From: Pseudolabrys sp.
GTDB taxonomy: Bacteria; Pseudomonadota; Alphaproteobacteria; Rhizobiales; Xanthobacteraceae
Assembly: GCA_019689975.1 (NCBI GenBank)
Contig: JADGGK010000003.1
Coordinates: 1-64,000, forward strand
DNA: 64,000 bases
Direction: 5' to 3'
Shown here: piece after piece, positions 1 to 64,000 of the stretch
Position numbering within the stretch: position 1 is the first letter of the stretch
Layout: each line of letters starts with the position of its first letter
Program-made: the position numbers and the translations under genes
Notes under the pieces: model-generated
Databases searched by the model: none
The model's input: the letters and a program-made list of their open reading frames with translations, nothing else
Told to the model about the DNA's origin: nothing

Positions 1-91
1 ATCGACCGCGCTTTCCTCTGCGCGCCGCAGGCCATATCGGACAGGGATCGTCGCGGTCGCGACCGCAAGGGAGGATCGCGCACCGATGGCG

Positions 92-514
92 TCATTCCCA
101 AAGGCCGTAGCCCGCCCACTTCTTTTGCGGGATTTCCGCGCCGATGCGGTAGCTGAAGCTTAGGACCTTCATGTCCTCGGGAGCCACGGTGCAGGTGTAG
201 CTCAGCGCATACCATTTGCGGTCGCTGCGGAAGGCACCGCCCGCCGCGGTCACCCTGTTCGCGTCGACGACGGTAGGAACGACGGCATCGGCGACGGCGC
301 GATCGGGGCGGAATTCGGGTCGCTCCTTGCGGATGCGCCGCATGGCGACGAGATCGCACAACTGCACCATCCGCTCCTTCGGCCCGAGATTGCGCAGGCT
401 GTCCTCGATCCGCTCCGCGCGCGCGCGATCCTTAGCGCGCCTCAGGTCTTTCGCATCGCCACCGGCCGGCACCAGGACCAGCGCAAGCGCGAGAGCGAGC
501 AACGGCCGCAGCAT
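92..514 (-). CDS. DUF930-like secreted protein (start chosen at MLRPLLALALALVLVPAGGDA)
   Basis: ORF 92..799 trimmed to an internal Met followed by a signal peptide; the C-terminal part resembles DUF930 family proteins. Confidence 0.55.
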   Translation of the reverse strand: MLRPLLALALALVLVPAGGDAKDLRRAKDRARAERIEDSLRNLGPKERMVQLCDLVAMRRIRKERPEFRPDRAVADAVVPTVVDANRVTAAGGAFRSDRKWYALSYTCTVAPEDMKVLSFSYRIGAEIPQKKWAGYGLWE

Positions 515-938
515 TTCCCCTCTCCTCGGACCGCCGGTGATCCTCCGCGATTTAGACGCAGCCCCGAGGCGCGGGCAAGCGGCAGCTGCCTCGACGAGAC
601 GCGGTCCGTCCGCGCCCCATCGCACGTGTCGCGAATTGCGTCGACCTGCACGGTGAACGAGGTTCCCGAAACCGCCAGCGAGCATTCCTTTGACCGAAAA
701 AGCAACGGTATTCATCCGCGTCGCATGAATGCCGCCAACATTGCCAAAATTTAATGGCGCGTCGAACGTGCACGCGGGCCCTCCGAATGGCCCGTTCACC
801 TTCCATTCAGCACCAGGGCAGGAACCTCCTTTTCGGCGCCGACGTTATCCTTTCGCGTAGCTGTCGCAGGATTGCGGCCGGCCCTACGTTGTTACGTTAT
901 GACGGTGTGAATCTGAGCGAACCGTGAGGAGGTGCGCC

Positions 939-1235
939 ATGAGAAAGCCCTTGACCGCCATCGCCGCCGCTGCGGCACTCGCCGCTGCCAGCCTCGCCGC
1001 CCCACAGCCCGCGCAGGCCCGCCATGGGGGTGCCGTCGCGGCCGGGATCATCGGCGGGCTTGCCGCCGGCGCCATCATTGGCGCGGCTGCCGCGAGCGGG
1101 CCCTATTACTACGGACCGGGCCCCTATTATTACGGGCCGGCCCCGGTCTATTATGGACCCCCGTGTTACTGGACGCACGAGCGCTGGTGGGACGGCTGGC
1201 GTTGGCACTGGCGTCGCGTGCGGGTCTGCTACTGA
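939..1235 (+). CDS. small secreted protein with glycine-zipper-like segment (GIIGGLAAGAIIGAA) and Tyr/Pro/Trp-rich C-terminus
   Basis: ORF track; signal peptide MRKPLTAIAAAAALAAASLAAPQPAQA; GGAGG-type SD before the start. Confidence 0.6.
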   Translation: MRKPLTAIAAAAALAAASLAAPQPAQARHGGAVAAGIIGGLAAGAIIGAAAASGPYYYGPGPYYYGPAPVYYGPPCYWTHERWWDGWRWHWRRVRVCY

Positions 1236-1455
1236 GGCGGGGACGACGGGGGCGACGGGTGTTCACGCCAAGGTTCTGGAGGGACCAGGGTTCTCCGGGT
1301 CATGCCGGCGGACCCCTACGCCTGCCCTTTCCCCTCGATCACATTTCCGCCAAAATGGAACCGCCCTGCTCTGTGAGTTGGATGGACGGGCATAGCGTAC
1401 CGACGGTCAAACCGCTTCCGGCCCCGGCCGATGCGGCTATTGGAGGGAATACCCC

Positions 1456-1761
1456 ATGAAGAAGACCATCTTTGCAATTGCGGCGGCTGCCGCCATCGCC
1501 GCTGGCACGCTGTCCGTGCCAACTCCCGCCGCGGCGCGATGTCATGGGTGCGGCATCGCCGCCGGCGTAATCGGCGGGCTCGCCGCTGGCGCCATCATCG
1601 GCTCGGCGATTGCCTCGCACCCGGGCTATTACTACTACGAGGAATATGACGCGCCGCCGCCTTATGCCTGTCCCTATGGCGGCTACTGGGCGCGCCGACC
1701 GATTCGCGACCCCTACGGCAACGTGGTCGGCTGGAGCCGTCCGCGTTACTTCTGCCGCTGA
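1456..1761 (+). CDS. small secreted glycine-zipper-like protein, paralog of the preceding gene
   Basis: Signal peptide plus GVIGGLAAGAIIGSAIA segment shared with 939..1235. Confidence 0.6.
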   Translation: MKKTIFAIAAAAAIAAGTLSVPTPAAARCHGCGIAAGVIGGLAAGAIIGSAIASHPGYYYYEEYDAPPPYACPYGGYWARRPIRDPYGNVVGWSRPRYFCR

Positions 1762-1897
1762 CCGCTACGGTCGCATCATCGGATGCGGTAACCACCGCGC
1801 CGGCCCTTGTTGCCGGTCGCGGAGGACCGCATGAAGCCTCTCCCCGCCGCGGCCGTCGCTGCGGCGGCGCGAGGTTCTCTCCATCACGCACGGCGCC

Positions 1898-3154
1898 TCA
1901 CCGCCGCATCTGCGCGAGCAGCTCCTCGGTCGGCCAGCAATCCACCTTGAGGCCGTTTGCCTTCTGATAGGCGCCGAGCGCGGCGCGGGTCAGCATTCCG
2001 GCCTTGCCGTCGATCTTGTCGTGATAAAAACCGAGCGCGGCAAGCCGCTGTTGCAGCGCGGCGACGTCCGCCGTCTTAAGCTGCGCGTTCCTGCTCCATG
2101 GCGTCTCGAACGGCTTGCCGCCGGCAATGCGATCGGCGAGATGGCCGACGAAAAGCACGTAGAGGTCGGAATAATTGTAGTCCTTGAGCACGTAATAGTT
2201 CTTCGGCGTCAGGAAGGCGGGCCCGTAAATGCCTTCCGGCAGCAACAACGACGCTTTGATCGCCAGCACGTGCGGCGGGAGCCGACGGTGATAGGCGGGC
2301 ACGTATCCCTGTTCCAGCCAGGCAGCGATCGGTATCGCGCGACTTGGTTCGGCGACCGTGCAATCGACCGCGCGCGGCGGACGCACCTCGATCGCCCAGG
2401 GCTCGCCGTTCTGCCAACCCTTGCCCTTGAGCTGCCGCGCGGCGGAGGCGAGTGCGTCCGGCACCGAATGCCAGATGTCCGCCTTGCCGTCGCCGTCGAA
2501 ATCGACCGCGTATTTGTAGTATTCGGACGGAAGGAATTGCGTGAGCCCCATGGCGCCGCCCCACGAGGAACGCAAGTCGCCGCGCGGGACGCCGTCCTCG
2601 AGCAGCTTCAGCGCGTAGAGAAATTCGTTCCGGAAAAAATCCTTCCGCCGGCCGGCAAACCCCTGCGTCGCCAGCACCCGGAGGGCATCCCGGCCGCGAA
2701 ATTCGCGTGCATAGCCGCTCTCGCGCGCCCAGATTGCCAGCACGAGACTGCCGGGCACGCCGATTTCCCTCTCGATGCGCGCGAGCACGACACGGTAATC
2801 CGCGGCGAGGCGCCGACCTTGCGCGGCGAGGCGTTCGAAGGCCGACTCGCGCAGGTACTGACCCGGCGTCTGTACGAATTCCGGCTGCTGCGGAGCCAGC
2901 TCCGGTCGGCCCGGTATGGCGAGATCGGGCAGCGAATAGTCGGGCTCGAGGCCGCGGATGGAGGCATCGAAGGTCGCGCGGGAAACGCCGAGCGCCTGCG
3001 CCTGCGGCCATGTCGCCTGCAGCCATTGCTGGAACGCGGCATCGCCGGCCCGCGACGGCAGCGCCGCAAGAAGCCCCAGGAGCATACTCACGACCACCGC
3101 CGCCAGCCGGAGCGGCCGGGACGAGCATTTGGCGCCTGTCCAACGGTTTGCCAT
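1898..3154 (-). CDS. lytic murein transglycosylase (MltB/SLT_2 type) with C-terminal peptidoglycan-binding domain
   Basis: Motifs WARESGYAREFRG, SSWGGAMGLTQFLPSEYYKYAVDFDGDGKADIW; C-terminal PG_binding_1-like repeat. Confidence 0.9.
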   Translation of the reverse strand: MANRWTGAKCSSRPLRLAAVVVSMLLGLLAALPSRAGDAAFQQWLQATWPQAQALGVSRATFDASIRGLEPDYSLPDLAIPGRPELAPQQPEFVQTPGQYLRESAFERLAAQGRRLAADYRVVLARIEREIGVPGSLVLAIWARESGYAREFRGRDALRVLATQGFAGRRKDFFRNEFLYALKLLEDGVPRGDLRSSWGGAMGLTQFLPSEYYKYAVDFDGDGKADIWHSVPDALASAARQLKGKGWQNGEPWAIEVRPPRAVDCTVAEPSRAIPIAAWLEQGYVPAYHRRLPPHVLAIKASLLLPEGIYGPAFLTPKNYYVLKDYNYSDLYVLFVGHLADRIAGGKPFETPWSRNAQLKTADVAALQQRLAALGFYHDKIDGKAGMLTRAALGAYQKANGLKVDCWPTEELLAQMRR

Positions 3155-3276
3155 CACGGCCCGCCGGATCTCCCGATCAGCGCAACGAGGGATCTGCCGG
3201 CCATTCTCCCGCGCATGCCCGCAACACCTCTGGCCGCCGGCGCGCGCGGCGCGGCGCTTCGTATCGCCAACCCTTC

Positions 3277-4932
<1,656 letters not shown>

Positions 4933-5300
4933 TGGGCTCTTCGTTCCCTGGTCGTAGGATCTTCAATGCGCTCCGGCGGGCCGATGCGCGACGGCGATGC
5001 ATTGTGGGGAAATGCGCGGCTGGTGTAGCCACCGGCCGGGAAAAGAGCAAGCCGTCTTAACCATGCCTGTCCGGCCGATGGCCGGTCGCGGCGCGCCGCG
5101 GCGCCGGCAGCGATCGGCGTGCCGGTAAATTTTTGGAAAGCTTGAATCCAAATATTCCTTTCGCGCCGCCCTGTCGGCCCTGGCGGTTTAACGCGGGCTC
5201 AGCATGATCGGTCTCCTTGTGTGAACCTTGTCGCGGCAACGGTCGACCAAAGAAACGGGCAGGCCACCCTTGCCCCCGACCGTCGCCAATGGTGAGCGTC

Positions 5301-5486
5301 ATGACACGAGCAATTGCGATTCTTTCGGGTACGGCAGCGCTTCCCCTCACCACGGTCGGGCGGTTTCTGGCGGCGCTCTGGCGCGAGCTCACCCGTGACG
5401 CCGTCCGTCCCTATCGGCCGGAACTGCACTACATGCGCGGGCCAGGGCCGGCCTGGCGCGCCAAGCACGGCCTGCCACCGCGCTAA
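5301..5486 (+). CDS. hypothetical small protein with one hydrophobic segment
   Basis: ORF internal start MTRAIAILSGTAALPLTTVGRFLAALW; weak support. Confidence 0.25.
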   Translation: MTRAIAILSGTAALPLTTVGRFLAALWRELTRDAVRPYRPELHYMRGPGPAWRAKHGLPPR

Positions 5487-5715
5487 TCGCCTGCGGTCGG
5501 CTGCCTCTCTCCGCATCCCGTGCCGGTCCGGCACGCCTTGAGAAGCGCACGAGCTGGCGCGATCCCCTCCCTTCGCCCCGCCGGCGCTCGCAAGAGCCGG
5601 CGAGACGCGCCCGCCCGGTCGCGTCTATGTCGGCGGGGCCCGTCGGCACCTTGTCGCAGCGCCTCGCCTGTGGTGAGACAGGTCGGCGATCGACGCCTGC
5701 GGAGAGCCGAACACC

Positions 5716-6678
5716 ATGCCGATGAAGGGAGCCATTCTCGACGACTATCAAAACATCTCACGGACCGTGGTCGACTGGTCGCCGGTCGCCGGGGAGATCG
5801 ATTTCAAGGTCCATACCGAGTCTCTGGGCGGGCCGGACAGGGTGATCGCCGCGCTTGAGGATTGCGCCGTCGTCTGCCTGATGCGCGAGCGCACAGGGTT
5901 CGGCAAAGAGATCATCGACGCGCTTCCCAATCTCAAGCTCATCGTGACCAGCGGCATGCGCAACGCGGCCATCGACGTCGCCGCGGCGGCGGCGCGCGGC
6001 ATTCCGGTCTGCGGCACCGAGTCGCTCGGATCGCCGACCGCGGAACTGACGTTCGGGCTGATGCTGGAGCTTGCACGCAAGATCGGTATCGAGAACGCAA
6101 GGCTCAAGGCCGGCGCCCGCTGGCAATCGACATTGGGCATCGACCTCTACGGCAAGACGCTCGGCATCGTCGGGCTCGGCAAGCTCGGCACGCGGGTCGC
6201 CCGCATCGGCAACGCGCTCGACATGAAGGTGATCGCCTGGAGCCAAAATCTGACGGCGGAGAAGGCCCAGGCGGCAGGCGCGCGCCTGGTGAGCAAGGAC
6301 GAACTGTTCCGCGAGTCGGATTTTGTTACCGTGCATGTCCAGCTCTCGCAGCGCACCAGAGGGCTTATCGGCGCGCGCGAGCTCGCGCTGATGAAACCCA
6401 CCGCCTTCTTCATCAATACTTCGCGCGGGCCGGTTGCCGACGAGACGGCGATCGAGGCGGCGCTGCGCACGGGGAAAATTGCCGGAGCGGCGATCGACGT
6501 CTACAACGAAGAGCCGCTGCCGCTCGACCATCCGTTCCGCAGGCTCGACAACATTGTGATCACGCCGCATCTCGGCTATGTCACGCTCGAGAATTATCGG
6601 CGTTTCTACGGACAGATGGTCGAGGACATCCGTGCCTGGCTCGACGGCAAGCCGATCCGGGTTATCGCTCCGAAGTGA
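5716..6678 (+). CDS. D-2-hydroxyacid dehydrogenase family protein
   Basis: NAD-binding motif GKTLGIVGLGKLGTRVA; catalytic-region signatures NTSRGPVADETA and HLGYVT. Confidence 0.9.
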   Translation: MPMKGAILDDYQNISRTVVDWSPVAGEIDFKVHTESLGGPDRVIAALEDCAVVCLMRERTGFGKEIIDALPNLKLIVTSGMRNAAIDVAAAAARGIPVCGTESLGSPTAELTFGLMLELARKIGIENARLKAGARWQSTLGIDLYGKTLGIVGLGKLGTRVARIGNALDMKVIAWSQNLTAEKAQAAGARLVSKDELFRESDFVTVHVQLSQRTRGLIGARELALMKPTAFFINTSRGPVADETAIEAALRTGKIAGAAIDVYNEEPLPLDHPFRRLDNIVITPHLGYVTLENYRRFYGQMVEDIRAWLDGKPIRVIAPK

Positions 6679-6873
6679 CGCGCGTGTTGGCGTTCTTGCC
6701 GCGCATTCTCAGCAGGGATTGATCCGTCCCGCCCCTGGCGCGTGCCCCGCCTTTGCGGCCCGACATCCGATGCGAACGGACAACATGGCCGACGGCCGCC
6801 CGCGCCCGGCTCCGCGTCAAGGCAGGTGGAGGGCGCCGCAATCGGCAGCGGCCACCCGCCCGGATTCGGGACC

Positions 6874-7725
6874 CTAGCCGAGCCCAATACCCTTGAATGC
6901 CCTGCTGATCCAGGAATCGCTGTCCTCGCGCGGTTCCACGCCGCCCGACTTCACGAGCGCATAGGCGCGCCTGTACCAGGGACTGTCGGGGAAGTTGTGG
7001 CCGAGCACCGCGGCCGCGGTCTGAGCCTCGCCGATGATGCCGAGCGCCATATAGGCTTCGGTGAGGCGCATCAGCGCCTCCTCGACCAGACGCGTGGTCT
7101 GGTATTTGGTCACGACCACTTTGAACCGGTTGATGGCGCCCGTGTAATCCCTGCGCTCGAGATAGTAACGACCGATCGCCATCTCCTTGCCGGCAAGCTG
7201 ATCGCGCGCAATCATCACTTTCTGTTTGGCATTGGCCGCATATTCCGTATTGGGATATTTGCGGATCACCTCGTCGAGCGCGGCGAGCGCCTTTTCGGTG
7301 CGGCTCTGGTCGCGGGTGACGTCCGGAATCTGGTCGAAATTGGACATCGCGATCAGATACTGGGCATAGGCGGCGTCGGGACTGCCGGGGTGCAGCGTGA
7401 TGTAGCGCGTGGCGGCGGCGATGCATTCGTCGTAGAGGCCGGCCTGATAATTGGCGTAGGCGGACATGATCAAAGCCTTGCGCGCCCATTCCGAATAAGG
7501 ATGCTGCCGATCGACCTCCTCGAACTTCTTGACCGCTTCCTTGGGATCCTTCTTCACGTTGAGCAGGTAGAGGCCCTCGTTATAGAGCCGGTCCGCGGGC
7601 TCGTCGGGCGCGACGTCGTCTTTCTTGAAAAGATTGAGCTCGGTGCAGGCACCAAGGCCGGCCGCCAACAGGACGAGCGCGACCGTGCGGGCGAAACGGC
7701 GCCGGCACCACCTGGCGCCAGTCAT
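6874..7725 (-). CDS. bamD: outer membrane protein assembly factor BamD (lipoprotein)
   Basis: Lipobox (LLAAGLGACTEL), TPR-like repeats (YxxGLYLLN, HPYSEWARKA), location after lpxC. Confidence 0.92.
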   Translation of the reverse strand: MTGARWCRRRFARTVALVLLAAGLGACTELNLFKKDDVAPDEPADRLYNEGLYLLNVKKDPKEAVKKFEEVDRQHPYSEWARKALIMSAYANYQAGLYDECIAAATRYITLHPGSPDAAYAQYLIAMSNFDQIPDVTRDQSRTEKALAALDEVIRKYPNTEYAANAKQKVMIARDQLAGKEMAIGRYYLERRDYTGAINRFKVVVTKYQTTRLVEEALMRLTEAYMALGIIGEAQTAAAVLGHNFPDSPWYRRAYALVKSGGVEPREDSDSWISRAFKGIGLG

Positions 7726-8056
7726 TGTCGACCTGGCCCGAGACGCTTTCACGATACCGTCGACTCCGGATTTCCCGAGCATGCGGGGTTGTCCGTCATT
7801 GCGCCATACTCCCGTGTCCATCCGGAGCCGATTCCGCTCATCCCGCGTGCGATGCAAAAGCAGGCCAACGAATCGCCCTCGCGGCGGACATGGCTGTTCC
7901 CGGACGGTGCCAAGTCGCCGAGCCGCGAAGCGCCGCCGCTCCCGATCCGCTGCCGTCGCAACATGGTCTCATCGAGACGATCCGCCCGCGCCAAGCGACT
8001 AAGTCGACATTCAGCCGGGATTAAGGCGCCGGTTCGAGCAAAAGCGCGCGGTCCCG

Positions 8057-9007
8057 TCAGGACCTCTCCGGCCCGAAAGCTGGCGCGACGAGCCCCGCTC
8101 GCCCCTGGCCACGCATGCGGCGTGCGGGCTCGGTCGACCCTTCCACCACCCGCCAAGCCGTCCGGTCCGCAAGCAAAGCCGAAAGCACGGCGTAATTGAG
8201 CCTGTGCCCGCCGCGCAGCGTGCTGTAACACGCGATCAACGGCAGACCTGCGAGCGCCAGATCTCCGATCGCGTCGAGCACCTTGTGGCGTACGAACTCG
8301 TCGGAAAAGCGCAGCCCGTCGGGATTGAGTATGCGATCCTCAGTAACGACGAGGGTGTTGTCCAAATTGGCGCCGAGCGCATAACCCGCGCTCCACAGCC
8401 GGGCGACATCTTTCATGAAGCCAAAGGTGCGCGCACGCGCGATCTCGCGGCGGAAGACGTCTGGGGTGACGTCGAGCATGAGCGCCTGCCGGCCGATCAG
8501 GGGATGATCGAAGGCGATCTCGGCCTCGATCCGGAAACCATGCGCATAGGGCCTGAGTTCGCCGATCGCGTCGCCTTTGGTCACGCGCACCGGCTTGACC
8601 ACCTCGATGTAGCGCCGCGGCTGCGCCCGGCTGGTAAGGCCGGCCTGATCGAGCGCCGCGACGAAGGGCCCCGCGCTGCCATCCATGATCGGCACTTCCG
8701 GCCCGTCGATCTCGATCACGACATTGTCGACCCCCAGGCCGCGCAGCGCCGCGAGCAGATGTTCGGCCGTCGAGCACAGCGGCCCTTGGGCATCGCCGAG
8801 CACGGTGGCGAATTCCGTGGCCGTGACCGCGCGGACGTCGGCGCGGATCTCGCGCCCGACCGTGCCGTCGGGATTGACGCGTTGGAACACGATGCCGGTG
8901 TCGTCATCGGCCGGGTGCATCGTCAGCGTCACCGGCAAGCCGGAGTGCACGCCGGTACCGGAAACCGTGACTTGCTCGCGCAGCGTCGTTTGCTTGGCGC
9001 CCTTCAT
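8057..9007 (-). CDS. lpxC: UDP-3-O-acyl-N-acetylglucosamine deacetylase
   Basis: KQTTLREQVTVSGTGVHSG, STAEHLLAAL, ARTFGF, DEFVRHKVLDAIGDLAL. Confidence 0.97.
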   Translation of the reverse strand: MKGAKQTTLREQVTVSGTGVHSGLPVTLTMHPADDDTGIVFQRVNPDGTVGREIRADVRAVTATEFATVLGDAQGPLCSTAEHLLAALRGLGVDNVVIEIDGPEVPIMDGSAGPFVAALDQAGLTSRAQPRRYIEVVKPVRVTKGDAIGELRPYAHGFRIEAEIAFDHPLIGRQALMLDVTPDVFRREIARARTFGFMKDVARLWSAGYALGANLDNTLVVTEDRILNPDGLRFSDEFVRHKVLDAIGDLALAGLPLIACYSTLRGGHRLNYAVLSALLADRTAWRVVEGSTEPARRMRGQGRAGLVAPAFGPERS

Positions 9008-9420
9008 CGATCCCCTTGTCCAGCAGCCGCGCGACAGCCGCTCATCCCGTCCGGACTCCCCCGCGGAGCCACATTTCGGCCGTCAGCTCATGCGCCGTCG
9101 CGTGTGTCGGCAGCCGCCCCCTCGGAAGGAAAAGTCCCTTACCGGTCTTAACGTTAGGCGATGTGCGGCGTCGTCTCCAAGTCACGCTTTCTTACCAACT
9201 GTTACGCTTTTTTGCCGCATTTGCGGACGGCCCGAGGCCAAGCCTGCCGCCGGCGGCCCGCTGCCGGCAGGCATGCGCCGTCGACAAGACCTTCCCGGCT
9301 TGCCGATCCTCCGGAAAATACCAGCTATGCCAACGCCTTAATCGATCGGTGCCGGCGCGGCGCCCGTGCCTCCGGATCATCCGGATCGCGAAGCAAGGCC
9401 GCCGCGACCGAGGACTGGCA

Positions 9421-11088
9421 TCAATTCGCCTGCCGGCGCAGGAAGGCGGGAATGTCGAGCTGATCCTCTTCCGGCGAATGATTATGCACAGGTACCGCGC
9501 GCCCATGCGGATCAAGGCCCTGCGGAGCCGACCGGCGCGCATATTCGGACACCGGCTCCGGCGGGCGTCCCTCGGGCTGGCGCGGGCTCGGACGCGGGGG
9601 GCGCTCAAACTGCGGCGGCGCCGAGGATGCGGCGCGCGGAGCCTGCGGCGGTTCCGATTCCTCGCTGCGGCGACCGAAGCCGACATTGGCGAGGCGCTGC
9701 ATCAGCGTGAGGCGTTGCCGTTCGTGGTGATTTTCCGCCGCCGCCCCGCGCTGGGCGCGAATCTCGTTCTGCGCCGGCAAGGGTAGCTCATCGATGCGCG
9801 GCATGCGCGGCGTGCGTGGCGCGCGCTCCGGCGCCGGCGGAATAAACGCTTTCGGCAGGGACGGCTCGGCGGGCGCCGCGGGCTCGGCCGGCGGGTCGAA
9901 CAGCGACGGCTTCATCGGCATCGGACGGATTGACACGTCCTCGATCTGGGTCGTCGACGGCATCAGGGCGGCGGCTACCGCGGCATGCGCGGCCGATTCG
10001 ACCGTGGCCGCGCGCGGCAGGGGGTCCCGCTCCACGCGTTCGGCCGCGCGCGCGCTGTCGGCACGCACCTTGCCGGCGAGTTCCTTGAGCGCGTGCTCGG
10101 CGGCCGGTGCGGGTTGGACGCCGGCCTTGTCGATGCCGGTTGCCACCACTGAAACGCGGACGATGCCTTCCAGGCTTTCGTCGAAGGTCGCGCCGACGAT
10201 GATGTTGGCGTCGACATCGACCTCCTCGCGGATGCGCGTCGCGGCTTCGTCGACCTCGTAAAGCTTGAGATCCTTGCCTCCGGTGATCGAGATCAACAAA
10301 CCCTTGGCGCCTTTCATCGAATTGTCGTCGATCAACGGGTTGGATATGGCCGCTTCGGCGGCGGTCAAGGCCCGCTTCTCGCCGGACGCCTCGCCGGTAC
10401 CCATCATCGCCTTGCCCATTTCGCGCATGACCGCGCGCACGTCGGCAAAGTCGAGATTGATCAGCCCTTCCTTCACCATCAGGTCGGTGATGCAGGCCAC
10501 ACCCGAATAGAGTACCTGGTCGGCCATGGCGAAGGCGTCGGCAAAGGTAGTCTTCTCGTTGGCGACGCGGAAGAGGTTCTGATTGGGGATGATCAGCAGC
10601 GTGTCGACGACCTTCTGCAGCTCGGCGATGCCGGCTTCGGCGAAGCGCATGCGGCGCTGGCCTTCGAAATGGAACGGCTTCGTGACCACGCCGACGGTGA
10701 GAATGCCGAGCTCGCGCGCAATCTTGGCAACCACCGGCGCGGCGCCCGTTCCGGTGCCGCCTCCCATGCCGGCGGTGACGAAGACCATGTGCGCGCCGGT
10801 CAAGTGGTCGCGAATCTCGTCGATCACTTCCTCCGCGGCGGCACGCCCGACTTCGGGCTGCGAGCCCGCGCCGAGCCCCTGCGTCACCTGCGCACCCATT
10901 TGGATGATGCGCTCCGCCTTCGACATGGTGAGCGCCTGGGCGTCGGTATTGGCGACGACGAAGTCGACGCCCTGGAGTCCCGCCGCAATCATGTTGTTCA
11001 CGGCATTACCGCCCGCGCCGCCGACGCCGAATACGGTGATGCGCGGCTTCATCTCATGGATGTCGGGGATCTTCAGGTTGATGGTCAT
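9421..11088 (-). CDS. ftsZ: cell division protein FtsZ with long C-terminal linker and terminal peptide [14 protein letters not shown]
   Basis: [27 protein letters not shown] tubulin signature, conserved C-terminal tail. Confidence 0.98.
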
Positions 11089-11186
11089 CGTTTGCCTCTT
11101 TTAGTGCACGGGCAGCAAGGCGCGATGGCTCGCCGCCGAACGAGGCCGGTCCGCCGCCGGCCGTTGTTTGGGTCCGAGTGGAAGGG

Positions 11187-12509
11187 TCAGAAGCTCTCGC
11201 GCAGCCATTGTCCGACCCGTGCCATGTAACCGCCCGTCCCTGTCATCAGTCGCCGCGTTTTCCGCGGTTCGAAGTGTTCGAGATGCGCGGCCTGCGGATA
11301 AACGAGCAGGCCCGCGGCCGCCGCGAAGGCCGCGCTCTTGGCCGCCTCCGGCAAACCGGAAATGCCGAGCGGGCGCCCGATGCGCACCGGCCGCCGAAGG
11401 ATCTGCGCGGCAAGCTCGGCAAGCCCCGTGACCTGGCTGCCGCCCCCGGTCAGCACGATGCGGCCGCGCGCCTCGGCCGCAAAAGGCGACGCCGCGAGCC
11501 GGTCGCGCACCATTTCAAGTATCTCCTCAATGCGCGGCCTGACGATGCGCGTGACCTGCGCGCGTGAAACGAACTGCGGCGGCTCGCGCTCGTCGTCTCC
11601 GACCGGCGGCACCGTGATCATGTCGCGTTCATCCGATCCACCGGTCAAAACACTGCCATAAATCGCCTTGATTCGCTCTGCGTCGGCGATTCTCGCGTTG
11701 AGGCCGCGGGCCAGATCCAAGGTCACGTGGCGGCCGCCGAGGGCGAACCCCTCGGCGTGGACGAAGCGCCCGCCGGAGAAAACCGCGAAAGTGGTCGTTC
11801 CCGCGCCGAGATCGACGCAGGCCGACCCCAGATCGGCCTCGTCGTCGGCGAGGACGGCCAAGGCGGCGGCATAGGGGGAGGCAACGACGGCCTCGACCGT
11901 CAAATGGCAACGCTCGATTGCGAGCATGAGGTTGCGCACCGTGGCCGCTTCGGCCGTAACCGTGTGCATGTCCACGCCCAGGCGACGGCCGACCATGCCG
12001 CGCGGCTCGCGGATGCCCGTCGCGGCGTCGAGCGTGTAGCCGATGGGCAGGGAGTGGAGCACGGCGCGACCGCCGCGAAGCGAGTGACGGCTTGCCGCCG
12101 CAAGCACGCGGGCGATGTCGGCCTCGGTGACGACGCCGCCGGCGAGCACGATCTCCCCGGTGAAGCGCTCGCTGGCGAGCCGTCCACCGGAAAGGGAGAT
12201 CACGGCCGACTGGATACGCACCCCCGCCATCCCCTCGGCAGTGGCGATGGCCTGGCGTATCATGGCCTCCGCCGCTTCCAGGTCGACGACCGAGCCGGCC
12301 TTCATGCCGGCGGCCGCGCTATGGGCGAAGCCCATGATGCGGACGCCGTGGGAGCGGCGCCGCAGCGCCTCCTGCGGCGCCTGCGGCTCGAGCCTGGCGA
12401 TCAGGCATACGACTTTGCTGGTTCCCACATCGATGCCCGCGACCACGGCGGCCCGGCGCGGCGACACCGGCTTCATCTTGGGGGTGAGACCGAAGGGAAG
12501 CACCGTCAC
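11187..12509 (-). CDS. ftsA: cell division protein FtsA
   Basis: Actin-fold motifs (AGIDVGTSKVVCLIA, CVDLGAGTTTFAVF, IVLTGGGSQVTG), C-terminal amphipathic membrane-targeting tail. Confidence 0.97.
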   Translation of the reverse strand: MTVLPFGLTPKMKPVSPRRAAVVAGIDVGTSKVVCLIARLEPQAPQEALRRRSHGVRIMGFAHSAAAGMKAGSVVDLEAAEAMIRQAIATAEGMAGVRIQSAVISLSGGRLASERFTGEIVLAGGVVTEADIARVLAAASRHSLRGGRAVLHSLPIGYTLDAATGIREPRGMVGRRLGVDMHTVTAEAATVRNLMLAIERCHLTVEAVVASPYAAALAVLADDEADLGSACVDLGAGTTTFAVFSGGRFVHAEGFALGGRHVTLDLARGLNARIADAERIKAIYGSVLTGGSDERDMITVPPVGDDEREPPQFVSRAQVTRIVRPRIEEILEMVRDRLAASPFAAEARGRIVLTGGGSQVTGLAELAAQILRRPVRIGRPLGISGLPEAAKSAAFAAAAGLLVYPQAAHLEHFEPRKTRRLMTGTGGYMARVGQWLRESF

Positions 12510-13444
12510 GCGTCGCCTCCCCGCTTGAGCCTATCCTTTTCCGTCGCCTTCACCGCCTGTGCCCGCTGAGCCGCGGCCGCTTCGGACAAGCGCACGCTCA
12601 CTCGGTCGGGCAGACGCAGGTCGACATTCACGATGTCGCGGGAAAGCAGTTTGCGTGAGCGGTCCAGGTCGACCAGCGTCTTGAGCGCATGTTCGGGTTC
12701 CGACTCCGGCAGCAACACTTCGATGCCGTTCTTGAGGTAGAGCGTCCAGCGCCGCTCGGCGACCAGCACGGAGGCTCTCACCTCGCGCGCAATGACCGGA
12801 TAACGGGCGAGCATGGCGAGGAGTGCCTCGGCCGCTTGCGCAGCGCCCTCGCCCACCACCAGCGGCAGTGCGAGATAGCGGGCCGGGGCGGACGGCGTGA
12901 GCACGGTGCCGTCGGCCGCGATCAGCAAGACGCGTCCCTTGTCCTGCCAGAGGGCGAAGGGCTTGCGCTCCCGGATCTCGATGCGAAGCCGGTTCGGATA
13001 AAGCTTGAGCACCGCCGCGTCGGCGATCCAAGGGTTGGCAAGCAGGCGCGTGCGCGCCCGGCCTGCATCGAGAAACAACAGCGAGGTGCGGTCCGTGATG
13101 CCGGCGCGCGAGAGGATTTCCGCGCGGCTGACTTCATGCTCGCCCGAGAGCGCGATCTCGGTGATGCCGAAGCCGGCGGCGTTGGCGGCGGCGTCGCACA
13201 GATCCTGGATCCCCGCTGCGATTTCCGCGGCATGATTGCCGCGTATGACGCCGTAGCTCACGCTGGCGAGCAGCAAGAGTGCCGCGGCGGCGGCTCCTGC
13301 ACCCCTCGGCACGTCGATCGCGAATAACCTCGCGAGCCAGCGCGTCAGGCCGTTCGGCGAACGCGTTGCGTCGTGCGCCGGTGCTTGTGCCCATGCGCGT
13401 CGCCTGCGGCTCAGCCATCGCGCCAAAACTGATCGGCCGTCCAT
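12506..13444 (-). CDS. ftsQ: cell division protein FtsQ (POTRA/FtsQ domain)
   Basis: EVSRAEILSRAGI POTRA motif, N-terminal TM, 4-bp overlap with ftsA; start trimmed to MDGRSVLARW. Confidence 0.93.
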   Translation of the reverse strand: MDGRSVLARWLSRRRRAWAQAPAHDATRSPNGLTRWLARLFAIDVPRGAGAAAAALLLLASVSYGVIRGNHAAEIAAGIQDLCDAAANAAGFGITEIALSGEHEVSRAEILSRAGITDRTSLLFLDAGRARTRLLANPWIADAAVLKLYPNRLRIEIRERKPFALWQDKGRVLLIAADGTVLTPSAPARYLALPLVVGEGAAQAAEALLAMLARYPVIAREVRASVLVAERRWTLYLKNGIEVLLPESEPEHALKTLVDLDRSRKLLSRDIVNVDLRLPDRVSVRLSEAAAAQRAQAVKATEKDRLKRGGDA

Positions 13445-13587
13445 CGGTCGTCCCGGTTGGATCGGCGCGCAAGGAGTCCCCTTGCACCGCGCCGTCGGCA
13501 GCCCCGCGTCTTGGACGCGCATGCCTTCGCTGCGCGCGCAGCCACGCGCTCGACGAGCCGCCACGGGCCTAGTCTTCGGGCCTTTCG

Positions 13588-13603
13588 GTAAATGATTAGT
13601 AAA
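13588..13603 (-). promoter_or_regulatory. degenerate CtrA-like site (TTTA-N7-TTTAC) in an AT-rich patch upstream of ftsQ
   Basis: Minus strand reads ...TTTACTAATCATTTACC..., one mismatch per half-site to TTAA-N7-TTAAC; about 145 bp upstream of ftsQ. Confidence 0.3.
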
Positions 13604-13873
13604 AGTTTAGGGATTGTGAGGAATTAAGGCAGAGGCCGAGTTCCGTGCCGGGCGCACGGGGTCGAGCCCCGCCCGGCCGCGCCGCCCTCGAGGGTCCGGC
13701 GGATGCCGGTGCCTGCATCCTCCTCTCGCGCCGAGCGCGGCGCAAAGGTCGCGACCGAAAGTTCCGCTCCGGCGCAGGCGCGCAGGAAGCCGCGCGACGC
13801 ACGCCGGTGCGGCAATGGCGAGGATCGCCGCAAGGCGGCGGCGATCCCCTTCCAGTCACGCGGTTCGCCTGGG

Positions 13874-14083
13874 TTAGGCCAGTGCGATCGTGCCGACGGC
13901 CACCTTGCCGCTGCGCGGATCATTGCGGGTGTCGAACGTCACCTTCTGGCCTTCGCGCAGCGTCGCGATGCCGGCGCGCTCGAGCGCGGTGGCGTGAACA
14001 AATACGTCCTTCTGTCCGTCGTCAGGCTGGATGAAGCCGAAGCCTCTTTGCCCATTGTAGAATTTCACTGTGCCCGAAGTCAT
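13874..14083 (-). CDS. cold-shock protein (CspA family)
   Basis: GTVKFYNGQRGFGFIQPDDGQKDVFVH: RNP1/RNP2 motifs. Confidence 0.96.
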   Translation of the reverse strand: MTSGTVKFYNGQRGFGFIQPDDGQKDVFVHATALERAGIATLREGQKVTFDTRNDPRSGKVAVGTIALA

Positions 14084-14412
14084 GGAATGTCCTTTCGCTT
14101 TTCGGTGTGCACGTGGGTCGCGGCGCGCGCAATGCGCGTCACGTCCCGGTTTGTCGATTTGGGTAGAGAGTCTGAAACGTGCGCGCCCGTCAGCGACGAG
14201 GCGAAGCGGCCCAGGTATCCGGCCAAAATCGATGCATCATACATACACACTCCAGCGCTCGAGGGCAAGGGCCGCGTTGCGGTCGCGCAAGAGCCACGTG
14301 CGCGGACGTGCAGGCCCGCCCGGCATCAGCGTCGATGGCGGCCGAACGAGTTGATGGCACACCGCATGACCGCCAGCGACACGGAAGAATCCGACAGGGG
14401 CTCGCAAACGCC

Positions 14413-16269
14413 TCACCGGGCCGCCTGCAGCGCGGATCTTCGCAGCGGCGACGTCAGCTCCTTCAATTCGGCTTCGTTCAAGGTTTCCTTTTCAAGCAGC
14501 TCGCGCGCTCCCCGTTCCAGCAACAAACGCTGCTCCTTCAACAACGCGACGGTGCGGGAAAATATCCTTTCGACCATTGCACGCACCTCCTGATCGACAA
14601 GGTCCGCGGTCGCCTCCGCATAGTCTCGGTCGCGCGCCGGCGAGGGCACTTCCTGAGTGGCAAGAAAGCTCCGCGGATCGCGGTCGTAGGCGACATGGCC
14701 CAATTTCTCGGACATGCCGTAGCGCGTCACCATGCTGCGCGCGATGTCGGTCACGCGTCGCAAGTCGTCCGCCGCCCCGGTCGACAGGTGTCCGAAAACG
14801 ATAAGCTCCGCCGCTCGGCCCCCGAGGAGTACCGCCATCTTGTTCTCGAGTTCGTCCTGCGTCATGAGGAACCGATCCTCGGTCGGTCGTTGGATCGTGT
14901 AACCGAGCGCGCCTATCCCGCGCGGGATGATGGACACCTTGCGCACCGGATCGGCGCCCGGCAGCGCAAGCGCCATCAGCGCGTGTCCCATCTCGTGATA
15001 GGCGACGATCTCGCGCTCTTTCGGATTGAGGAGCCGATTGCGCTTTTCCAGGCCGGCGACAATGCGCTCCACCGCGTCGTTGAAATCGGACATCGAAACA
15101 GCCGTAGCGCCGCGCCTGGTCGCGAGCAGGGCCGCCTCGTTGACCAGGTTGGCCAGATCCGCACCGGTAAATCCGGGGGTCAGCTCGGCAACCTTTTCAG
15201 CTTCGACATCGGGGGCAAGTTTCACCTTGTTCATATGGACCCGGAGTATCTGGATACGCCCCTTCTTGTCCGGCCGATCCACGAGTATCTGCCGATCGAA
15301 ACGTCCGGCGCGCAGCAAGGCGGGATCGAGAATCTCTGGGCGATTGGTCGCGGCCAGAATCACCAGGCCGGAGCGGGAATCGAAGCCGTCGAGCTCGACC
15401 AGGAGCTGATTGAGCGTCTGCTCCTTTTCGTCATGACCTCCCGCATAAGGGGCTATCCCGCGTGCACGGCCGAGGGCATCGAGCTCATCAATGAAAATGA
15501 TGGCCGGCGCCTTCTGGCGCGCCTGCTGAAACAGGTCTCGCACGCGCGCCGCGCCGACACCGACGAACATTTCCACGAATTCCGAGCCGGAAATGGAGAA
15601 AAACGGCACCTTGGCTTCGCCGGCGACGGCCTTGGCGAGCAGCGTCTTGCCGGTTCCGGGAGGTCCGACCAGCAACACGCCCTTGGGCATACGGCCGCCG
15701 AGGCGGCCGTAATCGGCCGGGTTCTTCAAGAAATCGACGACCTCGCGCAATTCCTCCTTGGCTTCGTCGATGCCGGCAACGTCAGCGAAGGTCACGCCGG
15801 TGTCGGACTCGACATAAATTTTCGCCTTGCTCTTGCCGATCGACATCAAGCTTCCGGTCAGACCTTGCGCCTCGGCGAAACGCCTGCCGAGATACCACCA
15901 CAGCCCGGCGAACAGCAGGACCGGCATGATCCAGGACAGCAGATCGCGCACGAAGGTGCTTTCAATGCGCCCTGTATAACGGACGCCGTATTTGTCCAGC
16001 TCGCGAGCAAATTCCGGATCTACTCGCGTCGTCACGAACTGGGTACGGCCATCCGCCAAGGGCTCCTTGAGCGTGCCCTGAACGAAATTGTCTGAAACGC
16101 CGACCGAGGCGACCTTGCCTGCGCGGAGAAGTTCCTGAAATTCGCTGTAGGGGATCGTCGCAATTTGCGTCGCCATCGAGAAAAAATACTGAATGAGCAG
16201 GACGCCGAAGATCGCGGCGATCGCATATCCGATATTGAAACGCGTTTTCTTGGTCATCTCACAACTCAC
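14413..16269 (-). CDS. ftsH: ATP-dependent zinc metalloprotease FtsH (probably an accessory copy)
   Basis: [18 protein letters not shown] Walker A, SRH region, HEMGH zinc motif, N-terminal TM pair. Confidence 0.95.
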
Positions 16270-16552
16270 CCGTCATAGGCCGCCGGTTCCGTCGCACCTC
16301 TTCGACCAGTATCTGCAGATTGCGGCGTAATCCGTGGATCTGGTCCAAGAGATGGAGAATGAGGGTAATACCCTCATCATTCACGCCCAAATCCTCTTTT
16401 AATTCCCTGATCAATTGCGCACGGGCGAGATCGATTTCCGAGAAGGCCGGATCCGGCGTGCGCTGCGGCAAAATCCAGCCGGCGGAGATCCATTGCGCAA
16501 GTGTTTGGTCGTCGATCCGTGCCCGGACCACGAACTCCGCGGTGGGAATCAT
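16259..16552 (-). CDS. cbpM: chaperone modulator CbpM (MerR-like)
   Basis: Size and sequence (WISAGWILPQ, DLGVNDEGITLILHLLDQIHGLRRNL), overlaps cbpA. Confidence 0.85.
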   Translation of the reverse strand: MIPTAEFVVRARIDDQTLAQWISAGWILPQRTPDPAFSEIDLARAQLIRELKEDLGVNDEGITLILHLLDQIHGLRRNLQILVEEVRRNRRPMTGEL

Positions 16553-17463
16553 GCCGTGCCCTCCAGATGTCGGCGCGGATTGTGATCCTGTCCCCCCGAC
16601 CAGCGCTGCACGAATTCCTCAAGTTCGGCATCGCTTTTTTCGGGCAGAACCACTTTCAAGACGGCGTATTGATCGCCCCGCGTGCCGTCGGGCCGCGGGA
16701 TACCCTTGCCCTTCAGCCGGAGGCGCGTGCCCGTGCTCACCCCTCGCGGGATCTGCATCCGGACGCGCCCCGTCGGCGTCGGGATGTCGATCTTCGCGCC
16801 AAGCACGGCCTCGCGCAGCGTGACGGGAACTTCCACTTCGACGTCGTCGCCCTTGCGAACGAAGAAAGGATGCGGCCGTACGGCAACCGTGACGAATGCG
16901 TCACCCGGCGCGCCGCCGCCGATTCCGGCCCCGCCTTTGCCGCGCAGGCGCAGCACCTGCCCGTCACGCGTGCCGGCCGGTATGGTGACGTCGAGGAGCC
17001 TCCCGTCCGGAAGGCTGATCCGCTTGGCCGTGCCGTTGGCCGCTTCCAGAAAATCCAAGGTCAAACGGCAATGAAAATCATTGCCGCGCACCCGGAAGTT
17101 CCCGCGGCTCTCCTGGCGGCCGCCGAACAGTTCGGCCAGGATCTCTTCAAAATCCGCAAAGCCCGCCGTGGTGCTGTACTGGTGTCTCTGCGAATCGGCA
17201 GACTGGAAATCGCGATAATAGCGAGCGCGATGCCGCTCGGCGCCCGCGGCATCGATCTCGCCCCGATCGAAGCGCGCGCGTTTCTCCGGATCGCCAAGCA
17301 GATCATAGGCGGCAGCGACCGTCTTGAATTTCTCGCCGGCCTCTCGGTCACCCGGGTTCAGATCCGGGTGCAGTTGCTTGGCGAGCTTGCGGTACGCAGC
17401 GCGGATTTCCTCCTGCGTCGCATCGCGCCGGACGCCGAGCACATCGTATGGATCGAACGACAC
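16549..17463 (-). CDS. cbpA: DnaJ-family curved-DNA-binding co-chaperone CbpA (GTG start)
   Basis: N-terminal J-domain with HPD (QLHPDLNPGD); DnaJ C-terminal domain with no zinc finger; paired with cbpM. Confidence 0.9.
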   Translation of the reverse strand: MSFDPYDVLGVRRDATQEEIRAAYRKLAKQLHPDLNPGDREAGEKFKTVAAAYDLLGDPEKRARFDRGEIDAAGAERHRARYYRDFQSADSQRHQYSTTAGFADFEEILAELFGGRQESRGNFRVRGNDFHCRLTLDFLEAANGTAKRISLPDGRLLDVTIPAGTRDGQVLRLRGKGGAGIGGGAPGDAFVTVAVRPHPFFVRKGDDVEVEVPVTLREAVLGAKIDIPTPTGRVRMQIPRGVSTGTRLRLKGKGIPRPDGTRGDQYAVLKVVLPEKSDAELEEFVQRWSGGQDHNPRRHLEGTA

Positions 17464-17565
17464 ACGCCATCCCCGTCATTTCGCGATCAAACATGCCCTC
17501 CGCTTCCGGCGCCGCGACTTCAAAACGGATCATCGGCGGCAATGGTCTGTCTGCACCACACGGAA

Positions 17566-17594
17566 CGGAGACCGGGTACGACACCCGGTCTCCG
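17566..17594 (-). terminator. perfect 12-bp stem / 5-nt loop between the SPW gene and cbpA
   Basis: CGGAGACCGGGT-gtcgt-ACCCGGTCTCCG on the minus strand; no clear U-tract. Confidence 0.5.
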
Positions 17595-17616
17595 CCCGCA
17601 CGCTGCCTGGCCGTCG

Positions 17617-18015
17617 TCAGGCCGTGACTCGCGGCGTGTGGTGATGGAGGAACCACAGCCGCGCCGCCGCAATGACGGCAACGATCACGCCGATGACGAT
17701 ATGAAGCCACATCGCCGCGACGTCGGTCCAGAACCCGACCAGCCACGGCGAGAGGGCCACCCAGACGCCCGCGATCAAATTGAGCCACTCTTCCAGTTCG
17801 GCAAAGGCCGCGAGCGCCGCGGCGGCAAGCGCCACGATCACGATGCCGCTCAGCCACGCGTTCCAGCTCGCCGCCGGTTCGGACGAGAATCCGAAAATCC
17901 ACGGAGACAGAAACAGGAATGCGCCAAGCAGCACGTTGACCGCGTCACCGATCGTTTCCTTCTTCCAATTCTTGACGATCATGGGACTTCCTCCTTGCTG
18001 AAAGTCGCTCTCCAT
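17617..18015 (-). CDS. SPW-repeat membrane protein
   Basis: Two SPW motifs (LFLSPWIFGF, VALSPWLVGFW), four hydrophobic segments, AAGGAGG SD. Confidence 0.88.
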   Translation of the reverse strand: MESDFQQGGSPMIVKNWKKETIGDAVNVLLGAFLFLSPWIFGFSSEPAASWNAWLSGIVIVALAAAALAAFAELEEWLNLIAGVWVALSPWLVGFWTDVAAMWLHIVIGVIVAVIAAARLWFLHHHTPRVTA

Positions 18016-18033
18016 TTTTCTGCTGGCGGATCG

Positions 18034-18047
18034 GACGATTAATCGTC
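18034..18047. promoter_or_regulatory. 14-bp palindrome GACGATTAATCGTC upstream of the SPW gene
   Basis: Perfect palindrome sharing GACGAT/ATCGTC arms with 18071..18087. Confidence 0.4.
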
Positions 18048-18070
18048 ACCTCACCGCGTGACCTCGCTTT

Positions 18071-18087
18071 GGACGATCGAATCGTCC
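18071..18087. promoter_or_regulatory. inverted repeat GGACGAT-CGA-ATCGTCC
   Basis: Perfect 7-bp arms with a 3-bp centre. Confidence 0.4.
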
Positions 18088-18134
18088 GCACGCGCCCGCG
18101 TCGGGATGATCCTCCTTGCGTCGCCATTCGGCAC

Positions 18135-18164
18135 CGGGCAGACAGGGCGCCGACGCCCTGCCCG
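18135..18164 (-). terminator. strong GC-rich hairpin immediately after the hsp20 stop codon
   Basis: CGGGCA-gaca-GGGCG-ccga-CGCCC-TGCCCG, starting 1-2 nt past the TGA. Confidence 0.5.
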
Positions 18165-18165
18165 T

Positions 18166-18666
18166 TCACCGGCCGTTGATGGCGATCCGCTTCACCTTGG
18201 ACTGCGCCTGCGGCAGTTTCGGCATCGTCACGGTGAGCACCCCGTTCTTGAACGAGGCGGAGACCTTGTCCTCATCCACATCGTCGACCGGGATGCGCCG
18301 TTCGAAACGGCCGTAATAGCGCTCGCTGAACAGACGATCCTTGTCCTCCGTCTCGGTCCGCTTTTCGCCTTTGATGGTGAGCGTGCCGTTTGCGAGCTCG
18401 ACCTGAACGTCCTTGTCGTCGAGGCCGGGCAATTCCGCGGTTACCTTGACCTCCTTATCGGTTTCGCTCACCTCGATGTTCGGCCATCCGATCGCGCGGT
18501 CAAAGAACCGGTCGGTGCCGAACGGTGCAAGGTCGAATCCGCGGAAGAAATCGTCGAACAGACGATTCATTTCCCGATGCAAGGTCAGGAACGGATTGAG
18601 GTCGTCGCCGCGGCGCACAGCGACGTCGCGGCCGCGACTCCACGGAATCAGATCTCGGATAGCCAT
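18166..18666 (-). CDS. Hsp20/alpha-crystallin family small heat-shock protein
   Basis: Alpha-crystallin domain (VKVTAELPGLDDKDVQVELANGTLTIKGEK ... FKNGVLTVTMPK); AAAGGAGG SD. Confidence 0.95.
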   Translation of the reverse strand: MAIRDLIPWSRGRDVAVRRGDDLNPFLTLHREMNRLFDDFFRGFDLAPFGTDRFFDRAIGWPNIEVSETDKEVKVTAELPGLDDKDVQVELANGTLTIKGEKRTETEDKDRLFSERYYGRFERRIPVDDVDEDKVSASFKNGVLTVTMPKLPQAQSKVKRIAINGR

Positions 18667-18708
18667 AGCGGTCCTCCTTTCTTGTGTCGTTACGCGAACG
18701 GCCGCGGA

Positions 18709-18729
18709 CGCGGCGCGGACCGCGCCGCG
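18709..18729. repeat. perfect 10-bp inverted repeat between the two hsp20 genes
   Basis: CGCGGCGCGG-a-CCGCGCCGCG. Confidence 0.5.
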
Positions 18730-18763
18730 GCACGAGTTGCGGCAGCGCCAGAGCGGGGCACGC

Positions 18764-19213
18764 TCAGGCCGCCTTCTTGTGTTCGATCTGTTGGGCTTCG
18801 TTGCCGGCGTTGATCGCTATCTTGCGCGGCTTCATAGCCTCCGGCACCTCGCGCACGAGATCGATCTTGAGCAATCCGCCCTCGAACGAAGCGCTCTTGA
18901 CCTGCACGTAGTCGGCCAGGTTGAACACCCGCCGGAACGGACGTTGCGAGATGCCCTGATAGAGGTAGTTATGCTCGCCCTTCTCGGCCTTGCGGCCCTC
19001 GACGGTCAGCACGTTCTGCTCCGCCGTGATGGTGATCTCGTCGGGCGAGAAGCCGGCAAGCGCCAGCGAGATTTGATAATGGTCCTCACCGGTCCGCTCG
19101 ATATTGTAGGGCGGATAGTTGTCCTCCCCCGTCAATCGCAGCGAATCGTCGATGAGGTCGAGAAGGCGATCGAACCCGACGGTCGACCGCCAAAGCATAT
19201 CCAGGGTCCTCAT
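18764..19213 (-). CDS. Hsp20 family small heat-shock protein (IbpA-like)
   Basis: MRTLDMLWRSTVGFDRLLDLID..., YNIERTGEDHYQISLALAGF, FEGGLLKIDLVREVPEAMKPRKI; start trimmed to the Met preceded by AAAGGAGG. Confidence 0.93.
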   Translation of the reverse strand: MRTLDMLWRSTVGFDRLLDLIDDSLRLTGEDNYPPYNIERTGEDHYQISLALAGFSPDEITITAEQNVLTVEGRKAEKGEHNYLYQGISQRPFRRVFNLADYVQVKSASFEGGLLKIDLVREVPEAMKPRKIAINAGNEAQQIEHKKAA

Positions 19214-19326
19214 AGCCACATCCTCCTTTCGAGCAACATGGATACGAGAGCGTCGGACACCGTGTCCGGCGCCCGTCCCGCCGGGCCCCGAACAGGCACC
19301 CGGCACCGCGCAATCCGGCGCGGCAA
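19214..19326 (-). promoter_or_regulatory. ROSE-like RNA thermometer 5'UTR of hsp20
   Basis: Predicted successive hairpins ending in ATCC-atg-TTGCT-CGAA-AGGA-GGAT, where TTGCT pairs with the SD AGGA leaving a bulged G (19220..19243). Confidence 0.65.
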
Positions 19327-19332
19327 AAAACC

Positions 19333-19360
19333 AGATAGAACGTGAGCGGCGGATTTCAAG
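19333..19360 (-). promoter_or_regulatory. RpoH (sigma-32)-type promoter upstream of hsp20
   Basis: Minus strand CTTG-AAATCCGCCGCTCACGT(17)-TCTATCT, close to the alphaproteobacterial CTTG-N16/17-CYTATNT pattern. Confidence 0.6.
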
Positions 19361-19794
19361 GGCCGCGAATATTCGTGTTTCCCTCGTGTTATCAATCGCC
19401 TAAGGGCTCGGTTCCGGCTGGTTCGCCGTCATCTCCGAATGCGCTCGGACAGATTTGAGACCGATGGGATAAAGAAAGGATCGTTCGACGCCCGGGTTGA
19501 CGAGATTCGGAACCAAGGAGAACCGCGCTGCAGGTTGGTGGCCTGCCCGGCCGCATTTTCGGAACCGACAAGCGTGCGTCGGCGATCGCGGCGAGGTCCG
19601 TACCTGAGGAAGCCGCGATCAGCCGGGCCGCCGTCGCACGCTGGCGGCAGGCGATACCGCTTGCGCCGCCGGGCAAGCACCCCCTGTGGGGGCCACCCAT
19701 GACCCCATGGCAGCGCGCCGTGGCGTCTGATGACGACGCGCCGGAGCAAAGCGGGCAAAGCGCATCAGTTCCTGATGGCCGTGGGAATCGACGG

Positions 19795-20712
19795 CTACCG
19801 GTTGAGCGAAGCGTCGTCCACCATCCAGCGTACGAGATCGTCGAACGAGACGCCGGCATGCGCCGCCATTTCGGGTACCAGCGAGGTTGCGGTCATACCG
19901 GGCTGCGTGTTGACTTCGAGGCAATAGAGCCCGGTGACGCCCGGTCGGCGCTCGTCGTAGCGGAAGTCCGCACGCGTGACGCCACGGCAGCCAAGCGCGC
20001 GATGAGCGGCGAGCGCAAGACGCCGACATTCCTCGTATGCCTCGCGCGATATCGGCGCAGGCAGGAGATGCTTCGAGCCGCCCGGCGCATATTTGGCCTC
20101 GTAGTCGTAGAACGCCGTCGCGGGCACGATCTCGATCACGCCGAGCGCCTTGTCGCCCATCACCGCGCAGGTGAGCTCCTTGCCGGGAATGAAAGGTTCG
20201 ACCAGCACGCGTTCGCCATACGGCCAGTCGCTCCGCGTGAGCTCCTGCGGCGGATGAACCATGTCCTCGCGCACGATGAAGACACCAACACTCGAGCCTT
20301 CCGCCAGCGGCTTGATCACGTAAGGAGGGGGCAACAGGTGACGCGCAGCGGCATCGCGCCGGTTTGCGACCACGCCCTCGGGCACCGACACGCCGGCGGC
20401 GCGAAGCAACGCCTTGGCAACGTCCTTCTGCATGGCGGCGGCGGAGGCCAATACGCCGGAATGGGTGTAAGGAATGCCAAGAACCTCGAGCAGACCCTGC
20501 AACGTGCCGTCCTCTCCCGGTCGACCGTGCAGCACGTTGAGTGCGACGTCCGGCCTGAGCTCGGAAAGCCGGCTCGCGATGTCGCGGCCCACGTCGATGC
20601 GGCTGACACGAAAACCCTGTCGCTCGAGCGCATCGGCGCAGGCCTGGCCCGAACGCAGGCTGACCTCGCGCTCCGCCGACCATCCGCCCATCAGCACCGC
20701 GACGTGCCTCAT
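19795..20712 (-). CDS. ddl: D-alanine--D-alanine ligase
   Basis: VAVLMGGWSAEREVSLRSG, HGRPGEDGTLQGLLE, YCLEVNTQPGMTATSLVPEMA. Confidence 0.96.
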   Translation of the reverse strand: MRHVAVLMGGWSAEREVSLRSGQACADALERQGFRVSRIDVGRDIASRLSELRPDVALNVLHGRPGEDGTLQGLLEVLGIPYTHSGVLASAAAMQKDVAKALLRAAGVSVPEGVVANRRDAAARHLLPPPYVIKPLAEGSSVGVFIVREDMVHPPQELTRSDWPYGERVLVEPFIPGKELTCAVMGDKALGVIEIVPATAFYDYEAKYAPGGSKHLLPAPISREAYEECRRLALAAHRALGCRGVTRADFRYDERRPGVTGLYCLEVNTQPGMTATSLVPEMAAHAGVSFDDLVRWMVDDASLNR

Positions 20713-20825
20713 GCCGTGCCTCTCCGCCTCTCGTTTCCGGCCCATCGCCGGCATTCGCGCGTTCTTCCCGGCTCGCGCGGAAAGGAAAAGGATATGAATG
20801 CCGCGCCCTGCAAAGCTCGCCCGCT

Positions 20826-21749
20826 TCACGAGGGGCATAACCCGATTCGTTTAATTTCCCATTCAAGCTCGATCCCGGAGGCTTCCTTCACCCGCAGGCG
20901 CACGGTCTCGCCCAGCGTCTCGATGTCGCTCGCCGTGGCGTCGCCGAGATTGACGATGAAATTGCAATGCAACGGCGAAACCTGCGCGCCGCCTACGGTC
21001 AAACCGCGGCAGCCGGCCGCGTCGATGAGCTGCCAAGCCTTCCTTCCCGGCGGATTCTTGAATGTCGAACCGCCGGTACGGTTGCGCGGCTGCGTGGCCT
21101 CGCGTTGCTTCTTGATGTCGTCCATCTCCCGCGCGATCCGCGCGACCTCGCCGGCGCAGCCTTGAAAGACGGCGGCGGTGAAGATCACGTCCTCCGGCAC
21201 GCCGCAGTGGCGGTAGGCGAAGCCCATGGCGCCGTTGCTGAACACGCGAACACGGCCCTCGCGATCAAGACCGCGTGCCTCGACGAGCACGTCCTTGGTC
21301 TCGCCCCCATAGGCGCCGCCGTTCATGCGTAGCGCGCCGCCGACCGAACCCGGTATGCCGGAGAGAAAGGCAAGCCCGGCAATGCCGGCGTCGCGCGCCG
21401 CGCGCGCGACGTGCACGTCGAGCGCCGCAGCGCCGGCGTGCAGACGATGATCGGAGAGGGTCGCCACCGCGTTGAAGCCCCGGCCAAGACGGACGACCAC
21501 GCCCGGCACGCCTCCGTCACGCACAATGAGATTGGAGCCGGCGCCGATCACCGTCACCGGGATCTCGGCCGGCAAACGGTCGAGAAAATAGGCGAGATCC
21601 TCCTCGTCCGCGGGCACGAAAAAGGCCTGTGCCGCGCCGCCGACGCGAAACCAGGTGAAGGCGCCGAGCGGCTGGTTCGCGGCAATCCGTCCGCGCAGAC
21701 CCGGCATGCGCGCCCTGAGCTCCGCGGTGATGTCGGGGAAAATCCTCAT
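20826..21749 (-). CDS. murB: UDP-N-acetylenolpyruvoylglucosamine reductase
   Basis: [47 protein letters not shown]. Confidence 0.97.
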
Positions 21750-22078
21750 CGGAGGCGGCTACGCCCGCGCTCCGGGGCGCGGCGGGTGCGGAATGAAGCA
21801 ATGACGACGAAAGGTGCGATCATCGAAATACAGAAGCGTTTAGGGTAACCCGCGCGATCAGAGACCGGCACATGGCTCCGAGAACGCGTCGACGGCGCAG
21901 CCGACGACAAACGAGAGCGCCGAGACCCGCGCGATCCGCTCGTCGGCCCGCAGCCTCATGACCTGGCCGCGCAATGCTTGTTTCATGACGATCCCGTTTC
22001 TCGCCGCGAACATAGTCGCTGCCGCGTGCCGACACAACGCAAAGGGAGGTCGCCGAGCGACGACATGAACCCGCCCGC

Positions 22079-23482
22079 TCAATGCGTCGCCTTCAATTCG
22101 TCCGCCAATGCGTGGGCCCATTGCGTGATCGAACCGGCGCCGAGACAGACCACGTAATCGCCGGGCGAGACGAGAGTCTTGACGATGCCGGCAAGCTCCT
22201 GCGGGCCCGCAAGCGCGATGACCTGCTTGTGCCCGTGCGCGAGCAGGCCGGCGACCAGCGAATCACGATCGGCGCCCGCGATCGGCGCTTCGCCGGCCGG
22301 ATAGACCGGCGCCACGATCACCGCATCGGCGTCGTTGAAGCAGGTACAGAATTGCTCAAACAAGTCGTGCAGCCGCGTATAGCGATGCGGCTGCATCACC
22401 GCGATCACCCTGCCGTGCGCAACCTCGCGCGCCGCCCGCAGAACCGCTGCGATCTCGACCGGATGGTGGGCATAATCGTCGATGATGGCCACGCCGTTCC
22501 ACGTCCCGACACGCGTGAAACGTCGCTTGACGCCGCCGAAGGCGGCAAGCGCCTGGCGGATCATCGCGTCGCCGATGCCGAGCGCATGCGCGACCGCGAC
22601 CGCCGCCGTTGCGTTGAGTGCGTTGTGGCGTCCGGGCATCGGCAGGGTGAGCCTGTCGATCACGTGCGTGGTTGCGCCGGTCCTGTCGCGGAACAGGACG
22701 GCGAAACGCGAGCAGCCGTTGGTATGCTCGAGCCCGGCGAGGCGCACATCCGCCTGGACATTCTCGCCGTAGGTGACGACGCGGCGGTCGGTCAGCTTGC
22801 CGACCTGCGTCTGCACCACCGGATGGTCGGTGCACATGACCGCGAAGCCGTAGAACGGAACGTTTTCCACGAAAGCGCGGAATGCCTCCTGTACCGCGTC
22901 AAAGGTGCGGAAGTGATCGAGATGCTCGGGATCGATATTGGTGACGACAGCGATGTCGGCAGGCAGCTTGAGGAAGGTGCCGTCGGATTCATCGGCTTCC
23001 ACGACCATCCAATCGCCGGCACCAATCCGCGCATTGGTGCCGTAGGCATTGATGATGCCGCCGTTGATCACGGTCGGGTCGAGCCCGCCGGCATCGAGCA
23101 GCGCCGCGATGAGCGATGTGGTCGTGGTCTTACCGTGCGTGCCGGCAACGGCGATGCAGCTTTTCAGCCGCATCAGTTCCGCCAGCATCTCGGCGCGGCG
23201 GACGACGGGCAAGCGCTTCGATCGGGCCGCGACCAGTTCCGGATTGTCGGGCCTGATGGCGGAGGAGATGACGATGACATCGGCGCCGGCGATGTTATCG
23301 GCCCTGTGGCCGATCGCGATCTTGACCCCTTTCTCGCGCAGCCGCTTGACATTGGCGTTATCGGCGATGTCGGACCCCGTCACGGTATAGCCGAGATTGG
23401 CCAGCACCTCGGCAATGCCGCTCATGCCGATGCCGCCGATGCCGATGAAATGCACCGGCCCGATATCTCTCGGCAGCTTCAT
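22079..23482 (-). CDS. murC: UDP-N-acetylmuramate--L-alanine ligase
   Basis: [16 protein letters not shown]-type motif, [23 protein letters not shown]. Confidence 0.97.
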
Positions 23483-23553
23483 GATACCCGCCCCTCGCTC
23501 GTGTTCCCGACGCGGCGCGGTGCGCGCACGCCGCTGCACCTTCGGTACACGAG

Positions 23554-24660
23554 TCAATCCGTTCCGTCACGCCCGGCAATGTTCATGACCACATCGGCCA
23601 GCCTGTCCGCCGCGTCAAGAATGCCGACCGATCGGGCCGCGGCCGCCATGCGCACGAGCGACTCCGAGGCCCCGGCGAGCCGCTCGATCTCCGCGGCCAA
23701 CCGGTCGGGGGTGAAGTCCCTTTGCAGGATGCGGACGGCACCTCCGGCTTCCTCGAGCACGGCGGCATTGGCGGCCTGATCCTGATCGAGTGCATGGGGC
23801 AGCGGTACCAGGATCGCAGGACGACCGACGGCGGCAAGCTCCGCCACGGTGGAGGCTCCCGAGCGTGCCACGACAAGATGGCTTGCCGCCATCCGCGCCG
23901 GCAGATCGACGAAGAATGGCGCACAGTCGGCCTCGACTCCGAGTCGGGCATAGGTCGCTCGCACCGCCTCGAGGTCTTCGGATCGTGCCTGCTGCGCGAC
24001 GGTGATGCGCGCACGCAGGGCCGCGGCGATCCTGCCGATCGCCGCCGGCACGACCTCCGCCATGACGCGCGCGCCTTGGCTGCCGCCGAACACGAGCAGG
24101 CGGAACTTCCCGTCGGGCGGCGCATAAGGCGTCGCCGCGGCGGCGATCACCGGCGGGCGCAACGGGTTGCCGGTGAACACGACCTTGGCTTGCATTTCCT
24201 CGCCGAGGTTTTTGAGCGACGGGAATCCGGTCGCAATCCTGGCGGCGCGCGGCGCGAGCATCCGGTTCGCCCGCCCCATCACGGCATTCTGCTCATGGAT
24301 CACGGTCGGGATCTTCCGCAGCGTCGCGGCGATCAGCGGCGGCACGGTCGGATAGCCGCCGAAACCGACCACCACGGCGGGGCGGCTACGGGCGAGCACG
24401 GACCAAGCCTTGAACAGGCCGAGCGCAAGCAGCGCGGCGGTGCGGGCAAGCGAGACCGGGTCGCGACCGCCGAGCGTGGCGCTCGGAACGAGATGCACGG
24501 CGCGCGCGGGAAAATCGAAATGCATGGTGCGGCGGTCGGTGGCGAGCTCGACCGCCACCCCGCGCCGGTCCAGGGCGAGCGCCAGCGCCTGGGCTGGAAA
24601 CAGATGGCCGCCGGTGCCGCCGGCACAGAGAAGGATCACCTTTTCGCGACCTGCGCGCAT
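23554..24660 (-). CDS. murG: undecaprenyldiphospho-muramoylpentapeptide beta-N-acetylglucosaminyltransferase
   Basis: [35 protein letters not shown]. Confidence 0.97.
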
Positions 24661-24767
24661 GGGCCCTCCGCCGTCAGACCGGCCTTGCGCCGCGTCTTTT
24701 GCGTCTTCGCCGGGAGCATGTCAGAGCAGGCGGGTTGCCCGGTGACAGGCGGGCGATGACGCAGTGG

Positions 24768-25925
24768 TTACGCCGCGCTCTCGCTCGGCGTCAATTCGGT
24801 CACGGCAAGGGTCGCGCGCGGCTCGTCGCGGGTGAGCGCCAGCAGCATGCCCATGGCGAGCGCGAGCGAGATCATGGACGAACCGCCATAGGAGATAAAT
24901 GGCAGCGTCATGCCTTTGGCCGGCATCAACCGGAGATTGACCGCGATGTTGATGGCCGATTGGGCGCCGAACAGGATGGCGAGCCCGGCGGCGGCAAAAC
25001 GTGCGAACAAATCCTCGCTGCGCATGGCGCGCAGCAGGGAGCGGATGACAATGAAGGCGTAGAGGCCGACGAGCACGAGGCAGAGCGCAACGCCGAACTC
25101 CTCGCCCGCGACCGCAAACACGAAGTCGGTGTGGCTCTCGGGAAGGATCCGCTTGACCGTGCCCTCGCCCGGTCCGCGCCCGAACCACCCGCCGCGCATG
25201 AAGCTTTCGGTAGCGATGTCGATGTTGAAGGTGTCGCCCTGTCCGGGATTGAGGAAGTGGCGAATGCGCAGCGCGACGTGCGGCACGGTGTAATAGGCGG
25301 CCGCCAGACCCGCGGCGGAAAGTCCCGCGATGCCGGCGACCCAGATCAGCCGCATGCCGGCCATGAAGAAGAGCGCGCTCCAGATGAGCGCGATCAGCAT
25401 GGTCTGGCCGAAATCGGGTTCCCACACCAGAAGCGACACCACGGCGGTCAGCAGCGCAAGCGCACAGGCGTTGGCCGGCATATCCGGTCGTCGCGCGCTT
25501 TCCGCGAACAGCCAGGCGGTGACGACGACGAAGGCCGGCTTGAGGAATTCCGACGGCTGGATGTTCACGCCCGCGACGATCAACCAGCGTCGTGCCCCCT
25601 TGATTTCCGGGCCGAGCAGCGGCGTCAGCGCGCACAGAACGAAGCTTACCGCGAACACGATGATCGCCAAGCGGCGGATCTGCCGCGGAGTGAGAAACGA
25701 AACGCCGAGCATCACGCCGATCGAGACGAAGAGATAGACGATATGCCGATTGACGAAGAAAAAGGGGTCCAGACCGAGCCGCCCGGCGACCGGCGGGCTT
25801 GCCGCCAGCGAGAGCACGACGCCTGCCAGCATCAACGCGCCGACCGCGGCGAGCGTGAGCTTGTCGACCGTCCACCACCATTCGCCGAAAGGCGTACGTT
25901 GCGCGCGCGAGACCATGGTCCCCAT
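24768..25925 (-). CDS. ftsW: lipid II polymerase/flippase-family protein FtsW (SEDS)
   Basis: Multi-TM; QPSEFLKPAF, MPAKGMTLPFISYGGSS. Confidence 0.96.
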   Translation of the reverse strand: MGTMVSRAQRTPFGEWWWTVDKLTLAAVGALMLAGVVLSLAASPPVAGRLGLDPFFFVNRHIVYLFVSIGVMLGVSFLTPRQIRRLAIIVFAVSFVLCALTPLLGPEIKGARRWLIVAGVNIQPSEFLKPAFVVVTAWLFAESARRPDMPANACALALLTAVVSLLVWEPDFGQTMLIALIWSALFFMAGMRLIWVAGIAGLSAAGLAAAYYTVPHVALRIRHFLNPGQGDTFNIDIATESFMRGGWFGRGPGEGTVKRILPESHTDFVFAVAGEEFGVALCLVLVGLYAFIVIRSLLRAMRSEDLFARFAAAGLAILFGAQSAINIAVNLRLMPAKGMTLPFISYGGSSMISLALAMGMLLALTRDEPRATLAVTELTPSESAA

Positions 25926-25999
25926 CCCGCGCCCAAGCTGACCTGGGAGGGTTTACGAAGCATTAATTGCCAGGCATGCGGCGCCCATTTCCGCCGACC

Positions 26000-27409
26000 T
26001 CATCTCGACACGTCGAGGTGATCGATGCCCGGCATCGCCATGACGGCATCCACGAATGCCTGGCCGCGCACCTCGAAATTCGGGTATTGGTCGAACGAGG
26101 CACAGGCGGGTGAGAGCAGCACCACCGGCTCCGCGGCCGTTGAGGCCTCGGCGTCGCGCGCGGCCGCGGCTACGGCGCGCTCGAGCGTGACCGAAATCTC
26201 GCACGCCACCTTGCCATCCAGCGTGCGCGCGAATTCCTCCGCTGCCTCGCCGATGAGATAGGCCTTGCGGATACGCGGGAAATATCCGGCAAGGCTCGTA
26301 ATGCCGCCCGTCTTGGGTCGGCCGCCGGCAATCCAGAAGATATCCTGGAAGCTCGACAAAGCGCGCGCGGCGCTGTCCGCGTTGGTCGCCTTCGAGTCGT
26401 TCACGAACAGCACCCGGCCCCAGCGGGCAATCGGCTGCATGCGGTGGGCAAGTCCCGGAAAGGTGGCGAGCCCCTTGCGGACTTCCGCGATGTCAAGACC
26501 GAGGGCAAGAGCAGCGGCGATCGCGCAGCCCGCATTCTGCGCATTGTGCAATCCGCGCAGGCTCGCGATGCCGGCGAGGTCGGCGAGCAATTCCGACCGG
26601 CCCTTGCCGGCGCGCATGATCCGCGAGTTCTCGGCATAGAGACCCTCGCCAAGCGGCGAGCGCACCGACACGCATTCCACGCGCCGACCGGCATCCGCGA
26701 TGCGCCGGGCGGCAGCACGCGTCCACTCGTCGTCGATGCCGACCACGGCGGTCCCGCCCGACTCGATGCGCGCCGCAAGGCGCTCCTTGATCGCGGCATA
26801 ATTTTCGATGGTGCCGTGACGGTCGAGGTGGTCTTCCGTGACGTTGAGAAGGACGCCGACACTGGGACGCAGCGATGGTGCGAGATCGATCTGATAGGAT
26901 GAAACCTCGAGCACGTAGATGCGTCCGGGGGCGAAAGGCGCGAGCGCGAGCACCGGCACGCCGATATTGCCTCCCAGCTGCGCGTCCCGGCCGGCGCTTT
27001 TCAGGAGATGCGCGATCAGCGCGGTGGTGGTGGACTTGCCGTTGGTACCGGTGACGGCGACGAGCGGGCATCGCGCCATGACCGCGGCTCGCTCGCGGCA
27101 GAACAGCTCGATGTCGCCGATGATCTCGACGCCGGTTTGGCGGGCGAGCAGGACGCTCCAGTGCGGCCGAGGATGCGTGAGCGGAACGCCGGGGGCGAGC
27201 ACCAAGGCCGCAAGGCTTGACCAATCGCTCGCCCGCAGGTCCTGCGCGGTAAGCCCCGCCGCTTTCGCCCGGGCAACGCTTTTCTCGTCGTCGTCGTATA
27301 CGACGACTTGCGCCCCGCCTTCGGCCAGCGCCTGCGCCGCAACCAGACCCGACCTGCCGAGGCCGAATACCGCGATCCTTTTTCCTGCAAAGGTGGTGAC
27401 GGGAATCAT
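26000..27409 (-). CDS. murD: UDP-N-acetylmuramoylalanine--D-glutamate ligase
   Basis: [39 protein letters not shown]. Confidence 0.97.
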
Positions 27410-27529
27410 CCAATCCTTCCCGTCACATGCGGGGCCATCGACCGGGGCGAAAGGCAACGCCGCCGCGCCACGACGAGCGAGCTTCCGACCCGCTGACGCG
27501 TCGGAAATGAGCAAAATGAGCAAGAAGAC

Positions 27530-28615
27530 TCATCGCAATTTCAGCGTCGCGAGCCCCGCCAGCGCCAGCACCACGGCAACGATCCAGAAGCGGATCACGA
27601 TCTGCGGTTCGGTCCAGCCGAGCTGTTCGTAATGGTGGTGGATCGGCGCCATCTTGAACACGCGCTTGCCCGTGAGCTTGAAGGAAGCCACCTGCACGAT
27701 CACCGAGACCGCTTCGAGCACGAAAAGGCCGCCGACGATCGCCAATACGATCTCGTGCTTGATGGCGACGGCAACGGTCCCGAGCAGACCGCCGAGCGAC
27801 AGCGATCCGGTATCGCCCATGAAGATCGAGGCGGGCGGCGCATTGAACCAGAGAAAGCCGAGTCCCGCGCCAACCACCGCTCCGCACAGCACCGCGAGCT
27901 CGCCCGTGCCGGCGACATAGTGAATCTGCAGATAGTCGGCGAATACCAGATTGCCGGCGAGATAGGCGATCAGCCCGAAGGTCGCCGCCGCGATCATCAC
28001 CGGCACGATGGCAAGCCCATCGAGTCCGTCGGTGAGATTGACGGCATTGCCGGCGCCGACGATGACGAATGCGCCGAACAGCAGGAAACCCCAGCCGAGA
28101 TTAACCGTCAGCTCCTTGAAGAAAGGAAACACCAGCGACGTCGCAATAGGAGGCTTGCCCAGATGCGCCAGCAACGCGCAGGCGATGACCGCGATCAATA
28201 TTTCGGCAATTAGGCGCGTGCGCCCGGCAATGCCGGCGTGACTCTGCTTTGTGACCTTCAAATAGTCGTCGTAGAAGCCGATGATGCCGAAAGACAGCGT
28301 GACGCCGAGCACGATCCACACGTAGGGGTTGGCCGGATTCGCCCACAGCATCGTCGACACGAACAGGCCCGACAGAATCATCAGCCCCCCCATGGTCGGC
28401 GTGCCCTTCTTGGTGATGAGGTGCGATGGCGGTCCGTCGGCACGGATCGGCTGGCCCTTGCCTTGCTTCAGGCGCAGGAGATCGATGATCGGGCCACCGA
28501 ACAGAAACACGAAGACGAGCGCGGTGACCACCGCTCCGCCGGTGCGAAAGGTGATGTAACGAAAGACGTTAAGGAACGAGACCTTGTCGGAAAGTTCGGC
28601 CAGCCAGTAGAACAT
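27530..28615 (-). CDS. mraY: phospho-N-acetylmuramoyl-pentapeptide transferase
   Basis: Multi-[44 protein letters not shown]. Confidence 0.97.
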
Positions 28616-28684
28616 CGAGAAACTCTGGGTTCTGTCCCGTTCGTCGGAACGACGGCCTTGAAAAAGGGCGCCTGAACTACCCGA

Positions 28685-30130
28685 TCACGGCTCTTGCGTC
28701 GCAACCCGCTCGCGTTCCGTGGTCGGGAATTGTCGTCCCAACGCCTTGACGATCATGCCCATCCTGGATCCGAGGGAACCTTTCACCATAAGTGCATCGC
28801 CGCCGCGGACGGCGCCGAGCACGGCGGCTTCCAACTCCGCCGCGCTGCCGGCATAGCCGCCCCGGAGGCCGGAGGGAAGGGCCTCCCACAGGGAGCGCAT
28901 GAGAGGCCCGGCACAGAATACGAGATCGACCCCTGCGGCGACGAGCGGGGATGCGAGCGCGCGGTGGAGATTTTCGCTCTCGGCGCCGAGTTCCAGCATG
29001 TCGCCGAGCACCGCGATGCGCCGGCCGCGCGGTCCGATCGGCGTTTGGCCGAGCAAGGCGATGGCGGCGGCCATCGATGCCGGGTTGGCGTTGTAGCTTT
29101 CGTCGATCAACACGGCGGTGCCGCCGGGAACCGTGAGCAGGGTTCGGGAGCCGCGGCCGGCCGCGGGCTTCAGCTTCGCGAGCGCAAGCGCTGAGAGCGC
29201 GAGATCCGCCCCGGCCAGCGCGCGCGCGGCCAGCACCGCGAGCGAATTGAGCACCAGATGCTTGCCCGGTGCGCCGAGCTTGTAGGTGACGTGCTCGCCC
29301 AAAATTTCGGCTTCGACCGTGGAACTGTCGACCTGCAGCGCGCAACGTACGAGCCGGGCGTCCGCACGACCGTGTTCGCCGAACGAGACCACGCGCGCGA
29401 CGCCCGCCGCCTCGGCCGCGGCCGCGAGACGCTCATATTGTGCATTGTCGCGGTTGATGACGGCGACGCCTCCCGGTTCGACACCGAGGAAGATCTCGGC
29501 TTTGGCGTCGGCGATCCTGTCGAGCGAGCCGAAATATTCGAGATGCACGGGCGCGATCGCGGTGACCACCGCAATATGCGGCCGCACCAGCCGGGTGAGC
29601 GGCGTGATTTCGCCGGCATGATTCATGCCGATCTCAAAGACCGCATATTTGACCTCCGCCGGACAGCGGGCGAGCGACAGGGGCACGCCCCAGTGATTGT
29701 TGTAGGAAGCCGTCGAAGCGTGCGTCGCGCCGTCCGCCGAAAGGGCGAGGCGCAGCGCGTCCTTGGTGCCGGTCTTTCCGACCGAGCCGGTGACGGCGAT
29801 CACTTTCGCCCCCGTACGAGCGCGGGCCGCACGCGCCAGGGCGCGCAGCGCTTCGAGCACGTCATCGACGATGAGCAGCGGCGCGTCGGCAAAACGCTCC
29901 GCCTGCCGCCGGGCAACCACGGCGAGTGCAGCCCCGGCCTTCATCGCATCGGGGACGAAATCGTGGCCATCGCGGTTTTCTCCCGTGATGGCGAAGAACG
30001 CGTTCCCTGTTTCGATCGTGCGGCTGTCGATGGAAATACCGGTGACCTCGCCCGGCAGCGCACCGGCTTGTTGCGCGCGCATGGCGGCGGCCATGGCGGG
30101 AAGGGTCCACAGCGGCGTCATCGTGGCCAC
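28685..30130 (-). CDS. murF: UDP-N-acetylmuramoyl-tripeptide--D-alanyl-D-alanine ligase
   Basis: ITGENRDGHDF, VTGSVGKTGTKD, DESYNANPASM. Confidence 0.96.
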   Translation of the reverse strand: MATMTPLWTLPAMAAAMRAQQAGALPGEVTGISIDSRTIETGNAFFAITGENRDGHDFVPDAMKAGAALAVVARRQAERFADAPLLIVDDVLEALRALARAARARTGAKVIAVTGSVGKTGTKDALRLALSADGATHASTASYNNHWGVPLSLARCPAEVKYAVFEIGMNHAGEITPLTRLVRPHIAVVTAIAPVHLEYFGSLDRIADAKAEIFLGVEPGGVAVINRDNAQYERLAAAAEAAGVARVVSFGEHGRADARLVRCALQVDSSTVEAEILGEHVTYKLGAPGKHLVLNSLAVLAARALAGADLALSALALAKLKPAAGRGSRTLLTVPGGTAVLIDESYNANPASMAAAIALLGQTPIGPRGRRIAVLGDMLELGAESENLHRALASPLVAAGVDLVFCAGPLMRSLWEALPSGLRGGYAGSAAELEAAVLGAVRGGDALMVKGSLGSRMGMIVKALGRQFPTTERERVATQEP

Positions 30131-30260
30131 CGCCTATGCCGGCCTTTCCGGGACAGGCCGAGGTCGCAGGCTCGGATTCCGCCACTCGTGCACGCGATCC
30201 GGAATTCGGAGGCCGTTCGCCCCCCGGCGACGCGCCGCGAACCGCCAAAACGCGTTGTCG

Positions 30261-31718
30261 TCATGCCGTCGTCTCCTTGAGCGCCGCCGCAACCGCCTCG
30301 TGATCGGAAAACGGCACCACCCTATCGCCGACGATCTGCCCGGTCTCATGACCCTTGCCGGCGATCAAAAGGACGTCGCCCGGCGCGAGCATGCGGATTG
30401 CGGCGCGGATCGCTTCGCCGCGATCGCCGATTTCAATCGCATCCGGGGCTCCCGCAAGTATAGCGGCACGAATCGTCGCCGCATTCTCGCTGCGCGGATT
30501 GTCGTCCGTGACGATGACGCGATCGGCGTTTTCCCGCGCGATGCGCCCCATGATCGGCCGCTTGCCCGCATCGCGGTCGCCGCCGGCGCCGAATACGACG
30601 ATAAGCCTGCCCTTCGCATAGGGGCGCAAGGCTTCAAGCGCCTTTCTCAGCGCATCGGGCTTGTGTGCATAATCAATGAAAATCGGCGCGCCGTTGCGTT
30701 CGCCAACCCGCTCGAGTCTTCCCACGGCTCCCTGCAACGCCGCGAGGGCCGCAAAAACCTGCCCCGGTATTCCGCCCGTCGCGATCGCCAGTCCCGCCGC
30801 GAGCAGGGCATTCTGTGCCTGAAAAGCACCGACCAGCGGCAATCGCACCCGATAATCCTGGCCGCCATGCCCGAGCACGATCCGCTGCCCGAAACCATCG
30901 AGAGCGACCTCCTTGAGGCTGATATCCTTGCCCCTGATCCCCACGGTCATCACGCGAAGTCCGCGAGTTTGCGCCGTCTCGACCACGCGCGCGCCATAGG
31001 CGTCGTCAATTGCGACCACGGCACTTCCACCCGCTACAACCAATGTCTCGAACAGCCGGAGCTTGGCGGCAAGATAGGCCTCGAGGCTGGCATGATAATC
31101 GAGGTGATCGCGCGAGAGGTTGGTGAAGCCGCCGGCGGCGACGCGCACGCCGTCGAGCCGTTTCTGATCGAGACCATGCGAGGAGGCTTCCAGCGCGAGA
31201 TGCGTGACGCCCTCGCCGGCGAGACGATCGAGAATCCGGTGCAATTCGATCGGATCGGGCGTCGTCAGACTGCCGCGGGCGTGGCCGCCGGGATGGACGA
31301 GGCCGATCGTTCCGAGACTTGCCGCGCGGTGGCCGAGCATCAGCCAAATCTGGCGCAGGAAAGCAACCACCGACGTCTTGCCGCTCGTGCCTGTCACTGC
31401 GACCACGATCTTTGGCTGACGGGGAAAGAATGCGGCGGCGCACAGCGCGAGCGCGCGCCGCGCATCCCTTACCTCGACGAAGGGGAAGCTTTCGGCAAGC
31501 CCCTGCGGCCTTCGTTCGGCGGCGATCGCCGCCGCCCCGGCCGCAATCGCGGCGCCGATGAACCGCGTGCCGTCGGTTTTTGTCCCGGGAACGGCCACGA
31601 ATAGCTCACCGGGTTTGACCTTGCGGCTGTCGGCGGCCAGGCCGGCAAGTTCGACGCATGCGAAACGTGGCTCGAAACGGGCCTCGGTCAGCGCAAGATC
31701 CGCAAGTTTCATCGCCAT
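30261..31718 (-). CDS. murE: UDP-N-acetylmuramoyl-L-alanyl-D-glutamate--2,6-diaminopimelate ligase
   Basis: VTGTSGKTSVVAFL, EASSHGLDQKRLDG, DNPRSENA (DAP-type). Confidence 0.97.
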   Translation of the reverse strand: MAMKLADLALTEARFEPRFACVELAGLAADSRKVKPGELFVAVPGTKTDGTRFIGAAIAAGAAAIAAERRPQGLAESFPFVEVRDARRALALCAAAFFPRQPKIVVAVTGTSGKTSVVAFLRQIWLMLGHRAASLGTIGLVHPGGHARGSLTTPDPIELHRILDRLAGEGVTHLALEASSHGLDQKRLDGVRVAAGGFTNLSRDHLDYHASLEAYLAAKLRLFETLVVAGGSAVVAIDDAYGARVVETAQTRGLRVMTVGIRGKDISLKEVALDGFGQRIVLGHGGQDYRVRLPLVGAFQAQNALLAAGLAIATGGIPGQVFAALAALQGAVGRLERVGERNGAPIFIDYAHKPDALRKALEALRPYAKGRLIVVFGAGGDRDAGKRPIMGRIARENADRVIVTDDNPRSENAATIRAAILAGAPDAIEIGDRGEAIRAAIRMLAPGDVLLIAGKGHETGQIVGDRVVPFSDHEAVAAALKETTA

Positions 31719-31841
31719 CCTTTCACCTTCCCCGCAACATCCGGGACGCAGTGCCGTGAAAGGTCGGGTGCCGACCTCCCGACCTTCGGTCCAGCCCGCG
31801 CGGGAACGGGTCGGGAATGGCGCACGCGAGCGGTCGATGCA

Positions 31842-33590
31842 CTAGCGAGTTTCGGTCGCCTTGGCCAGGATCAAATGTTCTGCATCCGGCAACTGAAAGC
31901 GGGGCATAATCCCGAGCAACGGCGCCACCCGCGCGATGACCTTGGCCGCCGTCGGACCGGCATTCCAGGCGGCGGTCGCATAGCCATGGGTTTCCGGCGT
32001 GGGCTGCGGCTCGTCGAGCATGATGAGCAGCAAATATTCCGGCTTGTCCGCGGGCAATACCGCCATGAAATCGGTCATCAGCCGGTTCTTCGCATAGCGG
32101 CCGTTGATCACCTTTTCGGCGGTGCCGGTCTTGCCGCCGACGTAATAGCCGGGGATATCGACATGCCGCGCCGTTCCCCTCTCCGCATTGAGCCGCATCA
32201 GATAGCGGATCTTCTGACTCGTCTCCGGCTTGAGCACGCGCGTGGCGACGTCCAAGGCCTGCTCGCGGGTGCGCTTGAGGAAGGTCGGCGTGATCAGGAG
32301 CCCGCCATTGACCGTTGCCGCGACGCCCATCGCCGCCTGCAATGGCGTGACCGAAAGGCCGTGACCGAAGGCAATGGTTATGGTGTTGAGTTCGCCCCAA
32401 TGCTTCTTCGGGTATAGCGGTTCGCCCATGCCCGGCAATTCGGTGTGCAGCTTGTCGAGCTGGCCCATCTTCTTGAGGAACGCCTTGTGGTACTCGACGC
32501 CGAGTGAGAGCGCCATGCGGGCGGTGCCGATATTGGAGGAGTAGGTGAAAATCTCCGGGACGCTGAGCACGCGACGTTGCGCGTGGTAATCGTGAATCGT
32601 GAACTTGCCGTAACGCAGCGGCATGCGGGCATCGAAAGTGGAATTCAGCGTGACGCGGCCGCTGTCGAGCGCCATGGCGAGCGTGAGCGCCTTGAATGTG
32701 GAGCCCATCTCATAGACGCCCGTGGTGATACGGTTGATGCGATCAGGATCGGCCGCTTCGCGCGGATTGTTGGGGTCGTAGTCCGGCTCCGATACCAGCG
32801 CCACCACTTCCCCGGTGTTGACATTGAGAACGACGCCCGCGGCGGCCTTGGCGCGGTACTTCTCGCGCGCCTTGGCGAGCTCGTCGCGCAGCGCGAACTG
32901 CACGCGAAGATCGAGCGAAAGGTCGACCGGCCGCTGCAGCCGATCAGTCGCCAGCCCCGCCATGTGCAACGCCGCGAGACCCTGATTGTCGAGCCATTGC
33001 TCGATCCCGGCGATCCCCTTGTTGTCGATGTCGACGAGCCCGATCACCTGCGAGACGGTGGGGCCATTGGGATAGACGCGTTTGTTCTCGTTGAGAAATC
33101 CGATGCCGGGAATGCCGAGGCGGCGAATTTCTTCTTCCTGGCGGGGCGTAATCTCGCGCTTGAGCCAGACGAAGCCGCGCCGGGACGCGAGACGCTCGCG
33201 CAGCTCCCTGGCGTCGAGATCAGGCAAGGTTGCGGTGAGCAGTTCCTCGGCCTCGTCGACGTCGATGACTCTCCGCGGTTCCGCATAAAGCGAAGGTGCC
33301 TTGACGTCGGTGGCGATGATCGCCCCATTGCGGTCGAGAATATCCGGACGTGCGGTCGCGACCGCGTCCTGCGAGACCGAGTGGCGACCGCCGCGATCGT
33401 TCGCGGCGGAGGTGAACAGCACCAGACGCACCGCGATCACGCAATAGAGGCTCGCGAATGCGAGCAGCACCAGCCCGAGCCGCGCCTTGGCCTTGGCGTT
33501 ACGATCAACGCCGCGGCCGTAAAGCAACGCGTGCGCCACTCGCTGCCAGCGAGTCGGGCCGGCGACGGCATGGACCGACATCGCCGTCAT
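31842..33590 (-). CDS. ftsI: peptidoglycan transpeptidase FtsI (class B PBP)
   Basis: MGSTFKALT (SxxK), YSSNIGT, GGKTGTAEK. Confidence 0.96.
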   Translation of the reverse strand: MTAMSVHAVAGPTRWQRVAHALLYGRGVDRNAKAKARLGLVLLAFASLYCVIAVRLVLFTSAANDRGGRHSVSQDAVATARPDILDRNGAIIATDVKAPSLYAEPRRVIDVDEAEELLTATLPDLDARELRERLASRRGFVWLKREITPRQEEEIRRLGIPGIGFLNENKRVYPNGPTVSQVIGLVDIDNKGIAGIEQWLDNQGLAALHMAGLATDRLQRPVDLSLDLRVQFALRDELAKAREKYRAKAAAGVVLNVNTGEVVALVSEPDYDPNNPREAADPDRINRITTGVYEMGSTFKALTLAMALDSGRVTLNSTFDARMPLRYGKFTIHDYHAQRRVLSVPEIFTYSSNIGTARMALSLGVEYHKAFLKKMGQLDKLHTELPGMGEPLYPKKHWGELNTITIAFGHGLSVTPLQAAMGVAATVNGGLLITPTFLKRTREQALDVATRVLKPETSQKIRYLMRLNAERGTARHVDIPGYYVGGKTGTAEKVINGRYAKNRLMTDFMAVLPADKPEYLLLIMLDEPQPTPETHGYATAAWNAGPTAAKVIARVAPLLGIMPRFQLPDAEHLILAKATETR

Positions 33591-33964
33591 GGCTCCTGCC
33601 TTGCCGGGGCGGCGGGAACGCTGCCGGTCACGTCGGGGTCCGCCAGCATGGCGCCGATCGGATCCTTCGCCGTCGGCGGCGCGAGCTGCGGCGACCGTTC
33701 GGGTAGATCCGAGAAGTCGCCGAACTGGGTGGGCTTGACCGGCTCCAGCTTCAGGTGCCGCTCGGCCAGGCTTTGAATGCGCGACGGCGTGGCCAGGCGC
33801 GCCCATTCCGCGCGCAAGGAGGCGATCGCATCGCGCTGCTCGCGGATCGCGTCGCGCAGTTTGGCGACCTTCTCCGCCTGCAGGGTCGAATCGAATTTGA
33901 TCTTGTAGACCGCGGCCGCGGCAACAATCAGCGCCGCAATCACCAGAAAATTGAGAACACGCAT
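33587..33964 (-). CDS. ftsL: cell division protein FtsL
   Basis: Short single-TM coiled-coil protein between rsmH and ftsI. Confidence 0.88.
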   Translation of the reverse strand: MRVLNFLVIAALIVAAAAVYKIKFDSTLQAEKVAKLRDAIREQRDAIASLRAEWARLATPSRIQSLAERHLKLEPVKPTQFGDFSDLPERSPQLAPPTAKDPIGAMLADPDVTGSVPAAPARQEP

Positions 33965-33967
33965 CGG

Positions 33968-34996
33968 TCAGCGTTCCCTCGCAATGTCCTCGATCGCGGG
34001 CAAAGGCGGTAACGGCGGCGGCTCGGCGCGCGCCGGTGCCGCAAGACGCTCGGCTGCGCGCAGCTTGGCGGAGCGGGCGCGCGGATTGCGCGCGACCTCC
34101 TCGATACCCGCACTCAGCGGGCGGCGCGTGAGGGAACGGAAACTGGGCGCCGGCCTACCCAATTCCGGCGTGTGTCGCGAACCGCTTGTCGACCGGCTGC
34201 GGTCAACGATGAAGGTCTTGACCATACGGTCTTCCAGGGAATGGAACGACACCACGACGAGGCGTCCGCCGGGTTTCAGCACGCGCTCGGCGGCGAGCAG
34301 CGCGCCCGCAAGCTCGCGCAGCTCGTCATTCACCGCCATGCGCAGGGCCTGGAACGTGCGGGTCGCGGGATGTATCGAGCCGGCGCGTGCCGGTACCACC
34401 GAGGCAACGACCTCGGCCAGGGCGCGCGTGGTCGCAATCGGCGCCTTTTGCCGCGCCTTGACGATGGCACGCGCGACGGCACGGGCATGCTTCTCTTCGC
34501 CGAGCGTGGCGATGATGGCGGCAAGCGCCCGCTCGTCCGCACGTGCGACGAGATCGGCCGCGCTTATCCCGTCGCCGGCCATCCGCATGTCGAGCGGACC
34601 GTCGTGCCGGAACGAAAAGCCGCGCGCCGGAGTATCGAGCTGCATGGAGGAGACGCCGAGATCCAGCACCACGCCGTCGACCGCCGCGAAACCGAATGCG
34701 CGTGCCACGGCGTCAAGACGAGAAAAGCGATCGTCGACCAGCACGAGGCGGCCGCGTGCCTGCGCGACCAAATCGGCGCCCAGCGCCACCGCGGTGCGAT
34801 CGCGATCGATGCCGATCACGCGGCAGTCCGCCGCCGCAAGCATTTCCCGCGCATAGCCGCCGCCGCCGAAAGTGCCGTCGATATAGACACCGCCGTCGCG
34901 AACAGCGAGAAGCTCGACCGCGGCGCGGCTGAGCACGGGAATGTGGAGGGCGGGTCCGCCTGCGACAGCGCGAGAGCTGTCGCCGCCCACCGTCAT
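33968..34996 (-). CDS. rsmH: 16S rRNA (cytosine(1402)-N(4))-methyltransferase
   Basis: [36 protein letters not shown]; start trimmed to MTVGGD. Confidence 0.96.
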
Positions 34997-35478
34997 TCCC
35001 GTGCTCCGGGCGCCTCTTGCGCCGCCGCGGAGCCGAGGCCGGCCTTGAGCGCGCGCACCATTTGCGTGGCCTCCGCAAGCTCGCGCTTGAATCGACTCGG
35101 CTCCCAGATCTGGAATTTGTGACCAAGGCCGACGAAAGCGACTTCGCCGGCGATGCCGGCATGCCGCTTCAGGTTCTCGCTCAGCACGACCCTCCCCTCG
35201 CCGTCGAGCCGGAGCGTCTCGCTCGTGCCGTAGAGTGCGAGCGCGAGCCGCTCGCGCTCCTGCGAGAAGGGCGGATACCGGCCAATCAGCGTTGCGATCT
35301 CCGCCATGAGCGCATTGCCTCCCGCGTCGATCGCCGGCAGGGCAAGAGCGGGATAACAATAGAGTCCATCGAACCCATCGCGCGCCAAGACCGAGCGGTA
35401 GGAAGCGGGAATCGAGACACGTCCTTTCGCGTCGAGTCGCAGCGTGAAATTGGCGACGAAGCGGTCCATCACCCGCAT
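34993..35478 (-). CDS. mraZ: division/cell wall cluster transcriptional repressor MraZ
   Basis: [16 protein letters not shown] and [19 protein letters not shown] AbrB-like repeats. Confidence 0.95.
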
Positions 35479-35585
35479 CCCGCGCGACGACCCGAAGTCC
35501 CCATCGACCCGCGGCGGACGGGCCAATGCACTTCCAACGGGTGTCGTCGTCCCCTGAGCCCGTCGCCAGCTCGCACGTCGTTTTA

Positions 35586-35615
35586 TGGGATAACATGGGA
35601 TATTATGGGCGTCAA
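35586..35615 (-). promoter_or_regulatory. MraZ box (three TGGG repeats at exact 10-bp spacing) overlapping a sigma70-like promoter of mraZ
   Basis: + strand aTGGGataacaTGGGatattaTGGGcg (TGGG at 35586, 35596, 35606); minus-strand TTGACG-N17-TATCCC (35610-35615 / 35587-35592). Confidence 0.65.
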
Positions 35616-35876
35616 CGAAGCATCGCGCCCACCTTGGCCGGTCAGGCGCTGATGCGCGCTTCCCGCTATTAACGGCGCTTAAACTTAAGGATCTGTTGCC
35701 GGGGAAGGCCCCGCCGCCCGGCAATGTCTGCAGCGCAGACCCAATCGGCGGGCGCGGCAGAGGAACCGGCGCCCGCGACGAGGAGTTGGCGCGGCATGAG
35801 GCGCCGGCGCCCGTCGGCGGTTCCCTTGCCAGTCGTGCGTGGCGGGTTCCCGTCGCCCCGCAAAGGAGGCGAAGCG

Positions 35877-36401
35877 ATGAAAAAACGCAACTCACCGATC
35901 CCGATCGTCTATGGCGTCGCGCTATCGGCGCTGCTCGTGGCCAGCGCAGGTGCCCAGACGAACTCGGTCCCGGCGGGAACCACCGCCGCGCCGACGGCGG
36001 AACAGGCCCGGAGCGTCGGCAAACCTCAATTCGTCGCCGCGCAGCGACCGGACCAATGGTTGGCGTCCAACTTCAAGGGCACCGAAGTGATCGGTGCCGA
36101 CGGCAAGAAGATCGGGGCCGTCACCGACATCTTGTTCGACCGGTCGGGCAAGATCGACGCCTACGTGGTGAGCGTCGGCGGCTTCTTGGGCATGGGCGCC
36201 AAGGAGGTGGCATTGACCCCAGGCTCCTTCGACGTCGTGCCGGGCGCGAACGGCGGCACCGATCGGCTCAAGCTCTCGGTCGGCCAGGACGAACTCAAAC
36301 AAGCGCAGAACTTCGCGCCCTACACACCACCGCGTCCCGCCACGACCGGCGCCGCGCCGGGCGGCATGCGTCCGCCGGGCGGAGCGCCGACAGGCCGCTG
36401 A
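35877..36401 (+). CDS. PRC-barrel domain protein, secreted
   Basis: Signal peptide; GTEVIGADGKKIGAVTDILFDRSGKIDAYVVSVGGFLGMGAKEVAL PRC-barrel. Confidence 0.85.
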   Translation: MKKRNSPIPIVYGVALSALLVASAGAQTNSVPAGTTAAPTAEQARSVGKPQFVAAQRPDQWLASNFKGTEVIGADGKKIGAVTDILFDRSGKIDAYVVSVGGFLGMGAKEVALTPGSFDVVPGANGGTDRLKLSVGQDELKQAQNFAPYTPPRPATTGAAPGGMRPPGGAPTGR

Positions 36402-36538
36402 AAGCGGATCCATAGGCTCGAACAAGCTGCGGCGGCATTCCGCGTCGTGCGGACGCCGCTGCGGCTTGAATTTTGCGGCCTTGCATTGCACGGTGCGGCG
36501 GCGCATTGCTGCGCCTTCACCCAAAGCTTCCGTTGATC

Positions 36539-37309
36539 ATGCCGCAGTTCCAACCGGATTCCTTCATCGTCTCCGAGGTCGTGCCTTCGCCCAATCATGA
36601 CATGCGTATCGGCGGGCCGCCCGACATGATTCTCCTCCATTATACGGGCATGCAAAACGGGGAGGCGGCGCTCAAGCAGCTGTGTTCGCCGACCAGCAAA
36701 GTCTCGGCGCATTATGTCGTGTTCGAGGACGGGCGCGTCGTGCAATGCGTGCCGGAGGAACGGCGTGCCTGGCACGCGGGGGTCTCTTCTTGGGCGGGCG
36801 AGACGGACATCAACTCGCGCTCCATCGGGATTGAGGTGGTCAATCCCGGTCACGAGTTCGGCTATGCGGAGTTTCCGTTGCGCCAGATTGCCGCCGTGAT
36901 CTCACTTTGCAAATCGATCCTGACGCGACGTGGGCCGATCGCCGCCGACCGCGTGCTCGCACATTCCGACGTCGCGCCCATGCGCAAGCAGGATCCCGGA
37001 GAGAAATTTCCGTGGCAGCTCCTGAGTGAATCGGGCATCGGACATTGGGTCAGGCCGGCGCCGGTCGACATCGAGGGTGGCGTGCTCAGACTCGGCGACC
37101 GCGGCGAGAGCGTCACGCGCCTGCAGCGCGCGTTGCGCGACTACGGCTACGGGCTTGCCGAGAGCGGAGTCTATGACGAGGCGACGCGCGCGGTCGTCAC
37201 CGCTTTCCAGCGTCATTTCCGGCCGGCACGCGTCGACGGCGTTGCCGACGCCTCGACCGTGCTGACCTTGCGTGCGCTCACGGAGACGCGGCCCAAACCG
37301 TTCGCATAG
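36539..37309 (+). CDS. N-acetylmuramoyl-L-alanine amidase (Amidase_2) with peptidoglycan-binding domain
   Basis: ILLHYTGMQNGEAALKQL, HYVVFEDGRVVQCVPEERRAWHAG, AHSDVAPMRKQDPGEKFPW; C-terminal PG_binding_1. Confidence 0.93.
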   Translation: MPQFQPDSFIVSEVVPSPNHDMRIGGPPDMILLHYTGMQNGEAALKQLCSPTSKVSAHYVVFEDGRVVQCVPEERRAWHAGVSSWAGETDINSRSIGIEVVNPGHEFGYAEFPLRQIAAVISLCKSILTRRGPIAADRVLAHSDVAPMRKQDPGEKFPWQLLSESGIGHWVRPAPVDIEGGVLRLGDRGESVTRLQRALRDYGYGLAESGVYDEATRAVVTAFQRHFRPARVDGVADASTVLTLRALTETRPKPFA

Positions 37310-37359
37310 CACCGGTTCCGATCGGATTGAAACGCCCCCGTCGTTGCGTGGGTGCCCGG

Positions 37360-37445
37360 CAAGGGGATGAAGCAATCGAGCCTCGGCATCGTCAATTCGG
37401 GATTGCCTCGCCGCACTCGCAATGCGTTCGCAATGACGGGTCACG
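37360..37445. repeat. dispersed rhizobial-type intergenic repeat (GGATTGC...CGCAATGACG type), degenerate
   Basis: gggattgcctcgccgcactcgcaatgcgttcgcaatgacggg; related segment at about 55.26-55.39 kb. Confidence 0.4.
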
Positions 37446-37721
37446 CTCGCCGAGATCTGCTCCGCGATTCATTCCGCGGCCCGGCGCGACGGGCTTTCCC
37501 GCCACAACAGTCCCGATCGGCCGCGACGCCGCTGCATCGCTGAGGCCGCACGCGCCACGGAGACATAGTGCGCTTTTCCGCCTCCGCCGCGGAAATCCTG
37601 CCAACGGGCAACGGCGGAATCACGGTCACGGGCTCACGATGACGATGACAACGCCTCGATGATTTTCCGGCTCCCACCGCCGCATTAACCCGCCGTCGAC
37701 GCAAGCCCCAAACCGACAGGT

Positions 37722-38633
37722 TTACGACCCGGCGGCGCGACGCCAGGGCGCGCCGGCGAAGCGCTTGTAAAGAAAATCGATGAATACTGCCACGCGCGGC
37801 AGACGCTGGCGTCCGGGCGGGAAAATCACCGAAAGCGGATATGGCTCGACGTGATGACTGTCGACGAGAAGCGGCACCAAAAGACCCCTGCGCAGCGGCT
37901 CGCCCACGATCACATCCGACATGCGAATAATGCCGGCGCCGCCGATCGCCAGCCGCAAGGCGGCTTCCGCGTCGTCCGTCGTCACGCGTGGATGAATCGC
38001 GACGACGTCGATGCGGCCGGCGGTCTTGAAGGGCCAACGGTCGAGCCCGGGGCCGGCGACAAGGATGCAATCGTGATCTCTGAGATCCTCCGCGCTGCGC
38101 GGCGCGCCGCGCCGGGCGATATAATCCGGCGATGCGCAGATGACGCGCTGCAGTTCGACCAGCCTGCGTCGTACGTACGAGCCTTGCGGGATGTGGCCGG
38201 AGCGCACGGCAATGTCGGCCTGCTCGTCGATGAGATCGACCAAGCGGTCGGTGATCGTGAGCCGCACATCGATCTCGGGATAGCGCGCCAGAAATTCGGC
38301 AAGCGCTGGGGCCAATTGGTGCAAGCCGAAGGCGGTTCCCGCATTGACATGCAATTCACCGCGTGGCGCACCGCGCGCGCGCATGACCTCGGCCTCGGCA
38401 TCCTCGATGTCGCGCACGATGCGCCGTGCGCGGGCGAGAAAGCCTTCGCCTTCGGGCGTGAGCGCAAGACGGCGGGTGCTGCGCTCCATGAGCCGGGCCC
38501 CGAGACGATCTTCAAGCCTGGACATGAGCTTCGACACCGCCGAGGGCGTCAGGCCAAGATCCCGCGCCGCGGCCGAAAAACTGCCGCGTTCCATGACGCG
38601 CACGAAAACGCGCAGGTCGGAGGCGGCTTCCAT
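37722..38633 (-). CDS. LysR-family transcriptional regulator
   Basis: N-terminal HTH (FSAAARDLGLTPSAVSKLMSRLEDRLGARLMERSTRRLALT) and LysR substrate domain. Confidence 0.95.
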   Translation of the reverse strand: MEAASDLRVFVRVMERGSFSAAARDLGLTPSAVSKLMSRLEDRLGARLMERSTRRLALTPEGEGFLARARRIVRDIEDAEAEVMRARGAPRGELHVNAGTAFGLHQLAPALAEFLARYPEIDVRLTITDRLVDLIDEQADIAVRSGHIPQGSYVRRRLVELQRVICASPDYIARRGAPRSAEDLRDHDCILVAGPGLDRWPFKTAGRIDVVAIHPRVTTDDAEAALRLAIGGAGIIRMSDVIVGEPLRRGLLVPLLVDSHHVEPYPLSVIFPPGRQRLPRVAVFIDFLYKRFAGAPWRRAAGS

Positions 38634-38641
38634 GCTATCTG

Positions 38642-38654
38642 TTCCTTAAAGGAA
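38642..38654. repeat. 13-bp palindrome TTCCTTAAAGGAA just upstream of the lysR start
   Basis: Perfect palindrome in a local AT-rich region. Confidence 0.4.
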
Positions 38655-38701
38655 TAAATTAATGGTAGTAATATCATATTATCATCGAGAAGGAACAATT
38701 T

Positions 38702-38995
38702 ATGATGCCGGCACGACCTTTCCGAAGGAGGAGGATGCCCGTGCGCGCGCAGCCGCAACAGAATGACCGGGTCGGCGAAGCACGCGATCTGTCGCTTGCC
38801 GCCATCGAGGCGATCATCGACAGCGCGCGTTGGCGCAGGAGTGCGGCGCTCCGTGCCCGCCTTTTGGCGCTCGAGGACCGGGTGCGGGGGGCAATGGCGG
38901 CCTGTCGGCTGACGTCAACCCCGCGCTGCGGCCCGCAAGGTCTTTGTCGCCGGGATTTTCTGGGTCCAAGGCAAATTTTTCGGCCGCGCGCTTGA
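38702..38995 (+). CDS. hypothetical small basic protein, divergent from lysR
   Basis: GAAGGA SD 7 nt before ATG; 97 aa; no recognised family. Confidence 0.35.
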   Translation: MMPARPFRRRRMPVRAQPQQNDRVGEARDLSLAAIEAIIDSARWRRSAALRARLLALEDRVRGAMAACRLTSTPRCGPQGLCRRDFLGPRQIFRPRA

Positions 38996-39026
38996 CGCCC
39001 GGTCGGCCAGCCCCCATCCCTATCAA

Positions 39027-39463
39027 GGTCAGTCGGCCGGACGGCCGCTCCGCGCCAGGGCCGAAAGGCGGCCGGGGAGGAAAGTCCGGGCTCCACGGAT
39101 CGACGGTGCCGGATAACGTCCGGCGGGAGGAGCCCTCAGGGCAAAACCCAGGGACAGTGCCACAGAAAACAGACCGCCGCGGCACCCTCGTCTTGGCGCC
39201 GCGGCAAGGGTGAAACGGTGCGGTAAGAGCGCACCGCGCTTCCGGCAACGGAAGCGGCACGGCAAACCCCACCGGGAGCAAGACCGAATAGGAACGGCGC
39301 GACCGCGCCCCGCGCGAGCGGAGATGCGGTCGGATCATCGGTCCGGATCTGCCGTTCGGGTAGGTTGCTTGATGCGCCGGGCGACCGGCGTACCAGAGGA
39401 ATGGCCGTCACGCCTGCGGTCTGCCGCAGGCCATACAGAACCCGGCTTACAGGCCGGCTGATC
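39027..39463 (+). ncRNA. rnpB: RNase P RNA (bacterial type A)
   Basis: Conserved GAGGAAAGTCCGGGCTCCAC, AGGGTGAAACGGTGCGGTAAGAGCGCACCGCG and ACAGAACCCGGCTTACAGG; terminal P1 pairing GGTCAGTCGGCC/GGCCGGCTGATC. Confidence 0.96.
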
Positions 39464-39470
39464 AAGCAAA

Positions 39471-39502
39471 GGAGGCCCGGCGGCAAAACCCGTCGGGCCT
39501 CC
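39471..39502 (+). terminator. stem-loop just downstream of rnpB
   Basis: GGAGGCCCG...CGGGCCTCC, 9-bp stem plus inner CGG/CCG. Confidence 0.6.
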
Positions 39503-39666
39503 GCCAGTGTGCGGATCCCGGAATTTGCCCGCAGGCCGCGTTGCGCCGACGCGAGATCCGTTTAGATTGGACGGCTCCGCTCGCCCACAATCGTCGTGGC
39601 GCATGATCCGGCCTCGAAAACCGGTTCCGGCCATTCGGGGTCCTGCGCCAGCATGCCGCCTCCCGC

Positions 39667-40551
39667 ATGTCGCTCAGTCGTCGTGAAAAACTCGGTCTCG
39701 CGCTCGGCTGCGCGGGCGTCCTGCTGTTCGGCGGCACGCTGCCGGCGACACGACTTGCCGTTCCGACCATCGACCCACTGTTCCTGAGCGCCGCGCGCGC
39801 GGCAGTCGCCGGCATTGCCGGCGTCATCGTCCTTCTGGTGCTGCGCCGCCCGCTGCCGCCGCGCAAATTGTGCGGCGAGCTGTTGCTCACCGCGCTCTTC
39901 ACCATCGTCGGCTTTCCCGTGTCGATGGCCTTCGCGATGACGCGCGTGCCGGCAACGCATGGCGGCGTGGTGCTCGGAATCATTCCGCTCGCCACCGTGG
40001 CCGTGGCCGCGCTGATCGCGCACGAGCGTCCGAGCGCCGGTTTCTGGCTTGCCAGCCTGGGGGGAGCGGCGATCGTCGTCGCCTTCGTCCTGCGCGAGGA
40101 GGGATCTCCCCAAGTCGCGCTTGGCGACCTGTTCCTCCTCGGCACAATTGTGTCGGCCGCCTTCGGCTATACCCTGTCGGGACGGCTGAGCCGCAGTCTC
40201 CCCGGCTGGGAGGTGATCTGCTGGCAGGTGGCGCTGTTCCTGCCGCTATCGGCGACGGCGACCCTCTGGCTCTGGCCGCCGAGCTTCTCTCACGTGACGT
40301 CCGAGGCTTGGGCGGGCTTCGTCTATGTGAGCTTCGTCAGCCAGTTCTTCGCCTTCTTCGTGTTCAACGCGGCCATGGCCATGGGCGGCGTGGCGCGCGT
40401 CGGCCAATTGATGCTGCTGCAGCCCTTCGTGATCGTGGCGCTCGCGGCGCTCGTCAACGGCGAGCCGTTGCGGCTTGCGAGTTTCGCCTTCGCCGCCGCG
40501 GTCGTGATCGCGGTGGTCATCGGTCAACGCATGCAGGTCGCCCGCAGGTGA
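39667..40551 (+). CDS. DMT/EamA family transporter
   Basis: About ten hydrophobic segments, internal EamA duplication. Confidence 0.9.
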   Translation: MSLSRREKLGLALGCAGVLLFGGTLPATRLAVPTIDPLFLSAARAAVAGIAGVIVLLVLRRPLPPRKLCGELLLTALFTIVGFPVSMAFAMTRVPATHGGVVLGIIPLATVAVAALIAHERPSAGFWLASLGGAAIVVAFVLREEGSPQVALGDLFLLGTIVSAAFGYTLSGRLSRSLPGWEVICWQVALFLPLSATATLWLWPPSFSHVTSEAWAGFVYVSFVSQFFAFFVFNAAMAMGGVARVGQLMLLQPFVIVALAALVNGEPLRLASFAFAAAVVIAVVIGQRMQVARR

Positions 40552-40797
40552 TCCCTGCAAGCGGCGGCCGCGCCTGCGGCGCGCTTTCTCACCCCGTGGC
40601 GACCCGCTCACCCGGAAAGACGACGCGGCATCCTGCGGCAAGCCCAAGCCGGCACGGCTTCACACGGTTCATCGCCCAAGAAAGCCCCCGCCCGACGGGC
40701 TCGACCATGACCAGCGTGACCGGCGCCCGCGTCGATGCGCGGCCCGCCCGCGGACCGAGAAGCCGGCGCCGGGCATGCGCCAGCGCTTGTCGGCGCA

Positions 40798-41160
40798 TCA
40801 TTCATCCCACGCCTGTACCAGGGTCTGCCGTGCGATCTTGCCGCCCTTAAGTTCGCAGATCGCCAGACACAACACGCGCGCACCGTCCGGATAGGTGCAG
40901 GCTTGGCTGAAGGCGAGCCGGTCACCCTCCGCCACGCATAAGTCCACCTGGTGGGTCATGACACGACTGCAGATGTCGCTCCAGAATACGCTGATTGCCG
41001 CTTTGCCCTTTACCTCGCGCGGCCTGCTCGGCGTGTTGTTGCGGTCAACGATCCTCACATGTGCATCGTCGGAGTAGAAATTCGCCAGCATGCGTCCGTC
41101 CCGAGTTTCGATCGCATGCTTGATGTCGGCACAGGTTACGGCGCGGGTTTTTGCGGTCAT
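40798..41160 (-). CDS. nuclear transport factor 2 / SnoaL-like domain protein
   Basis: DIKHAIETRDGRMLANFYSDDAHVRIVDRNN...; start trimmed to MTAKTRAV. Confidence 0.75.
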   Translation of the reverse strand: MTAKTRAVTCADIKHAIETRDGRMLANFYSDDAHVRIVDRNNTPSRPREVKGKAAISVFWSDICSRVMTHQVDLCVAEGDRLAFSQACTYPDGARVLCLAICELKGGKIARQTLVQAWDE

Positions 41161-41229
41161 GGTCGCCCCTCGTGATCTGCGTCGTCTGCCGCCGCCGAGA
41201 TGTCGGCGACGGCACGACCGCGATTGCAA

Positions 41230-41724
41230 CTACCTGATCCCCGTCGGCTTGCTTTTTGCCGCGGCCGCCTGCATGACGGTATCCACCTCGCGCTTGAATC
41301 CGTTGAGGTCGATCTCAAGACCGTTGAGCACCGTGCTCCAGTGGCGCACCAGGGCGGCCATGGCCACGGCCTCCTTGATTTCCTGATCGGTCGCGCCGCT
41401 GGCTTTGGCGGCGGCGGTGTGGAAATAGATGCAGTACTGGCAGGGGATCTGCGCCGCCACGCCGAGGCCGATAAGCTCCTTGGTCTTGGCATCGAGCTTC
41501 GTCTTGGCGAGCTGCACCGACTTGAATTCCGACCAGGCCCCGGCGATTGCCGATTCCGGGAATGCTTTGAAGAAGCTCGGTACCGATCCCAGCGTCTGAT
41601 CGATATCGCGATAAGTCGCCTGCGCCGATACCTCCTCGCTCCTGACCCATTCTGCCGCCCCGCTGAGCATGCCGATCAGCGCCGCGGTGGCTAGCGTAAT
41701 CCCAATGCCCGTTGTCCGTCGCAT
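41230..41724 (-). CDS. carboxymuconolactone decarboxylase/AhpD-like protein with signal peptide
   Basis: LDAKTKELIGLGVAAQIPCQYCIYFHTAAAKASGATDQEIKEAV (CxxC...H). Confidence 0.88.
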   Translation of the reverse strand: MRRTTGIGITLATAALIGMLSGAAEWVRSEEVSAQATYRDIDQTLGSVPSFFKAFPESAIAGAWSEFKSVQLAKTKLDAKTKELIGLGVAAQIPCQYCIYFHTAAAKASGATDQEIKEAVAMAALVRHWSTVLNGLEIDLNGFKREVDTVMQAAAAKSKPTGIR

Positions 41725-41842
41725 GTCATCCTCCTTTCATGCCCCGGGTGCTCGACCCGGCGCGGATGACATTGCACGCAAAGCGCCTCACCCCGCTTCG
41801 CCTGAGCGGCTCATGGCAGGATGGCCCGTTCGGGCCACCGGG

Positions 41843-43399
41843 CTACAACCCGCGCGGGGCGCGCCCGACCAGCGCGGCGGCGGCCGCGCGCGTCGGCAGA
41901 TCAAGCTTGAGCAGGATGTTCGCGACGTGGCGCTTGACGGTGTGTGGACTCAATTTCAACCGCACAGCGATGGCGGCGTTGCTCATGCCTTCGGCGACGA
42001 GCGCCAAAACCTCGCGCTCGCGGGACGTAAGCGTATCGAGCGAAGAGGTTGCGGACACGCGTCGCAGCGGTTCGAGATGCTGTTCCCTGACCGCTACCAA
42101 CAGACGGAGATCTCCCATGCCCTCCACGCTTTCATGGCCGCGTTCGGCGAAATGCAGGCCTGATCCCGCAACGAGATCGGTGACGACGCCCGACACCAAA
42201 ACCTCGCCTGCCGCCGCATGCGCGACCATACGTATCGCAACATGCAGGGCGAAACCGGAGACCGCGTCGTGACCGATCTCGACCTCGCCGGTATGCACGG
42301 CGCAGGCCATCGGGATCGCCAAGCCGCCCGCCGCCTCCACCAGTGCGAGTGCGCAGCGAACGGCGCGCGCCGGCCCGTCAAAGCGCGCACGCAGTTCTTC
42401 CGCACCCGACGCGAACAGAAGTCCGCCGTGCCGCGCAATCAATCCATCGGCCGTCGAGCGCAGCGCCTGGAGACGTTCACTCCACGCGCGATCACCGAAT
42501 CGCGCCGCGGCCTGCTCGGCTCCCGCGAGGCGCGCGATCATCAGCGTCGCCAAGACGCGCGTGGGGGCCGGTGCCGGCCGCATGCCGGTCAGAAACTCCT
42601 CGATCTCGTCCACCACACTGTCGACGTCGCCGGTCCAGATTGGATGGTCACGGCCGGCAACCGCCACAAAACGCGCGCCGGCGATCTTCTCGGCAAGGTA
42701 GCGCCCGCCGGCAAATTTGACGCGTGCGTCATCGGTGCGGTGAATCACCAGTGTCGGCACGCGTATGGCCGGCAGTATCGCGCGAACGTCAATCGCTGCG
42801 TTCATGCGCGCGAGCGCCACCGCGGCGGTTGGACTGGCCGCGAAACGCTCGTAGCGCGCCCACCAGGCGTGAAAATGCTCGTCCTTGGCCTGTTCAGGCG
42901 CGAAGCGCGCGACGCTTGCTCCGGTTCCCCATATGGCTTCGATTCCGCGAATGAAATCCTCCAGATTCTCGCGCGACAGCACCCAGGTGTGGAAGTGCGC
43001 ATAGCTACCGTAGAGCACCAGCGCGCGGGTCCGCACGGGATAGGTGGCGGCAAACAATATGGACATCGGTCCGCCCTCGGATGCACCGAGCAACACGGCC
43101 CGCCGGCTGCCCACCGCGTCCATGACCGCACGCACGTCGTCCATGCGTGTCTCGAGCGACGGCAGATGCTGAATGTCGACACGGTCGCTGAGGCCAGTTC
43201 CCCGCTTATCCAGCATGATCAGGCGCGTGAATGCGCCAAGCCGTGTCATCAGATGGGTGAAGCCAGGATCTTCCCAATGCAGATCAAGATGGGAGATGTA
43301 GCCCGGGACGAACACCAGATCGACCGGCCCGTTCCCGATCACCTGATAGGCGATGCGAACATCGCCACTCTTGGCATAACGGGTCTGCGGTACTCCCAT
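41843..43399 (-). CDS. alpha/beta hydrolase - cyclase-homology-like domain - LuxR-type HTH fusion protein
   Basis: GASEGGPMSILFAATYP (nucleophile elbow), AVHTGEVEIGHDAVSGFALHVAIRM (cyclase homology), LTSREREVLALVAEGMSNAAIAVRLKLSPHTVKRHVANILLKL (LuxR HTH). Confidence 0.85.
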   Translation of the reverse strand: MGVPQTRYAKSGDVRIAYQVIGNGPVDLVFVPGYISHLDLHWEDPGFTHLMTRLGAFTRLIMLDKRGTGLSDRVDIQHLPSLETRMDDVRAVMDAVGSRRAVLLGASEGGPMSILFAATYPVRTRALVLYGSYAHFHTWVLSRENLEDFIRGIEAIWGTGASVARFAPEQAKDEHFHAWWARYERFAASPTAAVALARMNAAIDVRAILPAIRVPTLVIHRTDDARVKFAGGRYLAEKIAGARFVAVAGRDHPIWTGDVDSVVDEIEEFLTGMRPAPAPTRVLATLMIARLAGAEQAAARFGDRAWSERLQALRSTADGLIARHGGLLFASGAEELRARFDGPARAVRCALALVEAAGGLAIPMACAVHTGEVEIGHDAVSGFALHVAIRMVAHAAAGEVLVSGVVTDLVAGSGLHFAERGHESVEGMGDLRLLVAVREQHLEPLRRVSATSSLDTLTSREREVLALVAEGMSNAAIAVRLKLSPHTVKRHVANILLKLDLPTRAAAAALVGRAPRGL

Positions 43400-43976
43400 G
43401 GTGACGCGTCCCCCGGGGTCCCAACCGGACCGCAACATCATACCATGGGCAGCGGCGTAACCCGCCACGTCATGTCCCGCATGGTGGCGCCGTGCCAGAT
43501 GGCTGTCGCGGGGAACATCGCCATCAGCAGGAGGGCGATGCGCATCGAACATCAAAAATGACGGCGGGGGTGGCCCCAAAGCCCGAACCTGGTGCGTCGG
43601 GCATGGGTTTCGGAACCGAAGATCGACGCCCACCGGGTCTATCGCGCGAACGGTCGCGGCCGTGACAGGCACGGCGGTCGCGGGCATGCCTTAAGGCAGA
43701 TTCGCACCATCGCCGGCAAAGGTCGCGTGGCGGCGTTGCGGGTGCCGATCATGCCGTTGCGGCGAGGCGCCGGCACCGCCGCCTCGCCGGGGCCGCGACC
43801 TCGCCGGCCGCAGACCGACCGGCGCGGGTCTGCCGCGGCATGCGCGGTGACAATCGGCGTTGAACGAACTCTCCTTCAAGCTTGGCCTTGCGGCCGCACC
43901 GTGGTCTTGGCTTAGTGTCCGCGGACAAGCATGGAGCCGCCCGCGCTTGGCGGCGCCAGCGCCAAGGACGTCGAAC

Positions 43977-47597
<3,621 letters not shown>

Positions 47598-47687
47598 ACA
47601 CCCCATGGCATCCGTCGTTCTTCGCGCGATTATTTCTGGGTATTTGTCGTTCCCAGGCCGCTTGCGGCCGCGGACTCATGAGCCGGG

Positions 47688-49268
47688 CTAATGCGTTGCG
47701 CCGCTGCTCGCGGACCGCGGCCGTCTCATGACCAAGCCGGCGGCCGCAAGCGCGCCAAACAGCACCGTGAGCATCAAAAACACGTCGGCAAAACTCATCA
47801 CCCCTGCTTGCCGGCGGACCATGATCGTCAGCTCCTTGAGAGCCATCAGCGGCGCGTCGGAGCCCTGGAACTGCCGCGCCAGCTGGTCGAGTCTCTCGAC
47901 CGCCGGAACCCGCGACCAGGTCACGGCCTCGTGCAGGCGCGCGAGATGAAGGTCCATGCGTTCATTGAGCGCGGTGTTGATCATTGCAAGTCCGATCGCG
48001 CCGCCGAGATTGCGCATCAGGTTGAACAGGCCGGACGCGTTTTTCATTCTTTCCGCCGGTAGAGTGCCGAGCGCAGTGTTGGTCACCGGCACGATCGCGA
48101 ACATCAACCCAACGCCGCGGAAGACCTGCGGCCACAACAGCTCCCAAAAGTCCCAGTCTTCGGTGACGGACGTCATCTGCCAGGTACCCGCCGCGAATAG
48201 GAGGAAGCCGGCGACCAACACGCAGCGGGGGTCGATTTTCTGACTCAACTGCCCCGCAAGCGGCGCCGACACGAACATCGCGAGTCCGGAGACGAACATG
48301 GTCTTGCCGATCATCAATGCGTCATAGCCGCGGATCTGCGCGAGATAGACGGGATAGAGATAAGTGAGGCCGTAGAGGCCCATGCCGAGGACAAAGGAAA
48401 ACAGGCTTCCGATCGCGAAATTGCGGTTGGCGAAGGCACGCAGGTCGACGATCGGCGCGCGCGCCGTGAGCGTTCGGCCGAAGAAGGCCAATGCGGAAAG
48501 CCCGGAAATGGCGGCGAACAGGGTGATCGTCGGGTCGTCGAACCATTGGTAGCGCGGTCCCTCCTCGAGCACATATTCGAGCGCGCCGAGAAACGCGGCC
48601 ATCGAGATCAGGCCCCATCCGTCGAAATGGGCAAAGAGCGAAAGATCGGGACGGTCGAAATCTATCAGCAGGGCGCTCGCAACGGTCACAATTAGGCCGG
48701 GCACGATGTTGATGAAGAAGAGCCAGTGCCAGGACAGCGCATCGGTGACGTAGCCGCCGACGGTCGGCCCGATCGTGGGGGCGAGCGTGGCGATCAGGCC
48801 GACCACCGGCGCCACCAGCTTCTGCCGGGGACCCGCAAAGATGACATAGGCGGAGGCGAAGACCGTCGGGACCATGCCGCCGCCAATGAAACCTTGGAGC
48901 GCGCGCCAAAGGATCATGCCGTCGATGGAGGAACTCATGCCGCACATGAAGCTCGTGAAGGTGAAGCCCGCCGCCGCAACCGTGAACAGCAGGCGCGTGC
49001 CCAGCGCGCGGGAGAGGAAGCCGCTCAACGGAATAGCGATGACTTCCGCGATCAGATACGACGTTTGCACCCAGGGGATCTCGTCGGCCGACGCCGACAA
49101 GCCGGCCTGGATTTCGGAGAGCGATGCCGAGACGATCTGGATGTCGAGGATCGCCATGAACATGCCGAAGCACATGGCGACAAAAGCGGCGACCGTCCGC
49201 GGCGGCAGGCGGTCCGCGCTCCCGGCTCCGCTCATCGGGGACTGAGCAGAGACCGGGAGCACGTCCAT
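47688..49268 (-). CDS. DHA2-family MFS multidrug efflux transporter (EmrB/QacA type)
   Basis: 14-TM pattern; ILDIQIVSASLSEIQAGLSASADEIPWVQTSYLIAEVIAIPLSGFLS. Confidence 0.94.
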   Translation of the reverse strand: MDVLPVSAQSPMSGAGSADRLPPRTVAAFVAMCFGMFMAILDIQIVSASLSEIQAGLSASADEIPWVQTSYLIAEVIAIPLSGFLSRALGTRLLFTVAAAGFTFTSFMCGMSSSIDGMILWRALQGFIGGGMVPTVFASAYVIFAGPRQKLVAPVVGLIATLAPTIGPTVGGYVTDALSWHWLFFINIVPGLIVTVASALLIDFDRPDLSLFAHFDGWGLISMAAFLGALEYVLEEGPRYQWFDDPTITLFAAISGLSALAFFGRTLTARAPIVDLRAFANRNFAIGSLFSFVLGMGLYGLTYLYPVYLAQIRGYDALMIGKTMFVSGLAMFVSAPLAGQLSQKIDPRCVLVAGFLLFAAGTWQMTSVTEDWDFWELLWPQVFRGVGLMFAIVPVTNTALGTLPAERMKNASGLFNLMRNLGGAIGLAMINTALNERMDLHLARLHEAVTWSRVPAVERLDQLARQFQGSDAPLMALKELTIMVRRQAGVMSFADVFLMLTVLFGALAAAGLVMRRPRSASSGATH

Positions 49269-49294
49269 GGTGGTGGCATTAGACACAACCAGGC

Positions 49295-50656
49295 TCACCA
49301 CCGAGCGGATTGCCAATGGGGCACGGTGTCGGCGCCGCCGAAGCCAAGGCGCGACCCGTCCGCATTCGACGACTTGGTATCGACGCTCACAACGACCGAC
49401 ATGCCCGGACGCAGCAACCCTTGTGCGGTCACGCTGTCAGGCAGGCGGATACGCACGGCAAGCCGCTGGACGATCTTGGTAAAGTTGCCGGTCGCGTTGT
49501 CCGGCGGCAGCAGCGAAAACACGGCTCCGGAGGCGGGCGAAATGCTCGCGACCGTGCCGGCGATGGCGCGCCCGGACAGCGCGTCGACGCTGACCGCGGC
49601 CGGCTGGCCCGGCCTGATGCGCGCGACTTGCGTCTCCTTGAAATTGGCGTCGACATAGACGTTGTCGATCGGAACAAGGCTCGCGAGCCGCGTGCCGGTC
49701 TGCACATAGTCGCCGACATGAACCGCGCGGTTGCCGATGACGCCGTCGATCGGCGCGCGGATAACGGTGAAGGACAGGTCACGCTCGGCCTTCGCCAGTG
49801 CCGTTTGCAATTGCTGCAGCGTTCGCCTTGCCTCCTGTTGCTGCGCGCGCAATACATCGATTTGCGCCTGCGCGGCCTGCAGAGCGGCCTCGGCTCCCCG
49901 GACCGCGGCCGCGGTCTGATCACGATTGGCGAGCGCCTGCTCGAGTGTCTGCCTAGTTGCGAACTCCTTGCCTGCGAGCGCCTGCTGGCGATCGAGCTCC
50001 GACTGCGCGCGCGCGGCAGCAGCTTGGGCTGAGGCAAGCTCGGCCCTGGCCTTTTCCACCGCCGCCTGCTGCGCCACAATCTGACGACCGATGCGATCGA
50101 TCGCGGCCTGCTGGGTCGCCACTTTCTGCCCGGCGGCATCGGCCGCCAGACGGTAGTCGCCGTCGTCGATGCGCGCGATGACGTCGCCGGCGCGGACATA
50201 GGCGTTGTCCGCGACCGGGATGGCGCTGACATAGCCGGACACCTTGGCCGCCAGCGTCGTGGTGTCGGCGCGAACATAGGCATCGTCGGTCGACACAAGG
50301 AAGCGTCCGACGGTGAGATAATCGTAGCCGACCCAGCCGACGGCGAAGAGGCCGAGAAGTGCAGCGGCGCCGAACACCAGGCGCCAGCCAGGGCGGCGGA
50401 GGGGCCCTCTTGCCGCGGAAACGGGAGACGGCCGCGGTCGCCTCAACTGCCGCGCCGGCGGTTCAATCGGCGCGGGCTCCAAAGGCGTCGGTGCATCGGC
50501 CGGATCGTGGTTGCCGTCCGACCCATGCCGATGATCCGGAAGGGCGCCGAGACGGGCGGCGTCCGCCGCGCGTCGAACGGCTCGCGATCCGCAGGCATCG
50601 GACCTCCCCTGTGCAAGGGAGGGATTGGCGTTGCCTGCAAGCGCTTCCGGCTTCAT
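49295..50656 (-). CDS. HlyD/EmrA-family membrane fusion protein
   Basis: Single TM, STDDAYVRADTTTLAAKVSGYV, long coiled coil, adjacent to the DHA2 transporter. Confidence 0.94.
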   Translation of the reverse strand: MKPEALAGNANPSLAQGRSDACGSRAVRRAADAARLGALPDHRHGSDGNHDPADAPTPLEPAPIEPPARQLRRPRPSPVSAARGPLRRPGWRLVFGAAALLGLFAVGWVGYDYLTVGRFLVSTDDAYVRADTTTLAAKVSGYVSAIPVADNAYVRAGDVIARIDDGDYRLAADAAGQKVATQQAAIDRIGRQIVAQQAAVEKARAELASAQAAAARAQSELDRQQALAGKEFATRQTLEQALANRDQTAAAVRGAEAALQAAQAQIDVLRAQQQEARRTLQQLQTALAKAERDLSFTVIRAPIDGVIGNRAVHVGDYVQTGTRLASLVPIDNVYVDANFKETQVARIRPGQPAAVSVDALSGRAIAGTVASISPASGAVFSLLPPDNATGNFTKIVQRLAVRIRLPDSVTAQGLLRPGMSVVVSVDTKSSNADGSRLGFGGADTVPHWQSARW

Positions 50657-50687
50657 ATCATCGCTCCCTCACCCAGGACGGCAATAT

Positions 50688-50706
50688 TGACCGAACGGTT
50701 CGGTCA
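50688..50706. promoter_or_regulatory. TetR operator copy 1 (perfect 19-bp palindrome)
   Basis: TGACCGAACGGTTCGGTCA. Confidence 0.85.
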
Positions 50707-50733
50707 TCATATGTTGCGCTGCAGAATAGTCAA
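50706..50733 (-). promoter_or_regulatory. sigma70-like promoter for the emrAB-type operon
   Basis: Minus strand TTGACT-N16-TATGAT positioned between the two operators. Confidence 0.6.
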
Positions 50734-50741
50734 CCGTTTTT

Positions 50742-50760
50742 TGACCGAACGGTTCGGTCA
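50742..50760. promoter_or_regulatory. TetR operator copy 2 (perfect 19-bp palindrome)
   Basis: TGACCGAACGGTTCGGTCA, identical to copy 1. Confidence 0.85.
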
Positions 50761-50838
50761 TGGATCGAAAGGCGTAAAGGGGCCTCGCCGCCCCGTCGGG
50801 CTCGGCGTTATTCTGATCGCGGAAAGGAGCATTGGCAG

Positions 50839-51486
50839 ATGGCCGAGGCCGCGGACCTCGCTCGGACGACCTCCCCGGAGGCTGCCGACGATCGCGTCAA
50901 GCGACGCCAGATCATCGACGGCGCGCGGCGGGTGTTCCTGTCCAAGGGCTTCGATGCCGCGAGCATGGCGGACATCGCCAAGGCCGCCGGCGTCTCGAAG
51001 GGGACGCTCTATGTCTATTTCAAGGACAAGGACGAATTGTTTGCAGCCATCGTCCGCGGCGAATGCGCGGTCCACTCACAAGACGTGTTCGAATTCGACC
51101 ATTCCGACCACGACGTCGAAGCGGTACTGCTGCGTCACGGCAAGGCCTTCGTAAAGGCCATTGCCGATCCCGCCCGTCTTTCCTCCTTCCGTACCGTGAT
51201 TGCCGTGGCCGAGCGCATGCCGGATCTCGGTCGCAAGGTCTACGAAAGCGGCCCGGCGGTCGGCATCGCCAAACTCGCCGCCTATCTCAAGGCGCAGGTC
51301 GACGCCGGTGTGCTGGTCATCGATGATTGCGAGGTGGCCGCGGCGCAGTTCATCGAGTGCTGCCATGCAACATTGTTCAAACCCATGCTGTTCAATTTCG
51401 CGCCGCCGCCGCCGCGGGAGCGCGTTGACCACGTGGTCGGCATGGCGGTGCGCGCGTTCCTGGCCGCCTATCGCGCTAAAACCTAG
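50839..51486 (+). CDS. TetR/AcrR-family transcriptional regulator
   Basis: RRQIIDGARRVFLSKGFDAASMADIAKAAGVSKGTLYVYFKDKDELFAAIV; divergent from the efflux operon; TetR_C domain. Confidence 0.95.
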   Translation: MAEAADLARTTSPEAADDRVKRRQIIDGARRVFLSKGFDAASMADIAKAAGVSKGTLYVYFKDKDELFAAIVRGECAVHSQDVFEFDHSDHDVEAVLLRHGKAFVKAIADPARLSSFRTVIAVAERMPDLGRKVYESGPAVGIAKLAAYLKAQVDAGVLVIDDCEVAAAQFIECCHATLFKPMLFNFAPPPPRERVDHVVGMAVRAFLAAYRAKT

Positions 51487-51595
51487 CGCCTGTCGCGGCG
51501 GTAACTTCGGCGGCGGCTGTCCCCGCGACACGATCGTTAAACATCACGTCTTCCGTCGCTTGCATTCGGCCAGACGAGCCTCCACTTTGTTTCGC

Positions 51596-51964
51596 ATGGT
51601 CAGGGCTTTGATGACGGCGGCCGCCTTGGCGGCAATGTTGCCCGTGCCGTGCGGAGCCGCATCCTATCCGGTCTCGGGTGCGTGGGGCGTCAGCACAAGC
51701 AGCGCCCCCGGCGCGGTCGACTGCCGCAACCGGCGCACGATCGTCTTTACCGGCGATCGGCGACACGACAGCAACGGTGGCGCGCCGGACTACCGCAACG
51801 TCTCGGTTCAGGCGGCGGGGCCGTCGCGCTATCGCATCGTCGATACCTTCGCCAATGCCCTCGTCAGCAACCCGCACACCGAGTTCACGCTTACGCAGAT
51901 CGATACCGATCATATCGTGCTCGAAATGTACGGTACGACGCTCGCGCTGCAGCGGTGCAAATAG
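51596..51964 (+). CDS. hypothetical secreted protein
   Basis: Signal peptide MVRALMTAAALAAMLPVPCGAASYP and coherent globular sequence. Confidence 0.55.
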   Translation: MVRALMTAAALAAMLPVPCGAASYPVSGAWGVSTSSAPGAVDCRNRRTIVFTGDRRHDSNGGAPDYRNVSVQAAGPSRYRIVDTFANALVSNPHTEFTLTQIDTDHIVLEMYGTTLALQRCK

Positions 51965-52260
51965 CCTGACAGAAGCGACTTGGACGGGACGTCGCGCCTT
52001 CGGGCGGAACCGTCCGTGCGCTCGCACGCACGCGCCCGCTGCCGCACGGCGACGCGAGCAGGCCGACGCGGGGCCGAATCGGGAACGCGCGGCGTGTGCA
52101 TGCGAGATCGCCGGGAAACCGGCGCGCCGGCGGATTGCCGCGATATGGGCCCGTCATGGCGAAAAGCCCCGCGAGGGGCAATGACGCGATCGAGGGCGGG
52201 CCTGTTCAACTCTGGATTGCTGCGCCGCGCACGAACCGATCCGTATCAGCGCAATCGATT

Positions 52261-52839
52261 CTAGTTGCGCGCAATGATCTCTCGCTCCCCGCGATGAACG
52301 ATCATTGCCGAGGAGAGCTTGCCGGGCGTGCGTCGCATGAGAATGGACGGACGGCGCTGCCGCAGGGCGCTTCGCCGCCGTCGGCGCGGCCGCGGTCGGT
52401 CGACGCGCAGCGCGCCAAGCCGCGCCACCGGCGCACGCCAGGCACCGCGCTCGTCACCGATCAGCAATGGCAGGCCGAGCACGTCGGCCCAATCTTGCCA
52501 TGCGGATATCGCGTTGCCCGGTTCCGCCGTCACATGCAGCGGCAGGTTCAGATTTCCGTCATGGTGAGCGAGCATCACCGCGATGGCGGCATGGTCGTCG
52601 ACCGCGACGATGGTGAGCCCGACCCCGGAAAAGGCCGTCATGGGCAGATTGAGCGCCATCCGCATGCCGGAAACGGACCGACGCAGGATGACGCGCTCCC
52701 GATGCAGCTCGACCTCGCGTATCCGGTCGTCGGCTGCGTCGTCGGCCGTTGCGAACCGAACAGGCAGGGCGAACGGGTCGAGCCGCGCGCAGCGGCTCGA
52801 CCCGGCGGGACATCCGCCGTCTCGCATTTGACGCCTCAA
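52261..52839 (-). CDS. DUF6101-like conserved hypothetical protein
   Basis: Coherent ORF opposite pmbA; family recalled from rhizobial genomes and not verified. Confidence 0.5.
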   Translation of the reverse strand: MRRQMRDGGCPAGSSRCARLDPFALPVRFATADDAADDRIREVELHRERVILRRSVSGMRMALNLPMTAFSGVGLTIVAVDDHAAIAVMLAHHDGNLNLPLHVTAEPGNAISAWQDWADVLGLPLLIGDERGAWRAPVARLGALRVDRPRPRRRRRSALRQRRPSILMRRTPGKLSSAMIVHRGEREIIARN

Positions 52840-53059
52840 ACGCTCGCGGCGCCGAACTTATCGTTGTCCGGTCGCCGGCGCGGACCATGGCAAAGTTGCG
52901 TCGCGGTCCGCTTAATGTTTTCGGTTAATCAGTGGTGCCCCGTTGGAATGATTGACGGGACGTTGCGAACCATGATTGAGAAAGCCTTGCAGTGCGAGGC
53001 GCATTTTTCCCGAACCGGGAACAGCCCTGCGCCGCGATTGTCCGTAAGACCTGCTCGTC

Positions 53060-54421
53060 ATGCCTGCATCTGCGAACGACCTTTTCGACCAGAACAGCCT
53101 GATCGCCCGCGCCGAACAACTGATCGCGGCGGCCAAGGCAGCCGGCGCCGATCAAGCCGACGCGATCGTCGTGCGCTCGTTTTCGCTTTCCGTCGAGCTA
53201 CGCAACGGCGCCGTCGAGGAGTGCCAAAGTTCGGAAGGCGACGACCTGGGTCTGCGGGTCTTCGTCGGCCGGCGGCAAGCCGTGGTCTCGTCGAATGACG
53301 TTGCCGCCGATGTCACCGCGCTCGCCGAGCGCGCCATGGCCATGGCCAGAGCCGCGCCGGAGGACAAATATGCCGGGCTGGCCGACGCGGAACTGCTTGC
53401 GCGCGACTTTCCCGACCTCGACCTGGTCGATCGCGATCTCCCGAGCGTCACGCGGCTCGAGGATCTTGCCCGCGCCGCCGAAGACGCGGCCCTCGCCGTG
53501 AAAGGCGTTACCAAGTCAAACGGCGCTTCGGCTTCGACCGGCATCGGCGGCATCGTGCTGGTGACAAGCCACGGTTTTCAGGGCGCCTATTTCGCCTCGC
53601 ATCACGGTCTCTCGATGTCGGCGATCGCTGGCGAAGGCACGGCGATGGAGACCGACTACGACCACAGCTCGGCGCTGCACGCCGGCGATCTCGAACCGCC
53701 TGAAACCGTCGGTCGCAATGCCGGAGTGCGAGCCGTCGCCCGACTCAATCCGCGCAAGATCGCGACCTGCAAGGTTCCGGTCGTGTTCGAACCGCGCGTT
53801 GCTCGTTCCCTCGTCGCGCATCTCGCCGGCGCCGTGAACGGCGCGGCGATCGCGCGCAGAACGAGTTTTCTGCGCGACAAGCTGGGACAACAGGTTTTTG
53901 CCAGGCCGGTGACCATTATCGACGACCCGGTACGCCGCCGCGGCTTGCGCTCCCGACCTTTCGACGGCGAAGGCGTCACATCCAGACCTCTCGTCCTCGT
54001 CGAGAACGGCGTCCTGCGCTCGTGGTTGCTTGATTGTGCGAGCGCGCGCGAACTCTCGCTAAGCACGACCGGTCATGCCCAGCGCGGAACTTCATCTGCC
54101 CCGTCACCCGGACCGAGCAATCTGCATATGATGCCGGGCGACGCTGATCCGGCTACCTTGATCGCCGACATCAAGGAAGGTCTATACGTCACGGAACTCA
54201 TCGGCATGGGAGTCAACATGGTGACCGGCGATTACAGTCGCGGCGCCGCCGGCTTCTGGATAGAAAACGGCGAACGTACCTATCCCGTCAGCGAAGTCAC
54301 CATCGCCGGAAATCTGCTTGACATGTTCCGCTCGCTGACACCCGCGAACGATCTGTCATTCCGCTACGCCACAAATGCGCCGACATTGCGAGTGGAGGGC
54401 CTGACCGTTGCCGGCCGATGA
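53060..54421 (+). CDS. pmbA: TldE/PmbA-family metalloprotease component
   Basis: GADQADAIVVRSFSLSVELRNGAVEECQSSEGDDLGLRVFVG; HAQRGTSSAPSPGPSNLHM; GVNMVTGDYSRGAAGFWIENGE. Confidence 0.95.
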   Translation: MPASANDLFDQNSLIARAEQLIAAAKAAGADQADAIVVRSFSLSVELRNGAVEECQSSEGDDLGLRVFVGRRQAVVSSNDVAADVTALAERAMAMARAAPEDKYAGLADAELLARDFPDLDLVDRDLPSVTRLEDLARAAEDAALAVKGVTKSNGASASTGIGGIVLVTSHGFQGAYFASHHGLSMSAIAGEGTAMETDYDHSSALHAGDLEPPETVGRNAGVRAVARLNPRKIATCKVPVVFEPRVARSLVAHLAGAVNGAAIARRTSFLRDKLGQQVFARPVTIIDDPVRRRGLRSRPFDGEGVTSRPLVLVENGVLRSWLLDCASARELSLSTTGHAQRGTSSAPSPGPSNLHMMPGDADPATLIADIKEGLYVTELIGMGVNMVTGDYSRGAAGFWIENGERTYPVSEVTIAGNLLDMFRSLTPANDLSFRYATNAPTLRVEGLTVAGR

Positions 54422-55211
54422 TCTGGTTTCTTTGCGGGCGTCGCTCGAGTCGTTGATGCGGGAAGCAGGCCAACTTGCGCGCGCGACCGCGCGCAGACCG
54501 TTCCGGCGCTGGACCAAGGGAGCGGACCGGTCGCCGGTGAGCGAAGGAGATATCGCGGTCAACGAGTTTCTGCGTGAGCGATTGTCCCGGCTGGTGCCGC
54601 AGGCCGGCTGGCTGTCGGAAGAGACGGCCGACGTTCCAGGCGCACGCCACGAATCGTTGATCTGGATCGTCGACCCCATCGACGGCACGCGCGCCTATAT
54701 CGCCGGGGCGGAGGATTGGACCATTTCGGTCGCGCTGGTGGAGAAGCGGCGGCCGGTGCTCGCCGCGCTTTATGCACCCGCGACCGACGAGATGTTTTCG
54801 GCCGCGCGCGGACAAGGCGCGACATTGAACGATGTCCGCATTCGGGCCCATGATGACGCAACGCTCGTCGGCGCGCGGCTGGCAGGACCGCGACGGACCC
54901 TCGATCGCATGGCCGCGCGCGAGCCGGAGATCGTCCCCATACCCAAAATTCACTCGCTGGCGCTGCGGCTTGCCCGCGTCGCCCAGGGAGAATTGGATGC
55001 CGCTTTTGCCGGCGGCGGCGCCCATGACTGGGACCTTGCGGCCGCCGATCTGTTGTTGCATGAAGCCGGCGGCGTCCTCACCGACGTGACCGGCTCGCCG
55101 TTGAACTACACCAATGGCCGTGTGGAGCACGACGCGTTGATCGCCGCCGGACCGGCACGTCACCGGACTTTGCTCGCGCTCATGCACGGCCGGCTGTCGG
55201 AGTTCGTCTAG
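54408..55211 (+). CDS. inositol monophosphatase-family protein, 3'(2'),5'-bisphosphate nucleotidase (CysQ)-like
   Basis: IWIVDPIDGTRAYIAGAEDWTISVAL, GGAHDWDLAAADLLLHEAGG. Confidence 0.92.
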   Translation: MPADDLVSLRASLESLMREAGQLARATARRPFRRWTKGADRSPVSEGDIAVNEFLRERLSRLVPQAGWLSEETADVPGARHESLIWIVDPIDGTRAYIAGAEDWTISVALVEKRRPVLAALYAPATDEMFSAARGQGATLNDVRIRAHDDATLVGARLAGPRRTLDRMAAREPEIVPIPKIHSLALRLARVAQGELDAAFAGGGAHDWDLAAADLLLHEAGGVLTDVTGSPLNYTNGRVEHDALIAAGPARHRTLLALMHGRLSEFV

Positions 55212-55257
55212 ACGCGCGCCACTTCGGAATTTACGATGAGATGTCGTTCGTGCTAGA

Positions 55258-55390
55258 GCGGATTCCGGCGCAATTGACCCGTCATTGCGGGCGCAGCGAA
55301 GCGATCCAGAATTGACTTTGCCGATCCTGGGCTGCTTCCTCGCCCTGCTGGGCTCTTGGCAGTGACGGGTCCGATTGGATCCCATCGGAA
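55258..55390. repeat. dispersed rhizobial-type intergenic repeat (CGTCATTGCGGGCGCAGCGAAGCGATCCAGA...)
   Basis: cgtcattgcgggcgcagcgaagcgatccagaattg, followed by a degenerate inverted half (ctgcttcctcgccctgctgggctcttggcagtgacggg). Confidence 0.5.
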
Positions 55391-55441
55391 CCTGCTCCAG
55401 CCGCTACGCCTTGCCGGAATATCGGGAATTCCGCGGGTGCC

Positions 55442-55705
55442 ATGACCTCTCGAGACATGTCGCAACCAGGCAAACAGCTCCTTCATCTCGTTTTCGGCGG
55501 CGAATTGACCGAGCTCGGCGGCACCGAATTCCGCGACCTCGGCAAGCTCGATATTGTGGGTATCTTTCCCAACTATGCGAGCGCCTACGCGGCCTGGAGA
55601 GCCAAGGCGCAGCAGACCGTGGACAATGCCCATATGCGCTATTTCATCGTCCATCTGCACCGGTTGCTCGACCCGCAGGGGTCGGTAAAGCCTGCGAACG
55701 GTTAG
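55442..55705 (+). CDS. DUF4170-family protein
   Basis: HLVFGGELTELGGTEFRDLGKLDIVGIFPNYASAYAAWRAKAQQTVDNAHMRYFIVHLHRLL. Confidence 0.8.
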   Translation: MTSRDMSQPGKQLLHLVFGGELTELGGTEFRDLGKLDIVGIFPNYASAYAAWRAKAQQTVDNAHMRYFIVHLHRLLDPQGSVKPANG

Positions 55706-55712
55706 CAAGCCG

Positions 55713-56420
55713 ATGTCGCTGCTCAAGCGCCTTGCCGTTTCGTCCGCATTTCAAGAGGCCGTTGCATGGGCGGGTGCATGGTATCTCCGCTTCGCCTGGG
55801 CGACGTCGCGGCCCGTGGTCGAGCCTGCCGACATTTACGACACGGTCGACCTGCCGGTAATTCTGACGGTCTGGCACGGCCAGCACTTCTTGCTGCCGTT
55901 CCTCAATCGCGGCAAGGTACGCCACCGCGCCAAGGTCCTGATTTCGCGTCACCGCGACGGCGAGATCAATGCCCGGATTGCGGCCCGCCTCGGCGTAACC
56001 GCGATCCGCGGCTCCGGCGCGCACAATGGAGAATTCAACCGCAAGGGCGGCGCCGCCGCTTTCGCCGAAATGCTCACTGCGCTGGGCGAGGGCTATAACA
56101 TTGCAATCACGGCCGATGTGCCGAAGATCGCGCGCGTTGCGGGCATGGGCGTCGTCAAACTCGCGCAATATTCCGGGCGTCCGATCTACCCCATCGCATT
56201 GGCCTCAAGCCGGCGAATCGTGCTCGACAACTGGGATCGTTCCGCGGTCAATCTTCCCTTCAGCCGCATGGGTCTCGTGGCCGGGAACCCGATTTATGTG
56301 CCGCGGGAAGCCAACGACGCGACCTTGGAGTCCGCGCGACAAAAAGTCGAGAACGAACTCAATCGCGTGACCGCGCGCGCCTATGACATTGCCGACCGCG
56401 GAAAGGTCCGCTCGCCGTGA
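55713..56420 (+). CDS. DUF374-family lysophospholipid acyltransferase-like protein
   Basis: TVWHGQHFLLPF, ISRHRDGEINARIAARLGV, AITADVPK. Confidence 0.88.
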   Translation: MSLLKRLAVSSAFQEAVAWAGAWYLRFAWATSRPVVEPADIYDTVDLPVILTVWHGQHFLLPFLNRGKVRHRAKVLISRHRDGEINARIAARLGVTAIRGSGAHNGEFNRKGGAAAFAEMLTALGEGYNIAITADVPKIARVAGMGVVKLAQYSGRPIYPIALASSRRIVLDNWDRSAVNLPFSRMGLVAGNPIYVPREANDATLESARQKVENELNRVTARAYDIADRGKVRSP

Positions 56421-57715
56421 GCGATCGTCTGCCGGGATCCCTGCGCGCCTATCGCCTGCTCTCGATTGCGGCGCGACCCCTGGCGCCGCTTCTGCTCGAT
56501 GCGCGTCGTCGGCGTGGCAAGGAACTGGGAACCCGTCTGATGGAAAGACGCGGCCGCGCGGGCTGCCACCGGCCCGATGGGGCGTTGGTCTGGCTTCATG
56601 CGGCAAGCGTCGGCGAGCTCGCGAGCGTCCTGCCGCTTGTCGAACGCATTGCCGGATCGGAGGTCAATGTGTTGGTGACGACCGGCACCGTCACTTCGAG
56701 CGAGCTTGCCGGCCAGCGGCTGCCCGCGCACGTCGTTCACCAGTTCGTTCCCGTTGATGTGCCCCGCTATGTTCGTCGATTTCTCGATCATTGGCGACCC
56801 GATCTTGCCCTTTTCGTCGAGTCCGACCTTTGGCCGAATCGTCTCATCGAGGCGTCGCGGCGGCGCGTCCCGATTATCATCGTCAACGCGCGACTGTCGG
56901 AAGCGTCATTCCGGCGCTGGCGTCTGCTGCCCGGGGCCATCGCCAATCTGCTGCATCGCGTCGATCTGTGCCTCGCCCGGACCCATGGCGACGCGGAACG
57001 GTTTGCGGCGCTCGGTGCGCCGCGCATCGTCACGGCGGGCGATCTCAAGCTTGATGTCCCGCCGCCGCCGTGCGACGGCGCGAAGCTCGCGGCGCTGCAT
57101 GCGGCGATCGGTACGCGGCCGGTGATTGCCGCGGCCTCGACACATGAAGGCGAGGAACACGCGATGACCGAAGCGCATCTTCGCCTCAAAGCCCGGTTCC
57201 CCAAGCTGTTGACCTTGATCGTGCCGCGGCACCCGGAACGCGGCTCCTCGGTCGCAGACCTGGCGTTCCGAAAGGGACTCGTCGCCTGTGTGCGCTCGCG
57301 CGGCCAACTGCCGACGCCGAAGACCGAAATCTATGTCGTGGATACGGTGGGCGAGCTTGGGCTGATCTATCGTCTGGCGCCGATCGTGTTCGTGGGCGGC
57401 TCGCTGGCACGGCATGGCGGGCAGAATCCGATCGAACCGGCGAAACTGGGAGCGGCCATCGTGCACGGGCCGAACGTCTGGAATTTTGCCGAGATTTATG
57501 CCGCTCTCGACAGGGCGCGCGGCGCCGAGCGCGTCGACGATACGGACCGTCTCGTCGCCGAACTGGGCGCGCTGATGGCGGATCCGGCCCTGCGCCAGGA
57601 GCGCGCGGATCAGGCGCGTGCCACCGTCGCAGGCCTCGGCGGCGCGCTCGAGCGCACATTGCAGGAGATTGAGCCCTATCTCCTGCAATTGCGTTTGGTC
57701 AACCATCATGCATGA
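56417..57715 (+). CDS. waaA: 3-deoxy-D-manno-octulosonic acid transferase
   Basis: WLHAASVGE, VESDLWPN, STHEGEEH, FVGGSLARHGGQNPIEPA. Confidence 0.95.
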   Translation: MSDRLPGSLRAYRLLSIAARPLAPLLLDARRRRGKELGTRLMERRGRAGCHRPDGALVWLHAASVGELASVLPLVERIAGSEVNVLVTTGTVTSSELAGQRLPAHVVHQFVPVDVPRYVRRFLDHWRPDLALFVESDLWPNRLIEASRRRVPIIIVNARLSEASFRRWRLLPGAIANLLHRVDLCLARTHGDAERFAALGAPRIVTAGDLKLDVPPPPCDGAKLAALHAAIGTRPVIAAASTHEGEEHAMTEAHLRLKARFPKLLTLIVPRHPERGSSVADLAFRKGLVACVRSRGQLPTPKTEIYVVDTVGELGLIYRLAPIVFVGGSLARHGGQNPIEPAKLGAAIVHGPNVWNFAEIYAALDRARGAERVDDTDRLVAELGALMADPALRQERADQARATVAGLGGALERTLQEIEPYLLQLRLVNHHA

Positions 57716-58703
57716 GCCGTCATTTTGGTGGCGCGGCGCGGGTCTCGCTGCCGCGCTGCTGACCCCCGTGGCGGCCTGCTACGGTACCGTCGTCGAACAT
57801 GCCATGGCGCGAAAGGGCCGACGCGCGCCCGTTCCCGTCATTTGCGTAGGAAATTTCACGCTCGGCGGCGCGGGCAAGACGCCGACGACCGTGGCAATCG
57901 CGCGCATGCTGCAGGCGGAGGGTATGACGGTCTGCGCGTTGACCCGCGGTTACGGCGGCCGAACCGTCGGACCGCATCGGGTCGATGCCGGTGCCGATCA
58001 TGCACGACTTGTCGGCGACGAGGCGCTGCTGTTGGCCGAGATCGCGCCGACGATCGTCGCGCGCGACCGCGCCGCCGGCGCAGCGCTCGCCGCGGCGCAG
58101 GGAGCCGACGTCATCGTCATGGATGACGGCCTGCAGAACCCGTCGCTGGTCAAAAATTTCACCCTTGCCGTCGTCGACGGTCGGCGCGGCATCGGCAACG
58201 GCCGGGTCTTTCCGGCGGGGCCTTTGCGGGCACCGCTCGAGGCGCAGCTGGCCGTGACCGATGCGCTGCTCCTGGTCGGCGATGGAGAGACGCCGCATCC
58301 CATCGCCTCGCGTGCGTCCCGTCTTCCCGTCTATCGCGGACGTCTGGTTCCCGACCCTTCGGCGCTGCGAGAGCTCGAAGGCCGCCGCGTGTTGGCGTTT
58401 GCCGGCATCGGCGACCCTGGAAAGTTTTTTGCCACCGCACGGGCTGCCGGTCTTGCGGTCGTGCGGTGCAAAGCCTTCCCCGATCATCACCGTTTCACCG
58501 CCGAGGAAGCCATGGATCTCCTCGCGCAGGCCGAACGCGAGCAGCTCACGCTCGTGACCACCGAGAAGGACCACGCGCGCATGCGCGGCGAGCCGCCCCT
58601 GGCGGAGCTTGCGGCGCGCGCACGCCCCCTGCCGGTGACGATGGAGATCGTTCAAAAGAACGATCTGCGGCAGCGGGTGCTGAGCGTGCTCGATCGCGTC
58701 TGA
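57708..58703 (+). CDS. lpxK: tetraacyldisaccharide 4'-kinase
   Basis: CVGNFTLGGAGKTPTTVAIA Walker A, VIVMDDGLQNPSL, GIGNGRVFPAGPLR. Confidence 0.96.
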   Translation: MHEPSFWWRGAGLAAALLTPVAACYGTVVEHAMARKGRRAPVPVICVGNFTLGGAGKTPTTVAIARMLQAEGMTVCALTRGYGGRTVGPHRVDAGADHARLVGDEALLLAEIAPTIVARDRAAGAALAAAQGADVIVMDDGLQNPSLVKNFTLAVVDGRRGIGNGRVFPAGPLRAPLEAQLAVTDALLLVGDGETPHPIASRASRLPVYRGRLVPDPSALRELEGRRVLAFAGIGDPGKFFATARAAGLAVVRCKAFPDHHRFTAEEAMDLLAQAEREQLTLVTTEKDHARMRGEPPLAELAARARPLPVTMEIVQKNDLRQRVLSVLDRV

Positions 58704-58707
58704 AGGC

Positions 58708-58932
58708 TCAGCGACGATAGGCTGCGCGATGCCGTTGCAGCACCGCCTCCGGCGAGGCATAGGCCTCCTGCAAGTCAACGCTCCAGTATTTGAGTTCTTC
58801 GAGCGGGATGGCCTGGCCCGTGACCGCACAGCGGACGAAGGCGCCTGGCCTGACGACGCGGAAGTCGCCGTCCAGATAACGGATTTCGGCCTCGCCGTTC
58901 ATCGGCGCGGGGCGGTCGGAGCGGTTCAGCAC
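58708..58932 (-). CDS. DUF2093-family protein
   Basis: AEIRYLDGDFRVVRPGAFVRCAVTGQAIPLEELKYWSVDLQEAYASPE. Confidence 0.85.
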   Translation of the reverse strand: MLNRSDRPAPMNGEAEIRYLDGDFRVVRPGAFVRCAVTGQAIPLEELKYWSVDLQEAYASPEAVLQRHRAAYRR

Positions 58933-59037
58933 AGCGAAACTTCCCTTGGCGGGTCGCCGGGAAACATGAAGATAGTCGCTTGTCGGCGTCCGCGAAACCC
59001 CTAAGGCCGGTCCGAGCGAGCGATCGCGCGTGCGGGC

Positions 59038-60468
59038 TCAGAGCAAGCGCCCCTGGCCGCTCGCACCGCCGCCGCCGCGCCCGCGCGGCTTTGGGCGCAT
59101 CGGCGCGGATACCGCCGAAGGCGAGCCTTCGGCGACGGCCGCCACCCGACCGTCGGCAAATTCGATGGCAAGACGCATGCCGGGGAGTACGCTCGCTGCC
59201 GCGCGCAACGGGTGTCCCGTCTCGTCGCGCACCAGCGCAAAACCTCGCCTGAGCACCTCGCGATACGAGAAGGCGACCAGCAATTGGCCGGCCGCCGTCA
59301 GCCGTTGCACGCGGCGCTCATGTGCGACGGCAACAGCGCGGCGGCGGCGTCCGTCCAGGGCTGCCAGCCTTTCGGCGCCACGTATCAAGCGATGCCGCAG
59401 GAGCCGGGGAGACAGTCGTGCCGCAACGCGGGCCAGCTGCGCGCGATGCAGCTGCGCGTTGGCCGCGAGCGCACGCGGCAGTCGCTCGACAAGCGCATCG
59501 AAGTGCTGGCGCGGCGCCGCGACAATGTCTTTCGGCAGGCCACGCGCCAGAAGCACGAGTTCCTTGCGCCGCTGCGCGAGGCCGCGCTGCCAGGCTGCAA
59601 TCTGCCGCGCGCCGAGCGCCACGAGCCGGGCCATGAGGTCGCTGCGCACGGGAACGGCCAGTTCCGCGGCGGCGGTCGGCGTCGGCGCGCGCTTGTCGGC
59701 GGCGAAATCGATCAAGGTCACGTCGGTCTCGTGCCCCACCGCCGAAATGAGCGGGATCTCGCTCGCCGCCGCCGCGCGCACGACGATCTCTTCGTTGAAT
59801 GACCAAAGGTCCTCCAGCGAGCCGCCGCCACGCGCGACGATGATCAGATCGGGCCGCGGCACGGGTCCGCGTTCGGGCAATTCGTTGAATCCCTCAATGG
59901 CCGCGGCGACTTCGGCGGCGGAGGTCTCGCCTTGGACGCGTACCGGCCAAACCAGCACGCGGCGCGGGAATCGCGCTTCCAGACGATGCAGGATATCGCG
60001 GATGACCGCGCCCGTGGGCGAAGTGACGACGCCGATCACGCGCGGCAGAAACGGCAGGTCGCGTTTGCGCGCTTCGTCGAACAGCCCCTCGGAGGCGAGC
60101 TTCTTCTTGCGTTCCTCGAGGAGCTTCATCAGCGCGCCGACGCCCGCCGGGGCCAGCGTATCGATAATGATCTGATAGGTGGAACGTCCTGGATAGGTCG
60201 TCAGGCGGCCGGTGACGACGACTTCGAGCCCCTCCTCCGGCTTCACGCGCATGCGGCCGTAGGCGCCCTTCCAGATGACGGCTTCGAGACGCGCGTTCTC
60301 GTCCTTGAGCGCAAAATAGACATGTCCCGAGGAATGCGGCCCCTTGAATCCCGATACCTCTCCGCGGACGCGTACATAGGCGTAGGCATCCTCGACCGTT
60401 CGCTTCAGCGCGGCGGAAAGCTCGGAAACGGTCCATTCCACAAGATTGTTGAGAGCCGGGTCGGTCAT
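59038..60468 (-). CDS. xseA: exodeoxyribonuclease VII large subunit
   Basis: [76 protein letters not shown]. Confidence 0.97.
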
Positions 60469-60571
60469 CAGGGTCGCGTCGGGCGAAGATCTTGCGATAG
60501 GTCGTAAAAACCTGTTTCAGACGGTTACGTGTCCCGGTCAAGCCGGGGTGTCAGGGGAAACGAGGGCCGGC

Positions 60572-61846
60572 ATGAACATTCTTATCCTTGGTTCCGGGGG
60601 GCGTGAGCATGCGCTGGCCTGGAAGATCGCGGCAAGCCCGCTCGCAACCAAGGTTTATTGCGCGCCGGGTAATGCCGGGATCGCGCGCGAGGCGGAATGC
60701 GTCGCGCTCGACCTCACGGACCACGGTTCGATCGTCGCTTTTGCCAAGGCGAAGCGAGTCGATTTCGTCGTCGTGGGGCCGGAAGCGCCGCTCTGCGCCG
60801 GGATCGTCGATGATCTGGAAGCGGCAGGCATCAAATCCTTCGGGCCGACCAAATGGGCGGCGCGTCTCGAGGGCTCGAAGGGCTTCGCCAAGGACCTCTG
60901 CAAAGCGCACAACATTCCGACTGCCCCCTATCGGCGCTTCAAGCGGGCCCAGGAAGCGAAGGCCTATGTTGCCGCGAAAGGCGCACCGATCGTGGTCAAG
61001 GCGGACGGACTTGCCGGCGGCAAAGGCGTCGTGGTTGCCGCATCGGTCGCGGAAGCGCAAACGGCGATCGACGCGATGTTCGGCGGTCGCTTGGGCGCGC
61101 CGGCCTGGGAGGTCGTGGTGGAGGATTTTCTTTCCGGCGAGGAAGCCTCCTTTTTCGCGCTTTGCGACGGTGAAACCGTGCTTCCGCTCGCCTCGGCACA
61201 GGACCACAAGCGCGTCGGCGACGGCGACACCGGACCCAATACCGGCGGCATGGGCGCCTACTCGCCGGCGCCGATCATGACCCCGGCAATGGAAGCACGC
61301 GTCATGGATGAGATCGTGCGGCCGACAGTGCGCGCGCTTGCACGCATGGGCGCCCCCTACAGGGGTGTGCTGTTTGCAGGATTGATGATCACCGATCAAG
61401 GCCCGCAGCTCGTCGAGTACAATGTTCGCTTCGGCGACCCGGAATGCCAGGTGCTGATGTTGCGATTGAAATCCGACTTGCTGCCAGCGCTGCTCGCGGC
61501 TCGCGACGGCCAGCTGAAGAACTTCGACTTGCGTTGGACGGAAGAGGCGGCCCTGACGGTGGTGATGGCCGCGAAAGGCTATCCCGGCACGTATGAAAAA
61601 GGCGCAGCCATCGGCGGCCTCGAAGCCGCCGCGCAGGTGGAGGGTGTCGAGATTTTCCACGCCGGCACCAAGGCCGACGGCGATCGCGTGCTCGCGCATG
61701 GCGGACGCGTGCTCAACATCTGCGCGACAGGCAAAACCGTGCGGGAAGCACAGGCGCGCGCCTATCAGGCAGTCGATCGTATTCAATGGCCGGGCGGATT
61801 CTGCCGCCGCGACATCGGCTGGCGCGCAATTGCACGGGAGCAATGA
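60572..61846 (+). CDS. purD: phosphoribosylamine--glycine ligase
   Basis: [55 protein letters not shown]. Confidence 0.98.
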
Positions 61847-61945
61847 ACGCGATCGCCGACCCCGTCGCGGCTTACGCCAACGCCGCCTTGCGGGACGGCG
61901 ACCCGTAAACCAAAGTAAGATATTCAACCAACGTAGAGATGGCGA

Positions 61946-62608
61946 ATGCATCCGGTGCTGCGACTCTATGAAGACGTGTTGTCGAATGCCGATAATGTCG
62001 AGCTTCGCTTGCCGGCGCTTCCGCGTTTCATCTTCGTGGTTCACGGCGCGGCCACAATTGACGGCAGGCCGTTCGGTTCCGGTGAGGCCTGGCAGGGCGA
62101 ACACGCCGTCGTGCTTAAACCCGGTCCGCAGGGGGTCACCTGCTGGAGATGGGAGTTGACGCGCGGCGACCATGGCAGCACGACGGCCAACGCACCCGGA
62201 ATGACGACGCGCGCGAAGCTCTCCGCCTTCCTCGAGACCTTGCCAAAGGGCGCATTGCTGATGCGCGGCGACAGCGTCGCCTTCCCGCCGGGAGGCTGTG
62301 CCTATGCGCATGTGCACCAGGGGCCAGGCATTCGCTGCCTGATCGAAGGCGGCATCCGCATCGATACGCGCGGGTGCTCGACCTCCTATGGGCCGGGCGG
62401 CGCATGGTATGAGCCAGGTCCGGAGCCGGTCTTCGCCCAAGCCGCGGACGACAGGCCGAGCCGATTTATCCGCGTGATGATTCTGCCGCGCACGCTTCTC
62501 GGTCAAAGCTCCATCCGCTACGTCAACGACGCCGACAAGGCGAAGCCGCGATTGCAGCAATATAAGATTTATGCCGACGCGGCGATTTCCTTCGAGCTGA
62601 AGAAGTGA
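61946..62608 (+). CDS. cupin-like conserved hypothetical protein
   Basis: FVVHGAATIDGRPFGSGEAWQGEHAVVLKPGPQG; beta-rich cupin-like pattern. Confidence 0.6.
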   Translation: MHPVLRLYEDVLSNADNVELRLPALPRFIFVVHGAATIDGRPFGSGEAWQGEHAVVLKPGPQGVTCWRWELTRGDHGSTTANAPGMTTRAKLSAFLETLPKGALLMRGDSVAFPPGGCAYAHVHQGPGIRCLIEGGIRIDTRGCSTSYGPGGAWYEPGPEPVFAQAADDRPSRFIRVMILPRTLLGQSSIRYVNDADKAKPRLQQYKIYADAAISFELKK

Positions 62609-63696
62609 GCATCGATCGCCAGCAGGCTTTTTCCGGTACCAAAGACGTCGCCGTGTCGCTGAGGTTCGACGCCGGGCGGCTGTCGGACTATCTCGCCGCG
62701 CGCGTGGCAAACTTTGCCGGACCACTGACCGTCAGGCAATTCAAGGGCGGGCAGTCGAATCCGACCTATCTGCTGGAAACGCCGACGCGACGCTACGTGC
62801 TGCGACGTAAACCGCCGGGCAAGCTCTTGCCCTCGGCGCACGCGGTCGACCGCGAATACCGCGTCATGCGCGCGCTTTATGCTCAAGGTTTTCCCGTTGC
62901 CGAACCGATTCTCTATTGTGCCGACGAGAGTGTCGTCGGCACCGCGTTCTATGTCATGAGTTTCGTCGCGGGCCGCGTATTCTGGGAGCCGTGGATGCCA
63001 GGGGCGCGCGCGGAGGAGCGTACCGCCGTCTATGACGCGATGAACGCGACGATCGCACGGCTGCACAGTTACGATCCGGCCGCAATCGGCCTTGCCGACT
63101 TCGGCAAAGGAGAAAACTATGTCGCGCGCCAAGTGGCGCGCTGGTCGACGCAGTATCGTGCCTCCGAGACCGAAGTGATCGAAGAGATGGAGCGACTGAT
63201 CGAGTGGCTGCCGCGCCGCCTCCCGCCTCCGGGCCCGACGCGATTGGTGCACGGAGATTACCGCCTGGATAATCTGATCGTGGCGCAAGACGCGCCGGTG
63301 GTCGCGGCCGTGCTCGACTGGGAACTATCCACGCTCGGCGATCCGCTTGCCGACTTCACTTATCATCTCATGGCCTGGCACATGCCGCGATCGGAAAGCG
63401 CCGCGGGTACGGCAAGCCTTCACGGACACAACCTGAAGGCGCTCGGCATCCCGTCGATGGAGGACTATATCGCGGCCTATGCGGCCCGCACCGGCCTCGA
63501 TCCAAGACCGCATCTTCCCGTCTATCTTGCCTATAATTTCTTTCGCATCGCCGCGATCCTCCAAGGCATCGTCGGACGCGTGCGCGACGGCACGGCGACA
63601 TCGGAATTTGCTCCGACCAAGGCCGAAATGGTGCGACCGCTGGCGCAAAAAGCCTGGGAATTTGCTCTCGAGGCCGACCGCGCCGGGGGGCGGTAA
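62605..63696 (+). CDS. phosphotransferase (aminoglycoside phosphotransferase/ACAD10-like) family protein
   Basis: FKGGQSNPTYLL, LRRKPPGKLLPSAHAVDREYRVMRAL, RLVHGDYRLDNLIV, VLDWELSTLGDPLADFTY. Confidence 0.94.
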   Translation: MSIDRQQAFSGTKDVAVSLRFDAGRLSDYLAARVANFAGPLTVRQFKGGQSNPTYLLETPTRRYVLRRKPPGKLLPSAHAVDREYRVMRALYAQGFPVAEPILYCADESVVGTAFYVMSFVAGRVFWEPWMPGARAEERTAVYDAMNATIARLHSYDPAAIGLADFGKGENYVARQVARWSTQYRASETEVIEEMERLIEWLPRRLPPPGPTRLVHGDYRLDNLIVAQDAPVVAAVLDWELSTLGDPLADFTYHLMAWHMPRSESAAGTASLHGHNLKALGIPSMEDYIAAYAARTGLDPRPHLPVYLAYNFFRIAAILQGIVGRVRDGTATSEFAPTKAEMVRPLAQKAWEFALEADRAGGR

Positions 63697-64000
63697 ACGA
63701 AACCCTGCCAAGACTCAACAAATTTTCGGTTTTCCATGAACCGTTGATGGGGAGTCGGCCGCTACCCTGTCATGCCTGTTTTCCGGCCATGGAGCGGTAT
63801 CCGTGGGTCTTGCGGTCCAGAGCATACGGCCGACATCCGCGACGGCGACCAGATCACGGCCGCCGCAAACCGCGGGCGACCGCGATCGCGACGCAACCGC
63901 GGACGGCACAACTCGGACCCCGCAAACCGGGCCCGGCAAGCTGGTCGATCGCAGGGCCTAGGCAACGCCGGCCATCAGCGGCGCGTCAGGAAGAAGTTTT

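Follow-up and report, generated by a model that had tools for sequence, protein, structure and literature searches.

The question raised by this locus is whether the RNA upstream of a small heat-shock gene, hspA, is a temperature switch and, if so, of which class. The gene lies on the minus strand of the window, the whole 64,000-nucleotide stretch of DNA that was analysed, and the initial annotation had proposed a ROSE-like RNA thermometer in its leader. Published hallmarks of ROSE elements are a U(U/C)GCU motif and three to four hairpins (PMC3669281). The features on which the question turns are the following.

18764-19213, minus strand: hspA, small heat-shock protein (class A, IbpA-like), 149 aa; Pfam HSP20, E 1.9e-19
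19207-19303, minus strand: ROSE RNA thermometer (RF00435), hairpins II-IV; cmscan
19222-19227, minus strand: Shine-Dalgarno AGGAGG, read from the sequence, with the AUG 8 nt on
19232-19236, minus strand: UUGCU anti-Shine-Dalgarno motif with G19234 bulged; invariant in the alignment of relatives (A2)

The Infernal search against the Rfam ROSE families that the annotation had suggested gives a direct answer. Over the 64 kb, cmscan returns a full-length RF00435 match (model positions 1-94) at 19303-19207 on the minus strand, with 68.5 bits and an E value of 3.5e-8 against a gathering score of 45 bits; when 801 bases around the leader are scanned the E value is 4.4e-10. The hspA leader is alone above this cut-off in the 3.57-Mb assembly, and among 300 family genomes 98 carry RF00435. 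No ROSE_2 (RF01832) match occurs at E <= 10 between 18900 and 19700. The Mir, VA and AS-pc02 matches in the leader scan are due to chance (E 2 or more). Elsewhere in the window, RNase P RNA (RF00010) is found at 39029-39465 on the plus strand with 269.8 bits. Of the traits by which ROSE elements are recognized, those of sequence, structure and position are present: a U(U/C)GCU motif facing the Shine-Dalgarno sequence, with a single G left unpaired in the 3′ hairpin, four hairpins (19324-19208) where two to four are expected in the 5′ UTR, and a small heat-shock gene directly downstream (hsp20, 19213-18764). HspA scores 138 bits against the IbpA model, below the equivalog cut-off of 212, and its AUG occupies 19213-19211. 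The proposal of a ROSE-like thermometer is supported by the RF00435 match, the position before hsp20, UUGCU with its bulged G, and the covariation in 42 relatives described below. The hspA leader is a genuine and ordinary ROSE element of a known class in its usual place.

The minimum-energy fold of the leader consists of four successive hairpins spanning 19324-19208.

19305-19324, minus strand: hairpin I, at the 5′ end and not part of the Rfam model; from the fold, with pairing kept in the nearest relatives
19280-19304, minus strand: hairpin II; both-side changes in 8 of 9 pairs among 42 relatives
19250-19279, minus strand: hairpin III; both-side changes in 5 of 10 helix pairs among 42 relatives
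19208-19249, minus strand: hairpin IV, the thermosensing helix over the Shine-Dalgarno sequence and the AUG; Rfam structure, minimum-energy fold and relatives

The leader is 67% G+C, and 120 nt of it fold with -69.7 kcal/mol; dinucleotide shuffles average -53.3 +/- 4.0 (z -4.1), and 0 of 200 are as stable. Hairpin IV by itself folds with -17.0 kcal/mol and has a z of -3.4 against shuffles. The first three hairpins had been placed correctly on the minus strand, with CCGCGC (19323-19318) pairing with GCGCGG (19311-19306), GCCGGG (19304-19299) with CCCGGC (19285-19280) and CGGACA (19268-19263) with TGTCCG (19259-19254). In the nearest relatives the stem of hairpin I has changed in sequence and kept its pairing, as in GCCGCGC/GCGCGGU, GCCACG/CGUGGC and GCAGCGC/GCGCUGC.

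The last hairpin had been drawn with AUCC paired to GGAU, a 3-nt AUG bulge and UUGCU facing the AGGA at 19227-19224, the helix ending at the start codon. This register has a free energy of +0.9 kcal/mol at 37 C, compared with -17.3 kcal/mol for the register given by Rfam and by the minimum-energy fold. In the latter, the partner of UUGCU (19236-19232) within AGGAGGA is the second AGGA (19224-19221), and G19234 is bulged; the helix also takes in the AUG, with A19213, U19212 and G19211 paired to U19244, G19245 and C19246, and closes at 19208. Of the initial annotation, the bulged G and the masked Shine-Dalgarno sequence stand, and its pairing register and the end of the helix at the start codon are replaced: the hairpins were described correctly in essence, with an error in one detail of the pairing. 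Any mutant test would rest on the corrected pairing. An in-frame GTG (19219-19217, minus strand) lies 6 nt 5′ of the hspA start and is too close to the Shine-Dalgarno sequence for normal use; in several relatives it is an ATG (ATG-GCT-ATG).

Comparison with relatives was made on 42 diverse UUGCU-bearing leaders from their genomes; these were collected by the UUGCU motif, so that its constancy among them, and that of hairpin IV around it, is partly a product of this choice. When the structure of the hspA leader is projected on this set, 86.2% of the cells pair and 17 pairs have changed on both sides. Compensatory change is seen in 64 cells, where shuffles give 27.7 +/- 4.0. The covariation score of 0.167 exceeds the 0.122 +/- 0.005 of the shuffles and falls below 0.06 in every register in which the partners are slid by 1-3 columns. 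Hairpin II contributes the bulk of the covariation. Hairpin IV is paired in 88.7% of cells and is mostly frozen around the core formed by UUGCU and the Shine-Dalgarno sequence. The RF00435 model, the fold and the covariation together establish the hairpin structure of the hspA leader.

It can be stated with high confidence that the leader is a classical alphaproteobacterial ROSE element, which should hide the hspA ribosome site until heating. The hspA mRNA would begin near 19326, from a CTTGAA-N16-CTA promoter, and at normal temperature its leader would be held in the four hairpins, hairpin IV pairing UUGCU with the Shine-Dalgarno AGGA and also covering the AUG. By analogy with ROSE1 and the Pseudomonas elements, the paired Shine-Dalgarno/AUG region would keep the 30S subunit off and block translation, and heat would open the weak, bulged, G-U-rich helix, leading to the immediate synthesis of HspA. 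Between 20 and 45 C, thermal folding with ViennaRNA (run from 20 to 70 C) predicts a slow increase in Shine-Dalgarno accessibility, from 0.19 to 0.26, and the AUG is predicted to stay closed up to 50 C. The same calculation on a B. japonicum-type ROSE leader yields an equally flat curve, 0.26 to 0.31, and because that leader behaves alike, nearest-neighbour melting does not discriminate. With the bulged G deleted in silico, the predicted accessibility no longer increases on warming, a change in the expected direction.

The G+C-rich leader may open only at high temperature. A reading that takes this further holds that the element is ROSE by descent and no longer a physiological switch, being so stable that synthesis of HspA would need lethal temperature or processing of the RNA. 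The -69.7 kcal/mol of the leader, the AUG predicted closed to 50 C and the probable arrival of the element with an island from another lineage are all compatible with such decay. Decay should, however, break pairs, and hairpin IV is intact; relatives have an identical motif with its bulged G and likewise pair the start codon, and the B. japonicum-type leaders are predicted to be nearly as closed. The loss of switching is accordingly judged very improbable, and a working ROSE switch remains the preferred reading.

Upstream of the hairpins lies a conserved promoter-like motif.

19333-19360, minus strand: putative promoter, CTTGAA (19360-19355), 16 nt, CTATCT (19338-19333); conserved motif

It resembles an RpoH promoter in its -35 box, with a weaker -10, and transcription of hspA is expected to start 7 nt past CTATCT. 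The combination CTTGAA-N16-CTA occurs once in the 64 kb when both strands are searched. Across relatives, CTTGAA is found 5′ of 125 of 160 ROSE-type sites, compared with 3.9 in shuffles, with a spacing of 16 in most; the commonest arrangement is CTAA 16 nt past CTTGAA (64 sites), and CTAT, the form seen before hspA, also occurs. Conservation of this motif alongside the RNA, together with its likeness to the RpoH -35 box, could be read to mean that the leader acts mainly through transcription or mRNA stability, for example by a heat-shock sigma promoter and a protective 5′ structure, and not through the Shine-Dalgarno helix. Both layers operate in Pseudomonas ibpA, where sigma-32 transcription is combined with ROSE control of translation (PMC3669281), and rpoH dependence has been reported for ROSE-headed small heat-shock genes in S. 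meliloti (PMC3989490). This account leaves the constancy of UUGCU, of the bulged G and of the pairing in the Shine-Dalgarno core unexplained, and hardly any weight is given to it beside translational control by hairpin IV.

The thermometer stands at the head of a chaperone and protease island (14413-19213), in which hspA is followed by five genes.

18166-18666, minus strand: hspB, second small heat-shock protein; Pfam HSP20, E 5.9e-25
17617-18015, minus strand: SPW-repeat membrane protein; Pfam SPW, E 9.9e-27
16549-17463, minus strand: cbpA-like J-domain co-chaperone; Pfam DnaJ and DnaJ_C
16259-16552, minus strand: cbpM/HspR-like MerR_2 protein; Pfam MerR_2
14413-16269, minus strand: ftsH, island membrane protease; NCBIfam FtsH_fam, 779 bits, over the cut-off

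The cbpM/HspR-like protein matches HspR and CbpM weakly, in each case below the cut-off. From hspA on, the first three junctions are gaps of 97, 150 and 153 nt without terminator-like sites and the last two are overlaps of 4 and 11 nt, an arrangement consistent with a single hspA-ftsH operon. The hspB, co-chaperone and FtsH genes would then probably share the hspA message and gain from its translation indirectly, through mRNA stability or relief of polarity. The initial annotation had placed the lead gene of the whole island under translational temperature control, which is supported for hspA and is indirect and putative for the other genes.

The island sits in the division and cell-wall cluster between ddl (19795-20838) and ftsQ (12506-13564), and its G+C content is 0.623 against 0.669-0.686 in the flanks. 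A gene for a 69-aa cold-shock-domain protein (13874-14083, minus strand; Pfam CSD, E 3.4e-20) lies between the island ftsH and ftsQ. In genus mates where both genes lie within reach, ddl and ftsQ are mostly found close together, at times separated by other inserts, and the heat-shock island is absent from every genus-mate ddl/ftsQ locus read. Other inserts are frequent in genus mates at the junctions ddl-ftsQ and murB-ddl (L219 3417-6705, L222 1-4520, L225, L227), which suggests a variable site; among them is a recurrent small protein that starts MARYTxEFLAAAxHGYExTDQPM and whose L222 copy has no Pfam family. One further genus has the full order hspA-hspB-SPW-cbpA-cbpM-ftsH behind a ROSE element (G036:C274, locus L177; L003, a Hyphomicrobiales MAG, appears to be the same DNA), and shorter ROSE-headed hspA-hspB versions are commoner. 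At one locus (L118 2116-2201, genome G291) the ROSE element directly precedes hspB without hspA, an apparent loss of hspA in which the thermometer was kept. HspA is 84% identical to its counterpart in a Hyphomicrobiaceae MAG and at most 60% identical to any small heat-shock protein of its own genus, and because of this closer kinship the island was likely acquired horizontally, as judged from sequence comparison. Since a ROSE element heads this probably acquired island, heat switch and heat-protection genes may move together.

The second hsp20 of the genome has a leader of its own (G000:C31:1442-1531; L132 1442-1531, plus strand) with UCGCU and a bulged G. It shares with the leaders of the orthologous genes within the genus a CTTG...CCCATATC promoter and three hairpins, the last of which pairs UCGCU with the Shine-Dalgarno sequence and leaves the G bulged. 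Rfam ROSE models find no match at E <= 1 in 15 UCGCU loci, that of G000:C31 included; among 16 further loci some give sub-threshold ROSE matches, the best of 37.3 bits (cut-off 45). A covariance model, R1, built from 14 UCGCU leaders finds the element in 200 of 300 genomes of the family (38 of 47 genera) and in 37 of 199 in the wider order, and a small heat-shock gene lies directly downstream in 30 of 30 and 19 of 19 loci checked (49 in total). The UCGCU alignment has 13 pairs changed on both sides, with 0 of 500 shuffles doing as well, though an alignment fitted to a model leans towards structure. R1 matches the hspA leader weakly (25 bits, E 0.0037), so that the UUGCU and UCGCU elements are probably distant relatives; and since UCGCU falls within the published ROSE-like definition, the lineage is a divergent branch that the library under-calls and not a new class. 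A tentative picture is one of two ROSE lineages in one genome, a UUGCU element acquired with the island and an ancestral UCGCU element on the core hsp20, the latter widespread across the order and below threshold in, or outside, the ROSE families of Rfam, with opening temperatures that may differ. As a result of the under-calling, counts of RNA thermometers in the order are probably too low, and the UCGCU alignments could supply a new Rfam seed.

Among known systems, the tLST or LHR islands are, like the one described here, mobile-looking groups of small heat-shock genes with ftsH. Their set comprises ClpG/ClpK with sHsp20, YfdX, HdeD, Trx, KefB, PsiE and DegP. Membership was dropped, as the six genes of the island include no ClpG/ClpK, YfdX, HdeD, Trx or KefB; the order of the genes and the host group are different too, the flanks here being ddl and csp/ftsQ. 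Among RNA thermometers, fourU elements also mask AGGA, using UUUU where the hspA leader has UUGCU with a bulged G. ROSE_2 (RF01832) and the short ROSE-like elements of Pseudomonas ibpA share the U(U/C)GCU anti-Shine-Dalgarno principle and are shorter, with fewer hairpins. The RF00435 systems, B. japonicum ROSE1-hspA and its rhizobial relatives, are those that the hspA leader matches: the UUGCU motif, the bulged G, the AUG within the helix, the hsp20 gene downstream and the full-length covariance match are all alike, and the CTTGAA-type promoter occurs in Bradyrhizobium leaders too. Nothing of substance differs from these systems, the extra 5′ hairpin being a trait that the hspA leader has in common with its close relatives.
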